Below are positions 1-64,000 of a DNA stretch of 64,000 bases, one piece after another (within the stretch, counting starts at the first letter, position 1; every line of letters begins with the position of its first letter). The notes beneath the pieces were generated by a model. It worked only from the letters and a program-made list of their open reading frames with translations, was not told the DNA's origin and did no database searches. The stretch lies in NCBI RefSeq assembly GCF_029872155.1, contig NZ_JARXLA010000002.1, positions 744,001 to 808,000 on the forward strand, written 5' to 3'. This DNA is from Hyphomicrobium sp. D-2. GTDB lineage: Bacteria; Pseudomonadota; Alphaproteobacteria; Rhizobiales; Hyphomicrobiaceae. Made by a program: the position numbers and the translations under genes.

Positions 1-648
1 CAGCGTACCATCTGGGTTCAGCGGTACGATCCGGTCGGCAAGCAGGATGGCTTCGTCCACATCGTTGGTTACGAGAACCATCGTGGCATCGGTCTCGCTG
101 CGAATGACCGCAAACTCATCCTGCAGCTTGGCGCGCGTCAGTGCATCCAGCGCCGACAGCGGCTCATCGAGCAGCAGAACCTCCGGCTGCATGGCGAGCG
201 CGCGTGCCACCGACACCCGCTGACGCATGCCACCTGAAAGTTCCGCCGGTCTGCGGTCGCGGGCGTGCGACAGCCCGACCATCGCCATGTACTTTTCAGC
301 CAGCGCCTTGCGATCGGCGCGGCTCTTGCCGACATGGACCGCGTTGACCGCCAGTGCGATGTTGTCCCAAACGGTGAGCCACGGCATCAGCGCGTAGCTC
401 TGAAAGACGACACCGCGCTCCGGACCCGGCCCGGTGATGAAGTTGCCCTTGAACAGCACCTCACCCTTGTCCGGCTGGCGCAATCCGGCCAGCAACGAGA
501 TCAGCGTGGTTTTACCCGTCCCGGAGAACCCCAGCACGGCCAGCAATTCACCTTCCTGCACCGCCGTGTTTATGTCCTTGAGCACTTCGGTGCGTGCCGC
601 TGCGGGACCGTAGCCCGCCGATACGCCGTTGAGTTCCAGAATATTCAT
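1..648 (-). CDS. nrtD: Nitrate ABC transporter ATP-binding protein NrtD (3' end outside window)
   Basis: This is the ATPase that drives nitrate import through NrtB, at the cytoplasmic face of the inner membrane. The first 216 codons are present and the gene runs off the left edge. Visible motifs are a Walker A written GFSGTGKTT, the Q-loop region VVFQSYAL, the ABC signature [15 protein letters not shown] and a Walker [13 protein letters not shown]. The P-loop begins GFSG where GPSG is more usual; this keeps the GxxGxGKT pattern. The ATG at 648 has a GAAAGG ribosome-binding site just upstream and lies 13 bases after the nrtB stop, so it is probably cotranscribed. Substrate is inferred from the neighbouring NrtA and NrtB; taurine and aliphatic-sulfonate ATPases look alike. 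Confidence 0.9.
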
Positions 649-661
649 ACGACTACCTTTC

Positions 662-1738
662 TCAACGCGCGGGGCCATGGGTGACGGCGGCTTGCAGCGC
701 AACCATCACTCGATCGAGCAGGAAGCCAATGATGCCGATCGTGAACACCGCAACCATGATGCGAGCCAGCGAGTCAGATGACCCGTTCTGAAATTCGTCC
801 CAGACGAACTTTCCAAGGCCTGGGTTCTGCGCCAGCATTTCCGCCGCAATGAGCACCATCCAGCCCACGCCCAGCGACAACCTCAGTCCTGTGAATATGT
901 ATGGTAGCGCCGATGGCAGCACGACCTTGAACACCTTGGTGGTCCACGACAGCTTGAGGACCCGCCCGACATTGATGAGGTCGCGATCAATCGAGGCAAC
1001 GCCGACAGCGGTATTGATCAACGTCGGCCACAGCGAGCACAACGTGACGGTGACCGCCGACGTTATGAAACTCTTTGGGAAACCCGCCGCGTCCTCGACG
1101 TAAACCGCCGACACGACCATCGTCACGATTGGCAGCCACGCCAACGGCGAAACTGGCTTGAATATCTGGATGATCGGATTGAGCGCCGCGTTGAACGTGC
1201 TGGAAAGCCCGCACAGCACGCCGAGCGGAATTGCGATCACGCTGGCGAGCAGAAAGCCGAAGAAAACCGTTTTCAGCGACGTCACGATCTGGTCGATGAA
1301 AGTTGGACGTCCGACGTAGCTGCGCCACTTCACCTCTGCATTTGGCTCGGCCGCCAGCTTCTCCGCGTTGCGCTTTTCCTGCCGCTCGTAGAACGCCGCT
1401 TCCTTGCCGCGCTCCGTCAGGTGATCTGCCCACAGCACCTGTGCCTGCGACCAGACCTGTTGCGGACCTGGAACGGCCCCCAAAGACGTGACGACACGGG
1501 GTGCAAGCATGGCCCAGAGCATCACGAAACATGCGATTGCGATTACCGGAATGAGCACGCCACGCCAGATTTCCCTCACCTGCTGCAGCGGGCGGTCACC
1601 GATCATGAGACGTATGATCGGAACAATCCAGCCCAACCCGAGCGGCGAAAGCGTGCGCTCAAGCTTCTCCAGTGCCGGCGCCCAACGGTCCTTAAGCGGC
1701 ACCGTTGGAACAGACGCGGCGTCGTTGGCGATTGCCAT
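662..1738 (-). CDS. nrtB: Nitrate ABC transporter permease NrtB
   Basis: This is the inner-membrane permease of the nitrate importer, 358 residues. It has a hydrophilic N-terminal stretch of about 55 residues, one membrane segment at roughly 57-77, a charged loop at about 95-150, then a five- to six-helix BPD_transp_1 core with the EAA-type loop near residue 260 ([27 protein letters not shown] region). The long insert between helix 1 and the core is usual for NrtB proteins. The start at 1738 follows nrtA by 54 bases, and nrtD follows after 13. The family also includes bicarbonate (CmpB) and taurine permeases; nitrate is preferred because the neighbours are nasA, nasT and nasS. Confidence 0.92.
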
Positions 1739-1792
1739 AATACGAAGTCCCTCTCGTAAAATTCGCGTATGGGAGAATGACGGGTTTCCGGC

Positions 1793-3178
1793 TCAGCCGC
1801 CGGCTACACCATTGCCGCTCACCGTCTGGTTGCCCTTGAGGCCGATGGGGAAGCTTGAGAGGTAGGCGTTCGGCTTGCGGCCGTCGTATTCAAGACCGTC
1901 AATGAAGGCTGAAGTTGCAGGCTTGAAGCCGTCACTGCCGACAGGAAAATCTTCTGGCTTAGCCTTCCCCTCAGCGATCAGCGCTTCAGCTGCCTGCATG
2001 TAGATCGCTGGCCGATATACTTTTTGCGCGGTCTCAAAATACCACTCGTCGGGCTTTGCCGTCGGTATCTGGCCCCAGCGGCGCATCTGCGTGAGATACC
2101 AGACAGCATCGGAGTAAAACGGATAGGTTGCAAAGTGCTTGAAGAAGACGTTGAACTCGGGCGCCGGACGCCGATCACCTTTTTCGAATTCGAACGATCC
2201 GGTCATCGAATTTGCGATGACTTCGGCATCGGCACCAACGTAGTTCGATTGCGACAGGATCTTCACAGCCTCGGCGCGATTGTTCGGATCATCGAGCCAC
2301 ATGCCCGCACGGATCAGCGCTTTCACCACCGCGACGTGCGTGTTGGGATTAGTTTCGGCCCACTTGGACGTGACGCCAAACACCTTCTCGGGATTGTAAG
2401 CCCAGATCTGATGATCGGTGACGATCGGCACACCGACACGCTTGAACAGCGCCGCCTGATTCCACGGTTCGCCCACGCTGTAGCCGTTGATTGTGCCGGC
2501 TTCCATGGTGGCAGGCATCTGCGGTGGCGGGGTTACCGAAAGCAGCACATCGGCAACGATCTGCCCCGACGTATTGTCGGGTGAATAGAACCCCGGGCTA
2601 AGACCGCCCGCCGCAAGCCAATACCGCAGTTCGTAGTTATGGGTGGAGACGGGAAACACCATTGCCATGTTGAACGGCTTGCCTTCGGCACGGAAGCGCT
2701 CGACTACGGGCTTCAGCGCCGCCGCCGAAATTGGATGCTTGGGCTTGCCATCCGGTCCTGCTTCCAGATGCGGCTTCATCTCCTCGAAGACAGCATTCGA
2801 AACCGTGATGGCGTTGCCGTTGAGGTCCATCGAAAATGCCGTGACGATATCCGCCTGCGTGCCATAGCCAATGGTGGCGCCTAGCGGCTGGCCCGCCAGC
2901 ATGTGCGCACCATCGAGCTCGCCGGTGATCACACGGTCGAGCAGCACCTTCCAGTTGGCCTGCGCCTCCAGCTCGACCTGCAGGCCTTCATCCTCGAAAA
3001 AGAACTTCTCCTTCGCGATGGCCAGCGGTGCCATGTCCGTGAGCTTGATGAAGCCAAACTTCAGCACATCCTTCTCAGGCTCGCCCGCACGCGCAGGCGC
3101 CCCAGTCATCACAGCGAGCGCAGCAACGAGCGTTGCCATAAGTGTGCCGCTACCGCGCAGAACTCGAGAAAACCCCAT
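1793..3178 (-). CDS. nrtA: Periplasmic nitrate-binding protein NrtA
   Basis: This is the substrate-binding subunit of the nitrate importer, 461 residues, from the CmpA/NrtA family. A Sec signal peptide covers about residues 1-31 (ends APARAGE). There is no lipobox cysteine, so it is probably soluble in the periplasm. The mature part starts with the family pattern [20 protein letters not shown] and carries the conserved [26 protein letters not shown] and GEPWNQAA stretches that line the anion pocket. It is related along its whole length to NasS, encoded just upstream, but NasS lacks the signal peptide. Transcription is likely controlled by the leader at 3179-3366. Confidence 0.93.
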
Positions 3179-3223
3179 GCTCTTCTCCCCAGGACGTCGC
3201 GATAATTGCGGACGCCAAAATGC

Positions 3224-3280
3224 AAAAAACGCTGCTTCGAGAGTCCGGCCACCACGTGGTGTTCGAACTTCGAGGCAGCG
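3224..3280 (-). terminator. Intrinsic terminator in the nrtA leader (candidate NasT-controlled attenuator)
   Basis: On the minus strand CGCTGCcTCGA pairs with TCGA-GCAGCG across one mismatch and is followed immediately by TTTTTT. The hairpin lies about 45 bases before the nrtA start codon and roughly 60 bases after the candidate transcription start, not behind a gene. A terminator in a 5' leader, with the ANTAR protein NasT encoded close by, fits a nitrate-responsive attenuator. A perfect CACCACGTGGTG palindrome inside the loop region could form a competing structure. That this is the NasT target is inference. Confidence 0.75.
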
Positions 3281-3349
3281 TTGCCCAGGCGATCCGCCAT
3301 TGGACCGCGTCAGATCGAGGAGGTCTTCCCCCTCAGTCGCTATCTACTA

Positions 3350-3366
3350 ATCAAGATGCGTGCCAG
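3350..3366 (-). promoter_or_regulatory. Sigma-54-like promoter upstream of nrtA
   Basis: CTGGCACGCATCTTGAT matches the -24/-12 pattern TGGCACG-N4-TTGC, with correct spacing from GG, but has GA where GC is expected at -12. Start of transcription would be near 3338. A perfect TATAAT hexamer at 3382-3387 is an alternative sigma-70-type -10 without a good -35. Confidence 0.5.
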
Positions 3367-3426
3367 TTTGGAGATGTTGGCATTATACTTCAAAAACAAT
3401 GCGTTGCGCGTCTCCTGAAATCCTGT

Positions 3427-3444
3427 CGCACCTACAGCGGTGCG
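3427..3444. promoter_or_regulatory. Inverted repeat CGCACC-N6-GGTGCG upstream of the nrtA promoter
   Basis: A perfect six-base inverted repeat lies about 60-80 bases upstream of the sigma-54-like element. It resembles an NtrC site (GCAC-N7-GTGC) but has one extra spacer base. Its position fits an enhancer. Binding by NtrC is inferred. Confidence 0.4.
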
Positions 3445-3502
3445 TAAAGAACGTGCAGCGCACAGGGCAATTGCCACTTCCCGCGCCAAGATGCTGTTCA
3501 GC

Positions 3503-4771
3503 TTACGGATTATATTCAGCGAACGCTTCAATGTCCGCAGTTACCGCCCGGATCGGAACGCCCTTGAGATAGCCAAGCGCGTGGGCGGGATCGAATTCAT
3601 CGCCACCGAAGAACGATGCCTGCGGTAATGACGTTGAGGCGACTTTACCTTCGTCTTTAAAATCGGATTCGGGAACGGTAACGCCAAGCGCATCAACCGC
3701 CGCGCGATAAATATCCGGACGATAAACACGCTCAGCGAGCGCCATGATGTCAAAAGGCTCGCGCGCCTGTCCCCAGCGGATCATCTGCGTGATGATCCAC
3801 ACGGCATGTGAACGCCAGGGAAAGTTCGCCCCGTCGCGATGGAACACCACAGCGTCCTCGTCGACGATGGGTCGCTCAGCCAGCCCGCTGTCCAACCGTC
3901 CGGTCAGCGGCCGCAACAGTATATCCTCACTGACATTCACATACTCACGTCGCGACAGAATAGCAGCGGCGGCAACACGATTTGCTGGCACATCCAGCCA
4001 CCGACAAGCAAACGTCAGCGCCCGTACGATGTCGGCGAGCAGTTCTCCATTGGCATCGGCCCATGCCTCACGCACACCCAAAACCTTTTCCGGACTCATT
4101 GGCCAGAGTTCATTCTTGGTCGCAACGATGACACCGCGACCTTCGGCAACGGATACGCTGTTCCATGGTTGGCCGACGCAAAACCCATCAACACGACCAG
4201 CTTTTAGGCTCTCGGATAGCAGCGGCGGCGGAATGACAACCAGATTGACGTCGTTGTCAGGATCGACGCCTGCGGAAGCCAGCCAATAGCGGAGATCGTA
4301 GTTGTGGCACGAAAACGGATAGACCATGCCGAGCGTCAGCGGCTCCTGCCCGCTTCCGGCACGGCTGCGAACCACGGCCGCGACAGCACGCGCCGCAGCC
4401 ATGCCATCGCCGCCCATCGCGGCGACGTCGCGCGCACACATCTCTGTATAAAGGGCGCGTGAAACCGTAATCGCATTACCGTTGAGGCTGAGTGACATCG
4501 GCGCAATAACGGGCTCCGTCGCGCGGCCGAGCCCCAGCGTCGCGGCTATAGGCATCGGGGCCAGCATGTGCGCACAGTCCAGCACGCCCACATCGAGCTT
4601 ATCGCGAATGTTTGCCCACGAAACCTCACGATGCAGGTGGAACGTGAAACCAAACTGGCGATCGAAACCCAACTCACTTGCGATCACCAGCGGCGCACAG
4701 TCGACAAGCGGAATAAAACCTGCGTGGACTTCACGATCCACCACCCTGCGCTCAGTCGTGTCCTCTGCCAT
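3503..4771 (-). CDS. nasS: Nitrate sensor NasS (cytoplasmic NrtA-like protein)
   Basis: NasS is a cytoplasmic nitrate/nitrite-binding protein that holds NasT inactive until nitrate binds. The 422-residue sequence has the CmpA/NrtA fold from near its N terminus (HAGFIPLVDCAPLVIASELGF) with the pocket patterns DCAHMLAPMPIAA, HNYDLRYWLASAG and VGQPWNSV. It starts without any signal peptide, which separates the sensor from the transport protein NrtA. It begins 7 bases after the nasT stop, so the pair is made together, as is usual for NasT-NasS. A 324-base leader separates it from nrtA. The alternative, a nitrate importer subunit, is unlikely without an export signal. Confidence 0.92.
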   Translation of the reverse strand: MAEDTTERRVVDREVHAGFIPLVDCAPLVIASELGFDRQFGFTFHLHREVSWANIRDKLDVGVLDCAHMLAPMPIAATLGLGRATEPVIAPMSLSLNGNAITVSRALYTEMCARDVAAMGGDGMAAARAVAAVVRSRAGSGQEPLTLGMVYPFSCHNYDLRYWLASAGVDPDNDVNLVVIPPPLLSESLKAGRVDGFCVGQPWNSVSVAEGRGVIVATKNELWPMSPEKVLGVREAWADANGELLADIVRALTFACRWLDVPANRVAAAAILSRREYVNVSEDILLRPLTGRLDSGLAERPIVDEDAVVFHRDGANFPWRSHAVWIITQMIRWGQAREPFDIMALAERVYRPDIYRAAVDALGVTVPESDFKDEGKVASTSLPQASFFGGDEFDPAHALGYLKGVPIRAVTADIEAFAEYNP

Positions 4772-4778
4772 GGGTGTC

Positions 4779-5390
4779 TCAGTCCTTCAAAAGATCGAAA
4801 GTGGTGATGAGCCCTTCAGCCACGTCGGCGATCCGCTTGCCCTGCGCCATCGCAGCTTTGCGCAAAAGTGCATACGCTGCAGCTTCGTCTAGGCCGCGCG
4901 ATTTCATCAGGATACCTTTTGCCTTTTCGACCAACTTGCGGTCCTTCAGCGCCGTCTTCGCTTCCTCAAGCTCGGTGCGCATGCGATCGAAGGCGCGAAA
5001 TCGCGAGATGGTCATATCGAGGATGGGACGAACCCGTTCCTTCTTCAATCCGTCTACGATATAGGCCGAGACGCCCGCGTCGATAGCCGCTTCAATCGTT
5101 GCCTTGTCGCTGTGATCGACAAACATCGCGATCGGCCGCCGCACGGCTCGGCTGACCTGGAACATCTGCTCCAGCACATCACGACTGGGGTTCTCCAGGT
5201 CGATAAGCACCACATCGGGGTCAAGCGTGTAGATCTGCTGGACGAGCGCTGCGGCGGTATCAAGTGACATGACGTTCTTGAACCCAGCCTCCCGCAATCC
5301 CTCCTCGAGGATAGCACGGCGGATCGGCCTCTCATCAATGACAAGGATCTTCAGCAGTTCGCCCGGATTGTCAGAGTTTGATTTTGGCAA
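4779..5390 (-). CDS. nasT: ANTAR-domain antiterminator NasT
   Basis: NasT is an RNA-binding response-regulator-like antiterminator for nitrate-assimilation transcripts. The receiver-like domain (KILVIDERPIRRAIL onward, DVVLIDLENPSRD) occupies the first 130 residues. The C-terminal ANTAR domain follows: a helix with ELEEAKTALKDRKLVEKAKGIL and the typical LDEAAAYALLRKAAM and RIADVAE positions. There is no ATG in frame before the conserved core. I chose the TTG at 5390 (203 residues, the usual family length, GAAG just upstream); the frame stays open to a TTG at 5450. It lies 168 bases behind nasA in the same direction and is coupled to nasS. Confidence 0.9.
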   Translation of the reverse strand: MPKSNSDNPGELLKILVIDERPIRRAILEEGLREAGFKNVMSLDTAAALVQQIYTLDPDVVLIDLENPSRDVLEQMFQVSRAVRRPIAMFVDHSDKATIEAAIDAGVSAYIVDGLKKERVRPILDMTISRFRAFDRMRTELEEAKTALKDRKLVEKAKGILMKSRGLDEAAAYALLRKAAMAQGKRIADVAEGLITTFDLLKD

Positions 5391-5558
5391 TGTCTTCGAC
5401 CGTTGCGGTTTGCGGCGGGCAATATTGCGTGAGCCAAAAAGGCGGCGCAAGGGCGAGACGCTGTCGCATGCTGGACAGTGTCAACACACCGGAAGCCCTA
5501 TCTAGGGTGCCGCAGCAGCTGGCATTACTCTGCATTCGGCATATCTCTTAGACACCCG

Positions 5559-8500
5559 TCAGTAGACGTCCCTGACGTAACGCTTCTCCTGCGACATTGC
5601 GGCGACATAAGCCGCGGCGTTTTCAACAGACATGGTGCCGTGACGGGCAACGATATCTTTAAGCGTTGCATCAACGTCCTTCGCCATGCGGCTTGCGTCG
5701 CCACACACATAGAAATGTGCGCCCCGCTCCAGCCACCGCCAGAGTTCTGCCCCGTCCTCCTGCATCCGGTGCTGAACATAAAGCTTGTCCGTCTGATCGC
5801 GCGAAAACGCCAACGCAAGACGGGATAGATGGCCACCGCGCAACCAGGTCTCCAGTTCTTCGCGGTAATAGAAGTCACTGGCCTGCCGTTGTTCGCCGAA
5901 GAACAGCCAATTTTTTCCTTGGCACCCTTCGGCCTGACGTTGCTGCAGAAACGCGCGGAATGGCGCGATCCCCGTACCAGGTCCCACCATGATGATGGGT
6001 GCATCGGGGTCGCGCGGCGGCCGGAAATGGGGCGACTGCTGCAGGAAGATCCGCACATCAGCGGTCTCGCTCCGGTCAGCGAGAAACGTCGAGCAAACGC
6101 CCTTGCGGATTCGATCGCCGCACGCATATCGGACAACCGACACTGTCGTTTCAACAGTGTGCGGGTTCACCGCCGGACTGGAAGATATCGAATAAATGCG
6201 TGGCTGTATCGGCCTCAGCGCCGCGAGCAATTCGTCGGCTGACATCCGGCCTCGCATGTCGCCCATAACGTCGGCGATCTGTTTCCCCCACATCCACTGG
6301 GTATGTTCATCCTTCCGCGCGTCGTCAAGCAACGGCACGAACGGCGCATCCGGCCGATAGTCTCGCACACGTTCCAGAAACGGGCGGGTGACGCGGGCGA
6401 TTTCATAGTGCTGCTGCAGCGCTTCAGCTATCGGCATTTCGCGGTCATTTACGCGCACCGGCGTTGTTGCCGATATATCCTGCACCGCAAGGATCTCAGC
6501 AACCAGGTCCGGACAGTTACGTGGCCAAACGCCCACCGCATCCCCGACAGAATACGTGAAGCCTGACTCGCCCACATCGAAGCCAAACTGGCGCACTTCC
6601 TTGGCGGAGCCGTGCCCGCTCAACAGCCGGTTGAACGCAAGCCGTGCCTCAAGCGGCGTACTTCGTCCGAATTTTGCGGGCGCTGCTGCCAAGACGTCAG
6701 GAGCAACCGCCTGATGACCGACCGCATGCTTGTTACGCGATCGGGATGAATCGTCGGCACCGCTATCTGATTGTTCAACGGCTCGGTCTTCTGACGCGGG
6801 AAGTGAAGCCGCCATCGCATCCAGCCAGACAGCGGCAACGTGTTCGTAATCCGGTTCGCATTCGGTTCTGGACATCAACCGCAATGCGCCGAGTTCCGCC
6901 AGTCTAGCATCCAGCTTGCGTCCGAAGCCGCAAAATTGATCGTAGCTTGAATCTCCAAACGCCAGCACTGCGAAGCGAAGCCCGGCAAGCTGCGGTGCTG
7001 TTTCAGCACTTAACGCGCTCCAGAACGCGACCGCGTTGTCCGGCGGATCACCGTCGCCGAACGTGCTCGTCAACAGCAACGCAAAGCGCGTCTGGGCAAG
7101 ATCCGCAGGCGTCGCACTATCCATCGCAATCAACTTTGTAGCGCGTCCTTCCGCCGTTAGACGTTCGACGCAACGCTGCGCAACCGCTTCCGCAGTCCCC
7201 ATCTGCGACGCCCACAGGACAAGCACCGCGTTCCGATCAGCCTGCGCATCACCAATGCCGACACCGGACGCGCGCACTGCTTCTGCATTCTGCGTCGGCG
7301 CCACGTCCGCCCGTGAGAACAGCCCGGCCAGCAAGCCGTTTACATAGAGCTGCTTCGCCAAATCCAACGGGGCTGCAGACGGCAGAACCGGAACACCATC
7401 CGTGCGCTGCCAGCTTTCATGCCCTCTCAGCGCCGCCAGAAAACCTGCAAGATAGGTTCTCTCATTCTCATCCAATGATGGCGTGGCGTTATTATTGAGC
7501 TTCAATGTCACGGCAAGTGCGTCCAGCGCCACCGTTTGATGCTGCATGCCGCCAACTAACACTTCCTCTCCCGCCATTACATTGAAGCGTTCTGCTCTGT
7601 CTGCCTCCATGGGCGCGGGCCTCTTTTCAGTTGAACTTGAAACCCGCGCTATCGCGACGGCACAGAACTTGAATTCCGGCTGCAGTGAGATCGGATCCAC
7701 GGCATCGTTTGTCACAGCATTAACTGTGATGTCTTCGCCGAACACGTCATTCCAGTGGAACGGCGCAAAGCAATTTCCCGGCTGCACGCGACTACTGACA
7801 CTGGCCGGCAGCACCGCCTTGCCCCGTCGGGAGCGCAACTCCACCTTACCGCCATCGACAATGTTAAGGCGTTGCGCGTCGTGCGGATTAATCTCGACAA
7901 AAGGCCCCGGGTTGAGCTTGCAAAGCGTTTCTATCTTTCCGGTCTTGGTGAGCGTGTGCCACTGATGCTGGAGACGGCCAGTGTTGAGCGCGAACGGATA
8001 ATCTTCATCGGGCATTTCCGCGGGTTGCACATGCGGTCGCGCCAGAAATACTGCGCGGCCACTTTCGGTAGGAAATGCAATTGCCGGACGCGTACCATCG
8101 CCGTTCACAAACTCGCTCTGACTGACACCATCGTTCAGATACCGTATCGGATTGCGATCGGTTCCGTTCATCGCGGCACAGGGCCACTGTAACGGCGTTT
8201 GGCGCAATCGCTCGTAACTGGCACCTCGAATGTCGTATCCTGTACGCGGATTCCACGTCCGTCTGATCTCGTCGAACACCTCCTCCGCCGAGGTGTAATT
8301 GAAGCCGGAATGGTACCCCATCTCACGCGCAACTCGCGCGATGATCTCCCAGTCTGGCAACGCATCGCCGGGTGGATCAACGGCCTTCGGCATCAACGTA
8401 ATGTTTCGCTCGGAGTTGATCATCACGCCGTCGGCTTCCGCCCAAAGCGCGCCCGGCAGAATGATGTCCGCGTAGACGTTGGTTTCATTGTCGACGTAGA

Positions 8501-9803
8501 CATCCTGGGTGATGACAAGTTCGGCCGCTTCAAGGGCTTCGATAACGGTCTTCCGGTTCGGCATTGACGCGACGGGATTGGTGCAGATGATCCAGCACGC
8601 TTTTATGCGGCCACGCGCCATGTCCTCGAACATGTTCACCGCGCCGCCGCCGACATCCGCGCGCACCGCGCCCCGCGGGATATTCCAGAGATCTTCCATG
8701 AATGTACGATCTGACAGGCTTGCCGCCGTACGCTGGCCCGGCAGGCCCGGCCCCATGTATCCCACCTCGCGACCGCCCATGGCGTTTGGCTGGCCGGTGA
8801 GAGAGAATGGCCCGCTTCCGGGGCGACAGATCTTTCCCGTCGCCAGGTGCAGGTTGCAGATCGCATTTGTGCTCCAGGTGCCGTGCGTGCTCTGGTTGAT
8901 GCCCATCGTCCAGCAGCTCATCCACTCCGGCGCTTCGCCAATCCACTGCGCAGCGGTACGAATATCGTCTTCCGATAGTCCGGTTATTTCAGCCACTTTC
9001 GCGGGCGGATAGTCCTGCAGGAAGGGCTCAATCTGTTCCCAACCTTCCGTGCAAGCTGCGATGAAGTCGCGATCAATGTGCTCGTTCCGGACGAGAAGAT
9101 GTAGAAGCCCGTTGAGCAATGCGAGATCGGTGCCGGGCTTTATCTGCAGATGGAGGTCGGCCTTTTCAGCCGTCGCGGTGCGGCGAGGATCGACAACAAT
9201 GAGTTTCGCCCCCGCCTTCACCCGATCCATCATCCGCAGGAACAGGATCGGATGGCAGTCGGCCATGTTGGCACCAATGACGAAGAACAGATCGGCCTTG
9301 TCGAAGTCCTGATAAGAACCCGGTGGCCCATCGGCTCCAAGCGAAAGTTTGTAGCCACTCGCGGCGCTTGCCATGCACAGGCGTGAATTGGATTCGATAT
9401 TGTTGGTGCGCACATATCCCTTGGCGAGTTTGTTCACCAGATACTGCGCCTCAAGCGACATCTGCCCAGATACATAAAACGAAAGCGCATCGGGCCCATC
9501 CCGATCAAGGATTGCACGCAACCCGGACGCCACCTTCTTGATGGCCAGATCGATTGCAACAGGCGCCTGATCGTTGCCTTTCGGCATGCGAACATACGCC
9601 CGCTCGGCACGGCCACTAGCTGCAACGGCCTGTCCGCATGTGCTTCCCTTGGTGCAAAGGCGTCCAAAATTCGCCGGGTGCTGCTTGTCGCCGGATACCT
9701 TAATGATCCGATTGTTGGCCACCTCCATCACGATCCCGCAGCCAACGCCGCAATAGGGGCAGACGCTTCTAACCGCGCGCTTCGCGCTGCTGGCCGTCAT
9801 CAT
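5559..9803 (-). CDS. nasA: Assimilatory nitrate reductase fused to a sulfite-reductase-type flavoprotein
   Basis: This 1414-residue cytoplasmic enzyme should reduce nitrate to nitrite with NADPH electrons. Residues 1 to about 730 are a molybdopterin oxidoreductase: a [4Fe-4S] motif with Cys15, Cys18, Cys22 and Cys50, the molybdenum-ligand Cys143 in [10 protein letters not shown], and a C-terminal MGD-binding domain ([12 protein letters not shown]). A linker like the N-terminal part of CysJ follows, then a flavodoxin domain at about 855-1000 ([31 protein letters not shown]), an FAD domain (RIYSISSSP) and an NADPH domain ([23 protein letters not shown]), ending in Tyr. The start is one of two adjacent ATGs at 9803/9800 behind AGGAAG; in-frame extension upstream has no ribosome-binding site. 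Similar fusions are known in Alphaproteobacteria as bifunctional nitrate reductase/sulfite reductase flavoprotein. Confidence 0.93.
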
Positions 9804-9955
9804 GTGCTTCCTGGTCGAATGCAACACCGCCAGCGTCGTGCGCTGCGCCCACACAACTGCGTTCGCCTGCGCTCACCGGAGCCCAAGCCACGAACCTCCA
9901 TTTCCTGCCCTTCAAAGTCATCGGATAGGCGCACGGACGTTTCCCCGGATCAGCC

Positions 9956-10025
9956 AAAAACAAAAAAGCTGCCAACGGAGCCGTGAATCGCGAGAAACAG
10001 CGACACCGGTTCCTGTGGCAGCTTT
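9956..10025 (-). terminator. Intrinsic terminator in the nasA leader (candidate NasT-controlled attenuator)
   Basis: On the minus strand AAAGCTGCCA pairs perfectly with TGGCAGCTTT over a 41-base loop region and runs into TTTTTTGTTTTT. It sits about 150 bases before the nasA start and about 45 bases after the predicted sigma-54 start site. A terminator in this place would abort nasA transcription unless antiterminated. The layout repeats that of the nrtA leader. NasT control is inferred. Confidence 0.75.
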
Positions 10026-10078
10026 GCCTGACTAGGGCGCCCTTCGTTGAACGCCGCAAGTTTGAACACCATCAGAAC

Positions 10079-10095
10079 AGCAAGCGTCATGCCAA
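10079..10095 (-). promoter_or_regulatory. Sigma-54 promoter for nasA
   Basis: TTGGCATGACGCTTGCT fits the RpoN consensus TTGGCAC-N5-TTGCT with a single substitution and the obligatory GG-N10-GC spacing. Transcription would start near 10069, giving a leader of about 265 bases that contains the terminator at 9956-10025. RpoN control implies an NtrC-type activator. Confidence 0.75.
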
Positions 10096-10190
10096 CTGTT
10101 CAGACGACTTTCAGCTCCGATGAAACAACGCCACGGCGGCTGGCCGCAATTGCAAACTGCGGTTCCCCGTGCCCAAAACGACGACAACGC

Positions 10191-10205
10191 GCTCAATAGT
10201 TGAGC
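10191..10205. promoter_or_regulatory. Palindrome GCTCAA-TAG-TTGAGC upstream of the nasA promoter
   Basis: A perfect six-base inverted repeat with a three-base spacer lies about 100 bases upstream of the sigma-54 element, where an enhancer site would be expected. Two further inverted repeats, CCGCA-N9-TGCGG at 10144-10162 and GTGCG-N7-CGCAC at 10222-10238, lie close by. None matches the NtrC consensus well. Confidence 0.3.
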
Positions 10206-10343
10206 ACGTCGCCAAACCCGAGTGCGACAGCTCCGCACCGGCGTTACCTGCCCGCAGTCTCTCATGTGTTGCGGCCAGGCATATGGCCGCGAAAGTCATC
10301 CCGCGGAGATGCCTCACACGGATGCGGCCAAAATCAGCGCGAC

Positions 10344-10418
10344 TTAAAATCGCCAGTTGAGACGGCCCGAGACGCCGTGATCCTCAATGTTGCTGGAAAG
10401 CTCGCCGTTATAGGAGAG
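10344..10418 (-). pseudogene. Relic of an autotransporter beta-barrel C terminus
   Basis: The last 24 codons before a TAA read LSYNGELSSNIEDHGVSGRL followed by NWRF. This is the pattern of the final two strands of alphaproteobacterial autotransporter beta-domains: a SYxGxL strand, a short turn with DHG, and a last strand ending in Phe. The intact family member at 37221 ends in the same style (SYSGQFGDRTTDNSFNARLK). Upstream, the frame loses all similarity to a beta-domain, so only the tail survives. It could be a chance match, since only 24 residues are involved. Confidence 0.35.
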
Positions 10419-10826
10419 GCAACACGTGGGCCACCACCTCGAGCTTCCGGCGACGTATGATCGTCTTTGCAACGGCTGGATCATTCCCAGCGGACGCACA
10501 CCGGCAGCCGACCCAGCTCTCGAACTGCATACTGTGTCAAGACATTTGCAGAACCCCGAGGCTCTTGATCTCACAGTCATGATACCGGTGGAATAAGGAT
10601 CGAAGGTCATGCACGAACTATCTGGACGTTCGCGCATCAACCCGCAGCTTTCAGAAGCGCGTGTTGATAGCTGGGCGACTACAAAGCAAATGTGAAAACC
10701 ACAGTACGTCGCCGAAAGTGGCCACTGTGCCCGCTCGCGAAGCGCAGGCGTTATTCGCTACATAAGCAATAGCACTTGCGCTGCCGACGCTGGACCAGTT
10801 GCGCACGCTATCATTTTAGCCATCGG

Positions 10827-10852
10827 GGAACATTTTCACCGTGAATGCGGTT
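10827..10852 (+). promoter_or_regulatory. EcfG-type (general stress) promoter for the PRC-barrel gene
   Basis: GGAAC at 10827-10831 is followed after 16 bases by CGGTT at 10848-10852, close to the alphaproteobacterial EcfG consensus GGAAC-N16/17-CGTT. The predicted start site is about 20-25 bases before the ATG at 10883, a natural leader length. Confidence 0.6.
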
Positions 10853-10882
10853 GTAAACTCGAAACTAAAGGGAGACGAACCA

Positions 10883-11245
10883 ATGGCAAGAGCAACCGCG
10901 CATCCCGATCATCGACTCATTTCTAGCGAGGATGTTCAGGGTACTGTCGTATATGGCGCCGATAACAAAAACATCGGCGAGGTCGATCATCTGCTGATCG
11001 ACAAACTTTCCGGCCGCGTAGCTTATGCGGTGATGAGCTTCGGCGGATTTTTGGGGTTGGCGCATAGCCATTATCCCATTCCATGGTCCGCGTTGCGCTA
11101 CGACTCAACCCTTGACGGCTATCGCACCGGCATCACGGAAGCGCAGCTTCGCGACGCGCCCGATTTTTCTGACGATGCATGGTCCGATCGATCCTGGGAA
11201 AGCCAGACGCATCAACACTACGGCGCATCGACGTATTGGGATTAA
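10883..11245 (+). CDS. PRC-barrel domain protein
   Basis: This 120-residue soluble protein has one PRC-barrel domain at about residues 9-85, beginning HRLISSEDVQGTVVYGADNKNIGEV and continuing DHLLIDKLSGRVAYAVMSFGG. The tail is acidic and aromatic-rich (WSDRSWESQ). PRC-barrels are small beta-barrels first seen in photosynthetic reaction-centre subunit H and RimM; stand-alone versions are often stress-induced, with no known enzymatic role. The frame is open from a GTG at 10841, but the ATG at 10883 has a GGGAGA ribosome-binding site and sits correctly behind the EcfG-type promoter, so it was chosen. Function is unknown; a general-stress role is inferred from the promoter. Confidence 0.87.
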   Translation: MARATAHPDHRLISSEDVQGTVVYGADNKNIGEVDHLLIDKLSGRVAYAVMSFGGFLGLAHSHYPIPWSALRYDSTLDGYRTGITEAQLRDAPDFSDDAWSDRSWESQTHQHYGASTYWD

Positions 11246-11530
11246 AGTCCCAGCCCCGCGTCTTAAAAGGGTGGCAGGCTTCCTCGTGAATCCTGCTGCC
11301 TTCTTGTGTTGAACACGCGAAAACCTGCGCCATGACGGGCAACCAAGAGACATGGTTTTTACAAATTAATCCGTCAGCTGCTGCAACCGGTTAGCTCGCG
11401 ATGAGTTTAGCGAACGCGGATGAACATCAGCCTACGCGCCTTTGGGATCGATCATAACGGTCGGGCACAAAAGCATGACGCGATAGGCGCGAGATGCGTT
11501 TGATACGCCAAACCCCACGGAGTAACGAGC

Positions 11531-12031
11531 ATGCAGGAAAAAGCGCTGGATCGCCTGTTTTATGAAACCCTGAAAGACATCTATTACGCCGAGCGGAAAA
11601 TCCTTAAGGCGCTGCCGAAGATGGCGCGTGGCGCCGAAACGGCCGAACTGAAGAAGGCATTCAACGACCATTGCGCCGAGACCGAGCGTCAGGTCGAGCG
11701 ACTGCAGAAAGTGTTCGAGATCTGCGGCAAGCGCGCCCAAGGCAAAACCTGCGAAGCGATTGAGGGCATCATCGCCGAGGGTGAGGAAGTGTTGGAAGAG
11801 TTCAAGGGCCAGCCGGCACAGGACGCAGGGCTCATTTCATCGGCTCAGGCTGTCGAACACTACGAGATTGCACGCTATGGCACTCTGAAGTGTTGGGCCG
11901 AAATGCTTGGCATGCCAGATGCCGTGAAGTTGCTCGATCAGAATCTGCAGGAAGAAATCAAAGCAGATGCACTGCTGACAAAAATTGCGGAAGGCGCTGT
12001 CAACGAGCACGCGATGGAGCGGGCCGCCTGA
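11531..12031 (+). CDS. YciE/YciF-type ferritin-like protein (DUF892)
   Basis: This 166-residue helical protein belongs to the DUF892 family of ferritin-like four-helix bundles, annotated as stress-induced and thought to bind a di-iron centre. The family opening LDRLFYETLKDIYYAERKIL is present. Possible metal ligands are the Glu and His residues in YYAERKI, FNDHCAETE and AVEHYEIARYG. It starts with ATG behind GGAG and ends with a good intrinsic terminator. The neighbours, a PRC-barrel protein and a Crp/Fnr regulator, are of the stress-response kind. I found no EcfG-type promoter directly upstream. Enzymatic activity has not been shown for most of the family. Confidence 0.9.
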   Translation: MQEKALDRLFYETLKDIYYAERKILKALPKMARGAETAELKKAFNDHCAETERQVERLQKVFEICGKRAQGKTCEAIEGIIAEGEEVLEEFKGQPAQDAGLISSAQAVEHYEIARYGTLKCWAEMLGMPDAVKLLDQNLQEEIKADALLTKIAEGAVNEHAMERAA

Positions 12032-12054
12032 CTTGAATTTGTGAGCAAGCGATT

Positions 12055-12091
12055 GAGGAGCTCTGCGCCCGCCAAGCGCAGAGCCTCTTTT
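12055..12091 (+). terminator. Intrinsic terminator after the DUF892 gene
   Basis: GCTCTGCGC pairs with GCGCAGAGC over a seven-base loop and is followed by CTCTTTT. It begins 24 bases after the DUF892 stop codon. Confidence 0.75.
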
Positions 12092-12160
12092 CCACCCGCG
12101 GAATTCAATCCGAGAACACGAATGACAGCCTACCCACAGCCGCCATTTCTCATCCAGCAC

Positions 12161-12400
12161 CTATGACTTGGGATCCGTCTGCTGGAGAATGTGCATCGCT
12201 TCCGCCTTGAGCTTTTGCAGATCATCGCCGTGCTCTTTTGCGGCCGTCAGAATGGCCTGAGCAAGCCGCGTTCGTGCGTCCTCCTCCGCGCCGGAATACT
12301 TGGACGCGACTTCAGACCATACCTCATCGAACGTCTTGAAAAGTTCGCTCAAACGTTCAGAGGTCAAGGCGCTGTCTTCGATCAACCGCCGTGCGCGCAT
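12161..12400 (-). CDS. Small helical protein of unknown function
   Basis: A 79-residue, charged, mostly helical protein without cysteine, signal peptide or membrane segment. It reads like a coiled-coil or helical-bundle protein (RLSELFKTFDEVWSEVASKY, then a Lys/Glu/Ala-rich C-terminal half). I do not recognise a family with certainty; similar small proteins are found in Hyphomicrobiales near stress genes. It starts with ATG at 12400, 67 bases behind the Crp/Fnr-type gene in the same direction, so the two may be cotranscribed. It is convergent with the DUF892 gene. Confidence 0.65.
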   Translation of the reverse strand: MRARRLIEDSALTSERLSELFKTFDEVWSEVASKYSGAEEDARTRLAQAILTAAKEHGDDLQKLKAEAMHILQQTDPKS

Positions 12401-12467
12401 CTACGTATCCTTGCATACCTAAGTTGCAAGCAGTAGTGGCTACGGGCGTCGCTGTCGGTATTCTAGA

Positions 12468-13187
12468 TTACTTTGTCGAAGGAAGATTGCGTTCGGTCTT
12501 CAGCCGGATGAGGCGGTAGCACTCGCACGTGTAGGCGACGAGGGCTGGCCGATTAAGGATGACGATGCGACCGCGCAGAACGCGGACAAAGCCCTGATTT
12601 TGGAGGGTGGCCAGCGCTTTGGAGGCCGTGGGGCGATAGATTCCGAGCATTTCGGCAATCAGGTCATGGGTAATATGCAAAGTATCCTGATTGGTGCGAT
12701 CGGCCATGGTCAACAGCCATCTGGCGAGGCGCTTGGAAACCGAGTGGGTGGCGTTGCAGGCCCCGGACAGCATGACCTGATGTAAAAACGTATGCAGGTG
12801 CAAGTTCATCATGGCCTGAAAGCCGGGGAGCTCAATGAGCGCCTTCTTGAAATCCGCGCGCCGTAACCGCATGGCCGTACCAGCGATCTGGACCAGCAGC
12901 CGTACATCAGAACTGCGCGCGCCGAGCATCTCCTGAAAACCGCTGTTGCCTTCTCGCCCGATGGTCGCGAGCTCGGCGGTGTTGCCGTCGGCATATACGG
13001 CCAGCACCGATATTATACCTGATGAGGGAAAGTAGACGTAATCGAGCGGGTCTTCGTCGTCGATCAGAATGGTCTTGTAGTCGAGCGGGACCGCTGTCAG
13101 CTTGCGAGCCAACGTTTCCAATTCTCGCGCCGGAATAGCAGCGAGCAGAGTGTTCTCTATCGGGGAGCGATCCTTGCTTTTCCTCAT
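12468..13187 (-). CDS. Crp/Fnr-family transcriptional regulator
   Basis: A 239-residue regulator with an N-terminal cyclic-nucleotide-binding-type beta-roll (about residues 20-140; YVYFPSSGIISVLAVYADGNTAE shortened here to its key part PSSGIISVL) and a C-terminal winged helix at about 150-215, with the recognition region AEMLGIYRPTASKALATLQ. It lacks the N-terminal cysteine cluster of FNR and the exact cAMP-contact residues of CRP, so the signal is unknown. This subtype is common in Rhizobiales. ATG start at 13187. The 328 bases upstream hold no gene. Targets may include the neighbouring small stress genes, but that is a guess from position only. Confidence 0.9.
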   Translation of the reverse strand: MRKSKDRSPIENTLLAAIPARELETLARKLTAVPLDYKTILIDDEDPLDYVYFPSSGIISVLAVYADGNTAELATIGREGNSGFQEMLGARSSDVRLLVQIAGTAMRLRRADFKKALIELPGFQAMMNLHLHTFLHQVMLSGACNATHSVSKRLARWLLTMADRTNQDTLHITHDLIAEMLGIYRPTASKALATLQNQGFVRVLRGRIVILNRPALVAYTCECYRLIRLKTERNLPSTK

Positions 13188-13515
13188 CCCGCCTCAACGC
13201 TGAAACCTGCCGAGAGTTCGCCGAACGATTCATTCAACGACAAAATTGCCGCCGACCAGGAAAGCGATCCGCCGTTTCTGAAATACAAAGACGCGCAGAC
13301 ACACTGGCGACGACGCGGCGTCTTTTAATGAGGACACAGCGGAAACTCTGGGCGGTCAGATGGCAGACGTGAGGCCTTCGCGATCGAGCAATCCGCCAGT
13401 TTTCGACTGGACAACGCCGAACGCGCAGGGCGTCGACATATCGGCTCGCGGCATTTCCTCTGCTGCGCGAGGTGGTTCAAACCTCGCGCTGATTGACGAA
13501 ATCAACCATCGCCGA
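13188..13515. other. Intergenic region upstream of the Crp/Fnr-type gene
   Basis: 328 bases between the start of the regulator gene and the end of the cupin gene. I see no convincing gene, terminator or known promoter motif. Open frames here are short and unlike known proteins. Confidence 0.6.
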
Positions 13516-13929
13516 TCAGTCCGGAATAACGATTTGCTTATCGTCCGTGTCGACTATGAACGTGACCAGAAGCTTGGCAGGTTCAGTGTTACTGGCATTC
13601 TGACTCACTTGGTGATGATCGCCCGGCTTCTCAGTCCAGCTCTCGCCGGCACGATAGGTAAGTTCGGGACCGTCGTTGACCTTACTACGGATTGCTCCCT
13701 CCAGAACGCGCGCGTAGATAAACGCTGAACCGGGGTGACGGTGGGAGGGAGTTTCCGCGCCCGGATCATACTCCACCAGGACGACGCGCATGCTCTTTCC
13801 CGGAACATTAGGCAGCGCTTGGTCGAACACGATGGATACCTTTGCGCTCGGTTCGCCTGTGTCGTGAGCCGCAGCACAGGTGGCCGTAATCATCGTGGCG
13901 ATGATCAGGAGTGACTTGAGCTTTTTCAT
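13516..13929 (-). CDS. Secreted cupin-domain protein
   Basis: A 137-residue protein with a Sec signal peptide of about 20 residues (MKKLKSLLIIATMITATCAAAH) and one cupin domain. The metal-site pattern of cupin motif 1 is visible as PSHRHPGSAFIYARVLEG (two His, then Glu in the usual spacing), and motif 2 is PGDHHQVSQN. Such exported single-cupin proteins are common and mostly uncharacterised. It is the last gene of the apparent Rrf2-RND operon, 42 bases behind the 99-residue unknown protein. A role linked to the efflux pump or redox stress is inferred only from this position. Confidence 0.85.
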   Translation of the reverse strand: MKKLKSLLIIATMITATCAAAHDTGEPSAKVSIVFDQALPNVPGKSMRVVLVEYDPGAETPSHRHPGSAFIYARVLEGAIRSKVNDGPELTYRAGESWTEKPGDHHQVSQNASNTEPAKLLVTFIVDTDDKQIVIPD

Positions 13930-13971
13930 AGCTGACTCCTCTTATTTTAGCCGCGCACTACGCACGGTCTG

Positions 13972-14271
13972 TTAGACTTCCTTTTCCTCATTCGTTCGCT
14001 GTCGGCCTTCGCTGCCATCACGATCAAGAGCAAGAACCGCCAGACGTTTGATGCGGTCCGGATCGCGTTCCCCGGAGGCCACCGCCTTCAGTATTCGTGC
14101 AGTAAGCTTGAACTGGGTCTCACTGTCCCAGCAGGCTGGTGCGCCGTGGCTTGTCGTCAATTCGTGACAGGCGCCGGCATAAGCTTCCATCATCGACGCC
14201 AACGTCACTGCGTCATAGGGCGTATCGGCAAACAGATCGGCGGCCCCGACACGCGCGCTCTTTACAGTCAT
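13972..14271 (-). CDS. Small protein of unknown function in the RND operon
   Basis: A 99-residue soluble protein with no signal peptide or membrane segment. Its start codon overlaps the stop of the RND pump gene by four bases (ATGA), so it is translationally coupled to the pump. The N-terminal half is predicted helical (TPYDAVTLASMMEAYAGACH), followed by a region with a Cys-Trp pair (APACWDSE) and a basic/acidic tail. I do not recognise a family. Its consistent coupling to the pump suggests a helper role, which is inference. Confidence 0.7.
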   Translation of the reverse strand: MTVKSARVGAADLFADTPYDAVTLASMMEAYAGACHELTTSHGAPACWDSETQFKLTARILKAVASGERDPDRIKRLAVLALDRDGSEGRQRTNEEKEV

Positions 14272-17200
14272 GGCGCAATACTCGCATCCGAATGATCTTG
14301 CGCCGAAGATTGCATCGCCTTGAGCTCTGGCGTTGACTGCTTACGATTCCATGACCTCAGGGCCACGTAGAAGACTGGCGTCAGGAACAAACCGAAAAGG
14401 GTGACCCCAAGCATCCCTGCGAAAACTGTCACGCCAGTCGCCTGGCGAACTTCGCTGCCCGCTCCATAACTGAGGAGCAATGGCACCGATCCGGCAATGA
14501 AGGCCACCGATGTCATTATGATCGGACGCAGGCGCAGCAGGCATGCCTCAAGCGCGGCTTCGATGACGCCTTTGCCCTGCAGTTCAAGCTCGCGAGCAAA
14601 CTCCACGATCAGAATTGCGTTCTTGCAAGCCAGCCCCATCAGCACCACCAGACCAACTTGCACAAACACGTTGTTATCACCCCCGCTCAACCAAACGCCC
14701 AGCAGTGCTGCGCAAATGCAAACCGGAACGATCAGGATGACGGCCAGTGGCAAAGTCCAGCTTTCATACAGTGAAGCCAGCACCAGAAAGACCAGCATCA
14801 CCGCAACCGGAAAAATGATGACGGCCGCGTTGCTCTGATTAACCTGCTGATAGCTGAGATCAGTCCACTCAAGCTGAATGCCGCGTGGCAAAACCCGCTC
14901 GGCAATATCCGTGATTTTTGCGATGACTTCCGATGAAGACAGAATTCTAGGGTCGGCATCGCCGATTACATCTGCCGCCGGATAACCGTTGTATCGGACG
15001 ACTGGGTCGGGGCCGTAAGTTGGCTCAATGCTAACCATTGAACCGATAGGAACCATCTCCCCGCGGTCATTGCGCGTTCGCAGGCTCAGGATATCTTCGG
15101 CCTGCTGACGGAAAGGCGCATCGGCCTGCACCATCACGCGGTACACTCGCCCGAATTGGTTGAAGTCGTTGGCATACGCGGAGCCGAGATAAACCTGCAG
15201 CGTATCAAACAATGCAGTCAACGACACACCCTGCGCTTTCGCTTTCAGGCGATCGATGTTGACTTCCAATTGCGGAATGTTCGCTTGATACGAACTCACC
15301 GGATAGGTCATCCCTGGCGTTTGCGCGATCTCGGCCTGGAATGAATTCAGCGCCTGCTGAAGTGCGCCAAATCCGAGCCCTCCGCGATCCTTCAGGTAAA
15401 GCGAGTAACCTGAGCCGTTGCCGAGACCCTGAATGGGCGGTGGCATCAATGCGTATGAGAATCCGTCTTTGATGCCGGCAAATTTGGCATTCAATTCCTT
15501 GTTGATCTCGCCGGCCGTACGATCGCGCTGATCGAAAGGTTTGAGAATGACGTATGAGGTCGTGACGTTCGGTGTATTCACCGCCTGCAGCGCATTCAAT
15601 CCGGCATATGCTGGAACGAACTCGACCCCATCGACGCTGCGAGCAATCTCATCCATCTTGCGCGTCACTTCCACAGTTCGCGCAAGCGATGCCCCCTCAG
15701 GCAGCTTGGATCCGGAGAACAAATAGAGCTTGTCCTGCGTCGGAATAAATCCACCCGGCACCAGCTGAAACAACAGTACTGCCATAGACAGCAGCCCGAA
15801 GTAGATGATGAACACTATGCCACGCCGCGAAAGTGAGGCACGCACTGCTCCCTGATAGCCACGCGCGGAGCGCTGGAAGAAGCTGTTGAACGGACGAAAA
15901 AACCATCCGAACCCGCCTTCGATCAACCGGGAGAGCCAATCTTTCGGTTCCGCGTGCGACTTGAGCAGCTTTGCCGCCAAAGCAGGTGATAGCGTCAGAG
16001 AGTTGATTGCCGATATCACTGTTGAGATCGCAATGGTGACTGCGAACTGCTTGTAGAACTGTCCGGTCACGCCAGACATAAACGCCATCGGCACAAATAC
16101 TGCGCACAGCACCAGAGAGATTGCGATGATCGGCCCGGAAACCTCTTGCATGGCGCGCCGGGCTGCTTCGTGCGGCGAAAAACCCTGCTCGATGTAACGC
16201 TCGACGTTTTCTACAACCACGATTGCATCATCCACCACGATGCCAATCGCCAGCACGAGACCGAAAAGCGTCAACGTGTTGATTGAGTAGCCGAGCACAT
16301 AGAGAAACGCGAATGTTCCAACGACTGACACCGGCACCGCGAGAAGCGGAATGACGGAAGCGCGCCAAGTCTGCAGAAACACGATGACGACCAGCACGAC
16401 CAGAAGAACGGCCTCAACAAGCGTACTCTGGACGGCACTTATGGACTCGCGGACAAAAATTGTCGGATCCCAGACAGCGCGATACGTAATGCCGGGCGGA
16501 AAGCTTTCTGCGAGTTCATCCAGCCTTGCATAGACGGCATCGGCGACACCTAGCGCGTTTGCACCCGGAGACAGAAAGATGCCAACCGTTGCTGCATTCC
16601 GGTCACCCTGAAAGACGCGCAACGTGTAATTGCCGGCACCAAGTTCGACCCGTGCGACGTCGGAGAGACGAACGATTTCTCCATCTTCTCCGGTCTTGAT
16701 AATGATGGCGCCAAACTCTTGCTCCGTGCGTAATCGGCCTCGCACGTTGATCGACAACAGCAGATCGGTCGTGGCCGGAGACGGCTCAGCGCCCAATTGA
16801 CCGGCCGATACTTGTACGTTCTGCTCACGCACCGCACCGAGCACATCGCTGGCGGCAAGCCCGCGGGCAGCAAGCTTATCGGGATCCAGCCAAATACGCA
16901 TCGCATAGTCGCCCGCTCCGTACACACCGACGTCGCCAATGCCGACAATGCGCGAAAGCTCATCCTTCACGTTGAGGATCAAGTAATTGCGCAGGTACAG
17001 CGTATCGTATCGGTTGTCAGGCGAGTACAGGCTCACGTACATAAGCGGCGTGGGCGACTGCTTCTGTGTCGTCACGCCGAACTGGCGCACCTGCTCCGGT
17101 AGACGGCTTAGCGCTTGAGCGACTCGGTTTTGCACACGCACCGCAGCAGTATCGGGGTCTACATCCGGCGTGAATGTAACAACGATCTGCAAGCTGCCGT

Positions 17201-17459
17201 CGGAACCGGCCACAGACTTCATGTACATGATGCCTTCGACGCCGTTTATCGCCTCTTCCAGCGGCGTCGCGACCGTCTCAGCAGTCTCTTTCGGATTCGC
17301 GCCCGGATAGGTCGCGCGCACTATCACGCTTGGCGGAACCACCTCCGGATATTCGCCGATAGGCAGCATCGGCATCGCAATCAAGCCAAGCGCAAAGATG
17401 ATAATCGAGAGAACTATCGCGAAGATCGGCCGTGCGATGAAGAAGCTGGAAACATTCAT
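14268..17459 (-). CDS. RND multidrug efflux pump, inner-membrane permease (AcrB/MexB type)
   Basis: A 1063-residue proton-driven pump of the HAE1 family, which moves hydrophobic compounds from periplasm and membrane through a tripartite complex. It begins MNVSSFFIARPIFAIVLSII, typical for AcrB-like proteins, and has two repeats of six helices each with a large periplasmic loop. The proton-relay Asp pair is seen in the helix 4 region GIVVDDAIVVVENVERYIEQ, and the second-half motif is LACKNAILIVEFARE. Length and motifs are complete. It overlaps the adaptor gene by four bases. No outer-membrane factor gene (TolC/OprM type) lies in the operon or in the window, so it must share one encoded elsewhere. 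Confidence 0.95.
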   Translation of the reverse strand: MNVSSFFIARPIFAIVLSIIIFALGLIAMPMLPIGEYPEVVPPSVIVRATYPGANPKETAETVATPLEEAINGVEGIMYMKSVAGSDGSLQIVVTFTPDVDPDTAAVRVQNRVAQALSRLPEQVRQFGVTTQKQSPTPLMYVSLYSPDNRYDTLYLRNYLILNVKDELSRIVGIGDVGVYGAGDYAMRIWLDPDKLAARGLAASDVLGAVREQNVQVSAGQLGAEPSPATTDLLLSINVRGRLRTEQEFGAIIIKTGEDGEIVRLSDVARVELGAGNYTLRVFQGDRNAATVGIFLSPGANALGVADAVYARLDELAESFPPGITYRAVWDPTIFVRESISAVQSTLVEAVLLVVLVVIVFLQTWRASVIPLLAVPVSVVGTFAFLYVLGYSINTLTLFGLVLAIGIVVDDAIVVVENVERYIEQGFSPHEAARRAMQEVSGPIIAISLVLCAVFVPMAFMSGVTGQFYKQFAVTIAISTVISAINSLTLSPALAAKLLKSHAEPKDWLSRLIEGGFGWFFRPFNSFFQRSARGYQGAVRASLSRRGIVFIIYFGLLSMAVLLFQLVPGGFIPTQDKLYLFSGSKLPEGASLARTVEVTRKMDEIARSVDGVEFVPAYAGLNALQAVNTPNVTTSYVILKPFDQRDRTAGEINKELNAKFAGIKDGFSYALMPPPIQGLGNGSGYSLYLKDRGGLGFGALQQALNSFQAEIAQTPGMTYPVSSYQANIPQLEVNIDRLKAKAQGVSLTALFDTLQVYLGSAYANDFNQFGRVYRVMVQADAPFRQQAEDILSLRTRNDRGEMVPIGSMVSIEPTYGPDPVVRYNGYPAADVIGDADPRILSSSEVIAKITDIAERVLPRGIQLEWTDLSYQQVNQSNAAVIIFPVAVMLVFLVLASLYESWTLPLAVILIVPVCICAALLGVWLSGGDNNVFVQVGLVVLMGLACKNAILIVEFARELELQGKGVIEAALEACLLRLRPIIMTSVAFIAGSVPLLLSYGAGSEVRQATGVTVFAGMLGVTLFGLFLTPVFYVALRSWNRKQSTPELKAMQSSAQDHSDASIAP

Positions 17460-18628
17460 AGTGTCCCCACTTTCGATGTTACGAACATGGGAATTTCGGA
17501 TGCTTCCACGGGGGTGCCGGACGCGTAGATTCTTTGCAGGCCGCCGATGATCACCTTATCGCCAGCCGATAGACCGGAGGTGATGATGCGCAGCCCTTCA
17601 GCAGACCGTCCAAGTTGCACATCCTTGCGCTGTGCAGTGCTGTCGGCTGCGAGTACGTACACATACTTGCGGTCCTGATCGGTTAGCACCGCCTTCTCGT
17701 CTATAAGTACCGCCTGCACCTCATCTACGTTGGCCAATTCTACGCGCGCGAACAGTCCAGGCGTGAACTTGCGCTGCGCATTGTCTACGCGCGCACGCAT
17801 TCTGATCGTACCCGTGGTTGGATTCACCTGATTGTCGATGAAATAGACCGTACCGGCACTTGGGTAGCCTTCTTCATTGGCCAAAGCGATGCGCACCGGC
17901 AGCCCATTTGCTGCGGCCTTGCTCGCCTTGGCGCTGTAGCGAAGATAGCTTTGCTCGTCGGGATCAAAATCCACGTACACAAGATCCTGCGAGACAACCG
18001 TCGTCAGCAACGATTGATCTGCAATTGCAAGGTTCCCCACGGTCAACATGGCACGACCCGCGCGGCCGTCCACAGGTGCCCGCACTTGCGTGAATTCGAG
18101 ATTGAGCTCAGCAATGGCGAGCACCGCCTCCGCATCCAGGACGTCCGCCTGGCTCTGCAGATAAGTGGCGTGACGGGACTGAGCTTCGTCTTGCGAGATC
18201 GTATTGTTAGGCAGCAGTTTTTTTGCCCGTTGGTCGCGGAGCTTGGCGATCAGTACAGAAGCGCGGGCACGCTCTAATCGCGCCTTTGCGCTGTCGACTG
18301 CTGCCCGATACGGCCGCGGATCAATATTAAACAGCAAGTCGCCGCGGCGAACTTCCTCACCTTCACGGTAGGCGATGCTGTCGATGTAACCGCTGACGCG
18401 AGGTCTTATTTCGACGGATTCAACGGCGGTGACACGCCCGTTAAATGCATCCCATTGACGTATGGATTTGGCGACGACAGACGCAACATCAACGCTGACG
18501 CGCTGCGGCTCGGCTGTCATCGCAGGCGAACGCAACTCGACCGCCAAAAAGCCAACGATAGCAATCGCCAACAACCCGCGAACGAACAGGCCTCTGCTTA
18601 CGCGAGGACGCAACATTCTCATGATCAT
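17456..18628 (-). CDS. RND efflux periplasmic adaptor (AcrA/MexA type)
   Basis: A 390-residue membrane-fusion protein that links the pump to an outer-membrane channel. An N-terminal hydrophobic segment (about residues 15-33) anchors or exports it. There is no lipobox cysteine. The first lipoyl half-motif is VSGYIDSIAYREGEEVRRGD, an alpha-hairpin follows (AKARLERARASVLIAKLRDQ onward), then the second lipoyl half RAPVDGRAGRAMLTVGNL, a beta-barrel and the membrane-proximal domain. It begins 12 bases after the Rrf2 gene and overlaps the pump gene by ATGA, showing a tight operon. Confidence 0.93.
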   Translation of the reverse strand: MIMRMLRPRVSRGLFVRGLLAIAIVGFLAVELRSPAMTAEPQRVSVDVASVVAKSIRQWDAFNGRVTAVESVEIRPRVSGYIDSIAYREGEEVRRGDLLFNIDPRPYRAAVDSAKARLERARASVLIAKLRDQRAKKLLPNNTISQDEAQSRHATYLQSQADVLDAEAVLAIAELNLEFTQVRAPVDGRAGRAMLTVGNLAIADQSLLTTVVSQDLVYVDFDPDEQSYLRYSAKASKAAANGLPVRIALANEEGYPSAGTVYFIDNQVNPTTGTIRMRARVDNAQRKFTPGLFARVELANVDEVQAVLIDEKAVLTDQDRKYVYVLAADSTAQRKDVQLGRSAEGLRIITSGLSAGDKVIIGGLQRIYASGTPVEASEIPMFVTSKVGTL

Positions 18629-18640
18629 ACACCAGTCCAG

Positions 18641-19171
18641 TTAAGCTTCCGGCTTGCCGCTCCGGCCTGTCCGGATAGCCATGCGTTCGTCGACCCACTC
18701 GTCGATTTCATCGAAGAATTTTGCTGGCGCTATTCGATTGAAACGCATTGCGATGTCGCCGAGCGACTGAAGCGCAAGACTGGCGCGCATCGCCTTCTCA
18801 GCCTGCAGCATCACGGCATGGATTGCGCACACGCCGCCGGACGCCCACTTAGGCGGACAATCGCCATAAAGAGCGCATCGCCGACGCACTTCCTGACAAT
18901 CGAAGAGCGGCTTTTCACCCTCGATGGCGTCAACGATCTGAAGAAAGCTGATCTGAGATGCTGGGCGGGCAAGACGGTAGCCGCCCCGCACGCCCTCATG
19001 CGCGCCGACGATCCCAGCCTTCTCCAGTTTAGGAAGAATTTTGGCGAGGAAGGTCGGCGAAATGCCCTGGAACTCGGCAAGGTCCCGACTACTCAAGGCG
19101 CGATCATCGGAAATCGCCAGCCAGAGCAAGCAGTGAATTGCGTATTCGACACTGACGGTGATGTGAGCCAT
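18641..19171 (-). CDS. Rrf2-family regulator with candidate Fe-S cysteines
   Basis: A 176-residue winged-helix regulator of the Rrf2 family (IscR, NsrR, RirA). The DNA-binding part is at residues 1-75 (MAHITVSVEYAIHCLLWLA; helix-turn-helix in SSRDLAEFQGISPTFLAKIL; wing in GVRGGYRLARPA). The loop that holds the cluster in this family contains four cysteines: C-x6-C-x5-C-x9-C, written DCQEVRRRCALYGDC and then GGVCAIH. An iron-sulfur or redox signal is therefore likely. I chose the ATG at 19171 because the family begins there; the frame is open to 19207. It heads the RND operon and probably represses it. Confidence 0.88.
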   Translation of the reverse strand: MAHITVSVEYAIHCLLWLAISDDRALSSRDLAEFQGISPTFLAKILPKLEKAGIVGAHEGVRGGYRLARPASQISFLQIVDAIEGEKPLFDCQEVRRRCALYGDCPPKWASGGVCAIHAVMLQAEKAMRASLALQSLGDIAMRFNRIAPAKFFDEIDEWVDERMAIRTGRSGKPEA

Positions 19172-19318
19172 AACGCGGACTGTATTGATCCCCGTTACGG
19201 CTGTCAACTGAAACGGCGACTATTATTGTCTTCGTTTCTGCCTGTGCACTGTGCGGCGCTGAATGCTCGGTGTTTTGCCTATCTTGGCGCCTATCTCAAG
19301 CTAGGACTCATTGTGATG

Positions 19319-19350
19319 AAGGCGGCCGATCGTGGTGATCAGGCCGCCTT
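19319..19350. terminator. Terminator-like hairpin between the SDR and Rrf2 genes
   Basis: AAGGCGGCC pairs perfectly with GGCCGCCTT around a 14-base loop. It lies 74 bases beyond the SDR stop codon and 148 bases before the Rrf2 start. No long U tract follows on either strand, so its strength is uncertain. Confidence 0.45.
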
Positions 19351-19423
19351 CAATTCCGCTACACGATAACGATGGGATAAAATTGCAAAGACGCCTGAGC
19401 ATTGCGCAGCGGGAGGCTATGCC

Positions 19424-20170
19424 TCAGCCGATCGTATAGCCGCCGTCGACAACAATCTCCTGACCATAAATATTCTTGGCACCGGGCGATGCCAAGAACA
19501 GAGCCGTATCGGCAATGTCAGCAGGTTCGCCAAATCTTCCCGGCATAAGACGGGCATTCACCGCTTCCGCAACGCTTGCCAGCACATCGGCGGGCAGGCC
19601 GACTTTGCCCCACAGCGGGGTGCCGATTGGGCCGGGGGCGATGCTATTCACGCGAATGCCTTGCGGCGCAAGTTCAACAGCCAGCGTCTGTGCAAATGAC
19701 TTCAGTGCAGCCTTGCTCGAATTGTAGATCGCAAGCCCTGGGAAGCCGACTGTCGTCAAAAAAGTGGTGATGAATATTACGCTGCCCTGAGGGGCGATAT
19801 GCGGTAGGAATTTTCTGACGGTTTCAGTCGCCGCAACAAAGTTCAAGTTGAACTGCTCTGCTATCGCATCAGGTCCGCTCTCCGTAAACGGCACAACCTT
19901 CGCAGCGCCAGCATTCGGAATGATAACGTCGACTGCTCCATAGGTCTTGATCGCCTGCTCCACCAACCGGTCGAGGCTTTCAGCTTTGGTTACGTCACCT
20001 GGAACAACAATCACGTTCTCCAGCGATTTTCGTTTGATTTCGAGCAGTCCCTCCTCCGAGCGCGCCATAAGAGCAAGCCGATATCCGTTTTCTAAAAATC
20101 GTTCGGCGATGGCGCGGCCGATGCCGCTGCTCGCACCGGTGATGACCGCAACTTTTGTCTCTGTGCCCAT
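19424..20170 (-). CDS. SDR-family NAD(P)-dependent oxidoreductase
   Basis: A 248-residue classical short-chain dehydrogenase/reductase. The cofactor motif is TGASSGIG (residues 12-19), the structural NAG motif is in IIPNAGAAK, and the catalytic Tyr and Lys are in YNSSKAALK, with the Ser-containing strand IFITTFLTTV before it. The usual catalytic Ser position appears to hold Thr (TTF), which some active members also have. The C-terminal motif PGPIGTPLW and the GGYTIG ending are complete. It starts 88 bases after the aldoxime dehydratase stop in the same direction, so the two may form an operon. The substrate cannot be named from sequence. Confidence 0.9.
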   Translation of the reverse strand: MGTETKVAVITGASSGIGRAIAERFLENGYRLALMARSEEGLLEIKRKSLENVIVVPGDVTKAESLDRLVEQAIKTYGAVDVIIPNAGAAKVVPFTESGPDAIAEQFNLNFVAATETVRKFLPHIAPQGSVIFITTFLTTVGFPGLAIYNSSKAALKSFAQTLAVELAPQGIRVNSIAPGPIGTPLWGKVGLPADVLASVAEAVNARLMPGRFGEPADIADTALFLASPGAKNIYGQEIVVDGGYTIG

Positions 20171-20258
20171 GATATCTCTCTAAGCCAATCAAATGTTGCC
20201 CAGCGCAACGAGCGATGTTGAGGTGCGGCAGCCGACACAGCTGCCGCACCAATGTCGA

Positions 20259-21311
20259 CTACACAGCGCGCAGCAGGCCTGTCTTTGGATGACAGTTGAT
20301 GTATTCAAAATACTGATTGGATGCGTCGAACACAGAGACTTCATGATAGAGCGTCAGCTCTTTGAACTTCTTCACGTTGCGCATGAAGGTCACGAAGATC
20401 TGCAGATGCGTCGGATGGGATTCGCCCCAGTGCTCTAGTGCAGCCAGAGAATTCCAGAAACTGACACCAAATCCACGCTCCTCCAGGTTGCCGTTTTCAT
20501 CGATATGATGGCAATAGCGGTTGGAGTAGCAGCCAACCTCAAGTCCGTCATCACGAAGAAAATCCATGCCCTGGTGCAAAACAGGCTCAATTTCTTCGTA
20601 CCGGGTTCTGCGCTCCTCACCTTCGGTTCGGCGCCAGTCTTCGCCTGAGCGTATAAGCGTCAGATTCTGATGCCCACTGATGATCACGCGGCCGCCTGCT
20701 GCAGGCCGCCCTTGCACAACAGTCAGGCTGCCGGACGGTTCTATCGTATCGTTCTGTGAAATCGGCAAACGATCTCGCATGGAACCCCAATATCCATGCT
20801 CAAAAATCGGCTCGCTCATGTTTCCGAAAAGAACGCTCACGCCCTCGAATGGACCGTAGTCGTGGGTGAAGATCGTCTCGAACTGCTCCATGCGCGGGCT
20901 GAAGATCTCTCGAAAATAGCCAACGCCATCATTCAAGCGATCGTCCGATGCCCACCATCCGGCAATTTCAGGACTCGTATTCCATTTGGCGTACGTCTCC
21001 GGAGCCTTCCAATAGGCCACGATGATGAGATTGAGGCAGCCGACCGCGTCGACGAATTGGACAAGGTCGTGCCGGGCTGGACCGTCGGGAAGCTTCAGGC
21101 TTTCGCGGATTGTCTGAAAGGCGGCGCAAGCTTTGCCGTTACTGGCTTCGTCTTTCGACTGAACACCCAGGTAGGCCATAACCATCTGCTCGACGGTCGG
21201 GTCAACTTTCGCAGAAAATGCCGGATAAGGCGGTTTCCAAGTATCCGTCATCCGACGATGACGCGTGCGCGGGCATCTAAGGTGTTCCGGAATTGAAGAG
21301 TCCAAAGTCAT
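20259..21311 (-). CDS. oxd: Aldoxime dehydratase (heme protein, Oxd family)
   Basis: This enzyme dehydrates aldoximes to nitriles (phenylacetaldoxime dehydratase type, EC 4.99.1.5) using a ferrous heme that binds substrate directly. The 350-residue length and the opening SSIPEHLRCPRTRHRR are family-typical. By alignment from memory with OxdRE, His302 (in SHPTH) is the proximal heme ligand, and His323 (LYHEV), Ser222 (RSGEDW) and Arg181 (RDRLP) match the distal residues His320, Ser219 and Arg178. The ATG at 21311 has a GGGAGGA site. A nitrilase, nitrile hydratase or amidase normally lies nearby, but none is in the window; the neighbours are an SDR enzyme and a LuxR-type regulator. Confidence 0.93.
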   Translation of the reverse strand: MTLDSSIPEHLRCPRTRHRRMTDTWKPPYPAFSAKVDPTVEQMVMAYLGVQSKDEASNGKACAAFQTIRESLKLPDGPARHDLVQFVDAVGCLNLIIVAYWKAPETYAKWNTSPEIAGWWASDDRLNDGVGYFREIFSPRMEQFETIFTHDYGPFEGVSVLFGNMSEPIFEHGYWGSMRDRLPISQNDTIEPSGSLTVVQGRPAAGGRVIISGHQNLTLIRSGEDWRRTEGEERRTRYEEIEPVLHQGMDFLRDDGLEVGCYSNRYCHHIDENGNLEERGFGVSFWNSLAALEHWGESHPTHLQIFVTFMRNVKKFKELTLYHEVSVFDASNQYFEYINCHPKTGLLRAV

Positions 21312-21931
21312 GCATTCCTCCCGTTTTCTTTCTGTTTTGGTGCGTAAGCACGGAGGGAAGCGTGATTATTTGGGGAGTGGTCGGCAAGGGCATGGCACCT
21401 GCGTACGGCAGGCATAATGCCCGCTCATGTCGCGGCCTCTGTTTGGCGCTTCTAAGAACCCTGCGTTGATGTTCGACCGCAGCTTTTTGGGACAGAGCTA
21501 CCGTTGTGTGCGCTCTGCTCGCACGGTTTGAGCGAATGCGGCCCTACTGCCAACTTCTGCAAATGACGCTGCGGCCGGCATACATCACCCGGCCTGCAGG
21601 CGCATCGGCAATGTCCGACATCCCCAATTGGGCCGTCGATGGGCTCCGAGGGTCGGAAGACGCGTGTTTCTGTTCGCTGCCCAAGACGGTATTTCGTGCA
21701 GGTTGTCCCCGTGCAAGGATGGCGCCGATTCAATTTCCCTCTATTTCGATCCTGTCGATCGCATAGCTATTGTTCGGCTTGATTTTTCCTGCAGCTGCCA
21801 AGTCGGCTGTGTCCCTCAGTGACGAGCGCCATGCGCTCGGACCACGGTCGCTGGACAGAGGTGTCAGACGGCGGCAACGTCCAATGTTATGCTTGCTCAA
21901 TCTTTGGCCGCCGACGAGCCGTGCTACGTCG
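21312..21931. other. Intergenic region upstream of the aldoxime dehydratase gene
   Basis: 620 bases between the dehydratase start and the end of the LuxR-type gene. Apart from the GGGAGGA ribosome-binding site I see no clear promoter, terminator or gene. It is long enough to contain an operator for the adjacent regulator. Confidence 0.6.
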
Positions 21932-23050
21932 CTAGGGGCCGGCACCGAGCATCAGCCTGATAAGATCGGTTTGCCGGTGTGTTCCGGTCTTCGCCATCAG
22001 GTGGTTTAGGTGTGTCTTGACGGTCGATTTGGAAACACCGAGCCGATCCGCGATGTCAGAGACCGTTCCGGCCTCCAGCACCGCTGCGAGTACTCTAAGC
22101 TCACTCGGCGTCAAACCATAATGCTGCGCCGCCACCTCTAGTGGTGTCCGCGTTGCGAATGTCGTTCCTCGGATGAATAGCGCGGCAACTGCCTCGCCTG
22201 CATCAGCCACCCGCCGAGCTTCGGAGACGATGGAGAGCACGTTCGCCAGATAGTGGCGGCCCTCCGCGTCCACCAGCGGGATGTCGATGCCTTTCAGGCC
22301 GAGTGCCGCATCACCGCGCGCGGCCGCTGCGAGAGCCGCACGCAGATGCTTGTCCGCCGCCTGGCTCGTGACGCCGACCACGCCGCGGCGTGTGATCAGG
22401 ATCTGCCTAGATTTAAGCATGTCCTCTGCGGCCTGATTGGCGAACACGATCTGCCCGTTCGCAGCAACGAACACCACGGCTGCCGGCACCTGCTCCAGCG
22501 CCGCTCTCAGCATGCCACGCACCGACTTCGCGTTCTGCACCACCTTGCCGATCGACACTGCCCGACGAATGTGCGGAGCGATGAGCGCGCATCGCTGCCG
22601 CGCTGCAAGGTCGACGATGCCATCTTCCTTGCTGCGGCGAATGGAGAAAAACGCAGTGCTTGTAGCAGTGCGCTCGAGATTTACCCCAAGGACGTCGATC
22701 AAACCCTGTGGCTCAACCCACTCCTTGAAGAAGCGCGTCTGGCGGAACTCCTCGTGCGAAAGCAGGTCTTCCGCCGCCACCGCTCGGCCTACCTCGACGA
22801 ACGCCAACGCCGGAAAAAATGGATTGAGGCCCGCGTATTTTTCGAAATAGAGCTGTTCGTAGACGGGATCGCATCCCCAAGAGTGGAACGTGATCGCTTC
22901 GTTCGTAGCCGCATCCTGCCAAAAAAGATTGGCGGCCGTTCCCTTCACGAAAAGAGTGGCTTTCTCCAGCGCATGCGCCCAGCGATCTTGATCCACTGCC
23001 GCATCATAGAGGCTCTCGATGGTCGACGAGAGCGCTTCAATTTCGCTCAA
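21932..23050 (-). CDS. LuxR-family transcriptional regulator
   Basis: A 372-residue regulator with a large N-terminal sensor part and a C-terminal LuxR helix-turn-helix at about residues 308-368 (LTPSELRVLAAVLEAGTVSD, then ADRLGVSKSTVKTHLNHLM). Residues 190-290 look like a PAS-type fold (VPAAVVFVAANGQIVFANQA, followed by SRQILITRRGVV). This architecture is common in Rhizobiales and the ligand is unknown. The frame begins at a TTG (23050) with GGAG ten bases before it; no ATG fits the family start better. It is transcribed toward the aldoxime dehydratase gene, which is its most obvious candidate target. Confidence 0.88.
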   Translation of the reverse strand: MSEIEALSSTIESLYDAAVDQDRWAHALEKATLFVKGTAANLFWQDAATNEAITFHSWGCDPVYEQLYFEKYAGLNPFFPALAFVEVGRAVAAEDLLSHEEFRQTRFFKEWVEPQGLIDVLGVNLERTATSTAFFSIRRSKEDGIVDLAARQRCALIAPHIRRAVSIGKVVQNAKSVRGMLRAALEQVPAAVVFVAANGQIVFANQAAEDMLKSRQILITRRGVVGVTSQAADKHLRAALAAAARGDAALGLKGIDIPLVDAEGRHYLANVLSIVSEARRVADAGEAVAALFIRGTTFATRTPLEVAAQHYGLTPSELRVLAAVLEAGTVSDIADRLGVSKSTVKTHLNHLMAKTGTHRQTDLIRLMLGAGP

Positions 23051-23417
23051 GGAATATCTGCTCCAAATTCGCCGCTATGATGCTTGTGCTCTAACAGTCG
23101 ACGTTGCTTGTAAAGAAGCTGCAATCCTAATTACGCTGTTTTCACGCCGCAATGCATCCGACGAGCCGTAGCTCGTCGATAATGATCCGTGAACGTTGTT
23201 TGTTTTGTCTAGTTGCATTGCTGCTGACCTATAGTCCGCGCGCCGATATGTGCAACAGCACTGGTCGCTGAGCCAGCGGTGCTCAAGCAGGATTTGCCGC
23301 AAGCGGTAACGGAGGCGCGCGCTACAGCCATCCAAGCGTGCAAGCGCCATGCCCATGTGGGGTCGATGGCTACGGCCCCGATCTGCCTATTCGCAAGCCA
23401 CGCTGGCTAGTGGCTCA
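23051..23417. other. Intergenic region upstream of the LuxR-type gene
   Basis: 367 bases without a supported gene. I see no clear terminator or promoter motif. Confidence 0.55.
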
Positions 23418-23876
23418 TCAGGGCGCCGCAGCCTTAGTCAGTCCCGCATCGATCAAACCGTAGATACTCCTGGCCGCGGTCGTGTTGTCGGGAATGCCGG
23501 AGATCACGAGCGTGATCAGGTCATCGCCTCTCCGGATCAGGATCATCGGACCGACCGTCGTAGCCTGATCGCCAAGACCTGCAAGGTCTCCCATGGCAGG
23601 TCCGAGTTCCGATTCCATGATGCCCGCACCTTTCATACCAGCTTCGCCGTCGCCCCAGTTCAACTGCACCTCAGCGTAAGGAGCACCCAGTTCGCCGCCA
23701 GCGGTTTCATAGGTGCACTTGGTCTGCCCGCCCCGATCATCGGCCACAGCGCCGACCGCACTGCCAAGAACGGTGCTCATGTCGGCGGCGGAAACGAGTT
23801 CGCAAGCTGTTGGTTCGGCAAGTGCGCCGCTGCCGAAAAGGCCAGCAAGGACGAGGACAGCGAGTACAATGCGCAT
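23418..23876 (-). CDS. Small secreted protein of unknown function
   Basis: A 152-residue protein with a clear Sec signal peptide (about residues 1-20, ending GALAEP). The mature part has two cysteines, in ACELVSAADMSTVLG and TKCTYET, which probably form a disulfide. The pattern of a C-x-L-x-S/T-x-A-D/E opening followed by a central CxY is reminiscent of DUF3558-like exported proteins, but I am not certain of the family. It is 45 bases behind the DUF1523-like gene in the same direction, so they may be cotranscribed. Function unknown. Confidence 0.75.
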   Translation of the reverse strand: MRIVLAVLVLAGLFGSGALAEPTACELVSAADMSTVLGSAVGAVADDRGGQTKCTYETAGGELGAPYAEVQLNWGDGEAGMKGAGIMESELGPAMGDLAGLGDQATTVGPMILIRRGDDLITLVISGIPDNTTAARSIYGLIDAGLTKAAAP

Positions 23877-23921
23877 GTTGAAACCTCACCAATGGCGGCA
23901 TGAGCCGGCACGAACGCTCAC

Positions 23922-24479
23922 TCACTCCTCCGGTGAGCGCGACCGGGTTAGCCAGACAAAGCCGTAGAAGTACGCGAGCCAAAGAGCGATCGAGACGCTG
24001 TAGAAGCCGATTGTGCGCAACGACCAGAACGGCCACGAACCGGCCGGACCGATGGCGATCACGTTCGGATACCAGCTGAAGAGCGTGGAGCGCCACCGGT
24101 TCCACATCACAGTCATTTCAGTCTGGCGCGTGTCGGCGGTCTTGGCATCATTGAAAATGCGCTCGCTGTTCCGCTTCAGCCACCACCAGGAATCTTCGTT
24201 GGTCAGCTCCATCCCGCGGTCGGACCGGTTGCGCATGTAAATGTATTGGACGTCGGTGGTGTTGCCGCGGGCATCGGGATCGCTGCGGCGTACTTCAGTT
24301 CCGGTGACGACGCCCGTCGTCCACGTCGGACGCGCGTACTCCCACGCAAACCAGAGCGGAACACCAACAAGCAGCGCGGCGACAGCAACGATGTGATTGT
24401 CCCTGCGCCACAGAATGAAGGCGAGCAAAAGAACGGCAATAAGGACGACAAAACCAATCGAAAGCCAAGCCTGAAGCAC
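23922..24479 (-). CDS. DUF1523-like membrane protein
   Basis: A 185-residue protein with two N-terminal hydrophobic segments (about residues 5-24 and 30-45), a central soluble domain and a C-terminal segment (about 158-178). The soluble part has the DUF1523 patterns VVTGTEVRRSDPD, DVQYIYMRN and a closing RWRSTLFSWYPNVIAIGP. The role of this family is unknown. The frame starts with GTG at 24479 without a strong ribosome-binding site, so the exact start is uncertain. It precedes the small secreted protein gene. Confidence 0.75.
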   Translation of the reverse strand: MLQAWLSIGFVVLIAVLLLAFILWRRDNHIVAVAALLVGVPLWFAWEYARPTWTTGVVTGTEVRRSDPDARGNTTDVQYIYMRNRSDRGMELTNEDSWWWLKRNSERIFNDAKTADTRQTEMTVMWNRWRSTLFSWYPNVIAIGPAGSWPFWSLRTIGFYSVSIALWLAYFYGFVWLTRSRSPEE

Positions 24480-24626
24480 GGATCAAAACCCCATCGCGAA
24501 TGGCGCGGACCGGATGATATTCGCACGCCCGGCCAGTTGATGAGAAGGGAAATGGCAGCAGTGGCCACGTACCGCAAGGCTGAATTTTGCAAGGCCTTAC
24601 AACGGAGATGAGCAAAGTCACCATGC

Positions 24627-24664
24627 CATTGAGCCGCGCAGGGACCGCTGCGCGCGGCTCAATG
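24627..24664. terminator. Strong hairpin downstream of the 2081-residue protein gene
   Basis: CATTGAGCCGCGC pairs perfectly over 13 bases with GCGCGGCTCAATG around a 12-base loop. It lies 22 bases beyond the stop codon of the giant gene. A short ATTTT follows on the plus strand; the minus strand lacks a U tract. Confidence 0.55.
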
Positions 24665-24686
24665 ATTTTGCGATGAGATGATTGCA

Positions 24687-27600
24687 TCACCTCACGATGA
24701 TCTTGTCGCTTTCGTTCTTCGAAGGTCCAGGGATCGGAATATAGCGGCACCGCCCGCCAAGGAATTTCGATGGTGGGATGCAGTAGCAATTGGGCGGCGT
24801 CCCGCGGCTACCACCGGAGCATCTGGCCTTCTTCGGCTCCTCTGTCTTGGAAGGCGTGGGTGTTGGCTCTGCGTTGGGCACGCATTGCCCGGAGCGGGAC
24901 AAGTGTGTTCCGGGTGGGCATTTGATCGTAGGCTTCACACACGTGCCATTCTGAAAGCGAGTTCCGGGTGGGCAACAGTTCGGCGGCGTGCCGGTCATGC
25001 CCATCGGACAGCCGGGTTTGGTGCCGCTTGAGCCACCGTCTTCCTTGCCGCCATCTGGTTTGTCGGGCCGGCATGCGCCGCGTCGGAAGTGTGTGCCGCG
25101 CGGACAGCAGTTCGGCCAGTTACCGATCGGACGTGCGCCTTCACAAACCGGCAGCTTGATGCCGCTTGCGCCGCCGTCTGGCTTGCCGTCATCGGGCTTG
25201 TCGGGCCGGCATGCGCCGCGTCGGAAGTGCGTGCCACGCGGACAGCAGTTCGGCCAGTTACCGATCGGGCGTGCGCCTTCACAAACCGGCAGCTTGATGC
25301 CGCTTGCGCCGCCGTCTGGCTTGCCGTCATCGGTCTTGTCGGGGCGGCATGCGCCACGGCGGAAGTGCGTGCCACGCGGACAGCAGTTCGGCCAGTTGCC
25401 GATCGGACGCGCGCCTTCGCAGACGGCCGGCGGTGGCTTGGTGCCGCTTGAACCGCCGCCGTCTTTTCCAGCGTCGTCTTTGTCTGGCCGGCATGCGCCG
25501 CGTCGGAAGTGTGTGCCGCGCGGACAGCAGTTAGGCCAATTGCCGATCGGGCGTGCGCCATCGCAAACCGTCGGCGGGAGTATGACGCCGCTTGCACCGC
25601 CGTCCGGCTTGCCGTCATCAGACTTGTCAGGGCGGCAGGCACCGCGCTCGAAGTGCGTGCCGCGTGGGCAGCAGTTCGGGAAGACGCCGATGGGGCGTGC
25701 ACCCTTGCATACGGGTTGAGGCGTTGGATCGCGGGTGATGCAATTGCGACCGTTCCACGTGGTGCCAGAAGGACAGGCGCAAAGGCCGTCGTCCGTCAGC
25801 ATCATTCCGCCCTTGCATTCTGGCTTGGTTGGTTCGGCTTTTTCAGGCGACCTCACCGTCACGCATGACGATGACGGTTGGGCACCATCACGTGCCGAGG
25901 CCTTCCCACCGGCGACGAATGCGCAATTGGTGAAGGTGTCGGCGCTGCGCGGAACACGCGCCGTGATGGTGAATTTGCGCGCGGCCCCGGCCGGCAACGT
26001 GAAGTCGTCACCGGTCCTGCAGTTGAACGGAATGGCCTGCGGCTGCTGTGTGCACGGCAGTGACGGAGCAGCCGACACGATGGGCATGGAATCTATGCCG
26101 GATAGGCCATCGGTGAGTGTCACTGCGCCTTTGTGCTCAGCCCGTCCCGTGTTGGTCAGCGTGAGATTGAAGACGCATTCGCTTCCGGGTGCGCAGGTGG
26201 CTGGGCCCGTCTTATCAATCTTGAGGCTGAACGGCTGATCGGGCGGGGCGAGCTGCACGCTGTGGCAAGCCGGCTCGGATGCAGCACCTAACGTATCAGT
26301 GCTACCCACCGTCGCGCAGTTGGAGAACGATGTTGCGCTCGCATCCGCGGGCAGCCGCACGATCATGACGTATTTGTTGTGCTCACCGGGTGTCAGATTC
26401 ATGTGGCCCGTGCATGTAAATGGGACATGCGTCGGTGCGGGCGTGCACGGGAACGGATCTGCGCCAGCTGCCGGAGTGATGGATACGATCTGCGCCGACG
26501 ACAGTCCTGACAGTTTATCCGTCACGGTCACGGGATCGTCGTGGACGATTTGCTCGTCGTTGAAAATGTCGAGTTCAAAGCGGCATTCGCTACCGGGCTG
26601 ACATGACTGGTCGCCGGTTTTTGTAACCTTTACCTTAAACGGATCGAGCTTCTGCGAGGCGCAGCTCTTGATCGGGCCCATGTTGGGCGGGGCGCCGACA
26701 AGCTCGGCGCAGTTCTTGAGAATATTGCTGTCTTTCCAGCTCTTTCCGGGCTTTACGGAAATTCCAAGCTCGATGAACTTGCCGGGGGCCAAGGGGACGA
26801 ACGTGCCCGGTTTAAGCGGGTTGGGTGCACCTGGGATGGTGCAGTCGATAGAGGCGGCGCCAATGCCGCCCGCCCCAGCCTTCGTGCAGTTCCATCCCAC
26901 GTTGCCGCCCGGCCCCTCCTGGAGGAGTTCCGGTGCGCCCAGTGAGATGGTGTCATTTATTTTGATAGGCCCGACGAAATCGCTCTTCCCGGTGTTCGTC
27001 ACCCGGATGATGAAGAGGCATTCCCCCTTCAGCTCGCAGTGGTCCACGCCTTGTTTCGACGTGCCGAAGTTCCGCTTCTCGATGGCGAGATTGGGTCCTG
27101 CGGCTCGCTGGCCCGACATCGCGGTGCAGACCGCCGGCACCGTGCCGGCGATCTGGTCGCGCGGCAGCACACAGTTCTCGCCGGTGAATTCCATGAGACC
27201 GACCGTCGTCGTTAGGTCGAATGTCGTGGAAACCCCGGGCGGCAAGTCAGAGTTGATATCGCACCAGATGTTTCCGGGCTTGTTGCACGAGACCTTGGCC
27301 ACCGAGGCGACCATAGTCGCGGAGACAACTTCGGCCTTGATATCCGTGAGGCCGAAGTCGTTCTTTATGTTTCTGGGGAAGTCGACGATCTTGATCGGCC
27401 CCTTGATCGTCTGGTTGCCAACGTTCGTAGCCGTGACGCGGAACGTGCAGGTGGGATCGCAAACGCTGTCGACGCGCTCCTTTTTCAGAACGAGCTTGGG
27501 ACCCTGAAGAAGATTGACGGAGACGCACGACTTCGCCGCTGCACCGACAACGCTGGCGCAGTTCTGCATCACCTTGGCACCGGTCTGCTTACTGAAGACG

Positions 27601-30600
27601 GTGCGCAGTCTCAGCGTCGCCGTCCCCTGCGGGCCGATGATCATTGCCGGAATGCTGGTGCAGGTGGATTTGCCTCCCGGCGTGCACGTCCAGGTCTGGT
27701 TGGGAACGAGGACGGCCTCGGGCGCGGCCTTGCCGTCGAGCGTCAGTTCCTCGTTGACGACGACCGGGCCGTTGAACGGGGCATCGCCTTCATTCTTGAT
27801 TGCGATGGTGAAGTTGCAGCCCCCGAGGTCGGAGCATTCGGCGGGGCCCGTCTTGGTGATGGTGAGCTTCGGCTGTCCTCCGGCTGGGTTCGGCTCCGGT
27901 TCAAGCGGGAGCGTGGCGCACGATGCAGCCGCAGCACCCTTCAACGTGGCGCAGTTCTTCACTTCTTTCACGGCGCCAATCCCGGCGCCGAGATCGAACG
28001 TGAGGCTCAACGGCGGAGCGGCGCCATTGGCCGCGATCTTCAGTTTCGCCGCGCATTTGAAGCCCTGTCCGTTCTTGGCGCACGACCATGGCGCAGCAGG
28101 CGCCGGTGTGATCGCAGTCGCGCCGAAGATGGCACCATCGCCAGTGATGGAATCGTCGAACTCAACGTCGCCGTCGAAGTCGTTGGCAGATGTGTTCTTG
28201 ATCGCGAACGTGAACGTGCAGGCTTTCTTGGCCTGGCAGGCCACGCCCGTTTTCAGCAGGGAGAGCTGTCCGGCCACGGATGGCTCGGGCTGCTCGTCCA
28301 CAACGGGCGGGGGAAGCGTCGGCTCGTTCGTTGGCGTACCCTGATCGTCGGGCGTGTTGGAATTCCACGCGATACACGAGGTGTTATCGTCGGGATTGGC
28401 GTCTTCGCTTGTCACGCCGGTCGATGGAACGACCTGAGGCGCGGCCGTGCCGGACGCTGCCGATGCGGCATTGTTAGCGGCATTGACGTCCGCGGCGTCC
28501 CCGTTGCTGACAGTTGCAGTAGCTGTGATCGGCCCCGCAGGCTCGGCAGGGAACGTCCCCCGCACTTCAAAACTCCTCTGCCCTTTCGGTGGCAGTTGGG
28601 GCGCAGTTGTAAAGTGCGTCGTGTTTCCTTCCTGGTTCGTAGCGACGCCGGGACCGGCACCCAGACCCGGATTGGTTCCGGCTATCGTGACGGAGAAGTT
28701 GGCGCCGACCGGCACTGTTCCAGAATTGGAAAGCGTCACGATCCACGAGCAATCGCGCACCGAACCGCGCTGGATGCACTGGGGCACGCCAGAGATGGCG
28801 ACGGCACGATCAAATCCGTTACTCGTGCTGGCGGGAAGATCGGGGAGCGGCGGCGGCTCCTGGGCTTTCGCAAGGTCCGGCCTTGCCGGTTCGCCGCCCT
28901 TGCCGGGCTTCACGGTAATGCAGTTTTCGACCGTGAGGCCGCCGGGCGGAACCGCAAAGGTGGCTTTGATCTGGTTGCTGAAGTCCTGCGGGCCAGGCGG
29001 GATCGTCGTCGCCCCGAAAGTATTCGGCTCTGTCGTGAATCCCGTTGCCGTCTTGTTGGCTGAAAAGCCGATATCGAATGACTGCGGTGCAACCGAGAAG
29101 CGGTCCTCGAAGATCACGTCGTTGGCAACGAACGGCACTAGCGAGGTGTTGGCGAGGTTGATGAGGTATTCGCACTCGGCCTTGTCGGCCGCGACCAGCT
29201 TGCAGGTCTGGGTTTTGGTCGGCGCGAGATTGGGCGCGTTAGGATCGGTCGTGCCGCCGCCGCCCTCGACAGGAGGAAAGGTTTCGCCACCGCCCCCATC
29301 GGCAGTCGTACCACCCCCGCCGCTATCCTCGACCGGTGGGAACGTTCCGCCGCCACCTCCTTCGGTGCCGCCCTCCGCAACCGGAGGAAATGCGCCGCCA
29401 CCCTCGACCGGTGGGCCGCCTTCGGCGATGGGCGGAAACCCTGCGTCGACGCCACATAGCAACAGTGCCGCCACGGCGCCGACGTGACCGCGAATGGCGG
29501 AGTCATCTTGTGCCGTAGTGTAATCGAGAAATGCGCTCTGCGTCGGTGGGACGTTCGCCGGGCGCACCAACTCCAAGGCGTTGAACTGCACGCCGCTGGC
29601 GATGCCTGCAAGCGTGTCGCCGGTGGCCGCCACGGTGGCGGAGCAGGTGTTGAGGTCAAGGAAGCCGTCGGGCTTGTAGCCGTATTGCAGGCTGACGCCG
29701 CCGCTGGCTGCATTGCTGTCATCGGCGGTGCCTATGGCGTAGATAGCGGGAACCTTGCTCCATAACCCGGGCGTGCCGGGGTCGTCTGGTGTCTCCTGCA
29801 CGTATCGCAGCACCTGCGCGCCGGGTTCGGTGAAGCTGCCGTAATCGTAGGGGTTTTGCACCGGGCTGCGCTGCGCGAGCAACATCCGCCCGGTGGCGTC
29901 AAAGGCGATGCTGGTGACGGGAAACGGCTTGGCCGCATCAACCGTAACCTCCAACCTCGGGTCGCCGAGGAAAGCGCCGCCACTTAGGCCGACGGACCAT
30001 ATCTCAGGGCCTTCAGCGACGGCGTAATAGAGGCGACCGTCGTGCACGGCCAGCGCATTGATGCGACGCGCGGTCTGGGTGAAGCCCCAAGTTGCGGGAT
30101 CGTCCGCCTTGAACGCGTTGCTCATGATTTCAAGGCGCTTGCCATCGTCTGACACTGCTTCCTTGCCAGCCGCGCGCAGTCCGGTAACTCCGTGGTCGTA
30201 TTGTCCGAGATCGGCGGCGTTGTATTCAAGGCTGAAGCGATGGATCAGGCCGGTGTCGAGGTCGGACGCATAGAGCGTGCGCGTTTTGCGGTCGTACGCC
30301 AATCCGCCGATGCCTGGTCCCGTGTTGGGGATGCCGGAAAAAGCGGTGTCGGCTAACAACGAGACAGCGCCAGTTGCGCCGTCGATCTTGTAGATCGCTC
30401 CAGGGCTATTGCTGGACAGGCTGCCGAACTGCCCCTCCATGAAGGTCGCGTCAGGTGTGCCAGCCTTCAAACGGTTCGGGTGCCCGTCGGCGGCGCGCCC
30501 CCCACCAACGATGCGCAGGCCGAAGGCGGACGTTGCTGCCGCAAAGATGCGTGGTGGGCCGCCGTTGTCGCTCGGATCGATTGCCAGCGCGAAGACCTGA

Positions 30601-30932
30601 CCAATGTCCTTGGCAGGCACAGCCAGTCGCAACGGCGCATTGACCAACTGGCCGGCGAGCGTGCCGTTGAGGCTCGATGCATCGAAAATGCGCAAGGATG
30701 GCGCGCTCACGTCGATGAAGGTTCGATCCAGAGGATCAACGCCTGGGGGAAGCTTGTCGCTGGCCAGCACCGTGCCGGAAAAGCCGGTGACGGCAACATC
30801 GCCTGCCTTAATCGCGGCAGTAGCCGGCGCTTCGCCAACGGTTTCGGCGGGGGAGCTGCCACTCATCACGAAAGTTGAAAATGCGACTACGACCGCGGCT
30901 CCAACCGGAGCCATCCATCGGGACACCTGCAT
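24687..30932 (-). CDS. Giant secreted protein with DUF11-like modules and cysteine-rich repeat tail
   Basis: A 2081-residue exported protein. A signal peptide (about 1-31) follows a GGAGGG ribosome-binding site. Residues 35-490 look like a beta-propeller-type domain (repeats such as GIGGLAYDRKTRTLYASDLD and ARRINALAVHDGRLYYAVAE). A Gly-rich linker (about 494-567) carries repeated FPPVEGGG-like units. Then come eight Ig-like DUF11-type modules (about 568-1697), each opening like LTITKTGPAEC and closing with CA or CV. The tail (about 1700-2081) is cysteine-rich with five copies of CxGARPIGNWPNCCPRGTHF. No transmembrane anchor, LPXTG or outer-membrane barrel is visible, so export beyond the periplasm would need another system. 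I know no function; an extracellular structural or adhesive role is inferred. Confidence 0.85.
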   Translation of the reverse strand: MQVSRWMAPVGAAVVVAFSTFVMSGSSPAETVGEAPATAAIKAGDVAVTGFSGTVLASDKLPPGVDPLDRTFIDVSAPSLRIFDASSLNGTLAGQLVNAPLRLAVPAKDIGQVFALAIDPSDNGGPPRIFAAATSAFGLRIVGGGRAADGHPNRLKAGTPDATFMEGQFGSLSSNSPGAIYKIDGATGAVSLLADTAFSGIPNTGPGIGGLAYDRKTRTLYASDLDTGLIHRFSLEYNAADLGQYDHGVTGLRAAGKEAVSDDGKRLEIMSNAFKADDPATWGFTQTARRINALAVHDGRLYYAVAEGPEIWSVGLSGGAFLGDPRLEVTVDAAKPFPVTSIAFDATGRMLLAQRSPVQNPYDYGSFTEPGAQVLRYVQETPDDPGTPGLWSKVPAIYAIGTADDSNAASGGVSLQYGYKPDGFLDLNTCSATVAATGDTLAGIASGVQFNALELVRPANVPPTQSAFLDYTTAQDDSAIRGHVGAVAALLLCGVDAGFPPIAEGGPPVEGGGAFPPVAEGGTEGGGGGTFPPVEDSGGGGTTADGGGGETFPPVEGGGGTTDPNAPNLAPTKTQTCKLVAADKAECEYLINLANTSLVPFVANDVIFEDRFSVAPQSFDIGFSANKTATGFTTEPNTFGATTIPPGPQDFSNQIKATFAVPPGGLTVENCITVKPGKGGEPARPDLAKAQEPPPLPDLPASTSNGFDRAVAISGVPQCIQRGSVRDCSWIVTLSNSGTVPVGANFSVTIAGTNPGLGAGPGVATNQEGNTTHFTTAPQLPPKGQRSFEVRGTFPAEPAGPITATATVSNGDAADVNAANNAASAASGTAAPQVVPSTGVTSEDANPDDNTSCIAWNSNTPDDQGTPTNEPTLPPPVVDEQPEPSVAGQLSLLKTGVACQAKKACTFTFAIKNTSANDFDGDVEFDDSITGDGAIFGATAITPAPAAPWSCAKNGQGFKCAAKLKIAANGAAPPLSLTFDLGAGIGAVKEVKNCATLKGAAAASCATLPLEPEPNPAGGQPKLTITKTGPAECSDLGGCNFTIAIKNEGDAPFNGPVVVNEELTLDGKAAPEAVLVPNQTWTCTPGGKSTCTSIPAMIIGPQGTATLRLRTVFSKQTGAKVMQNCASVVGAAAKSCVSVNLLQGPKLVLKKERVDSVCDPTCTFRVTATNVGNQTIKGPIKIVDFPRNIKNDFGLTDIKAEVVSATMVASVAKVSCNKPGNIWCDINSDLPPGVSTTFDLTTTVGLMEFTGENCVLPRDQIAGTVPAVCTAMSGQRAAGPNLAIEKRNFGTSKQGVDHCELKGECLFIIRVTNTGKSDFVGPIKINDTISLGAPELLQEGPGGNVGWNCTKAGAGGIGAASIDCTIPGAPNPLKPGTFVPLAPGKFIELGISVKPGKSWKDSNILKNCAELVGAPPNMGPIKSCASQKLDPFKVKVTKTGDQSCQPGSECRFELDIFNDEQIVHDDPVTVTDKLSGLSSAQIVSITPAAGADPFPCTPAPTHVPFTCTGHMNLTPGEHNKYVMIVRLPADASATSFSNCATVGSTDTLGAASEPACHSVQLAPPDQPFSLKIDKTGPATCAPGSECVFNLTLTNTGRAEHKGAVTLTDGLSGIDSMPIVSAAPSLPCTQQPQAIPFNCRTGDDFTLPAGAARKFTITARVPRSADTFTNCAFVAGGKASARDGAQPSSSCVTVRSPEKAEPTKPECKGGMMLTDDGLCACPSGTTWNGRNCITRDPTPQPVCKGARPIGVFPNCCPRGTHFERGACRPDKSDDGKPDGGASGVILPPTVCDGARPIGNWPNCCPRGTHFRRGACRPDKDDAGKDGGGSSGTKPPPAVCEGARPIGNWPNCCPRGTHFRRGACRPDKTDDGKPDGGASGIKLPVCEGARPIGNWPNCCPRGTHFRRGACRPDKPDDGKPDGGASGIKLPVCEGARPIGNWPNCCPRGTHFRRGACRPDKPDGGKEDGGSSGTKPGCPMGMTGTPPNCCPPGTRFQNGTCVKPTIKCPPGTHLSRSGQCVPNAEPTPTPSKTEEPKKARCSGGSRGTPPNCYCIPPSKFLGGRCRYIPIPGPSKNESDKIIVR
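25011..25709 (-). repeat. Five tandem repeats of 135-145 bp in the giant gene
   Basis: Five in-frame copies encode CxGARPIGxxPNCCPRGTHF followed by RRGACRPDK and an acidic Gly-rich spacer. The middle units are 138 bp (46 residues) and nearly identical at DNA level. The first copy, at the upstream side, is most diverged (VF for NW). Each unit has four cysteines (C, CC, C). Confidence 0.9.
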
Positions 30933-30995
30933 TCCAACCCTCCGCCAGACCTGACATCTCGCTGCCTGCGATCTTCTCAGGTTCGCGGGCGCGCT

Positions 30996-31017
30996 GCCTC
31001 AACCGTTCGGTTGAGGC
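30996..31017. other. Perfect hairpin GCCTCAACCG-TT-CGGTTGAGGC
   Basis: A ten-base-pair perfect stem with a two-base gap (a UUCG-type tetraloop if the inner pair opens). It lies between the 3' end of the autotransporter gene (31212) and the start of the giant gene (30932), so it could be a terminator for the former, though no U tract follows. Confidence 0.4.
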
Positions 31018-31211
31018 GCGGAGGATGATCCCGAAAATGGACTGGCAGCTTCGGCGGCATTTGAGATTTCTGCCGTCTCAGGTAGCCTTGTCTTTTGCTG
31101 AAGACGTTGGTCGCGAACTACGGGATCATCGCGGCGGCAGCGCTCGTCGGCAACTTCGAGCCGCGGCGTCCGCTTATCCTCTCGAAGCGTCAGGGCGATT
31201 GTCTCTCCGGC

Positions 31212-34200
31212 TCACCAAGCGACTTTGACGCCGAGTTTGCCGTCGTAGGCGTTGCCGTCTGCATGTTCGCCGATGCCGACGAGATAGGATGCGTTGGCAT
31301 AGATGGCCGCGCCGTCGCCGATGTCGGTGGAAAAGCCGGTGTTGATCTCGAACGTGGTGCCGCCCATGTCAGCCGCGAACGGAATGAAGCCGGTGGCAGA
31401 CGAGAACTTCGTCTTTGGATCGCCGAGGAACTCATACCAGAAGTTGGGTCGCACCCATGCGGTGAAGGTAGATGGTGCTCCGGTCAGCCAGGTCGGGGTG
31501 CCGAAGTCCTGCGCAAAGCGCACACCCACACGCCCCACCAGTGAATTGACGTTACCGAAGTGCACCTGTGCGGCGACATCGGATCCGTTGCTGAGGTTGA
31601 CGGTCTGATAGGCGAGCTGCGCCTGTGGCTCGATGCTGAAGCCGCCGGGTCCGGTGTAAACCGGATAGCCACCTTCGAGTGATGCACCGAAGGCGCCGCC
31701 ATCTGTTTTCATCTTCGGGATGCGGTTGGACTTAGCGTCAATATCGTACCACGATCCTAACAGCAGCGCGTCGACGTAGGCGTTCTCAGGTGTGTAGTGG
31801 GTCCAGTAAACGCCCCATGAGTACGCCATGAAGCTGTTCTCGCCCGCCTTGCCATCGCCGATGTGCCGCACATCGCCGGAGCCGTGACCAATGGCGAAGA
31901 ACGCACCGGCATGATTGCGTGATGTCCCGACATCGCCGTCGCGATAAAGATCCATACCGCCCTGGAAGGCCCAGAAGTCATAGTCGTACTTCGGGCCGGC
32001 GCCGTAGATGCCACCCTTACCGCCGTCGCGATCCCCATGCTGGCCGATCACACGCGCCCACGCTGCATTTGGTGCGCCTTCAGCGTATGAACTGACCGCC
32101 GTACCGCGCCGTTCGTGCAGTGTGTCCAGCATCAGACGGCCATAGAGCAGCGTCATCGCCGGCACGGCTGCATAGAGCGAGGTTTCCTGCCGCCAATCAG
32201 GGATGTCGTCGCCACACACCGGTGCTGATGGATCCAGCGCGCAATCGAGCTCTGAACGCAGGTACCAATTATCGGGATTGGCACCGTTCTCACCGCCGCG
32301 GTAGAGCGAATATTCATACGGACCGGCGACGACGGGGCCGGCCAGCGCGAACAAGCCTGGCACCGTCGCTCCGTTAAGTGCGTCAACAATGAGAATGCCG
32401 TCCAACCGCGTGAGATCACCACCACCGCCGACGTTATTGACCGACAGCAACGAGGTGCCAATCGCGTTGCCGCCATCGATCACCAGCCTATCGGATGACG
32501 ATCCATCGCTGCCAAGATGTGTATTGACACCAAGCGTGCCGCCCGCGCCGAGGTAATCGTTGACCGTCAAGGTTTTGAACGGTCCCGCGCTCGAACCCGG
32601 CGGCGTGAACTGCACAAGGCTGCCCGCAGCGTTATCCAGAAATGAGATGTTGGAATCGCCCGTTACGTTCCAGCGCGAGTTGGTAAGAGCGACAATGGAG
32701 ACGCCGCCAGCTGCCGTGGTTGCTGAACCGTTCAGTGTCGATCCCGTCGCGTCGATGCCCAAAGTCGCTGCGGCGCCGACATTCAGCAACTCGTTGCCAC
32801 CGGTCACCGTCGAGCTTGTGAGGGACGCTTGCAACGTCCCGCCAGTAACATTGAAACCGGCACCGTCAGCCGCTGTCACAGTGCTGTCGGTTATGGTGAT
32901 GCTACTTGGATCGGGACCAACAGCATAAACGGCTGCAGAGTTCGCTCCAGATGTGGCTATCGTGGCGTCCGCGATCGTTACACTTGCATCGTAAAGAGCT
33001 ATCGCCGCTGCTTCACCGCCGCTTGTCACGATGGAAGAGCCACCTAAAACTTGGGCTGTGGAACTCATTACAAAAAGACCAGACGCGCCATATCCAGTCG
33101 TCGAGATCTGAGTGCCGTTCCGCAACGTAATGTTGCTGCCAAATCCTGCGCTGGCTGCGGTCGAAAAATCGCCTGATGTGCGAGCGACAACGGCGTCGGC
33201 TACTATGCTGCCACCGTTCAACGCATAAAGTGCTGAGGAGCTGTCACCTGAGGTCGTAACCTGCGTACCGTTTGTCAGCGTGATCAGGCTGTCGCTTCCA
33301 AACGCATAAGCGCCATAGCCATTGCCTGAACTCGAGGTGTTGACCGTAACTGCATCGGCCACGATCTCGCCGGCGTCAAAAGCATGAAGGCCATTGCCGC
33401 TCCCCGTAGTGATGATGTCTGTTCCGTTCAGAAGTGTCACTTTGCTGCCCGAACCTTCAGCCCGTGCGCCGTCCGATCCAGAGCCCGAGGTGCTGACCGT
33501 GACACCATCGGCCAAGATCTCACCGGAGTTCAAAGCATGGAGGCCATATGCACTGCCACCCGAAGTGGTGATCTGTGTACCATCGAGGATAGAAATCGCC
33601 GAACTGGAACCGACCGCGTGGGCTCCGTAGGCGTTAGTGCCTACAGTGCTGATGGCGCTGTTTGCGTTGACGTTCACCCTTCCGCCTGTTTCCGCATGCG
33701 CACCGTGGGCACCGTCGCCTTGGGTGGAGACTTGAGCGCGCTCCAGAGAAACAAGCGAACCGGCATCCGACGCCCACGCACCATGGGCGCTATTTCCCAC
33801 AGTACTGATGGTGCTGTCGTCAGTGAGTACTAAGCCGCCTGTTTCGGCATGCAGGCCATGCGCGCCGACACCCTGGGTGGACACCTCAACGCCCTGCAGC
33901 GACGTAATCGTATTTGCCCCCGATGCCCACGCGCCATGGGCGTTGGCACCCGCAGTACTAACGGTGGTACCGCCCTGCGCGGCGACGTGGCCATCTGTTT
34001 CAGCATGCAGGCCATGTGCGCCGACACCCTGGGTGGACACCTCGACGCCCGATACCGAAGCAACCGCGCCCACGCCTGAGGACCATGCGCCGTGGGCATC
34101 GATGCCGGCTGTATTTATGGTGCCGCCTGCCGCACTGACTGTTCCACCTGTTTCCGCATGCAGCGCATGGCTGCCGTCGCTCTGGGTAGAGATTTCGGCG

Positions 34201-35108
34201 TCATACGTCGAAACAACCGTATTGTCTCCCGCTGAACGAATAGCGAAAGCCAACCCACCCGCCGTGCTCACCTGACCCCCATAAACGGTGACGAGCCCGC
34301 CAGACGTTGCGTTCAATCCATACGCGTTATCGTTTCCAGTCTCGATCTCAACGCTCTGCAAGACCATGACAGCAGCATCGGATGCAACGGCCGCGTGTGC
34401 CCCAAGACCGGTTGTGCGAACTGCGCCGCCATCGGCGGCAATCGTGCTGCCCAAAGAAGCAAACAGGCCATAGGTGCTGTCACCTGTGGTGGTGATCTGG
34501 GTCCCGTTGCTCAATGCTATAAGCGAGCCGGCATCTGCTGCGCGCGCGCCGTATGCACCTGCGCCTGAAGTGTTCACCGTAATCGAATTGCCTGTGATCT
34601 GCCCGCCATTAAAAGCATAGAGACCGTCTGCGCCGATTCCGGTTGTGGTGATCACCACCCCGTTGCCAAGCATGACGGTCGAACCAGAATTCAGCGCTAT
34701 GGCTGCGAAAGCTCGTTGCCCCGAAGTGCTAACCGTCACCGCGTCTGCTGTGATACTTGCGCCGGTAAATGCAAAAAGCGCGTCTGCATCATCGCCCGAA
34801 GTGGTAACCGTTGAGCCCGGCTGATTGAGCATGATGCTTCCGCCCAATTCTGAATAGACGGCATGCGCATGACCTCCGCTTGTTATCGCGGTCAACAATC
34901 CGTCGGTGACAATCGTGCCACCATTGAGTGCCCATAGGGCGTATCCTGCGCTTGCCGTCGCCGGACTTGTATCAATGAGGCCATTGGCCGTTAGATTCTG
35001 ACCCGTGTCGGCCTTGACCTGCTGCGCTTGCGTGCCGGACGCCTGCATTGCTGCGAGCATCGCGATGATCGAAACTGCACAGCCGTGCGTATGCCATGAA
35101 CGCATCAT
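31212..35108 (-). CDS. Autotransporter (type Va secretion) with repetitive beta-helix passenger
   Basis: A 1298-residue self-exporting surface protein. The signal peptide spans about residues 1-28 (MMRSWHTHGCAVSIIAMLAA). The passenger (about 30-980) is made of short ITTTG/VSTSG-type rungs such as ADAVTVSTSGQRAFAAIALN, as in a right-handed beta-helix. A region with 52-residue repeats is listed separately. The C-terminal beta-barrel (about 1020-1298) has the usual GxxxGRxGVRFA strand and ends LGVKVAW. I chose the ATG at 35108 (or the adjacent 35105) because GAGAGGAAC lies just upstream and the signal peptide begins there; the frame is open to 35174. The function, probably adhesion, is inferred. 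Confidence 0.88.
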   Translation of the reverse strand: MMRSWHTHGCAVSIIAMLAAMQASGTQAQQVKADTGQNLTANGLIDTSPATASAGYALWALNGGTIVTDGLLTAITSGGHAHAVYSELGGSIMLNQPGSTVTTSGDDADALFAFTGASITADAVTVSTSGQRAFAAIALNSGSTVMLGNGVVITTTGIGADGLYAFNGGQITGNSITVNTSGAGAYGARAADAGSLIALSNGTQITTTGDSTYGLFASLGSTIAADGGAVRTTGLGAHAAVASDAAVMVLQSVEIETGNDNAYGLNATSGGLVTVYGGQVSTAGGLAFAIRSAGDNTVVSTYDAEISTQSDGSHALHAETGGTVSAAGGTINTAGIDAHGAWSSGVGAVASVSGVEVSTQGVGAHGLHAETDGHVAAQGGTTVSTAGANAHGAWASGANTITSLQGVEVSTQGVGAHGLHAETGGLVLTDDSTISTVGNSAHGAWASDAGSLVSLERAQVSTQGDGAHGAHAETGGRVNVNANSAISTVGTNAYGAHAVGSSSAISILDGTQITTSGGSAYGLHALNSGEILADGVTVSTSGSGSDGARAEGSGSKVTLLNGTDIITTGSGNGLHAFDAGEIVADAVTVNTSSSGNGYGAYAFGSDSLITLTNGTQVTTSGDSSSALYALNGGSIVADAVVARTSGDFSTAASAGFGSNITLRNGTQISTTGYGASGLFVMSSTAQVLGGSSIVTSGGEAAAIALYDASVTIADATIATSGANSAAVYAVGPDPSSITITDSTVTAADGAGFNVTGGTLQASLTSSTVTGGNELLNVGAAATLGIDATGSTLNGSATTAAGGVSIVALTNSRWNVTGDSNISFLDNAAGSLVQFTPPGSSAGPFKTLTVNDYLGAGGTLGVNTHLGSDGSSSDRLVIDGGNAIGTSLLSVNNVGGGGDLTRLDGILIVDALNGATVPGLFALAGPVVAGPYEYSLYRGGENGANPDNWYLRSELDCALDPSAPVCGDDIPDWRQETSLYAAVPAMTLLYGRLMLDTLHERRGTAVSSYAEGAPNAAWARVIGQHGDRDGGKGGIYGAGPKYDYDFWAFQGGMDLYRDGDVGTSRNHAGAFFAIGHGSGDVRHIGDGKAGENSFMAYSWGVYWTHYTPENAYVDALLLGSWYDIDAKSNRIPKMKTDGGAFGASLEGGYPVYTGPGGFSIEPQAQLAYQTVNLSNGSDVAAQVHFGNVNSLVGRVGVRFAQDFGTPTWLTGAPSTFTAWVRPNFWYEFLGDPKTKFSSATGFIPFAADMGGTTFEINTGFSTDIGDGAAIYANASYLVGIGEHADGNAYDGKLGVKVAW
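33620..34200 (-). repeat. 52-residue (156-bp) passenger repeats in the autotransporter
   Basis: About three to four units of the form VEVSTQGVGAHGLHAETDGH followed by a TVSTAG...AHGAWAS half. Two exact-spaced copies start at 33841 and 33997 on the plus strand, 156 bases apart, and differ at few positions. Each unit contains two beta-helix rungs. Confidence 0.75.
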
Positions 35109-35913
35109 GACCGTTCCTCTCGGAAAACAGTGTCCGGCCATGCCGATGAAAGCTGGGAATGCGGCGCTGTGCATCGCATCAGTGTGCCTGACGCGCTAGC
35201 TGGGCGTGCTATGAACGTGGCTAGAGCACTGGACGTCATCGTGCGCCATGGAGCGAACTCCAACTGATCTGAACACAGAACAGCATCAGTGATTCGCCAA
35301 ACGCGCAGATCTGCGATTAGCGGCACCAAAGCGTTATAATCAGTATCGTCGCAAAATTCACACAGTCCACTGACTGTTATACATTATCCTGAGCTCGGTC
35401 AGAATGCCTGCTGAAGTCAAGGTCCGATATCGACGCGCCGTCGATATCTCAAAACGCCGAGTGCCCGCCCTGCCCTTCACTGCTTCGTCGTCAACATGAA
35501 AAGCTTGTGCGTACATGCGATGGCCAATCGCAATGGTGCTTTTGCGATTGCTGCGTCTGCGGGCTATTGCAGCCGCCGCCAATCATATCCGTTATTCGAG
35601 GCAGACCGGTCGAAGCGGCCGATGGTTTGATGAGCGCTCGTCACCCTGGTTGTGTAAATAAAAACTGCGCTCTATATGGGTACTCTGACCATTCTCGGGC
35701 GTGGTCACGAAGCGGATCGTCGATGGAGCAGATCGTGGCAATCGACGCTCCCGCCGCGGTGATTTCCGCCCTTCTCCAATGTCCTGTAGCTCTGTTATCT
35801 CCACGCCTTCTTCAGGCGCGTATGACCGCACCCCAACAGCGTGTAGGTTTATCAAAGAGGCGGACGATCCGTGGGCTTGCCGCACGGATTTGCCTTAGCC
35901 ACTCGCAAAAGCA
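35109..35913. other. Intergenic region between autotransporter and flavoprotein genes
   Basis: About 800 bases between two divergent genes. I see no gene with family-like sequence, no tRNA and no clear terminator. The AT-rich part around 35330-35400 may contain the autotransporter promoter. Confidence 0.6.
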
Positions 35914-37116
35914 ATGAGGCAAGCTCGGTTCGTGAGCCAGACACCACCCAGAAACTATGATGCGATCGTGATCGGCGCCGGCGCGGCCGGGATGATGTGC
36001 GCGTCCACCGCAGGCCAGCGCGGACGCTCCGTTCTGCTGATCGACCATGCCAATGAGGCCGGGAAGAAAATCCTCATTTCTGGCGGCGGCCGCTGCAATT
36101 TTACCAATCTGCACACGTCGCCGGAGCGCTTCATTTCCGCCAACCGGCACTTTGCCAAGTCGGCGCTACGACGCTTTCGCCCCGAAGATTTTGTCGAGCT
36201 GGTCGAGCGCCATCACATCGCCTGGCACGAGAAGACGCTGGGTCAGCTGTTTTGCGACGGCTCCGCCAAACAGATCGTCGCCATGCTGCTGCACGAATGC
36301 GCAAGAGGGCACGTGGAGCTGCGGTTGGGGCGCCAAGTAAGCAAGCTCGAACATGCCGACGGCGTTTACCGCATTAACTGCGGCGATGAGATGGTGACCG
36401 CGCCCGCACTCGTTATCGCCACGGGCGGTCCGTCCATTCCGAAAATGGGCGCGACTGGATTTGCCTATGACATCGCCCGCAAGTTCGGCCTCACGGTCGT
36501 TGAACCCAGACCCGCGCTCGTACCGTTGACGCTTGGCAGCGACGAAGCCCTGTTCAAGTCGCTGTCCGGCGTCGCTACCGATGTCGTTGCACGTTGCGGC
36601 AAGGTCGAATTTCACGAAGCTGCGCTGTTCACTCACCGAGGTTTGTCCGGCCCAGCCATCCTGCAAATATCTTCGTATTGGAAGCAAGGCGAGGAGATCG
36701 GAATCGACTTTCTGCCACCCGGATCAGCTCGGCTCGTCGACGCAAAGCGCACGCACCCCCGTTCCGCGTTGCGCTCGGTGCTGGCGCATACTTTGCCAGC
36801 GCGTCTTGCTGAGGCTCTGGATGAACGCATCGGACTTGGTGGAGAGCTGGCGAACAGCCCCGACCGGGTTCTTGAAGCCGTTCAGCGGCAGCTTTCTGAC
36901 TGGCGGTTTCGTCCCAACGGCACAGAAGGCTTTGCCAAAGCTGAGGTTACGGCCGGCGGGATCAGCACCGATGAATTGTCATCGCAGACGATGGAAGCCA
37001 AGAATGTCCGGGGGCTGTACGCAATCGGCGAAGCCGTGGACGTAACGGGTTGGCTCGGTGGTTACAATTTTCAATGGGCGTGGGCCAGCGGCGTGGCGGC
37101 AGGGATTGCTCTCTAG
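35914..37116 (+). CDS. BaiN/YhiN-type FAD-dependent oxidoreductase (HI0933 family)
   Basis: A 400-residue flavoprotein. The FAD-binding Rossmann motif is AIVIGAGAAGMMCA (about residues 17-30), the family signature is GKKILISGGGRCNFTN, and the second dinucleotide region is ALVIATGGPSIPKMGATG. The C terminus has the closing FAD contact GLYAIGEAVDVTGWLGGYNFQ. The family includes BaiN, a bile-acid 3-dehydro reductase, but most members have no assigned substrate. The ATG at 35914 has a weak ribosome-binding site; GTG at 35932 is an alternative. It is alone on the plus strand between two autotransporter genes and ends at a strong terminator. Confidence 0.92.
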   Translation: MRQARFVSQTPPRNYDAIVIGAGAAGMMCASTAGQRGRSVLLIDHANEAGKKILISGGGRCNFTNLHTSPERFISANRHFAKSALRRFRPEDFVELVERHHIAWHEKTLGQLFCDGSAKQIVAMLLHECARGHVELRLGRQVSKLEHADGVYRINCGDEMVTAPALVIATGGPSIPKMGATGFAYDIARKFGLTVVEPRPALVPLTLGSDEALFKSLSGVATDVVARCGKVEFHEAALFTHRGLSGPAILQISSYWKQGEEIGIDFLPPGSARLVDAKRTHPRSALRSVLAHTLPARLAEALDERIGLGGELANSPDRVLEAVQRQLSDWRFRPNGTEGFAKAEVTAGGISTDELSSQTMEAKNVRGLYAIGEAVDVTGWLGGYNFQWAWASGVAAGIAL

Positions 37117-37171
37117 GTATTAACGGTCAGCCGACTGCCCACTTAGCTATTGCCACGCAGATAGTCATGAG

Positions 37172-37214
37172 ACCGTTGCCGCCATCGGAGCGTTCGACGG
37201 CGGCAACGGTTTTC
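37172..37214 (+). terminator. Intrinsic terminator after the flavoprotein gene
   Basis: ACCGTTGCCGCC pairs perfectly with GGCGGCAACGGT over 12 bases, then TTTTCGCGATTTT. It starts 56 bases after the stop codon and separates this gene from the convergent autotransporter. Confidence 0.8.
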
Positions 37215-37220
37215 GCGATT

Positions 37221-37742
37221 TTAGAAGCCGACCTTCAGCCGCGCATTGAAGCTGTTGTCAGTCGTGCGATCGCCGAACTGCCCACTGTATGATACGCCTG
37301 CAGAAGCAGCCGCCGTAAGCTTGAGGTCAAGCCCGGCCTCCACCACGGCTGCATCCTGCGCAATCGGCGTGCCCGCCACGGTGAAGTCATCGCCACCGGC
37401 CGCGAACGTGTGCACCGAATGCAGTGCAACGTCACCGAAAGCGTGTTGCCAGCCGATGCCGCCGCGTACCACCGCCGTCGCACCGCCAAGGGTCAAGGCC
37501 GAAGCAAAGCGCATGCCGATGGTCGAGAATGACGTGTTCAGCGTATCGCGGGCCACCGATAACGCGGCCAGTCCGCCGGCCTCGGTGAATGCGTTGGTGA
37601 TGACCTGCACATGGGCGAAGTTGGCGTAAGGATCGATGGTCATACCGCGGGCGACGTCGAAGCTATAGGAAAGCTCGCCGAAAGCCTGCAGCGAGTGGCC
37701 ATTGTATTCGCCCTTCAGCGTCTCGGCGAAGTCACCTAACAC
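37221..37742 (-). pseudogene. C-terminal beta-barrel part of the frameshifted autotransporter
   Basis: These 173 codons encode the last strands of an autotransporter beta-domain: LQAFGELSYSFDVARGMTID, STIGMRFASALTLGG, ADLKLTA-like strand region and a final strand ending NARLKVGF. It continues the upstream reading frame (37736-41203) after a frame change near 37785. Reading the sequence in this frame beyond its first ATG or alternative start gives the expected WHDVSSQRGVGFGTVLGDFA. On its own it has no signal peptide and would not be made as a useful protein. Confidence 0.8.
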
Positions 37743-40700
37743 CGTGCCGAAACCGACCCCGCGCTGGCTGGAAACGTCATGCCACGCGTATGTACGCCGG
37801 AGCGAAACGCCAGCTTCTCCCAGTGCGCGCCAGCATAGCCACCGAAGTGGAACGTATCGGCCTTGGTGCCGGAAAGCGCGGTGTTGAAGGATGAATTGCT
37901 GTAACCGCCCAGCACGCCCATGCGCCAGATGTCGACGGTGGGCGCATCGGCACCAACCAGGAAGCCCCCTACCGTGCGGTCAACGGTGTCGATGCCATTG
38001 CTGCCTTCCGTTTCACCCCATGAACCAAACCCGCTAGCCCAAAACGATGCCCGCTCGCCACCGTCGCGTTTGGTGTGAAGATCGTCGGACCGCAGCCGGT
38101 TATTGATGGCCTCACGAACAAGGCGGCTGTCTTGCACAAAGGCGGCACGGGTTGAGACGTGCTGTGCACCCGAAAGCTGATCGAATGCCTTGCGCACGGT
38201 TTCTTCATCGGGCGTGCTGGCAGCAGCAAGCCAAAGCGCATTCGACTGGCCAAGTGAATCGAGCGCGCCCGCGGTTGCAATCTGATTGGCGGTTTTGCCG
38301 AAGGGCTTCAATGTTGCATCTGGATCGGGACCGGACGGCTCCGAACCGTCGTCAACCAGCGCAATGGCCAACTCCAGCGCCTTGTCATCCTCCTTATGCG
38401 TCAGCGTATAGGCGAGCAGCACCGAATCCTGAATGTCGTCGAAGCTACCGGTCAGCGCGCCGCCATAGCTGAGCACCTGATATTTCCAGCCGTCAGCGAA
38501 GGTGATGCCGCTGCCGTAGGCAACCGTCATCTTCGCGCCTTGCGCAATTGTGACGTCGCCACCAACGCTGACGCTATCGTTGACGCCTTCTTCCGCGATG
38601 CGCATCCGATATGTCGACCCTGCCTCGAACGCCAGATCACCGGCAACATTCAATGTGCCCATCGTCGCAGAAAGACCTGGCGCTAGCGTGCCGCCGTTGC
38701 CGATGGTAACAAGCGAAGCTGCAACCGGATTGGCTTCGGTGCCCGCCGCTGCGGAACCAATCGTGCCTGTTCCGCCGAGAATGCCGGTTCCCGAAACAGC
38801 AAACGTGCTGGCAAGATTGTTGGTTACCAGTAGTGTGCCGCCGCTCACCGTCGTTGTGCCAACGAATGCAGAACCATCGCCGCTATAGGTTGTGTTGCCG
38901 GCAAGATGCTGGATGCTTGCGCTGCCCGGCACGCCATCCTTTCGGATGTTGGCCGCGAAATCATAATTCTGGTTTGTGTGATTGAACACAAGCGCACCTG
39001 TGCCCTGCCCGAAAGTCAGACCGGAATAGTTGGCGGGGTTGGCATCGGGCGCAATCACGATCTTGCCCGCAGCCTTTGCTGCTTCACCCGCGGCGGCGCC
39101 GATGTTCAATGTGCCAAATGTGTTGGTGCTGTTGGAGCTCGCAAATCCACTCGCGATGTCAACTTTGGTTGCCGTTACAGTCGCGCCGTTTGATACGGTC
39201 ACGTGCGCATGCATTTCACCACCAACAGGCGGACTGGCGCGCGCGATGGAAAGCGTTCCCGCATCCACCGTGGTTGTCTGGCCATCTACCTCCATCCAAT
39301 GCTCGCCGATGGCGGAGCGGCCGACGGTGATCGTTCCGCCCTTGGTGTCGATCCGGCCGCCGTTTGCAATGCGCGCCTGCTTGATGCCCACAGTTCCCGG
39401 CGATGTGCCGGTTCCCGAAAGCGCCAGCTCGGATCCCGCGCCCGTAATCGTGAGCATCGTCGATGAAGCGCCGTGATTGTCGAAGTAGACGCTCTCGGCG
39501 TCGATGACTTTACCACCGGCCGAGATGGTCATCGAACTGCCTGTACGATAGCCGACGTACACAACCGGCACCGACTTGTCGTTGGCCGGATTGATAAAGG
39601 ACAACGTCGAACCGGCGCCCTGCACGAAGATCTGCGCCGGCCCATCCACGTGATTGCCGAGGTAGGCGTAATAGTAGTCGCCGAAGATGTGCTGGCCGCC
39701 AGCCTGCAGCTTGCCGCCGTTCTTGATGGTCAGCGTACCGCCGCCATCCGCGGTGCCGAATGCAATGTTCTGCGTGACCGCGTCGGTGCGTCCATCAACG
39801 ACGATGTCGCGGTCACGGTCTATGACTGCCGTGTGCGTCGCGTCTGGAACGATGCCGTCAGTCCATGTTTCCGGCGTAAACCAGTCACCCACAACGCCGC
39901 CACCGTTCTCACCGGCCAGCGAAATTTTAAGGCCGACCTTACCTGCTTCGCTGTAATCGAGCGCATAGCTGAGCAGGATCGAATCCTGGATCGCCGCGAA
40001 CTGGCCGGTCAGCGTGCCGCCGTACTCAAGAATGTTGTATTTCCAGCCGCTCTGATAGGTGATGCCGCTGTCATATGCGACCTGAACGTTCGCGCCGCTG
40101 TCGATCGACAGGTTACCGCCGACGACGGTCTTGTCGCTCACACCGTCTTCGGCGATGCGCACGCGATAATTCGATCCGTCTTCAAAATTGAGATCGCCCG
40201 CGACGTTCATGGTTCCGATGGTGGTGGTTCCGCCCGGAGCCAGCGTGCCGCCGTTGCCGATCGTCGTAGTGCGGAGCAGTTCAACCGTGCCGCCGGATGT
40301 TGCCTGTGTCGATCTGCCGACCGTACCGGTGCCAGCCAGCGTACCGGTGCCGCTGACGTCCATCGTGCCGCCCAGAGCACCGTCGACGTAAAGTGTGCCG
40401 CCAGAAACCTCCGTGCCACCTCTGAAGCGCGCGCTGTCAGCACTAAACGTCGTCGTGCCAGCAATATGCCGGATCACGGATTGTGAATCGTCAGCGAGAA
40501 GGCCCTGTGAGGCGAAGGCCGTGCCGAACTGGTAGTCAGTGCCAGTGTGATTGAAAACAACAGTGCCCTTGCCGTTGAACAGCACGCTACCGTAACTGGC
40601 AAGCGTCAGCGTGCCGGTACCTGCCGCCGCTGCCCCCTCGACACCACCGATAGCGAAGACAGAGCTGCCGGCAGTTTCGGCACCGATGGAAAGCGTGTTT

Positions 40701-41203
40701 GCTTTCAGTGACGCGCCATCGGCCAATTGCAGCAGCGCGTTACCACCATCGCGGCCGCCGATATGCATGGTGGAGTTCATCGTCACGGATGTTCCGGTTC
40801 CAGTAACGATCAGCGTTGCCTCGCCGCCACCATACTCAGCCAGACGAATGTTGTTGCTGGTCAGCGTAAACACGCTGCCGCCCATGATGGTCAGCTTACC
40901 CTTGGTGAGATTGAGCTGTGACGTTGACCCATTCTGTCCGTTGATCATGACGCTGGCGCCATTATCGATGATCGCAGCTTCAGCGGACGGGCTGATCGGA
41001 TTGCCGCTGTAGCTGCGCCAGTTGTTCGGATTGAACCAGTCATCATTGCCGGCGCCACCGGTCCAGGTCGCCGCCTGCGCTGACGATAACGTCAATGCCG
41101 TGGCTGCGCTCAACAGCAAGGCGCGCCGGAAGCTGCTCAGGCGAAAGCCCGCAGCGACGTTGTTGGTGGATACAGCTACGTTGTTGAATGAAACGCGAGA
41201 CAT
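37736..41203 (-). CDS. Autotransporter, N-terminal and passenger part (disrupted by a frameshift)
   Basis: This frame encodes 1155 residues: a long signal peptide (about 1-44, ending SSAQAATW), a beta-helix passenger and the first part of the beta-barrel. Two similar blocks of about 110 residues carry PATR-type passenger repeats (IGTMNVAGDLNFEDGSNYRV and MGTLNVAGDLAFEAGSTYRM), each preceded by a GGTL(Y/L)V rung. The barrel begins near residue 985 (ASFWASGFGSWGETEGSN). After SGVHT the frame reads RGMTFPASAGSVSARC and stops, while one of the other frames continues with WHDVSS as in intact homologues. The extra CG in ACGCG at about 37785-37788 explains it. The gene is 106 bases behind the TonB receptor gene. 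It is a pseudogene, a phase-variable gene or a sequencing error. Confidence 0.8.
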   Translation of the reverse strand: MSRVSFNNVAVSTNNVAAGFRLSSFRRALLLSAATALTLSSAQAATWTGGAGNDDWFNPNNWRSYSGNPISPSAEAAIIDNGASVMINGQNGSTSQLNLTKGKLTIMGGSVFTLTSNNIRLAEYGGGEATLIVTGTGTSVTMNSTMHIGGRDGGNALLQLADGASLKANTLSIGAETAGSSVFAIGGVEGAAAAGTGTLTLASYGSVLFNGKGTVVFNHTGTDYQFGTAFASQGLLADDSQSVIRHIAGTTTFSADSARFRGGTEVSGGTLYVDGALGGTMDVSGTGTLAGTGTVGRSTQATSGGTVELLRTTTIGNGGTLAPGGTTTIGTMNVAGDLNFEDGSNYRVRIAEDGVSDKTVVGGNLSIDSGANVQVAYDSGITYQSGWKYNILEYGGTLTGQFAAIQDSILLSYALDYSEAGKVGLKISLAGENGGGVVGDWFTPETWTDGIVPDATHTAVIDRDRDIVVDGRTDAVTQNIAFGTADGGGTLTIKNGGKLQAGGQHIFGDYYYAYLGNHVDGPAQIFVQGAGSTLSFINPANDKSVPVVYVGYRTGSSMTISAGGKVIDAESVYFDNHGASSTMLTITGAGSELALSGTGTSPGTVGIKQARIANGGRIDTKGGTITVGRSAIGEHWMEVDGQTTTVDAGTLSIARASPPVGGEMHAHVTVSNGATVTATKVDIASGFASSNSTNTFGTLNIGAAAGEAAKAAGKIVIAPDANPANYSGLTFGQGTGALVFNHTNQNYDFAANIRKDGVPGSASIQHLAGNTTYSGDGSAFVGTTTVSGGTLLVTNNLASTFAVSGTGILGGTGTIGSAAAGTEANPVAASLVTIGNGGTLAPGLSATMGTLNVAGDLAFEAGSTYRMRIAEEGVNDSVSVGGDVTIAQGAKMTVAYGSGITFADGWKYQVLSYGGALTGSFDDIQDSVLLAYTLTHKEDDKALELAIALVDDGSEPSGPDPDATLKPFGKTANQIATAGALDSLGQSNALWLAAASTPDEETVRKAFDQLSGAQHVSTRAAFVQDSRLVREAINNRLRSDDLHTKRDGGERASFWASGFGSWGETEGSNGIDTVDRTVGGFLVGADAPTVDIWRMGVLGGYSNSSFNTALSGTKADTFHFGGYAGAHWEKLAFRSGVHTRGMTFPASAGSVSARC

Positions 41204-41309
41204 GGAACTCTACCTTTACTGAACTCTCGATGCTGGAGCTTGTAGCTCCGCGGATTTCACATGCGTGGTGGGCGGCGATTCCATGCAAGGAACCACCATT
41301 GTTCAGTTG

Positions 41310-44300
41310 TCAGAATTTGTAGCTGACGCCGAAGCCGAGATCGTGCGACGGGCCTGTTTCAATGTCGTACTCGACACCGTTCGATGAGAAACTTTTCAGG
41401 CTGTCGATGTCGCTGTAGCGATACTCGGTTCGGAACGTCACATGGTCGGTTAGCGCATGCTCAAGGCCGCCGCCGAATGTCATTCCAACAAGCACGTCCT
41501 TGCCGCCGCCGAACGGCACGGGTGTCGCGCTCGTGTATTGGCCCTTCTCAAACCGCGTTATTTCCTCATGCGAGTAACGCGAAACGGTGATGCCGGCCGT
41601 GACGTATGGCAGATAGCGCCCGAACGCCAGTCCTGCGCGGGCACGCAGGCCTGCAGAGAAGTCCTGATGCGTCGTGATCATGCCCCGCAGGTAATTGCTG
41701 GCGTTGTAATAGTAGGAATAGAATCGATCCGGCCCGCCGCCGCCGAATGCACCGACATTGACATCGGCTTCCATGCCGACAACGAGGTTGTTCTGAAACT
41801 GCTGATTATAGCCGGCGAAGAAACCACCCTTGAGAGTCTCGATGCTAGAGTTGATTGATGAACTCAGCGGGCGTGGCTGCGTGAACGAAAAATCGGCCGC
41901 AGTATTGCTCCAGTTGTGGCCGATGCTCAAACCGGTGTAGGCGCCGCTCCAGTCATAGGTATCTGCTGCCGCGCCGCGAGAGTTCGAGAACGCCTCCCAG
42001 ATGCTGCCCGCTCCGGAAATGTCGAGTGGATGACCGAGCTTGGTCTCGAAGCCAGCGATGAACGTCAGGCCGCGGCCTGTTGGATTGACACGCGTGTAAT
42101 CGGTTGAAAGGCCGTCGCCGCTCAACGCCAGTCCGTAAAGCTTGTTGGTCAGATTCTCGACCGAGAAAAACACCTTGCTGTAGTTGCTGAAACTGTACGT
42201 TCCATAGAGATCCAGCAACGCATAGGCCGGCACGTCGTAGTATTCGCCATCGATCACGCGACGGAAGGAACTGCCGCCGGTGTATCGAACCTTGCCGCCC
42301 AGCGTCAGCTTGCGATCGAGAAGCCGCACGCCGAGATCGAGCATGCCATAGTTGTCCGGCAGCATGTCGATATCGCCGTTGCCGATGTCGGAACCCATGC
42401 CCCAACCGTGCGGAAGATTGGTTTCCGATGCGGTGAAGGAGAAGTTGGCATACGCGATGCCAGCGTCGTAGCCGCCTTCTATTTCGATGCCGCTCATCGT
42501 CGTGATGCCGGGCACGTTCACCCAGACTGCCGACGTCTGATACAAAACACCCGTGCCCGCACGACGATCGATATCAACCAGATCGTTGGTGATGTAATTC
42601 TCGATATGGTTGCGGAAATATCCGACCTTCATGCGAAAGCGGTCATCACGGCGCAGCACGTTGTTCCAGGTGAAATTGGCGCCGATATCCCAGCCTTTGC
42701 TGCTCTCCGGCAGCAGTCCGAGATTGTTGAAAATGCCGGAGCCCACATCGTCATAGAACGGCACCAATCCCCAGAACGCTTCCTGCGCGGTCGGCGGCCG
42801 GAACGTATGCGCATAGGTGCCATACAGCTGCAGCCAATCGAACGGCTTCGCCGCGATCGTGCCCTTCGGATTCCACTGGCTGCCGGTTTTCTCGACGTCT
42901 TCCGCCGGGCAGTTCGTGGGACCGGCAGGGCATTCCTCAAGCCAGCCACCGCCCGTGCCCTGCGTGCGCTCCTGGCGTATGCCTGCAAGGTCGTAGCGGT
43001 CGTAGCGCAGGCCGCCGATGAAATCGAACATGCCCCACGACAGCGTACCGTCGGCAAAACCGCTCGCCTTCTCCAGCGTTCCGGGCGCGTTGGCGCCGCG
43101 ATAGGTCACGCTGTAATCGTCCATGTTGTAGGAGGCGCCGTAAAAGAGCTTGAGCCCCAGCTCATCCGACAACGCGAAACGGCTTGTGTTGCTGAAGTCG
43201 CCGCCCCAGCCCAACGCTTCTGTCGTGCGCCCACGATAGCTGCTGCTGGTGCTGTTCGGCTCGTACAGCAGGTTGGTCTGATTGTAGTAGAGGTTTACCC
43301 GCGCATCGACGAGATTGTTGCCCGGCGTCAGCGCGTAATTCATGTAGTAGGTGTTGTTGTCGATCAGCCAATCGTAATACGAGTTAGTGAACTCGTTCTC
43401 GTACTTCAGATAGCCGAAATTGAAGTTGTGGGTGTCGTTCGGCTTGATTTGCAGTTTTGCAAGCCGTGAGCCCGGGCTGTTCTGCGCCGGCGCGCGGGCA
43501 CCATCGACATTCACCCGCATGAAATCGCCGTCACCGTTGCGATAGTTTTCGGTTTCGGTCATCGCCCACGCAGTGATGAAGCTGATTTCACCGCCATCTT
43601 CGCTCGTGTGACGCGCACCTGCCGCGGCGAGACCGGACCAGTTCCAGCCGTTGGAGCCAACTTTCCAGCGTGTCAGCCCGCCCAGATCCTCACCCGGAGC
43701 AAGAACGTCATTGACGCCGAGCGAGCTGAAATTCGCAGCGCCGCTCAGTGTTCCAGATCCATGCGCACCAGCAACGACGCCGCGCGTGACGTCGATGCCG
43801 GAAATGAACTCCGGGTGCATGTAAAGATACGTGCCGCCGTAAGCACCGTGGCCCGCAGCGTTGCGAAATGTCTGCGGCACGCCGTCGATCAGACTGTTGA
43901 CGCGGCCATAGCCGCTCATGCCGCGAATATTGACGGAGTATGCCGGCTGCGAACCGCCCTGCCGGGTGAACGTGCCAGGCGTGTTACGCATCGCCTGGTT
44001 CACGTCGCCGCCGTAGCGAACCTGCAGGTTTTCCGCGGTGGTCGTGCTCACGGGCGCTGCGGTTTCATAGGGCGCATCGCCGCTGGAGCCACCTTCCGCG
44101 CCGCCGGAAACATCAATCGTATCCAGCGCAATGGCACCATCAACGGAAGCGCCATCGTTTCCCGTCGAAACCTGACCGCCGATAAGCACAGTGCCATCAC
44201 CGTTGAAAGTGAACGAGATGCCTGTGCCTTCCAGCAACTGCGAAAGCGCGTCCTGGGGCGTAAACGTGCCGCTGACCGAACGCGATGTTACACCGCGCAC

Positions 44301-44525
44301 AGCCGCAGCAGCGGACGTCACCTGAAATCCGGATTGCCGTCCGAACGCATTGAGCGCTGAAGCTAGCGGTTGCGCTGGAATGTTGAAATTGCGCGCGTTG
44401 CCGTCAACGGTCGACGATTGCGCATACGAAGAATGGGGCGCAACGACCACCGGCATCAGCCCCATCATGGCGGTCGTCGTCAAACTATGTAGAATCAGTC
44501 CAATTCTACGCTTACTCATACGCAT
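41310..44525 (-). CDS. TonB-dependent receptor with STN domain and extra C-terminal outer-membrane barrel
   Basis: A receptor of about 1071 residues for an iron or heme compound. In order: a signal peptide; an STN/secretin signalling domain at about 45-130 (FNIPAQPLASALNAFGRQSG); a TonB-box-like LDTIDVSGG; a plug (DVNQAMRNTPGTFTRQGGSQ); a 22-strand-type barrel to about 860, where FIAGFETKLG would normally be the end; then a further 200 residues of an OmpA/Omp25-like eight-strand barrel (YTGLSIGHNW, GGFFAGYNQQF, EYRYSDIDSL) ending VSYKF. The STN domain implies signalling to FecR. I chose the first ATG, 44525; the frame opens at GTG 44537. Barrel motifs resemble hemoglobin/transferrin-type receptors, so heme is the likely substrate. 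Confidence 0.9.
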   Translation of the reverse strand: MRMSKRRIGLILHSLTTTAMMGLMPVVVAPHSSYAQSSTVDGNARNFNIPAQPLASALNAFGRQSGFQVTSAAAAVRGVTSRSVSGTFTPQDALSQLLEGTGISFTFNGDGTVLIGGQVSTGNDGASVDGAIALDTIDVSGGAEGGSSGDAPYETAAPVSTTTAENLQVRYGGDVNQAMRNTPGTFTRQGGSQPAYSVNIRGMSGYGRVNSLIDGVPQTFRNAAGHGAYGGTYLYMHPEFISGIDVTRGVVAGAHGSGTLSGAANFSSLGVNDVLAPGEDLGGLTRWKVGSNGWNWSGLAAAGARHTSEDGGEISFITAWAMTETENYRNGDGDFMRVNVDGARAPAQNSPGSRLAKLQIKPNDTHNFNFGYLKYENEFTNSYYDWLIDNNTYYMNYALTPGNNLVDARVNLYYNQTNLLYEPNSTSSSYRGRTTEALGWGGDFSNTSRFALSDELGLKLFYGASYNMDDYSVTYRGANAPGTLEKASGFADGTLSWGMFDFIGGLRYDRYDLAGIRQERTQGTGGGWLEECPAGPTNCPAEDVEKTGSQWNPKGTIAAKPFDWLQLYGTYAHTFRPPTAQEAFWGLVPFYDDVGSGIFNNLGLLPESSKGWDIGANFTWNNVLRRDDRFRMKVGYFRNHIENYITNDLVDIDRRAGTGVLYQTSAVWVNVPGITTMSGIEIEGGYDAGIAYANFSFTASETNLPHGWGMGSDIGNGDIDMLPDNYGMLDLGVRLLDRKLTLGGKVRYTGGSSFRRVIDGEYYDVPAYALLDLYGTYSFSNYSKVFFSVENLTNKLYGLALSGDGLSTDYTRVNPTGRGLTFIAGFETKLGHPLDISGAGSIWEAFSNSRGAAADTYDWSGAYTGLSIGHNWSNTAADFSFTQPRPLSSSINSSIETLKGGFFAGYNQQFQNNLVVGMEADVNVGAFGGGGPDRFYSYYYNASNYLRGMITTHQDFSAGLRARAGLAFGRYLPYVTAGITVSRYSHEEITRFEKGQYTSATPVPFGGGKDVLVGMTFGGGLEHALTDHVTFRTEYRYSDIDSLKSFSSNGVEYDIETGPSHDLGFGVSYKF

Positions 44526-44661
44526 GTACGAACTCACTCACCGCGTTTACTTCAGCGCGCAAGCACACACGCGCTGTTACGGCAAAGACGAAGAGCTCGG
44601 ATTTTTTTTACACGGGCGGAACGATTTTTTTACGCGCGCATGTCACGCACGGCCGCGCTGC

Positions 44662-45669
44662 TCAGAAGCGCGTTGCAAATTTCAGGTAAGGCGACAACTG
44701 TCGCACCTGTCCGCCATAGGGCTGCAGCAGCGCCCGCAGAGCTCGATCGGGATCCGATAGATCGTAAAGACCTGTGACCGGTTGATCGGCCAGTGTTGGG
44801 TCGGGCACAGCGATCCATGCGGATTGATAGCGTTGCAGCAGCTCGATCACCTCACCGATCGTTGCATCCTGCACGAACAGCTTTCCATCTCGCCACGCGC
44901 CGATGTCTTCCGGTGCAATCTCGCGCCTCACCGTTGCTCCGGTGCTGAGATCGACAACCATCATGTTGCCGGGCTTAAGCAGCTCGTCAGCGCGCCGTCC
45001 GTTCTGGTCGAGTTGCACCTCAACTGCACCGCGCTCAAGCTCAACGGTTGCCGTCCGCGACGAAAGCCGCAGATTGAATGCCGTGCCCACAACACGGACT
45101 TTCACATCGCCCGTGTTGACAACAAACGGCCGCGCCGCATCGGGATCGACATCAAAGAAGGCTTCACCGGCCAGCAGGTCCACCAACCGTTCGCCGCTGG
45201 AAAAACGGGTCGCCATCGCACTGCCCGCCGCAAGCGTAACTGTGCTGCCGTCCTCCAGCTGTATCGTACGGGTCTCGCCGGTTGCGGTCATGTAGTCGGC
45301 CCGCATATGCAGCGACACCACCGGCAGCACGAACACGGCCAGCACTGCGGCGCAGGCGGCAGCGGCGATACCGAGCGCCATGCGCCCGCGCCAACGCCGC
45401 GCGTGTCGCGCCGATGTTGCCTCGACCCGGACGGGGAGGTTTTTTGCGGCCTGGGCGCCTCGCCAGAGATGATCATAAGCGGGCGGCGCACTGCCTAGCG
45501 CATCCCAGCCCCGGCTGGCCTGCTGCCAGGCATCGGCATGCGCGGGAGATTGGGCCAACCATTGTGCGAAAGCGCGCCGCAACGCTGCGTCGTTTGGTTT
45601 GTCCTGCAAACGCAGCAACCAATCGATCGCATCCTCCAGCAATGGATCCTGTTTGTCGTCCTCGCTCAA
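44662..45669 (-). CDS. fecR: FecR-family anti-sigma/sigma regulator
   Basis: A 335-residue inner-membrane signal transducer. The cytoplasmic N-terminal domain (about 1-85) has the family pattern AIDWLLRLQDKP and FAQWLAQSPAHADAWQQ. One membrane segment lies at about 96-117. The periplasmic FecR domain follows (TGETRTIQLEDGSTVTLAAG) and a C-terminal STN-interacting domain (DIGAWRDGKLFV). It should receive the ligand signal from the receptor's STN domain and control the FecI sigma factor. The frame begins with TTG at 45669. It lies 117 bases behind fecI and 136 bases before the receptor gene, the standard order. Confidence 0.9.
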   Translation of the reverse strand: MSEDDKQDPLLEDAIDWLLRLQDKPNDAALRRAFAQWLAQSPAHADAWQQASRGWDALGSAPPAYDHLWRGAQAAKNLPVRVEATSARHARRWRGRMALGIAAAACAAVLAVFVLPVVSLHMRADYMTATGETRTIQLEDGSTVTLAAGSAMATRFSSGERLVDLLAGEAFFDVDPDAARPFVVNTGDVKVRVVGTAFNLRLSSRTATVELERGAVEVQLDQNGRRADELLKPGNMMVVDLSTGATVRREIAPEDIGAWRDGKLFVQDATIGEVIELLQRYQSAWIAVPDPTLADQPVTGLYDLSDPDRALRALLQPYGGQVRQLSPYLKFATRF

Positions 45670-45786
45670 GATCGGTCTCGTCGTTTCGTTGCAAGCATGG
45701 CGCCGAATCGGATCGGCAGCGCATCAATGTGCCTGATAGAGACGATCTGCATGGAATTTTATTCACTGCCTGACGGCTGCCAGGCA

Positions 45787-46299
45787 TCAGCTCCGTGTGT
45801 TTTCGAGCCGGGTGGCGATCTTCAACATCGCCATTTTCACATACCGATGGGCGTTCGGCACCGAAATCCCCAGATGCCGCGCAATATCTTCCAGCGTGAA
45901 CTGCCCGAACCGGTGCATCTCGACCGCAATGCGGACCTCCAACGGAAGATCCGCCAGAATTTCAGCCACAATCCTCATTTCGTCGGCAAGCACCGCCGCT
46001 TCTTCCGGATTTGCAGCGGTTTGCGGTTGCACCCAGTACGGCGCATCCGCCTGAACATGCTTCTGCTCGATCTGTCGCCGCCGGATCAGATCAAACGAGA
46101 GATTGCGCACGATGCGATAGAGGTATGCCAGGACCTGTTCTCTGTTGCACGCACGCACACCCGCCGAAGAAATACGCAGAAACGCATCCTGCACCACGTC
46201 CTCGGCGATATCGCGCGAACCAACAATCGGTGCTGCGTAATCAACGAGCGGCCCCCGGTGGTTGATAAAAACGCCCCACCGAATATCGTCCTCTTGCAT
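45787..46299 (-). CDS. fecI: FecI-type ECF sigma factor
   Basis: A 170-residue extracytoplasmic-function sigma factor with region 2 (SRDIAEDVVQDAFLRI, then YRIVRNLSFDLIRRRQ) and region 4 (LPLEVRIAVEMHRFGQFTLE and ARHLGISVPNAHRYVKMAML). It has no region 3, which is normal for ECFs. The ATG at 46299 follows GAGGGAAGGG. It is expected to drive the receptor gene when FecR is triggered by the loaded receptor. Similar FecI-FecR-receptor sets in Alphaproteobacteria serve heme uptake. Confidence 0.92.
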   Translation of the reverse strand: MQEDDIRWGVFINHRGPLVDYAAPIVGSRDIAEDVVQDAFLRISSAGVRACNREQVLAYLYRIVRNLSFDLIRRRQIEQKHVQADAPYWVQPQTAANPEEAAVLADEMRIVAEILADLPLEVRIAVEMHRFGQFTLEDIARHLGISVPNAHRYVKMAMLKIATRLENTRS

Positions 46300-46815
46300 C
46301 GCGCCCTTCCCTCATCATGGGAAAAACCGGTGAGGATCGTTGCTTCCCCCATGACGCCATAACGCGCATCACTTTGAACTCAACGTGCACCGTCGAACGT
46401 GCTGGCAATCCAGCACAACTGTTCAACACAATATATGACTATTTTTGTCAAGTTAGTCGTAGGTGCTCGAGTAGCACATCCGATCGCCGGAGGCTGTCGC
46501 ACCGACTGGCTAACTGGTCGACAAGCGCTGTATATGCGCGCAATTAGCGTACCGGTTGCCGAATTGTCACGATGGACCGGCATTCCGTAAACACGATTTA
46601 TCTGCGCGCGCTGTAGGGCTATCGAGCGAGGATTCTATCGGGGGCCATGCGCCTCGGTTGAACCTGCCGCACATCCGATGCGTTTCTTACCGGTCGCTTG
46701 GCCGATCGCTTGGGTTGCAGGCGTCCTGCGTGCACGCGCGTGTTGGCGCCTCGCACACAAGCGTGGCTGAGCCGCCCGAAACCCGGCAACGGCCGGGTCC
46801 CGGACGAAACCATTA
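46300..46815. other. Intergenic region upstream of fecI
   Basis: 516 bases between fecI and the end of the cysB-like gene. An AT-rich island at about 46420-46460 stands out from the GC-rich background and contains a TTGACA on the minus strand and a TGAC-N7-GTCA inverted repeat. The remainder holds nothing I recognise. Confidence 0.6.
46430..46451 (-). promoter_or_regulatory. Candidate fecI promoter/operator
   Basis: TGAC-TATTTTT-GTCA (46436-46450) is a perfect inverted repeat that overlaps a TTGACA hexamer (minus strand, 46446-46451). A -10 at the right distance is poor, so the promoter call is weak. A metal-responsive repressor site is possible but does not match Fur or Irr boxes. Confidence 0.3.
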
Positions 46816-47757
46816 TCAATATGCAAGCTCGGCGGCATCTTTGGGGTTGAGCTTGGCGCGCACCACCGGCTCGGTCAGTTCAGGCGAGCACAGCTCGATG
46901 AACTTGTAGGCGAAGCCGCGCAGGTAACGGCCGCGACGCACGGCAATGCGCGACGTGTTACGCGCGAACAGCCCATCGGCCGACAACAGCGAGACAGAAT
47001 CCCTGCCCTTGTCGTGGGCCATCGACGCAATGATACCGACGCCAAGTTCCAGCTCGACGTAGGTCTTGATCACGTCAGCGTCGAGCGCGGTCATCACGAT
47101 GTCGGGCTCAAGGCCTGCGGCATCGAACGCAGCGTCGATGTGCGAACGGCCAGTGAAGCCAGCATCGTAGGTGATGATCGGCCACTCTGCGATCGCTGCC
47201 AGCGTCAATGGGTTGGCCTGCGTCAGCGGATGCCCCGGCGGAACGATCACCGCATGCTCCCACGAATAGTACGGGAATGCTGCAATCTCAGGTTTGTCCT
47301 CAAGCGCCTCCGTTGCAACGCCGATGTCAGCGCTGCCGTCCATCAGCATGGACAGGATTTCCTTCGGGCTGGCCTGATGCAGGATCAGGCGCACGTTCGG
47401 AAACGCTTTTTTGAACTGCACCACAACCGGCGGCAAGGCATAACGCGCTTGCGTATGCGTTGTGGCGATCGTCAAATCGCCGCTGTCCGTTTTCGAAAAC
47501 TGGTCCGCAAGCCGCTTGATGTTCTTGGTGTCGAGCAGCAGTCGTTCCACAATCGGAACCAGCTCCTGCCCCGGCCCCGTCAGCCCGATCAGCCGCTTGC
47601 CGCGCCGGACAAACAGCTCAACGCCCAGTTCGTCTTCGAGATCCTTGATGTGGCGACTTACACCGGATTGCGACGTGTAAAGCGCGTTGGCCACTTCGGT
47701 AAGATTGAAGTTGCGTCGTACTGCTTCGCGAATGATGCGTAGCTGCTGAAAGTTCAC
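46816..47757 (-). CDS. cysB: CysB-type LysR regulator of sulfur assimilation
   Basis: A 313-residue LysR-family regulator of the CysB/Cbl subgroup. The winged helix spans residues 1-60 ([40 protein letters not shown]), followed by the linker helix and the co-inducer domain with the anion-site stretch [14 protein letters not shown], typical of CysB. The C-terminal [12 protein letters not shown]-like region ([16 protein letters not shown]) is conserved. It starts with GTG overlapping the cysA stop (GTGA), so it is translationally coupled to the transporter it probably controls. Sensing of O-acetylserine/N-acetylserine or sulfate is family knowledge. Confidence 0.92.
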
Positions 47758-48839
47758 TTCACTGATCCTTGATCGAATAGACGCAAGCGGCTGCTCAAGA
47801 GGCGCACGGCTTGCCCGGTTGTCAACTGAAGTTCCGCCAAGCGCTGTGCCGGCAATTGAACCTCATACTGTTGCTCAGTCGTCTGTCCACCACCGTTCAA
47901 TCGGGACAACTCGATCCGCGCCACAGGTCCGAAGCTCAAAATACGGCTCACACGTGCGGGCACACCGATGTTCGTGTTTGCATGATCGACCACAATATCC
48001 AGCTCGTGCGGACGCGCAAAACCGACGACCTGCTGCCCGTTGCCAAAGCCGCGCCCAACCTGGGGAATGACGTCGGTGCCGACTTGCAGCCCTTCACCCA
48101 CGACATTGCCACGGAACTCGTTCACCGCGCCCAGGAACTCATAGACAAACGGCGTCGCCGGGTTCGAATAAACGTCCTCGGCAGCCCCAACCTGTTCGAC
48201 CTTGCCTCGGTTCATCACCACAACCCTGTCGGCGAGCTCCAGTGCTTCTTCCTGATCATGCGTCACAAAGATTGACGTGATGTGCAATTCGTCATGCAAG
48301 CGGCGCAGCCAGCGCCGCAGCTCTTTACGAACCTTGGCATCGAGCGCGCCGAACGGCTCGTCGAGCAACAGCACGCTCGGACCAACCGCAAGTGCGCGCG
48401 CCAAGGCGATACGCTGGCGCTGGCCGCCCGAAAGCTGCGAAGGATAGCGGTCCGCCAGCCAGTCGAGTTGCACAAGCTTCAAAAGCTCCGTCACCTTGGC
48501 ACGGATGACTTTATCTGCCGGCCGGTCTTTGCGCTTCACGCGCAGACCGAAGGCGACATTCTCGAACACGGTCATGTGCCGGAACAGCGCGTAGTGCTGA
48601 AACACGAACCCGACCTTACGTTCGCGCACATGCGTTGACGAAGCGTCCTCGCCGTCGAGCAGAATGCGGCCGCTGTCGGCAAAGTCGAGGCCGGCAATGA
48701 TGCGCAGCAGCGTCGTTTTTCCGCAGCCGGACGGGCCCAGCAAAGCGACGAGTTCGCCGGTGGGAAAATCGAGCGTTACACCGTCAAGCGCCTTGAATGC
48801 ACCGAAGGATCGCTGGATATTTTCAACTCTGATGCTCAT
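47754..48839 (-). CDS. cysA: Sulfate/thiosulfate ABC transporter ATP-binding protein CysA
   Basis: The 361-residue ATPase of the sulfate importer. Motifs: Walker [15 protein letters not shown]-loop [12 protein letters not shown], signature [18 protein letters not shown], Walker [21 protein letters not shown], and a C-terminal regulatory domain (about 240-361) with [12 protein letters not shown] placed the start at the ATG 48839, which overlaps the cysW stop (ATGA) and matches the family start MSIRVENI; the open frame extends 13 codons further upstream. The next gene, cysB, overlaps its end. Confidence 0.95.
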
Positions 48840-49732
48840 GGTGCCCCAATCGGATGTGGTTCGCGTCCAAGTCGCCACTCAATCACGGTCTTGATGACCA
48901 GCGTCACCAGCGCCAGCAAAGCCAGCAGAGACGCCACCGCGAAAGCCGCAGCAAAGTTATATTCATTGTAGAGAATTTCTACCTGTAGCGGCATGGTATT
49001 CGTCTGTCCGCGGATGTGACCCGAAACAACCGACACCGCACCGAACTCGCCCATCGCACGCGCATTACACAGGATGACGCCATACAGCAGGCCCCACTTG
49101 ATGTTCGGCAATGTCACGCGGAAGAACGTCTGCCATCCGGTTGCGCCAAGCACCAACGCCGCCTCTTCCTCTTCCCGGCCCTGCGCCTGCATCAGCGGTA
49201 TGAGTTCGCGCGCAACGAACGGAACCGTGACGAAGATGGTCGCTAGGATGATGCCGGGCACTGCGAACACGATCTTGATATCGTGCTCCGACAGCCACGG
49301 TCCGAACCAGCCCTGCGCGCCAAACACGAGAATATAAACGAGACCCGCGATGACCGGCGACACCGAGAACGGCAAGTCGATCAGCGTGATGAGCACGTGC
49401 TTGCCGCGAAAATCGTGCTTCGCGATTGCCCACGCCGCAGCGATGCCGAACACCAGATTGAGGGGCACCGCGATTGCGGCCGCAAGCAGCGTCAAACGCA
49501 TGGATGCCACCGCGTCCGGTTCGACCAGTGCTTCCCAATACGCCTGCCAACCCTTACGCAGCGCCTCCGAAAACACGGCGTATAACGGCAACAGCAGGAA
49601 CGCCGCGAAGAACAGCATCGAGACTGTTATGATGAGCCACTTGACGGCCGCAGGCTCGCGAGCAGCCGGATTTCTTTCGAACCGCGCGGCGTGCGCGCTG
49701 GAACCGAAAGCGTGTGAAGCAACCCCGGCCAT
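48836..49732 (-). CDS. cysW: Sulfate ABC transporter permease CysW
   Basis: A 298-residue inner-membrane permease with six helices of the BPD_transp_1 fold, beginning after a short cytoplasmic arm of about 30 residues. The EAA loop region is [20 protein letters not shown]. The segment [20 protein letters not shown] is diagnostic for CysW. The ATG at 49732 overlaps the cysT stop as TGATG, showing translational coupling. It pairs with CysT to form the channel. Confidence 0.95.
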
Positions 49733-50568
49733 CAACGTCCACTCCGATTATTGCGGGCTGTCCATGCCTGCAAACCATTGATGATCAGCAGCAGTGCGAA
49801 CGACACGATCAGCATGACCGCTGCCACAGCTGTGGCCCCGACATAGTCGTACTGCTCAAGCTTGGTGATGATGATGAGCGGCGTGATTTCCGAAACCATC
49901 GGCATGTTACCGGCAATGAAGATCACCGATCCGTACTCGCCGACGGCGCGCGCGAATGCCATGGCGAAGCCTGTCAGAAGCGCCGGCGCCAACATGGGTA
50001 GAACAACGCGGCGTACAGTCTGCCAACGTGTTGCACCCAGTGATGCCGCGGCCTCTTCAAACTCGACGTCGAGGTCTTCAAGCACCGGCTGAACCGTACG
50101 CACCACGAACGGCACGCCGATGAAGATCAGCGCCACAACCACACCCAGTGGGGTGTAGGCGACCTTGATGCCCAGTGGCTCAAGGTATTTACCAACCATG
50201 CCGTTACCAGCGTAAATCGCGGTTAGCGCGATACCAGCAACGGCCGTCGGTAGCGCAAACGGCAGATCAATCAGCGCATCGACGATCCGCTTGCCTGGAA
50301 AACTGTAGCGCACCAGCGTCCACGCCAGCAGCAAGCCGAACACGACATTGATTGCAGCGGCCAACAGGGACGCGCCGAAACTCAGCCGATACGAAGCCAG
50401 CACACGCGGCGCTGTCACCACCGACCAGAACTCGGAGGGGCTCAATTCAGCGCTTTTGATGAACACCGCGCTAAGTGGCACCAGAACGATCAGCGACAGG
50501 TAGAAAACCGTAAAACCAACCGATAGGCCGAAGCCGGGCAGTACTCTAGGAGATCGGACGCCAGGCAT
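49732..50568 (-). CDS. cysT: Sulfate ABC transporter permease CysT (CysU)
   Basis: A 278-residue permease with six membrane segments and the CysT-typical stretches [35 protein letters not shown] and the EAA loop [40 protein letters not shown] follows. The ATG at 50568 has GAGGG before it. It is the first gene of the cysTWAB operon. Its promoter region (50569-50822) lies downstream of the porin gene's terminator. Confidence 0.95.
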
Positions 50569-50765
50569 TTCACCCTCAGTCTACGTTGCCTAAGCGGAAC
50601 AGGTTGCGCCGTTGAAAATACCGCTCCATCGCGGCAAGCCGCTCTACAAAAGCAGCCCCGACGAGGAGGTTTCCAATTCGTTGCCCCCGCTCCCATCTCC
50701 ACAACTAGCCAGCCGAGCCCCTGCAACGAACAATCAATTTCCGATTTCTTTTTCACATTTGCGCA

Positions 50766-50775
50766 TATAGCGAAC
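50766..50775 (+). promoter_or_regulatory. TATAGCGAAC motif upstream of cysT (candidate CysB site)
   Basis: The 10-mer TATAGCGAAC lies about 200 bases before cysT within GCGCATATAGCGAAC. The same 10-mer occurs on the other strand upstream of sbp (54278-54287). A shared operator for the two sulfate transcription units is inferred. Confidence 0.35.
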
Positions 50776-50821
50776 ACTACACGACAACCTGCTGCCGATA
50801 GAGTAACCGGCACGCGCATAC

Positions 50822-50849
50822 AAAAAGAGAGCCCCGAGGGGCTCTCTTT
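50822..50849 (-). terminator. Intrinsic terminator after the porin gene
   Basis: AAAGAGAGCCCC pairs perfectly with GGGGCTCTCTTT around GA; on the minus strand it ends CTCTCTTTTTG. It begins 23 bases beyond the porin stop codon. It could also act on the plus strand. Confidence 0.85.
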
Positions 50850-50872
50850 CGTGTTCTGATGTTGCTGGTGCT

Positions 50873-52273
50873 TCAGAACTTGATGATGCCACCGGCAAAC
50901 ACTAGGTTCAGGTCTTCCAGCGGCACGCCCGATGCGGCACCGGCCACTGCCCTGCCAGCGCCATCGGTGTTGACCACGCCGAGTTCACCTTCGACATGGC
51001 GGTACGAAAGATAAAGCGTCAGGGCCGCTGCATCGATGCCTTGCGCCAGACCGAAGCCGTAGGATTCAACCCCAGTCTCCACCACTGCCGCAGCATTTGC
51101 GGTGCCTGCGAAAGCACCGGCGATACGTCGGCTGCTGGCGCCACCCTCGTAGTGGTAATATTGACCGTAGACGGTCGTCTTACCCAGCGAGTTCCACTTT
51201 CTTTCGATGCCGACCTCAGCCGCCCAGAACGTTTGCTCGTCATTTGCATTGCGCAACGCGAACAGATTTGTCTGGTTGATCAGATCGTCTTTCTTAATGC
51301 CGGCAGCGAAGTTGGCATAAAGACCGGTGTCCGTGTGCAGAACACTGACCGAGCCGCCGAACTGACTGCACTTCGCATCAGAGTTGCTGCCGACAACAAC
51401 ACCGCCGATTGAAGCGCATGCAGTCTGTGTCTGGGTGCCATCGGTGATTTCGCCGTAGCCGAGCCCGGCTTCAATCTTGAAGCCCGCATGCTCGCCCGAA
51501 TATGCCAGCGAGATATCCCAGTAGTCGTCCTGGCCCCAGAAGGCTGAAGCGGTGAAGCCGGAAATTTCCGGCGTCGTATACCTCACACCATTGAAGCGCT
51601 TTTCACCATCGCCCGGCTGATCGCCATAGCCGCCCAGCAACGTATAATAGGAATACGCGCTGGCACCACCCGCGGTTGATGTAGCCAACGCACCATCTCT
51701 ACGACGCAGATTGAGACCCAGTCCGGTATCTTCGATATCGGAATACTTGGCGAAATCACGCGTCTGCGCCTGATTGATTTCCGTGATGCCATCGGTTGCC
51801 GTGCTCTGCAGACCAACCGCGACAGTGCCGTAGGTCTTGCTCTTCACGTACCAATGGGAGTCGCGCAAATCAAAGGCTGCGGCCACCGTGCCGCTCTGGG
51901 TGAAGCGCTTCGAGTTGCTCGAACGCACACCGATCTCAAGGCGATAACCCGCCTCCCAATCGCTGTTGATCTTGGCCTTACCGCGGAAGCGGAAACGGGA
52001 GCGCGAGTTGTCGTTGGTGACAACATAAGCGTTGCTCTCCCAACCGTCGTCCCAGAACAACACGCCCTCGTTGATGTGTCCGGAGACTTCGAGCGAAACC
52101 TTGCGGTTGCCCTTGCGTGCCGTCGTCGCTTCCAGCTCGGCCACGCGTTCTTCAAGATCCGAGCAGCAATCCCCCCCGAGATCGGCTGACCATGCCGGGA
52201 CTGCCGCCGCTAATAAACCCACCGAGACCAGGATAGCCCGCAAGCTACCCCCGCCTGATACTCCCCCATACAT
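50873..52273 (-). CDS. Outer-membrane porin (Hyphomicrobiales type)
   Basis: A 466-residue trimeric-porin-like protein. A signal peptide (about 1-30, ending PAWSADL) is followed by a short coiled coil (DLEERVAELEATTARKGN) and a 16-strand-type barrel beginning VSLEVSGHINEGVLFWDDG and ending VFAGGIIKF with the terminal Phe. The opening SGHIN...RFRFRGKAKINSDWEAGYRLE is typical for the alphaproteobacterial porin family. ATG at 52273 behind AGGAG. It lies between sulfate-uptake genes, so a role in outer-membrane anion passage is plausible but inferred. Confidence 0.92.
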   Translation of the reverse strand: MYGGVSGGGSLRAILVSVGLLAAAVPAWSADLGGDCCSDLEERVAELEATTARKGNRKVSLEVSGHINEGVLFWDDGWESNAYVVTNDNSRSRFRFRGKAKINSDWEAGYRLEIGVRSSNSKRFTQSGTVAAAFDLRDSHWYVKSKTYGTVAVGLQSTATDGITEINQAQTRDFAKYSDIEDTGLGLNLRRRDGALATSTAGGASAYSYYTLLGGYGDQPGDGEKRFNGVRYTTPEISGFTASAFWGQDDYWDISLAYSGEHAGFKIEAGLGYGEITDGTQTQTACASIGGVVVGSNSDAKCSQFGGSVSVLHTDTGLYANFAAGIKKDDLINQTNLFALRNANDEQTFWAAEVGIERKWNSLGKTTVYGQYYHYEGGASSRRIAGAFAGTANAAAVVETGVESYGFGLAQGIDAAALTLYLSYRHVEGELGVVNTDGAGRAVAGAASGVPLEDLNLVFAGGIIKF

Positions 52274-52417
52274 TACGCTTACTCCTAAGCTACGCTACGC
52301 AACTAAAAACCGTAAGGCGGCGCGAAACACACGCCGCCGAATATCAACTCACTCCCCTAACTGACCTGCTCCCCCCTTTCCCCAGACAGTCCCACCTTGC
52401 TACCGGCGATGCTCCGT

Positions 52418-52990
52418 TCACTGCCCTATTGCGCAGGCCACAGCGTCGCGACGAATAGATCTGGGTGCCGATGGCGAAACGCGATTGCGCAGGTCCGCCA
52501 GAATTTTGAGCCCACGCGGCCACGCGCCAAAACCGGCGGCAGCATTTATGTGTCCAGCCGGGCCAAGATTGATCAGTTCGGCGCCCCATGCCGAAGCCCA
52601 ATGGGCCGCGCCATCAAATGACATCCAGGGATCATTGGTGCTGGCAACAACGACCGATGGTGCGCGCAGCCGCCCATCCTGAAGGAACACGCCGACATCA
52701 AACCGTTCGGGATCTGCCGGTGCGACAAGCATCAATGCGCCTACGCGGTCCGGCCTTTGCGCCGCAGCCTCGACCGAAGCGAGGCAACCGAAGCTATGCG
52801 CCACCAGAACAACCGGACCATCCGCGCGATCGATGGCAGCGCGCACCCGTGCCGACCACAATTCCAGATTTGGCGTTCCCCAATCCGCCTGATGCACGCG
52901 CTCAACATTCGGCAGGCGCGCTTCAAGCCACGTTTGCCAATGGTCAGTGCCACTGCCGTGAAGACCTGGAACGATGAGATACGTGGTCAT
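52418..52990 (-). CDS. RBBP9/YdeN-family serine hydrolase
   Basis: A 190-residue alpha/beta hydrolase of the RBBP9/YdeN family. The opening YLIVPGLHGSGTDHWQTW is diagnostic. The catalytic Ser is in VAHSFGCLAS, the Asp in ASTNDPWMSF and the His in GPAGHINAAAG, so the triad is complete. No signal peptide. It starts with ATG at 52990, about 125 bases after the sbp stop, and is followed 144 bases later by the porin gene. Bacterial members have no established substrate. A link to sulfate use is suggested only by its place. Confidence 0.9.
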   Translation of the reverse strand: MTTYLIVPGLHGSGTDHWQTWLEARLPNVERVHQADWGTPNLELWSARVRAAIDRADGPVVLVAHSFGCLASVEAAAQRPDRVGALMLVAPADPERFDVGVFLQDGRLRAPSVVVASTNDPWMSFDGAAHWASAWGAELINLGPAGHINAAAGFGAWPRGLKILADLRNRVSPSAPRSIRRDAVACAIGQ

Positions 52991-53068
52991 GGTCCTGCTC
53001 CACTATTTGCGTCTGCTGATATCTGCGTATGCTGACGAATAGCTAGCGTGCGTGTGATCTTCACGGAC

Positions 53069-53100
53069 CTGCGGAGCGGTGCATTCACACCGCTCCGCAG
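53069..53100. terminator. Perfect hairpin downstream of sbp
   Basis: CTGCGGAGCGGTG pairs perfectly over 13 bases with CACCGCTCCGCAG around CATTCA. It lies 15 bases beyond the sbp stop. There is no U tract, so it may stabilise the 3' end or act with Rho. Confidence 0.55.
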
Positions 53101-53114
53101 ATGGAGTGATCTCG

Positions 53115-54140
53115 TCAGCTCCGACCGTAGATCTGGTCGAACAGACCACCGTCGTTGAAGTGATCCTTCTGCGCCTTCTGCCAGCCGCCGAACACGTCAT
53201 CGATGGTGATGAGATTCACTTCCGGAAAACGCTTGATGTCCTCAGGGTCGGCCAGCTCCGGCTTTGACGGGCGGTAATAGTTCTTGGCCGCCAGCTTCTG
53301 CCCCACCGGGGAGTACAGGAAGTTCAGATACTCCTGCGCCAGCTCAGTCGTGCCGTGCTTCTTCGCATTCTCATCGACCAGCGTCACAGGTGGCTCGGCG
53401 AGAATGGAAAGGGAGGGAACTACGATCTCGAACTTGTCAGGACCAAGCTCGTTGATGGCGAGAAATGCCTCGTTTTCCCACGCCAGAAGCACGTCGCCGA
53501 TATTGCGTTCCACGAACGTCGTGGTTGAACCACGGGCGCCAGAGTCGAGCACCGGCACATTCTTGAACACAGCGGAGACGAACTCCTTGGCCTTCTCTTC
53601 ATTGCCGCCGGGCTGCTGCAAAGCGAAGGCCCACGCTGCGAGATAATTCCAGCGCGCACCGCCCGACGTTTTCGGATTTGGTGTGATGACGCCGATACCC
53701 GGCTTCGCCAGATCATCCCAATTCTTGATGTCCTTGGGATTGCCCTTGCGCACGAGGAACACGATGGTCGAGGTGTAGGGTGAGGAGTTGTTCGGCAAGC
53801 GCGTCTGCCAGTCCTGCGGGAACTTCCCGGTCTTCTCAGCAATCGCATCGATGTCATAGGCAAGAGCAAGCGTAACGACGTCAGCCTCAAGGCCGTCGAT
53901 CACCGCGCGGGCCTGCTTTCCAGCGCCGCCATGTGACTGGTTGATCTTGACCGTCTCGCCGGTCTTTTCCTTCCAGTGCTTGACGAACTCCGCATTGAAC
54001 TGCTGATAAAGTTCGCGCGTCGGATCATAGGAAACATTGAGCAGCGACTTCTCCGCCGCATTGGCCACAACGGCACCGCTCGCCAGCCCCGCTGCAACTG
54101 CCAGCGCAATCACCTGCCGGCGCGTGATCGTCAACTTCAT
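53115..54140 (-). CDS. sbp: Periplasmic sulfate-binding protein Sbp
   Basis: A 341-residue sulfate-binding subunit. Signal peptide about 1-29 (ends NAAEKS). The mature protein shows the sulfate-binding family patterns [70 protein letters not shown] and [17 protein letters not shown]. It delivers sulfate to CysTWA, whose genes lie downstream past a hydrolase and a porin. It is unlinked to cysT by transcription, given the hairpin behind it and the gap. Thiosulfate (CysP) is an alternative ligand. Confidence 0.94.
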
Positions 54141-54277
54141 CGCTCTATCCTCTGCTTGCCTGACCCCAAGTCGGGAAGCTGAGAATTAGTCAGCGGCTGG
54201 ATCAAACCGAACCAACAAGAAATGCAGAGCTTATGAAAAATCCGATGATGATAGGTTTTTTGGTTCTATTTCAATGC

Positions 54278-54287
54278 GTTCGCTATA
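54278..54287 (-). promoter_or_regulatory. TATAGCGAAC motif upstream of sbp (candidate CysB site)
   Basis: This 10-mer is identical to that upstream of cysT. It lies about 140 bases before the sbp ATG, beside a TTGAAA that could be a -35 element in the minus direction. Confidence 0.35.
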
Positions 54288-54443
54288 ATGGAACGCGGCG
54301 GCGAACGCCGATGCCGGCTTGGCTGTGATGGAAATTCAACAGGTGGTTTAAGGCGGCCCAGAGCTCGGCCCCGGCTGCATGCCAGCAAAGGGCTCGCGGC
54401 GGTCTGCGGGCCTAGCGCGCTGAAGGCACAACTGACCGCACAC

Positions 54444-54483
54444 AAAAAGCCCCGAAGCTATCATTGCTGTCACCCAGGGGCTT
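54444..54483 (-). terminator. Intrinsic terminator after the OprP/O-like porin gene
   Basis: On the minus strand AAGCCCC pairs with GGGGCTT across a 23-base loop and runs into TTTTT. It starts 28 bases after the stop codon. Confidence 0.7.
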
Positions 54484-54510
54484 CGCGAAGTTCGGAAGTC
54501 GTGAAGCGGT

Positions 54511-55938
54511 TTACCAGTCGATTTGCAGGCGTGAACCGAAGCCCTTGATCTTGGCATCGTCGTTGCGATTGGCGCCAGCGAGGAACCCGCCACCGATCGA
54601 TGATTCACCGTAGTTCAACATCACACGCGTGTAGTCGTTCAACCACCAGTTGACACCTGCCTGCCACGTATTCTGGATGCCGCAAGTCACGCACGCCGCA
54701 ATCGTCGTGGCGTTGTCCTTCAGGTTCAGCGTGTCATATCGTGCTACGAGCTGCCAGGCGCCGTGCCCGCCCTCGTTCACCGGATTGAGCACCTGCTGGC
54801 GGACAAACTCGCCTTCCTTGTAGGGTCGCGTCTCGCTGGTCAGGAACCAGCTCACTTCGACATATCCGCCGGTATAGGTGGGATCCTGCCCCGCGAACAG
54901 CGGCGCTACATCGCCATGCAACTGCGCGTATTCGCCCTGGATCGACCACGGCCCCCACACATACGCCGCCTCAAGACCCCAGAACGTATCGCGGTCGAAA
55001 ATCACCGGCGTGGCAATGAAGCGGTTGGCAAGGTGCAGATTGGCGCCGCGGGCGCGATAGGTGAAGAACTGGTCATTGAGCGGCGCGATATTCGTACGCA
55101 ATTCCTGCGCACCGTGGCGCTGGCGCCAGCTCGCCGCCAGATGCAGCACGTGCCCTTCCTCATTGATGGGAGCGACCGTAACACGCGCTGATCCCAGTTT
55201 AACATCCTGATGCCAATCAACCTGATTGGACACTGTCGGACCGAACAAACCGGCGGAAAGCGTAAAGTTCTCGCGTGCATAGATTGCGCCGATGCCGACG
55301 TGGCGGTCGAGGCCAAACGCCTCGACGAACGCGGCGCGCTCCATGAACTCGATGAAGTTCGCGCTCATGATGTGCTCAAGCGAGTTGAAGGTCTTGAAGT
55401 TGCCGACGCGCAGACGGAAGTCCGGCCCCCAGCCGGTGTATTCGAAATAAGCGTCCTTCACCGCCGTCGTATCGCTCGCGAAATCGACTTCGAACTTGTA
55501 CTTGGTGTCTTCGGCGATGACACCTTCAACGCCAAGGCGGGCACGGCGCAGTTCGGCGGCGCTGACATCAGGCGAATTGGTAATAGCCTGATCCTGATTG
55601 ATGGCGTTGTAATCGACGTTGAGGCGCCCGCGCACCTTCATCTTATATTTTCCGTCCTTGCTGGACAGCTCGGGCGCGCCCTTCCACTTCACCTTCAGGT
55701 CAAGGTCATCTTTTTTCTTCGCGGCCTGCTTTTCGGCGTCTGCCTGCGCCCGCGCTCGAGTCTCAGCCCGGTTCTCTTCGATCTGCTGCTGAAGATGCCG
55801 GATCTGATCCTGCATAATGCGAAGCTGCGCTTCAAGCTGATCGGTATTGTCTGCTCGAGCCGCCGCCCCGGCGCCAAGCGCCACAACCGCGATACCCCCT
55901 ACCGCAGCATTACGCACGGGCTTCAAATTCCAGCTCAC
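54511..55938 (-). CDS. OprP/OprO-like anion-selective porin
   Basis: A 475-residue outer-membrane porin of the phosphate-selective OprO/OprP family. Signal peptide about 1-29, then a coiled coil (QLEAQLRIMQDQIRHLQQQI), then a barrel opening LKVKWKGAPELSSKDGKYKM and KVRGRLNVDYNAINQDQ, with the arm FASDTTAVKDAYFEYTGW and GNFKTFNSLEHIMSANFIEF, ending in a terminal Trp (LQIDW). The frame is open to 56007; I chose GTG at 55938 because GGAGG lies five bases upstream and the signal peptide follows. Family members bind phosphate or polyphosphate. Next to sbp, sulfate is a plausible substrate here. Confidence 0.88.
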   Translation of the reverse strand: MSWNLKPVRNAAVGGIAVVALGAGAAARADNTDQLEAQLRIMQDQIRHLQQQIEENRAETRARAQADAEKQAAKKKDDLDLKVKWKGAPELSSKDGKYKMKVRGRLNVDYNAINQDQAITNSPDVSAAELRRARLGVEGVIAEDTKYKFEVDFASDTTAVKDAYFEYTGWGPDFRLRVGNFKTFNSLEHIMSANFIEFMERAAFVEAFGLDRHVGIGAIYARENFTLSAGLFGPTVSNQVDWHQDVKLGSARVTVAPINEEGHVLHLAASWRQRHGAQELRTNIAPLNDQFFTYRARGANLHLANRFIATPVIFDRDTFWGLEAAYVWGPWSIQGEYAQLHGDVAPLFAGQDPTYTGGYVEVSWFLTSETRPYKEGEFVRQQVLNPVNEGGHGAWQLVARYDTLNLKDNATTIAACVTCGIQNTWQAGVNWWLNDYTRVMLNYGESSIGGGFLAGANRNDDAKIKGFGSRLQIDW

Positions 55939-55989
55939 AACCGCCTCCATCCACCACGCCGCAATACCGGGCTGGTTTTCTGAGCTGAT

Positions 55990-56008
55990 ATTGAGAGCTG
56001 ATCTCAAT
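55990..56008. promoter_or_regulatory. Palindrome ATTGAGA-GCTGA-TCTCAAT upstream of the OprP/O-like gene
   Basis: A perfect seven-base inverted repeat with a five-base spacer lies 52 bases before the start codon, a typical operator position. The bound protein is unknown. Confidence 0.55.
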
Positions 56009-56068
56009 GGTCGGGCGCCCCGGTCAGCCTTGGTTTTCCCGTCACCAAATTGACAAACCGAGCAGCTT

Positions 56069-56101
56069 CCTGTGCAGAAGTGTAGGCCTGTGCAGAAGTG
56101 T
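56069..56101. repeat. Tandem 15-bp direct repeat CCTGTGCAGAAGTGT
   Basis: Two perfect copies at 56069-56083 and 56087-56101 are separated by AGG, giving an 18-base period. They lie between the nadE stop and the OprP/O-like gene, about 130-160 bases upstream of the latter. They could be a direct-repeat regulator site or a small slippage product. Confidence 0.7.
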
Positions 56102-56139
56102 TACAGGGCCAACATAATGAAACGTGCAATGCGATGACC

Positions 56140-57798
56140 TTAAGCGCCTTCGCGGAAGCGATTGATGATCGGGTAGCGGCGATCACGACCGAAGTTGCGC
56201 GATGAAATTTTCACGCCCGGTGCTGACTGCCGCCGCTTGTATTCCGCCAGATACACCAGCCGCTCGATGCGCTGCACGATTTGGGGCGCATGGCCACGTG
56301 CAATAATGTCAGCCAGTGGCATCTCGTTTTCGACCAGGCAAATGAGAATATCGTCCAGCGCATCATAGGGCGGCAGCGAATCCTGATCGGTCTGATTCGG
56401 CCGCAATTCCGCACTCGGCACCTTGATGATGATCGCTTCGGGGATCACCTCACCCGCCGGCCCCAATGCGCCTTTCGGCAGGTTTTCATTGCGCCAGCGC
56501 GACAGGCGATAGACCTCAGTTTTATAAAGATCCTTGATCGGATTGAAGCCGCCGTTCATGTCGCCGTAGAGCGTCGCGTAGCCGACCGCCATCTCCGACT
56601 TGTTGCCGGTGGTGACGACCATGCTGCCGAACTTGTTCGACAGCGCCATCAGCATCGTGCCGCGCACCCGCGATTGCAGGTTCTCTTCGGTGACATCGGC
56701 GTTGGTGCCCGCAAGCAGCGGTGCAAGGCTTGCAGTAACACCTGCAACGCCATCCTCAATCGGCAGCACCGTGTAATCGATGCCCAGCGCCTTCGCGCAC
56801 GCTTCGGCATCGCGCAGACTTTCCTGCGAGGTGTAACGGTAGGGCAGCATCACGGCGCGCACACGCGCAGGCCCCAGCGCATCAACGGCCATTGCCGCCA
56901 CGAGGGCGCTGTCTATGCCGCCGGAAAGGCCGAGCAGCACACCGGGAAAGCCGCTCTTGTCGACGTAGTCGCGCAAGCCAAGCACGCACGCGCGGTATGC
57001 GGCGCCGGCATCGGTTTCCAGTGCCGCACACTCACCCGCTGCGCAGCGCCAGCCATCATCTTCGCGGTGCCACGTTGTCAGCACCAGTGCCTCTTCCCAC
57101 TCAGGCAGCTGCACGCCGAGCGATTTGTCGGCGTTGAGAACGAACGATCCGCCATCGAATACAAGCTCGTCCTGCCCGCCGACAAGATTGACATACGCAA
57201 TCGGCAAACCGCTCTCGACGACACGGCTGACAACAATGTTCATGCGCACATCGGGCTTTTTCCAGTCGAACGGTGAACCGTTCGGCGAGATGAGAATTTC
57301 CGCGCCGGTTTCCGCCAGACATTCCACAACGTCCGGCCCCCAGATGTCCTCGCAGATCGGCACACCGATGCGCACACCGCGCACGTTGACCGGTCCCGGC
57401 ATCGGGCCAGCGGCAAACACCCGCTTTTCATCGAACACACCGTAGTTCGGCAGATCGACCTTGAAACGCACCGCTTCGACAGCGCCGTTATCGATCAGCA
57501 CAACGGCGTTGTAGACCTTGCCTTCATGCGGCCAAACCGTGCCCGTGAGAACTGCAGGGCCATCGCCCATGCTGGCAGCGAACTGCTCGACGCTGTGCTT
57601 GGCTGCCGCGACGAAAGCGGGCTTCAAAACCAGATCTTCCGGCGGATATCCGGTGACGAACAGTTCGGGAAACACCACGACATCGGCGCCCATCCCAGCG
57701 GCGCGTTCCCGCATCCTGCGCATGGCGTCGATGTTGCCATCGATATCGCCGACGGTGGCGTTGGCCTGGGCGAGGGCAATCTTGAGGGTGGATGGCAC
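56140..57798 (-). CDS. nadE: Glutamine-dependent NAD+ synthetase
   Basis: A 552-residue two-domain enzyme that makes NAD from nicotinate-adenine dinucleotide, ATP and glutamine. The N-terminal carbon-nitrogen hydrolase domain (1-270) has its triad at Glu45 (FPELFVTGYPPEDL), Lys113 (FKVDLPNYGVFDEKR) and Cys149 (GVPICEDIWGP). The C-terminal synthetase domain has the ATP pyrophosphatase loop LSGGIDSALVAAMA and TTGNKSEMAVGY, plus PNQTDQDSLPPYD. The start is GTG at 57798. Length and motifs are complete. It stands alone, divergent from the AEC transporter. Confidence 0.95.
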   Translation of the reverse strand: MPSTLKIALAQANATVGDIDGNIDAMRRMRERAAGMGADVVVFPELFVTGYPPEDLVLKPAFVAAAKHSVEQFAASMGDGPAVLTGTVWPHEGKVYNAVVLIDNGAVEAVRFKVDLPNYGVFDEKRVFAAGPMPGPVNVRGVRIGVPICEDIWGPDVVECLAETGAEILISPNGSPFDWKKPDVRMNIVVSRVVESGLPIAYVNLVGGQDELVFDGGSFVLNADKSLGVQLPEWEEALVLTTWHREDDGWRCAAGECAALETDAGAAYRACVLGLRDYVDKSGFPGVLLGLSGGIDSALVAAMAVDALGPARVRAVMLPYRYTSQESLRDAEACAKALGIDYTVLPIEDGVAGVTASLAPLLAGTNADVTEENLQSRVRGTMLMALSNKFGSMVVTTGNKSEMAVGYATLYGDMNGGFNPIKDLYKTEVYRLSRWRNENLPKGALGPAGEVIPEAIIIKVPSAELRPNQTDQDSLPPYDALDDILICLVENEMPLADIIARGHAPQIVQRIERLVYLAEYKRRQSAPGVKISSRNFGRDRRYPIINRFREGA

Positions 57799-58069
57799 GG
57801 GGTTCTGCTCGCGCTTGCTTCAAGGGTGTCGTCGGGGACGTATCACATTTGTGATGATTTAGGACCGCTCGCGACGCGGGTCCAGCGACGACATGGCGTC
57901 GATCGGCAAAACCGCCAGGCACGTTGCAAGATAACCGGTTATCGTCGTTTCTCTTTTGCTAAATCGGTTCTAGCCTTCTATGGCCTAACCCAAGTCGGGT
58001 GAATCTGCTGCAATCGGAGCAATCATCGGCGTCCGCAATGTCGCTATTGGCGCTGCGCAGGACGACGCA

Positions 58070-59086
58070 TTGGTTCTCACCCCAGCTCGTTTTAGAGTCG
58101 TCCTGAACCGACATCCCCAACCGGACATCGCCTTGCTATCCCTGCTCGCCATCGTCGCCCCCATTTTCGCGCTCATCCTGTGCGGGTTCATCGCGCGGCG
58201 CGGCGGGTCCATCGGCGCTGCGGCGGTTTCCGAGATCAACAAGTTCGTCGTCTATCTGGCCCTGCCCGCGCTGCTGTTTGACGTGATGGCGCACGCAAGC
58301 TGGCAGCAGCTGTATCAGCCGGGGTTCGTGCTTGCCTTCGGGCTTTCCTGCGGCATCGTCTTTTATGCCAGCGTCGGCATCAGTCTGCTGCTGCGGCGGC
58401 CTTTAGCCGATGGCGGTATTGACGGCCTGCTCGGCTCCTATTCCAACACCGCTTACATGGGCTTTCCGCTGTTTCTCATGGTCTACGGGCCCGACAGCCT
58501 GGTGCCGGTCACCATTGCCTCAATCATCACCGTCTGCGTGCTGTTTGCCTCCTCCATCGTGCTGATCGAGATCGGCAGTCAGCGCGAGCCCCATCCATTG
58601 CGGCTGGCGCTGAAGGTGGGTGGTGCGCTGGTCCGCAATCCGCTGTTGATCGCGCCGGTCGCCGGAGCGCTTTACAACGCCACCGGCCTGGCAGTGCCGC
58701 AGCCTGCGGAAACATTTCTGAAGCTGCTGGGTGGCGCTGCCAGCCCTGCCGCGCTCGTTGTCATCGGATTGTTTCTGGCCGGCCCGCGCCCTGTCACGCG
58801 CGCTGAGACCGGCGCTGCCGTAGCGCTCAGCGCGGTGAAGCTGATCCTGCATCCGGCGCTGACGTTCTTCATCGCCATGCTGTTAGGTGTGCCAACCCAG
58901 CTTGCCATCATGGCAACGCTGCTGGCCGCGCTTCCCACCGGCACCGGCCCATTCATGCTGGCGGAACTGTATCGCCGCCCGGCCGCGATCACTTCGGCGG
59001 TCATTCTGATTTCAACGCTGGCCGCGCTCATCACGCTGCCGATCGCGATGGCCGTGCTGGGTGTGGAAGCGCTGCCCGGACGCTGA
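58070..59086 (+). CDS. AEC-family transporter
   Basis: A 338-residue membrane protein of the auxin-efflux-carrier family with about ten helices in two halves. Typical stretches are SLLAIVAPIFALILCGFIAR, INKFVVYLALPALLFDVMA and GSYSNTAYMGFPLFLMVYGP; the second half has GVPTQLAIMATLLAALPTGTG. Bacterial members export malate or other small organic acids, and the substrate here is unknown. The frame starts with TTG at 58070 behind AGGA; a TTG at 58133 would give the usual short N terminus. It is divergent from nadE and convergent with the DUF502 gene. Confidence 0.88.
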   Translation: MVLTPARFRVVLNRHPQPDIALLSLLAIVAPIFALILCGFIARRGGSIGAAAVSEINKFVVYLALPALLFDVMAHASWQQLYQPGFVLAFGLSCGIVFYASVGISLLLRRPLADGGIDGLLGSYSNTAYMGFPLFLMVYGPDSLVPVTIASIITVCVLFASSIVLIEIGSQREPHPLRLALKVGGALVRNPLLIAPVAGALYNATGLAVPQPAETFLKLLGGAASPAALVVIGLFLAGPRPVTRAETGAAVALSAVKLILHPALTFFIAMLLGVPTQLAIMATLLAALPTGTGPFMLAELYRRPAAITSAVILISTLAALITLPIAMAVLGVEALPGR

Positions 59087-59116
59087 GGTCATACGCCAGC
59101 ATCGATGGCGAAGCGC

Positions 59117-59896
59117 TCAGCCCTTCTGCTTGCGCCGTGCCTGCTCAGCCATCTCGCGCAGTTTCGCCTGCGATTCCGGCGTCACCATACCGGCGGAGAT
59201 AATGACCTTGGCCGCGTCCTCAATGTTCATATCGAGGAACAGCACATTGCGCCGGGGCAGGAAGCAGACAAATCCGGTCGGCGGAACGATACCGGTAGGC
59301 ATGAAAACGGTGAGCAGGTCTTCCTCACCGCCGGGCATCACAGCGCCCACCTCGCCCGTCGTTTCACCGGTCACGAACACGATCGACCACAGTCCCTTGG
59401 ACGGGAACTCGATCAGGCCGACTTTCTGAAACGCCTGATTGGGTCCGGTGGCACTGACCACCGATTCAAAGATCTGCTTCAGCGCGCTATAGACGTTGCG
59501 CACGATTGGCATGCGGCTGACCATCTGCTCGCCGAACGAAATGAGCGTCCGACCCAACAGGTTGGCGGCCAGTGCGCCGATCAGCGTCAACATCAAGAAG
59601 CCAACGATCAGGCCGAAGCCGGGAATGGGAAACGGCAGATAGGTGTCCGGCAGATAAGGCGCGGGCACGAACGGCTTGATCCAGGCGTCGGTGACGTTGA
59701 TGAACCACCACGCGATATAAAGCGTGATGGTCACCGGGCCGACGATGACAAGGCCGGTCAGGAAGTAGTTGCGCAGCCGCGTGCCGATTTGCCAGCCGCC
59801 GCTTTTGGGCTTCTCGCGCACCAGCTTACGAAGACCGGCGCGCAGACCTGCCGTCGCATCAGGAGAACCGTTTGGGGGACCGGCTGGTTCGCTCAT
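59117..59896 (-). CDS. DUF502 membrane protein
   Basis: A 259-residue inner-membrane protein. After a polar N terminus of about 45 residues it has two hydrophobic segments (YFLTGLVIVGPVTITLYIAW and FGLIVGFLMLTLIGALAANL), then the DUF502 soluble region with PIVRNVYSALKQIFESV, TGETTGEVGA and VFMPTGIVPPTGFVCFLPR. The C terminus is a basic helix. The start at 59896 has GGAAG before it and is where the family begins. Function is unknown; homologues are widespread and in plants (LCV/COV1 family) affect vascular patterning. Confidence 0.9.
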   Translation of the reverse strand: MSEPAGPPNGSPDATAGLRAGLRKLVREKPKSGGWQIGTRLRNYFLTGLVIVGPVTITLYIAWWFINVTDAWIKPFVPAPYLPDTYLPFPIPGFGLIVGFLMLTLIGALAANLLGRTLISFGEQMVSRMPIVRNVYSALKQIFESVVSATGPNQAFQKVGLIEFPSKGLWSIVFVTGETTGEVGAVMPGGEEDLLTVFMPTGIVPPTGFVCFLPRRNVLFLDMNIEDAAKVIISAGMVTPESQAKLREMAEQARRKQKG

Positions 59897-60051
59897 GGTC
59901 TTCCGCTTGGAAACCTCACCCCGTTCATCGCGCCGATCAGCAGGCAGAGTTCCACACAGCGGAACTCCCGGATTTACTATGCCAGCCCGGCATACCATCT
60001 CGGCTGAACCATAGGATGACGACCTAGGCACAACCAACGTCAACGCGGACG

Positions 60052-61116
60052 CTACTGGATCAGCAGCATACAATCGAAGCCATCGGCCTGCAGCGCTGAG
60101 CAAAGACGCTCCGGTTCTCCCGTATCGGAATAAGGGCCGACCTGAACGCGATAGAACGTGCCCATGCTGCCGATGACGGCTTCATCCACCACCGGCTTGC
60201 GGCCACCCAGGCTTGCACCGTGCCGGCCGGATAGCAGCCCGGCAAGCGCATCAGCCTCTGAACGGGTGCGCACCGATGCGACCTGAAGACGATATTTCTC
60301 AGCACCGCGCGCGGCCGGTTGACCGGTGGGCGCTGCGCTATTGACGGTTGCGACCTGAGTAACGAACGGCGTGGCAACTTCAGCCGGACTAGACGGCTGC
60401 TGCGCGACCACCTCAGTTCCTGTGCTCCAGCCCGATGTCGCCGGTGCAGGCGCGGGCGCCGGCGCGCTGCCCGACGATCCACCGCCAAAAAGATTTGAGA
60501 AGAAGCCCGTGATCCCGCCGCTGGAACTGGACGATGACGGTGTCGGCGCGGCTGGCGCGCTGGACATGCCAGCGGCCCCTGCACCCGAAGCCGCACCGGA
60601 GGCAGCCGAGGCGACCTGTGCAGCCGGTGAAGAGCCAAGCGTCGGCGGAGCGGCGTATGGCGATTGCGGAACAGGCGGCACATTGGCGACGCCCGCCTCG
60701 TTATAGGCCAGCTCCCGCGTTTTGATTGCGTCGGCGCGCTCCGCGTCGGAAAGGCCGTTCTTGATCCAGAGCGCGCTAGTCAGATCCGAGATGGCGAAGC
60801 CGGGCTTGCCCTGTTTGCGGAAGGTGAGCCCCCGATAATAGAGCAGGCTTGGCATCTGGCTGCTGGGCAGGCCGCCGCGAATCGCAGCCTCGAAGGCGCG
60901 CATCGCATCGTCAAACTTGCCGGTCGCATATGCCTTCTTGCCGGCTGCAAACACCTGCTGCGCCTGCTCGGAAGCCGATGGTCCGGGGCCGTCTTCCTGG
61001 GCAACCGCAGGCGTAACCACAGCGAAAGACGCTGCAAATGCCGCCGCAGCCAGCATGCATGCCGTTCCGGTGAACATACGCGCGCGGATGCGCATAATGT
61101 CCTGCATTGTCAGCAT
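60052..61116 (-). CDS. Secreted TPR- and SPOR-domain protein
   Basis: A 354-residue envelope protein. Signal peptide at about 1-40 (ends TPAVAQED), then TPR-like repeats at about 45-130 (GKKAYATGKFDDAMRAFEAA, LLYYRGLTFRKQGKPGFAIS), a long Pro/Ala/Ser-rich linker, and a C-terminal SPOR domain (RLQVASVRTRSEADALAGLL, YRVQVGPYSDTGEPERLCSA). SPOR domains bind denuded peptidoglycan glycans, often at the septum. I chose ATG 61116 because GGGAG lies four bases upstream; another ATG in frame is at 61134. Its exact role is unknown; a cell-division or wall-remodelling role is inferred. Confidence 0.88.
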   Translation of the reverse strand: MLTMQDIMRIRARMFTGTACMLAAAAFAASFAVVTPAVAQEDGPGPSASEQAQQVFAAGKKAYATGKFDDAMRAFEAAIRGGLPSSQMPSLLYYRGLTFRKQGKPGFAISDLTSALWIKNGLSDAERADAIKTRELAYNEAGVANVPPVPQSPYAAPPTLGSSPAAQVASAASGAASGAGAAGMSSAPAAPTPSSSSSSGGITGFFSNLFGGGSSGSAPAPAPAPATSGWSTGTEVVAQQPSSPAEVATPFVTQVATVNSAAPTGQPAARGAEKYRLQVASVRTRSEADALAGLLSGRHGASLGGRKPVVDEAVIGSMGTFYRVQVGPYSDTGEPERLCSALQADGFDCMLLIQ

Positions 61117-61259
61117 AACTCCCTGTCCCGGCATCCGACCCGACTTGACCCTAAGCCAAGCATATTATCGAGGCAAATCCGGGGCTGGAATCGGAACCAT
61201 TTTTCCGACCACCAAGTCCAGCATCAATTCAGAGTCGGTAGCATCCAGGCAACGGCAAA

Positions 61260-63080
61260 CTATTCGACAGTAACGGATTTTGCCAGGTTGCGGGGCTGAT
61301 CGACGTCCGTGCCCATAGCCACGGCGGTGAAATAGGCCAAGAGTTGCACCGGCACGGCATAGAGCAGCGGACTGGTGAATTCGGTCGCCTTGGGCATCGC
61401 GATATGCGCCGCCACCTTGCAGCCGACCTCCTCGGGATCGGCATCCGAGATCAGGATGATCTGGCCGCCCCGCGACGCAACCTCCTGCATGTTGGACACG
61501 GTTTTCTCGAACAGCGCATCCTTCGGCGCCACGACGATGACGGGCACGTTCTCATCGATCAGCGCGATGGGGCCGTGCTTCAGCTCGCCCGCCGCATAAC
61601 CTTCGGCGTGGATGTAGGAGATTTCCTTCAGCTTCAGCGCGCCTTCGAGCGCCAGCGGATAGCTGGTGCCGCGGCCCAGATAGAGCACGTCACCCGCCTT
61701 CGACAGCATGCTGGCGATCGCCTCATACTGGCTTTCGTTGCGCAGGATGTTGGAGATGTGGCGCGGTACCTCAACAAGCGACTGCACCAGCGCGCGTTCC
61801 TGCTCGCGATCGATAACACCGCGTGCACGGCCAAGGCCGATGGCGAGACATGCGAGCACTGAAAGCTGGCAGGTGAATGCCTTCGTCGAAGCAACACCGA
61901 TCTCCGGACCGGCAAGGGTCGGCATCGCGACATCGGATCTGCGCGCGATCGTCGAGGTGCGCACGTTCACCACCGAGGCGACGCGCTGGCCTTCCGCGCG
62001 TGCATGGCGCAACACCGCAAGCGTGTCTGCGGTTTCGCCCGACTGCGAAACGAACAGCGCCAGGCCGCCAGCGGTCATCGGCGGCTCGCGATAGCGCATC
62101 TCCGAGGCGACATCGATTTCCACCGGCAGGCGCGCATAGCGCTCGATCCAATATTTGCCGACCAAACCGGCATAATAGGCCGTGCCGCAGGCGGAAATGG
62201 TTGCCCGCGAAAGCGTGCCTGCATCGACGCCGAAGTCTGGCACCGCAACGGTTGCCTCGCCCATGTCGATGTAATTCGCCAGCGTGTGGCTGATGACTTC
62301 CGGCTGCTCGTGAATTTCCTTCGCCATGAAGTGGCGGTGATTGCCCTTGTCGACCAGCAGCGACGACGCCACCGACTTGATCAACGGACGTTCGACCGCC
62401 TTGTCATCGCGGTTGAAGATCTCGACCCCGGTGCGACGCAGCACCGCCCAGTCGCCCTCTTCCAGATAGGTGATCGCATCGGTGAATGGCGCCAGCGCAA
62501 TGGCATCGGAGCCAAGATACATTTCGCCGGTGCCGTGGCCGATGGCCAGCGGGCTGCCCTGCCGGGCCGCAATCATCAGATCGTCATGGCCAGCAAAAAT
62601 GATGGCCAGCGCGAAGGCGCCTTCGAGCCGCTTCAGCGCTCGGCCGACAGCTTCTTCCGGCCCCGCACCTGCAGCCATTTCGTCGGCCAGAACGTGGACA
62701 ATCACCTCGGTGTCAGTGTCGCTTTCGAACACGTGTCCCTTGGCGGCCAGCTCATTTTTCAGATCGCGGAAGTTTTCGATGATGCCGTTATGGACCACCG
62801 ACACCTTGCCGTTCATGTGGGGATGGGCGTTGCGCTCAGTAGGGCGGCCATGGGTAGCCCAGCGCGTATGGCCGATGCCTGTGTGGCCGCTCAGCGGCTC
62901 CTGCAGCAGCCGTCCCTCCAGATTGCGCAGTTTGCCTTCAGCGCGCCGACGCTCAAGGTGGCCGTTCTCGACGGTGGCGATACCGGCGGAATCGTACCCG
63001 CGATATTCCAGCCGTCTCAGCGCGTCCACGAGATCGGTTGCAACCGGTTTCTGGCCGATGATGCCGACGATGCCGCACAT
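61260..63080 (-). CDS. glmS: Glutamine-fructose-6-phosphate aminotransferase GlmS
   Basis: A 606-residue enzyme that makes glucosamine-6-phosphate, the first step toward UDP-GlcNAc for peptidoglycan and lipopolysaccharide. The glutaminase domain begins with the nucleophile Cys (MCGIVGIIGQ) and has GHTRWATHGRPTERNAHPH. Two SIS sugar-isomerase domains follow (ISACGTAYYAG, SQSGETADT, YLGRGTSYPLALEGALKLKE). The C terminus is LAKSVTVE, as in the family. The start at 63080 is fixed by the need for Cys at position 2; the frame extends 11 codons upstream. It follows glmU by 125 bases. I saw no glmS ribozyme, which is expected only in Gram-positives. Confidence 0.97.
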   Translation of the reverse strand: MCGIVGIIGQKPVATDLVDALRRLEYRGYDSAGIATVENGHLERRRAEGKLRNLEGRLLQEPLSGHTGIGHTRWATHGRPTERNAHPHMNGKVSVVHNGIIENFRDLKNELAAKGHVFESDTDTEVIVHVLADEMAAGAGPEEAVGRALKRLEGAFALAIIFAGHDDLMIAARQGSPLAIGHGTGEMYLGSDAIALAPFTDAITYLEEGDWAVLRRTGVEIFNRDDKAVERPLIKSVASSLLVDKGNHRHFMAKEIHEQPEVISHTLANYIDMGEATVAVPDFGVDAGTLSRATISACGTAYYAGLVGKYWIERYARLPVEIDVASEMRYREPPMTAGGLALFVSQSGETADTLAVLRHARAEGQRVASVVNVRTSTIARRSDVAMPTLAGPEIGVASTKAFTCQLSVLACLAIGLGRARGVIDREQERALVQSLVEVPRHISNILRNESQYEAIASMLSKAGDVLYLGRGTSYPLALEGALKLKEISYIHAEGYAAGELKHGPIALIDENVPVIVVAPKDALFEKTVSNMQEVASRGGQIILISDADPEEVGCKVAAHIAMPKATEFTSPLLYAVPVQLLAYFTAVAMGTDVDQPRNLAKSVTVE

Positions 63081-63205
63081 GCTGAAGAATCCCTCCCGAT
63101 AGCGCCCAAACATATTGCTAGGCGGCGCTTAATATCTCTCTCAAATCACAGTGTGTTTCTGTAATTAATTGCGCCCCGAAGCCGCAGGCAGCCGCCCTGC
63201 CAATG

Positions 63206-64000
63206 CTATCCAGCCTTCGATTTTCGTCTCAACATCATGGTCCGAAACTTTTCGGCCCAGCCGGGACGTTCCTCCTGGCCGGAGCGCTCCAGCGCCAGAG
63301 AACCTGATGCTACGTCCTTCGTGATAACGCTGCCGGAGCCAATATACGCCCCGTCGCCAATCTTCACCGGTGCAACCAGCGATGTGTTTGAACCAACAAA
63401 TGCCTTCGCGCCGATTTCAGTCTTGTGTTTGAAAAAGCCGTCATAATTACAGAAAATGGTGCCGGCGCCGATATTGGCCCCTGCGCCCACTGTCCCATCA
63501 CCTAAATACGACAAATGATTGGCCTTGGCGCCGGCGCCAAGCGTCACGTTCTTGACCTCGACGAAATTGCCGATGTGCGCATCCTCGCCCAACACCGCGC
63601 CGGGCCGCAGGCGGGAAAACGGCCCTATCTTCACAGCTTTGCCGATGTGGGCCTGCTCGAAATGGCAGTTGGCCTTGATCTCGACGCCGTCCTCAACCGT
63701 GACACCGGGGCCGAAAAAGACGTTCGGCTCGATGATGACATCGCGGCCGATCTGAGTGTCATAGGACAGCCAGACCGTTTCGGGCGCAATCAGCGTAGCG
63801 CCGTCGCGCATCGCCTGCGTGCGGGCCCGGCGCTGGAAAATCGCCTCGGCGGCGGCAAGCTGCTCGCGCGAGTTGACGCCCAGAACCTCGTCCTCCTCGC
63901 ATACGACAACACCGGACGACAGCCCCTGCTGGCGGCCCAGCTCGATGGCATCGGTGAGATAGAATTCGCCCTTCGCATTGGAGTTGCCGATGCGGCCCAG
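63206..64000 (-). CDS. glmU: Bifunctional GlmU (5' end outside window)
   Basis: The C-terminal 264 residues of N-acetylglucosamine-1-phosphate uridyltransferase/glucosamine-1-phosphate acetyltransferase. The frame is open through the right edge. The visible part starts near the end of the uridyltransferase domain ([40 protein letters not shown]) and contains the whole left-handed beta-helix of hexapeptide repeats, with the acetyltransferase region [20 protein letters not shown] (catalytic His) and the acetyl-CoA region. It directly precedes glmS, so two consecutive UDP-GlcNAc enzymes are probably cotranscribed. Confidence 0.96.

Follow-up and report, generated by a model that had tools for sequence, protein, structure and literature searches.

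The window, a 64,000-nucleotide stretch of DNA from Hyphomicrobium sp. D-2, encodes on its minus strand a 2081-residue chain composed of a propeller-like head, a linker, a stalk of eight modules and a cysteine-rich tail. We read it as a long head-stalk-tail envelope protein acting like a fibrillar adhesin, an interpretation whose chances we put at about even. The gene itself is real and a chance ORF is ruled out, as purifying selection acts on it.

A conserved chain with a propeller-like head

The features discussed below are as follows (window coordinates; module residues are those matched by a family-iterated profile).

24687..30932, minus strand: whole gene for the head-linker-stalk-tail protein (2081 aa), ATG start (orthologues, dN/dS)
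30843..30932, minus: N-terminal export signal, approximately residues 1-30, charged start and hydrophobic core, without lipobox Cys (read by eye)
29439..30860, minus: predicted beta-propeller head, residues 25-498 (AF2, Foldseek, family alignment)
29244..29438, minus: Gly/Pro-rich linker, residues 499-563, repeated FPPVEGGG-like units (sequence)
28833..29243, minus: module 1 (566-693), divergent, 3 Cys, triad K573-D610-N670 (profile, alignment)
28359..28826, minus: module 2 (713-827), divergent, 3 Cys, without isopeptide triad (profile, alignment)
27891..28274, minus: module 3 (889-1012), 6 Cys, triad K894-D927-N993 (profile, alignment)
27501..27878, minus: module 4 (1020-1141), 6 Cys, triad K1027-E1061-N1124 (profile, alignment)
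27108..27500, minus: module 5 (1145-1255), 6 Cys, triad K1151-D1184-N1253 (profile, alignment)
26643..27098, minus: module 6 (1292-1431), 6 Cys, triad K1293 (or K1286)-D1327-N1407 (profile, alignment)
26238..26642, minus: module 7 (1431-1565), 6 Cys, triad K1438-D1472-N1538 (profile, alignment, AF2 sandwich)
25836..26237, minus: module 8 (1566-1695), 6 Cys, triad K1574-D1608-N1669, DUF11 above the Pfam cut-off (profile, AF2)
24690..25832, minus: Cys-rich tail from residue 1701 to 2081, last residues DKIIVR, built of eight units with 4 Cys and one with 2 Cys (sequence, alignments)
25018..25700, plus: 138-bp tandem repeat array beneath the tail, 4.9 copies (repeat search)

Two congeners carry orthologues. 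That of G001 covers residues 1-1818 at 92% and residues 1838-2081 at 95%, and that of G003 covers residues 3-1942 at 80%. Whole-gene dN/dS is 0.124 against G001 and 0.145 against G003, and lies between 0.05 and 0.20 for the individual parts of the gene, with the tail near saturation in the comparison with G003 (dS 1.49).

Both an export signal (by eye) and a long repetitive stalk, as expected of a fibrillar adhesin, are present. The lipobox cysteine of a lipoprotein is missing, the first cysteine of the chain being residue 430, and the Pfam scan found no C-terminal barrel model as in autotransporters. A PDB sequence search with the whole chain returned no significant match beyond a weak hit to a chemokine at E 0.23, the whole chain has no Pfam or NCBIfam model, and a CBM_1 hit in the Pfam scan (E 0.12) was taken as noise. 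Judging from their listings, none of the publications found in a literature search describes the full-length protein. PDB, Pfam, NCBIfam and these publications thus yielded no characterised homologue over the full length, which would have contradicted the earlier description. The anatomy given in the preliminary description (propeller-like head, Gly-rich linker, eight modules, Cys tail) is likewise borne out by sequence, profiles and AF2.

The head is predicted to have a propeller fold (AF2 model: pLDDT 86, pTM 0.88), and its best 50 PDB matches in Foldseek are beta-propeller proteins, judging from their titles and from the folds we presume them to have. Among the matches listed, the best-covered target is nidogen (1npe_A; TMt 0.68, rmsd 6.8). 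The modelled head thus shares its fold with YWTD- and SGL-type propellers (nidogen 1npe, LRP6, putative lactonases), but differs from them in its low identity (9-18% among the matches listed), its large insertions, its poor whole-query superposition (TMq 0.17-0.41 for the best 50 matches) and the lack of a sequence family match. None of 24 head family members has a Pfam match. Accordingly, we found no recognised adhesive domain, since the propeller head has no Pfam match and propellers have many functions.

Predicted crosslinks of the stalk and cysteine units of the tail

The count of eight DUF11-like modules in the preliminary description stands; six modules carry six cysteines each, and the two divergent ones at the start of the stalk carry three each. 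Module 8 alone passes the Pfam DUF11 (PF01345) cut-off (28.4 bits versus 24.6, window positions 25908-26225); DUF11 was not among the matches of the whole-protein Pfam scan, and 20 of 32 family sequences match PF01345 at E<=0.01.

DUF11 is now called CLIPPER, an isopeptide-locked domain; in the DUF11 domain 9IFR, Lys715 is bonded to Asn806 close to Asp748. Melting occurs at ~80 °C in the wild type and at ~45 °C in the Lys mutant, and the wild type is more resistant to proteinase K than the mutant (PMC12617251). The corresponding triad is present in seven of the eight window modules. Across the family (non-redundant modules, <60% identity; those with <90 aligned positions left out), K, D/E and N (or D) occur together in 103 of 116 modules; by column, K is found in 104/111, D or E in 111/114 and N in 110/116. 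Alignment A5 excludes ORFs that were partial or contained N (L034 gene 1, L036, L039, L044, L045 and L046). In the AF2 models of modules 7 and 8, the only two folded, each module has eight strands (pLDDT of the blocks mostly 83-97); both gave Ig-like matches, and all three triad residues of each fall within predicted strands. 9IFR itself was neither recovered by a profile search with the window modules nor among the 50 Foldseek matches listed, and two designed Ig proteins matched by the module profile in PDB (0.0028 and 0.0062) were taken as generic Ig signal. Because the triad is intact in most family and window modules, isopeptide bonds and disulfides together probably lock the stalk, with formation of the isopeptides predicted from the triad.

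The tail holds 34 of the 78 cysteines of the chain. Six of its 4-Cys units contain an adjacent CC, confirming the CC-containing repeats described earlier, and two contain CxC. The first three units were modelled at low confidence (AF2 pLDDT ~36-86). The tail alignment comprises 21 relatives, 13 of them chosen by the pattern of the first unit, so that only the other eight test its presence; it occurs in seven of these eight. TIL (PF01826) matches 2 of the 32 family sequences weakly (best 1.1e-4), and both have a C-x-C-P-x-G ... G-x-C half of what we take to be the TIL consensus. In contrast, the window protein has no TIL match and its units have four cysteines. We consider the tail a likely anchoring or sorting end.

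Family spread, gene order and export route

The head gene occurs in 60 of 149 relatives from the window's order (own genome included) and, elsewhere in the class, in 5 of a sample of 288 genomes; a plasmid collection yielded a single distant match (Ciceribacter, 29.6%). By sequence, the heads form a family without a Pfam model found chiefly within this order. Head and stalk are coupled: of 113 head ORFs, 31 include the modules themselves and 80 have them in the next ORF, 111 in all, and Mesorhizobium encodes the two parts in separate, neighbouring genes. The pair recurs widely in the order, as a widespread but undescribed family, and the window protein is no orphan. DUF7929 (PF25551), a predicted isopeptide domain with A0A090G7K7 as published example, begins the stalk protein in all three split stalk proteins scanned. 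In that of Mesorhizobium plurifarium its K, D and N stand at spacings of 43 and 127, in agreement with the published prediction of Lys86, Asp129 and Asn213 (PMC12617251); the Pfam scan did not find DUF7929 in the window protein. Of the apparent upstream tandem copies in Mesorhizobium clusters, the one checked (L078) resembled a shadow ORF without head or module match.

The preliminary description placed the gene in a surface-protein cluster, which is true of the window, where its neighbours include two autotransporters, of which one carries AC_1 and the other is split, as well as a TonB receptor and FecR. Beside the gene in G001 and G003, however, nothing in the fetched upstream flanks (5.8 and 6.8 kb, respectively) matches that side of the window. 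A conserved surface-gene cluster is therefore unsupported by synteny over these distances, and the idea of a surface system within such a cluster is weakened, the autotransporter and TonB neighbours not having been found next to the gene in the two closest congeners. A cassette of ECF sigma, anti-sigma-like and subtilase genes lies divergently to the gene in other lineages; it has no match in genomes G000-G007 of this genus and is unsupported there as a general partner. A Brucella ECF paper (PMC8315932) proved a false text match, involving DUF1109/DUF1127.

Whether a type II exporter is conserved with the gene, a check proposed at the outset, was judged by one marker, the pseudopilin T2SSG. 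It is absent from the own genome, which has one secretin, and shows no association across the 149 genomes (the head occurs in 17 of the 37 with T2SSG and in 43 of the 112 lacking it; p 0.44 by Fisher's test, overlap counted by hand from lists). Type II secretion is thus unlikely as the exporter and unsupported as the route.

Possible roles at the cell envelope

In the adhesin-like reading, the chain would be exported by Sec and then oxidised in the periplasm. The propeller head may bind a sugar polymer, a protein or a surface, and the stalk would be a stiff series of Ig-like DUF11/CLIPPER modules. In seven of them a Lys-Asp/Glu-Asn triad would form an isopeptide bond within the chain, and six have three putative Cys pairs each. 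Such crosslinks would render the stalk resistant to heat, pulling and proteases, with the Cys-rich tail as the likely anchoring or sorting end of the protein. Surface exposure, adhesion and an outer-membrane route are what we infer. The closest described likeness is with CLIPPER stalks of fibrillar adhesins such as Acinetobacter silvestris B9T28_05395 (2129 aa), which share a long exported chain, an N-terminal head, tandem DUF11 with the K-D-N triad and Cys in the modules (PMC12617251). Unlike these adhesins, the protein described here has a predicted beta-propeller in place of CshA-type domains, a Cys-rich repeat tail where they have an OmpA-like anchor and as many as three Cys pairs in a module, and its family may divide head and stalk between two genes.

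PG_binding_1 in 6 of the 32 family sequences fits envelope attachment, and a periplasmic place fits as well as a surface one. The protein could instead be a periplasmic or peptidoglycan-bound spacer or scaffold whose Cys-rich tail, basic in several relatives, binds peptidoglycan or lipopolysaccharide from inside, so that nothing crosses the outer membrane. The missing pseudopilin and the oxidative folding in the periplasm implied by 78 cysteines agree with this, but the Pfam scan found no PG_binding_1 in the window protein, the five identified carriers (of six) all have a distant head type, and stalks of tandem DUF11 modules elsewhere typically belong to surface proteins (PMC12617251); we regard it as possible, though rather unlikely. 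No anchor was recognised in the 32 family sequences, with OmpA, autotransporter and known sorting domains not among the families matched, which would suit a free matrix protein that cross-bridges biofilm exopolysaccharide, the propeller binding and the stalk spacing. Separate head and stalk proteins in Mesorhizobium point the same way, as does RbmA, the Vibrio cholerae biofilm scaffold, among the Foldseek matches of modules 7-8. Yet RbmA is a generic two-domain sandwich match by fold only, scoring like transglutaminases and integrins, and no outer-membrane exporter for release was found in the genome; we consider this reading unlikely.

Finally, the propeller might be an enzyme that resembles, for instance, a lactonase or a dehydrogenase and is borne on a stable stalk. 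Across 24 aligned heads, 35 columns are invariant, with H, R, D, W and Q among them, and the Foldseek matches include putative lactonases and a PQQ sugar dehydrogenase. The 24 heads without a Pfam match, and nidogen, whose YWTD propeller we take to be non-enzymatic, as the best-covered target, argue against catalysis, and we think it quite improbable.

Returning to the adhesin-like reading, its boldest form is doubtful but deserves statement: a new class of Gram-negative envelope fibre with a propeller head on a stalk doubly cross-linked by isopeptides and disulfides. It would be one chain in Hyphomicrobium and two neighbouring exported proteins that reassemble in Mesorhizobium, perhaps through related domains of 100 residues common to both; its Cys-rich tail would be a new C-terminal sorting or anchoring module, used also by an unrelated exported CAP-domain protein of a congener, with an outer-membrane route other than type II. 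Compared with the preliminary description, then, the anatomy holds and the surface cluster is weakened, while the published CLIPPER chemistry of the modules had been missed.

Before the CLIPPER survey, intramolecular isopeptide bonds were known mainly from Gram-positive adhesins and pilins (PMC12617251). Many genera of one Gram-negative order carry a family predicted to centre on such bonds, with a head and a tail outside the curated models searched. Its natural fused and split versions could reveal how head meets stalk and, if the protein is surface-exposed, it would point to a route other than type II for exporting or anchoring very large proteins rich in disulfides.

Gene conservation and the propeller head

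The whole length of the gene for the exported head–linker–stalk–tail protein is under purifying selection:

24687..30932, minus strand, ORF of 2081 aa

Its orthologues in two congeners, genomes G001 and G003, share 92–95% and 80% identity with it, with whole-gene dN/dS values of 0.124 and 0.145, respectively. Taken separately, head, linker, modules and tail each gave dN/dS values of 0.05–0.20, the tail comparison with G003 being near saturation. The preliminary description of an unusual exported protein proved sound, the protein being somewhat richer than first described.

Structure prediction returned a propeller-like head (residues 25–512, 43 sequences; pLDDT 86, pTM 0.88), as the preliminary description had proposed, and sandwich folds for modules 7 and 8. 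With the head as query, a PDB structure search yielded 794 matches with E-values of 0.001 or less. Judged by title and known fold, the 50 matches listed are propeller proteins, including YWTD propellers (LRP6, LDLR, nidogen 1npe_A, TMt 0.68) and lactonase-like propellers. Because whole-query superposition on these was poor (TMq 0.17–0.41), we assign no blade number. Pfam families matched none of 24 heads, whose alignment contains 35 invariant columns.

The head is present in 60 of 149 relatives' genomes (own genome included). Besides the own genome, a class-wide draw gave head matches in 5 of 288 genomes, one of them weak (4.4e-4), and a phylum-wide draw in 8 of 298, all eight in the window's order. 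Given these distributions, the head is chiefly a family of this order, Hyphomicrobiales by the named loci. These loci, the best 80 of at least 341 relatives among 590 candidates, are mostly from Mesorhizobium, with others from Nitratireductor, Aminobacter, Methyloligella, Hyphomicrobium and Rhodomicrobium.

Stalk modules and the isopeptide triad

An iterated profile built from the eight window modules recovered all eight in the window protein, and 438 modules in 117 ORFs overall (the window protein plus ORFs of at least 400 aa from relatives' loci). Module 8 alone of the window modules exceeds the cut-off of PF01345 (DUF11), which 20 of 32 family sequences match; NCBIfam TIGR01451 (DUF11 type repeat) is matched by 13 of the 32, the window protein not among them. 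Modules 7 and 8 are each predicted to have eight strands; transglutaminases, integrins and RbmA are among their listed Foldseek matches.

In 2025, DUF11 received the name CLIPPER on the basis of crystal structure 9IFR, which contains a Lys715–Asn806 bond with Asp748 as putative catalyst; without the Lys, this domain melts at ~45 °C instead of ~80 °C and is less protease-resistant (PMC12617251). Since the bond is reportedly missing from some DUF11 domains (PMC12617251), we tested the family's modules for the Lys, Asp/Glu, Asn triad. Among modules under 60% identity, the columns hold K in 104/111, D or E in 111/114 and N in 110/116; 103 of 116 have a complete triad when D is also allowed at the last position. 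Seven of the eight window modules carry the triad, module 4 with Glu for Asp, and module 2 is without it. In the models, the triad residues sit in predicted strands 2–8, 32–43 and 103–112 of module 7 and 138–143, 172–179 and 234–243 of module 8 (fragment numbering). Three Cys pairs are additionally present in each of six window modules. The main text of the CLIPPER survey contains none of the words propeller, Mesorhizobium, Hyphomicro- and Rhizobi- (PMC12617251).

Split genes and the cysteine-rich tail

Among 113 head ORFs, which include doubly seen contigs (L014/L047, L034/L080) and whose split forms come mainly from closely related Mesorhizobium, modules lie in the same ORF in 31, only in the next same-strand ORF in 80, and in neither place in two (L041, no module found; L046, contig end). 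In Mesorhizobium, a head gene (~740 aa) precedes a stalk gene (~1250 aa) encoding DUF7929, DUF11 modules and a Cys-rich tail. DUF7929 is likewise predicted to be isopeptide-locked, with a published Lys86–Asp129–Asn213 triad (PMC12617251); the DUF7929 domain of locus L054 has matching K/D/N spacings of 43 and 127. The last 100 residues of the Mesorhizobium head gene are related to a stalk-gene domain (BLAST E 1e-7 for one pair; 94% probability by profile comparison). Judging from their sequences, these ~100-residue domains of separate head and stalk proteins may form a docking pair, as at locus L058:

601–745, gene 1 (head protein)
257–366, gene 2 (stalk protein)

In a distant subgroup, a conserved exported-looking protein of 350–400 aa follows the head–stalk gene; the three scanned gave no Pfam match:

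L037:11611-12666
L038:4490-5554
L041:5520-6665
L042:5573-6784

The tail (residues 1701–2081) is built of eight units with 4 Cys and one with 2 Cys and lies over a 138-bp DNA repeat; the portion modelled has low confidence (pLDDT 36–63 in most blocks past fragment residue 300). Sequence search recognises it in six of 60 genomes, the own genome being one of them, strongly only in the own genome, G001 and G003, and many family members have looser Cys-rich units. The first unit follows the last module in seven of eight aligned relatives not chosen for the unit, spanning fused and split forms, L088 being the exception. TIL matched 2 of 32 family sequences, weakly. A second G003 protein, with CAP and fn3 domains (L040:1478-3931), carries a similar Cys-rich tail and ends in IVR, suggesting a C-terminal module that is mobile between proteins. 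The IVR terminus recurs in the window protein, its G001 counterpart, a G026 ORF and a Methyloligella ORF.

Genomic setting, location and relation to known adhesins

Upstream of the gene in the window lie a TonB-dependent receptor with an STN domain, a FecR protein and two autotransporters:

31212-35174, autotransporter
37221-41203, minus strand, second autotransporter, split over two ORFs

The apparently split autotransporter consists of a 1155-aa ORF with a weak PATR repeat (37736-41203) and an ORF that contains nothing but the final 60% of the beta-domain (37221-37742); the two overlap by 7 bases, and a frameshift is possible. G001 is syntenic with the window on the downstream side. Nothing in the 5.8 kb compared upstream in G001 matches the window beyond 31025, and in G003, compared over 6.8 kb upstream, the match is restricted to the gene itself, so the analysis does not support a surface-protein cluster that is conserved around the gene.

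The head gene of other lineages stands divergent from an ECF sigma gene (Pfam), an anti-sigma-like gene and a subtilase gene (Pfam; S8) (L050, L064, L066, L077, L020, L025 and L033, clustering detecting no ECF gene in the last). The anti-sigma-like gene has no Pfam match and is so named from its position, overlap and apparent membrane segment. ECF sigma and anti-sigma-like genes occur in 6 of the 80 best named loci, four also with the subtilase. In 10 of 149 genomes, three of which supplied rows of the search model, the anti-sigma-like gene is no more than 1.3 kb away from a head match and always divergent. Strong anti-sigma-like matches (E<1e-30) occur in 38 of the 149 genomes; 25 of these have the head, compared with 35 of the other 111 genomes (Fisher p 0.0003, from overlaps counted by hand and ignoring kinship). 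None of the eight listed genomes of the window's genus (G000–G007) has an anti-sigma-like match.

A conserved type II exporter, considered in the preliminary description, found no support: T2SSG was not found in the own genome, which has one secretin of unassigned type, and the head occurs in 17 of the 37 genomes with T2SSG (149 searched) versus 43 of 112 without (Fisher p 0.44). Among envelope-binding families of note, PG_binding_1 occurs in 6 of 32 family sequences and the rest gave single weak matches; the five identified carriers all have the distant head type. In distant-head proteins (L037, L038, L042, L017, L018), PG_binding_1 lies in the stalk region. The window protein may be periplasmic, bound to peptidoglycan or exposed at the surface.

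An open-access literature search found no published description of the protein. It is not categorically new, because its stalk is of a characterised domain kind and its head–stalk plan is that of fibrillar adhesins; its adhesin function is putative. What is new is the combination of a propeller head, a probably heavily cross-linked stalk and a Cys-rich end, in fused or split form.
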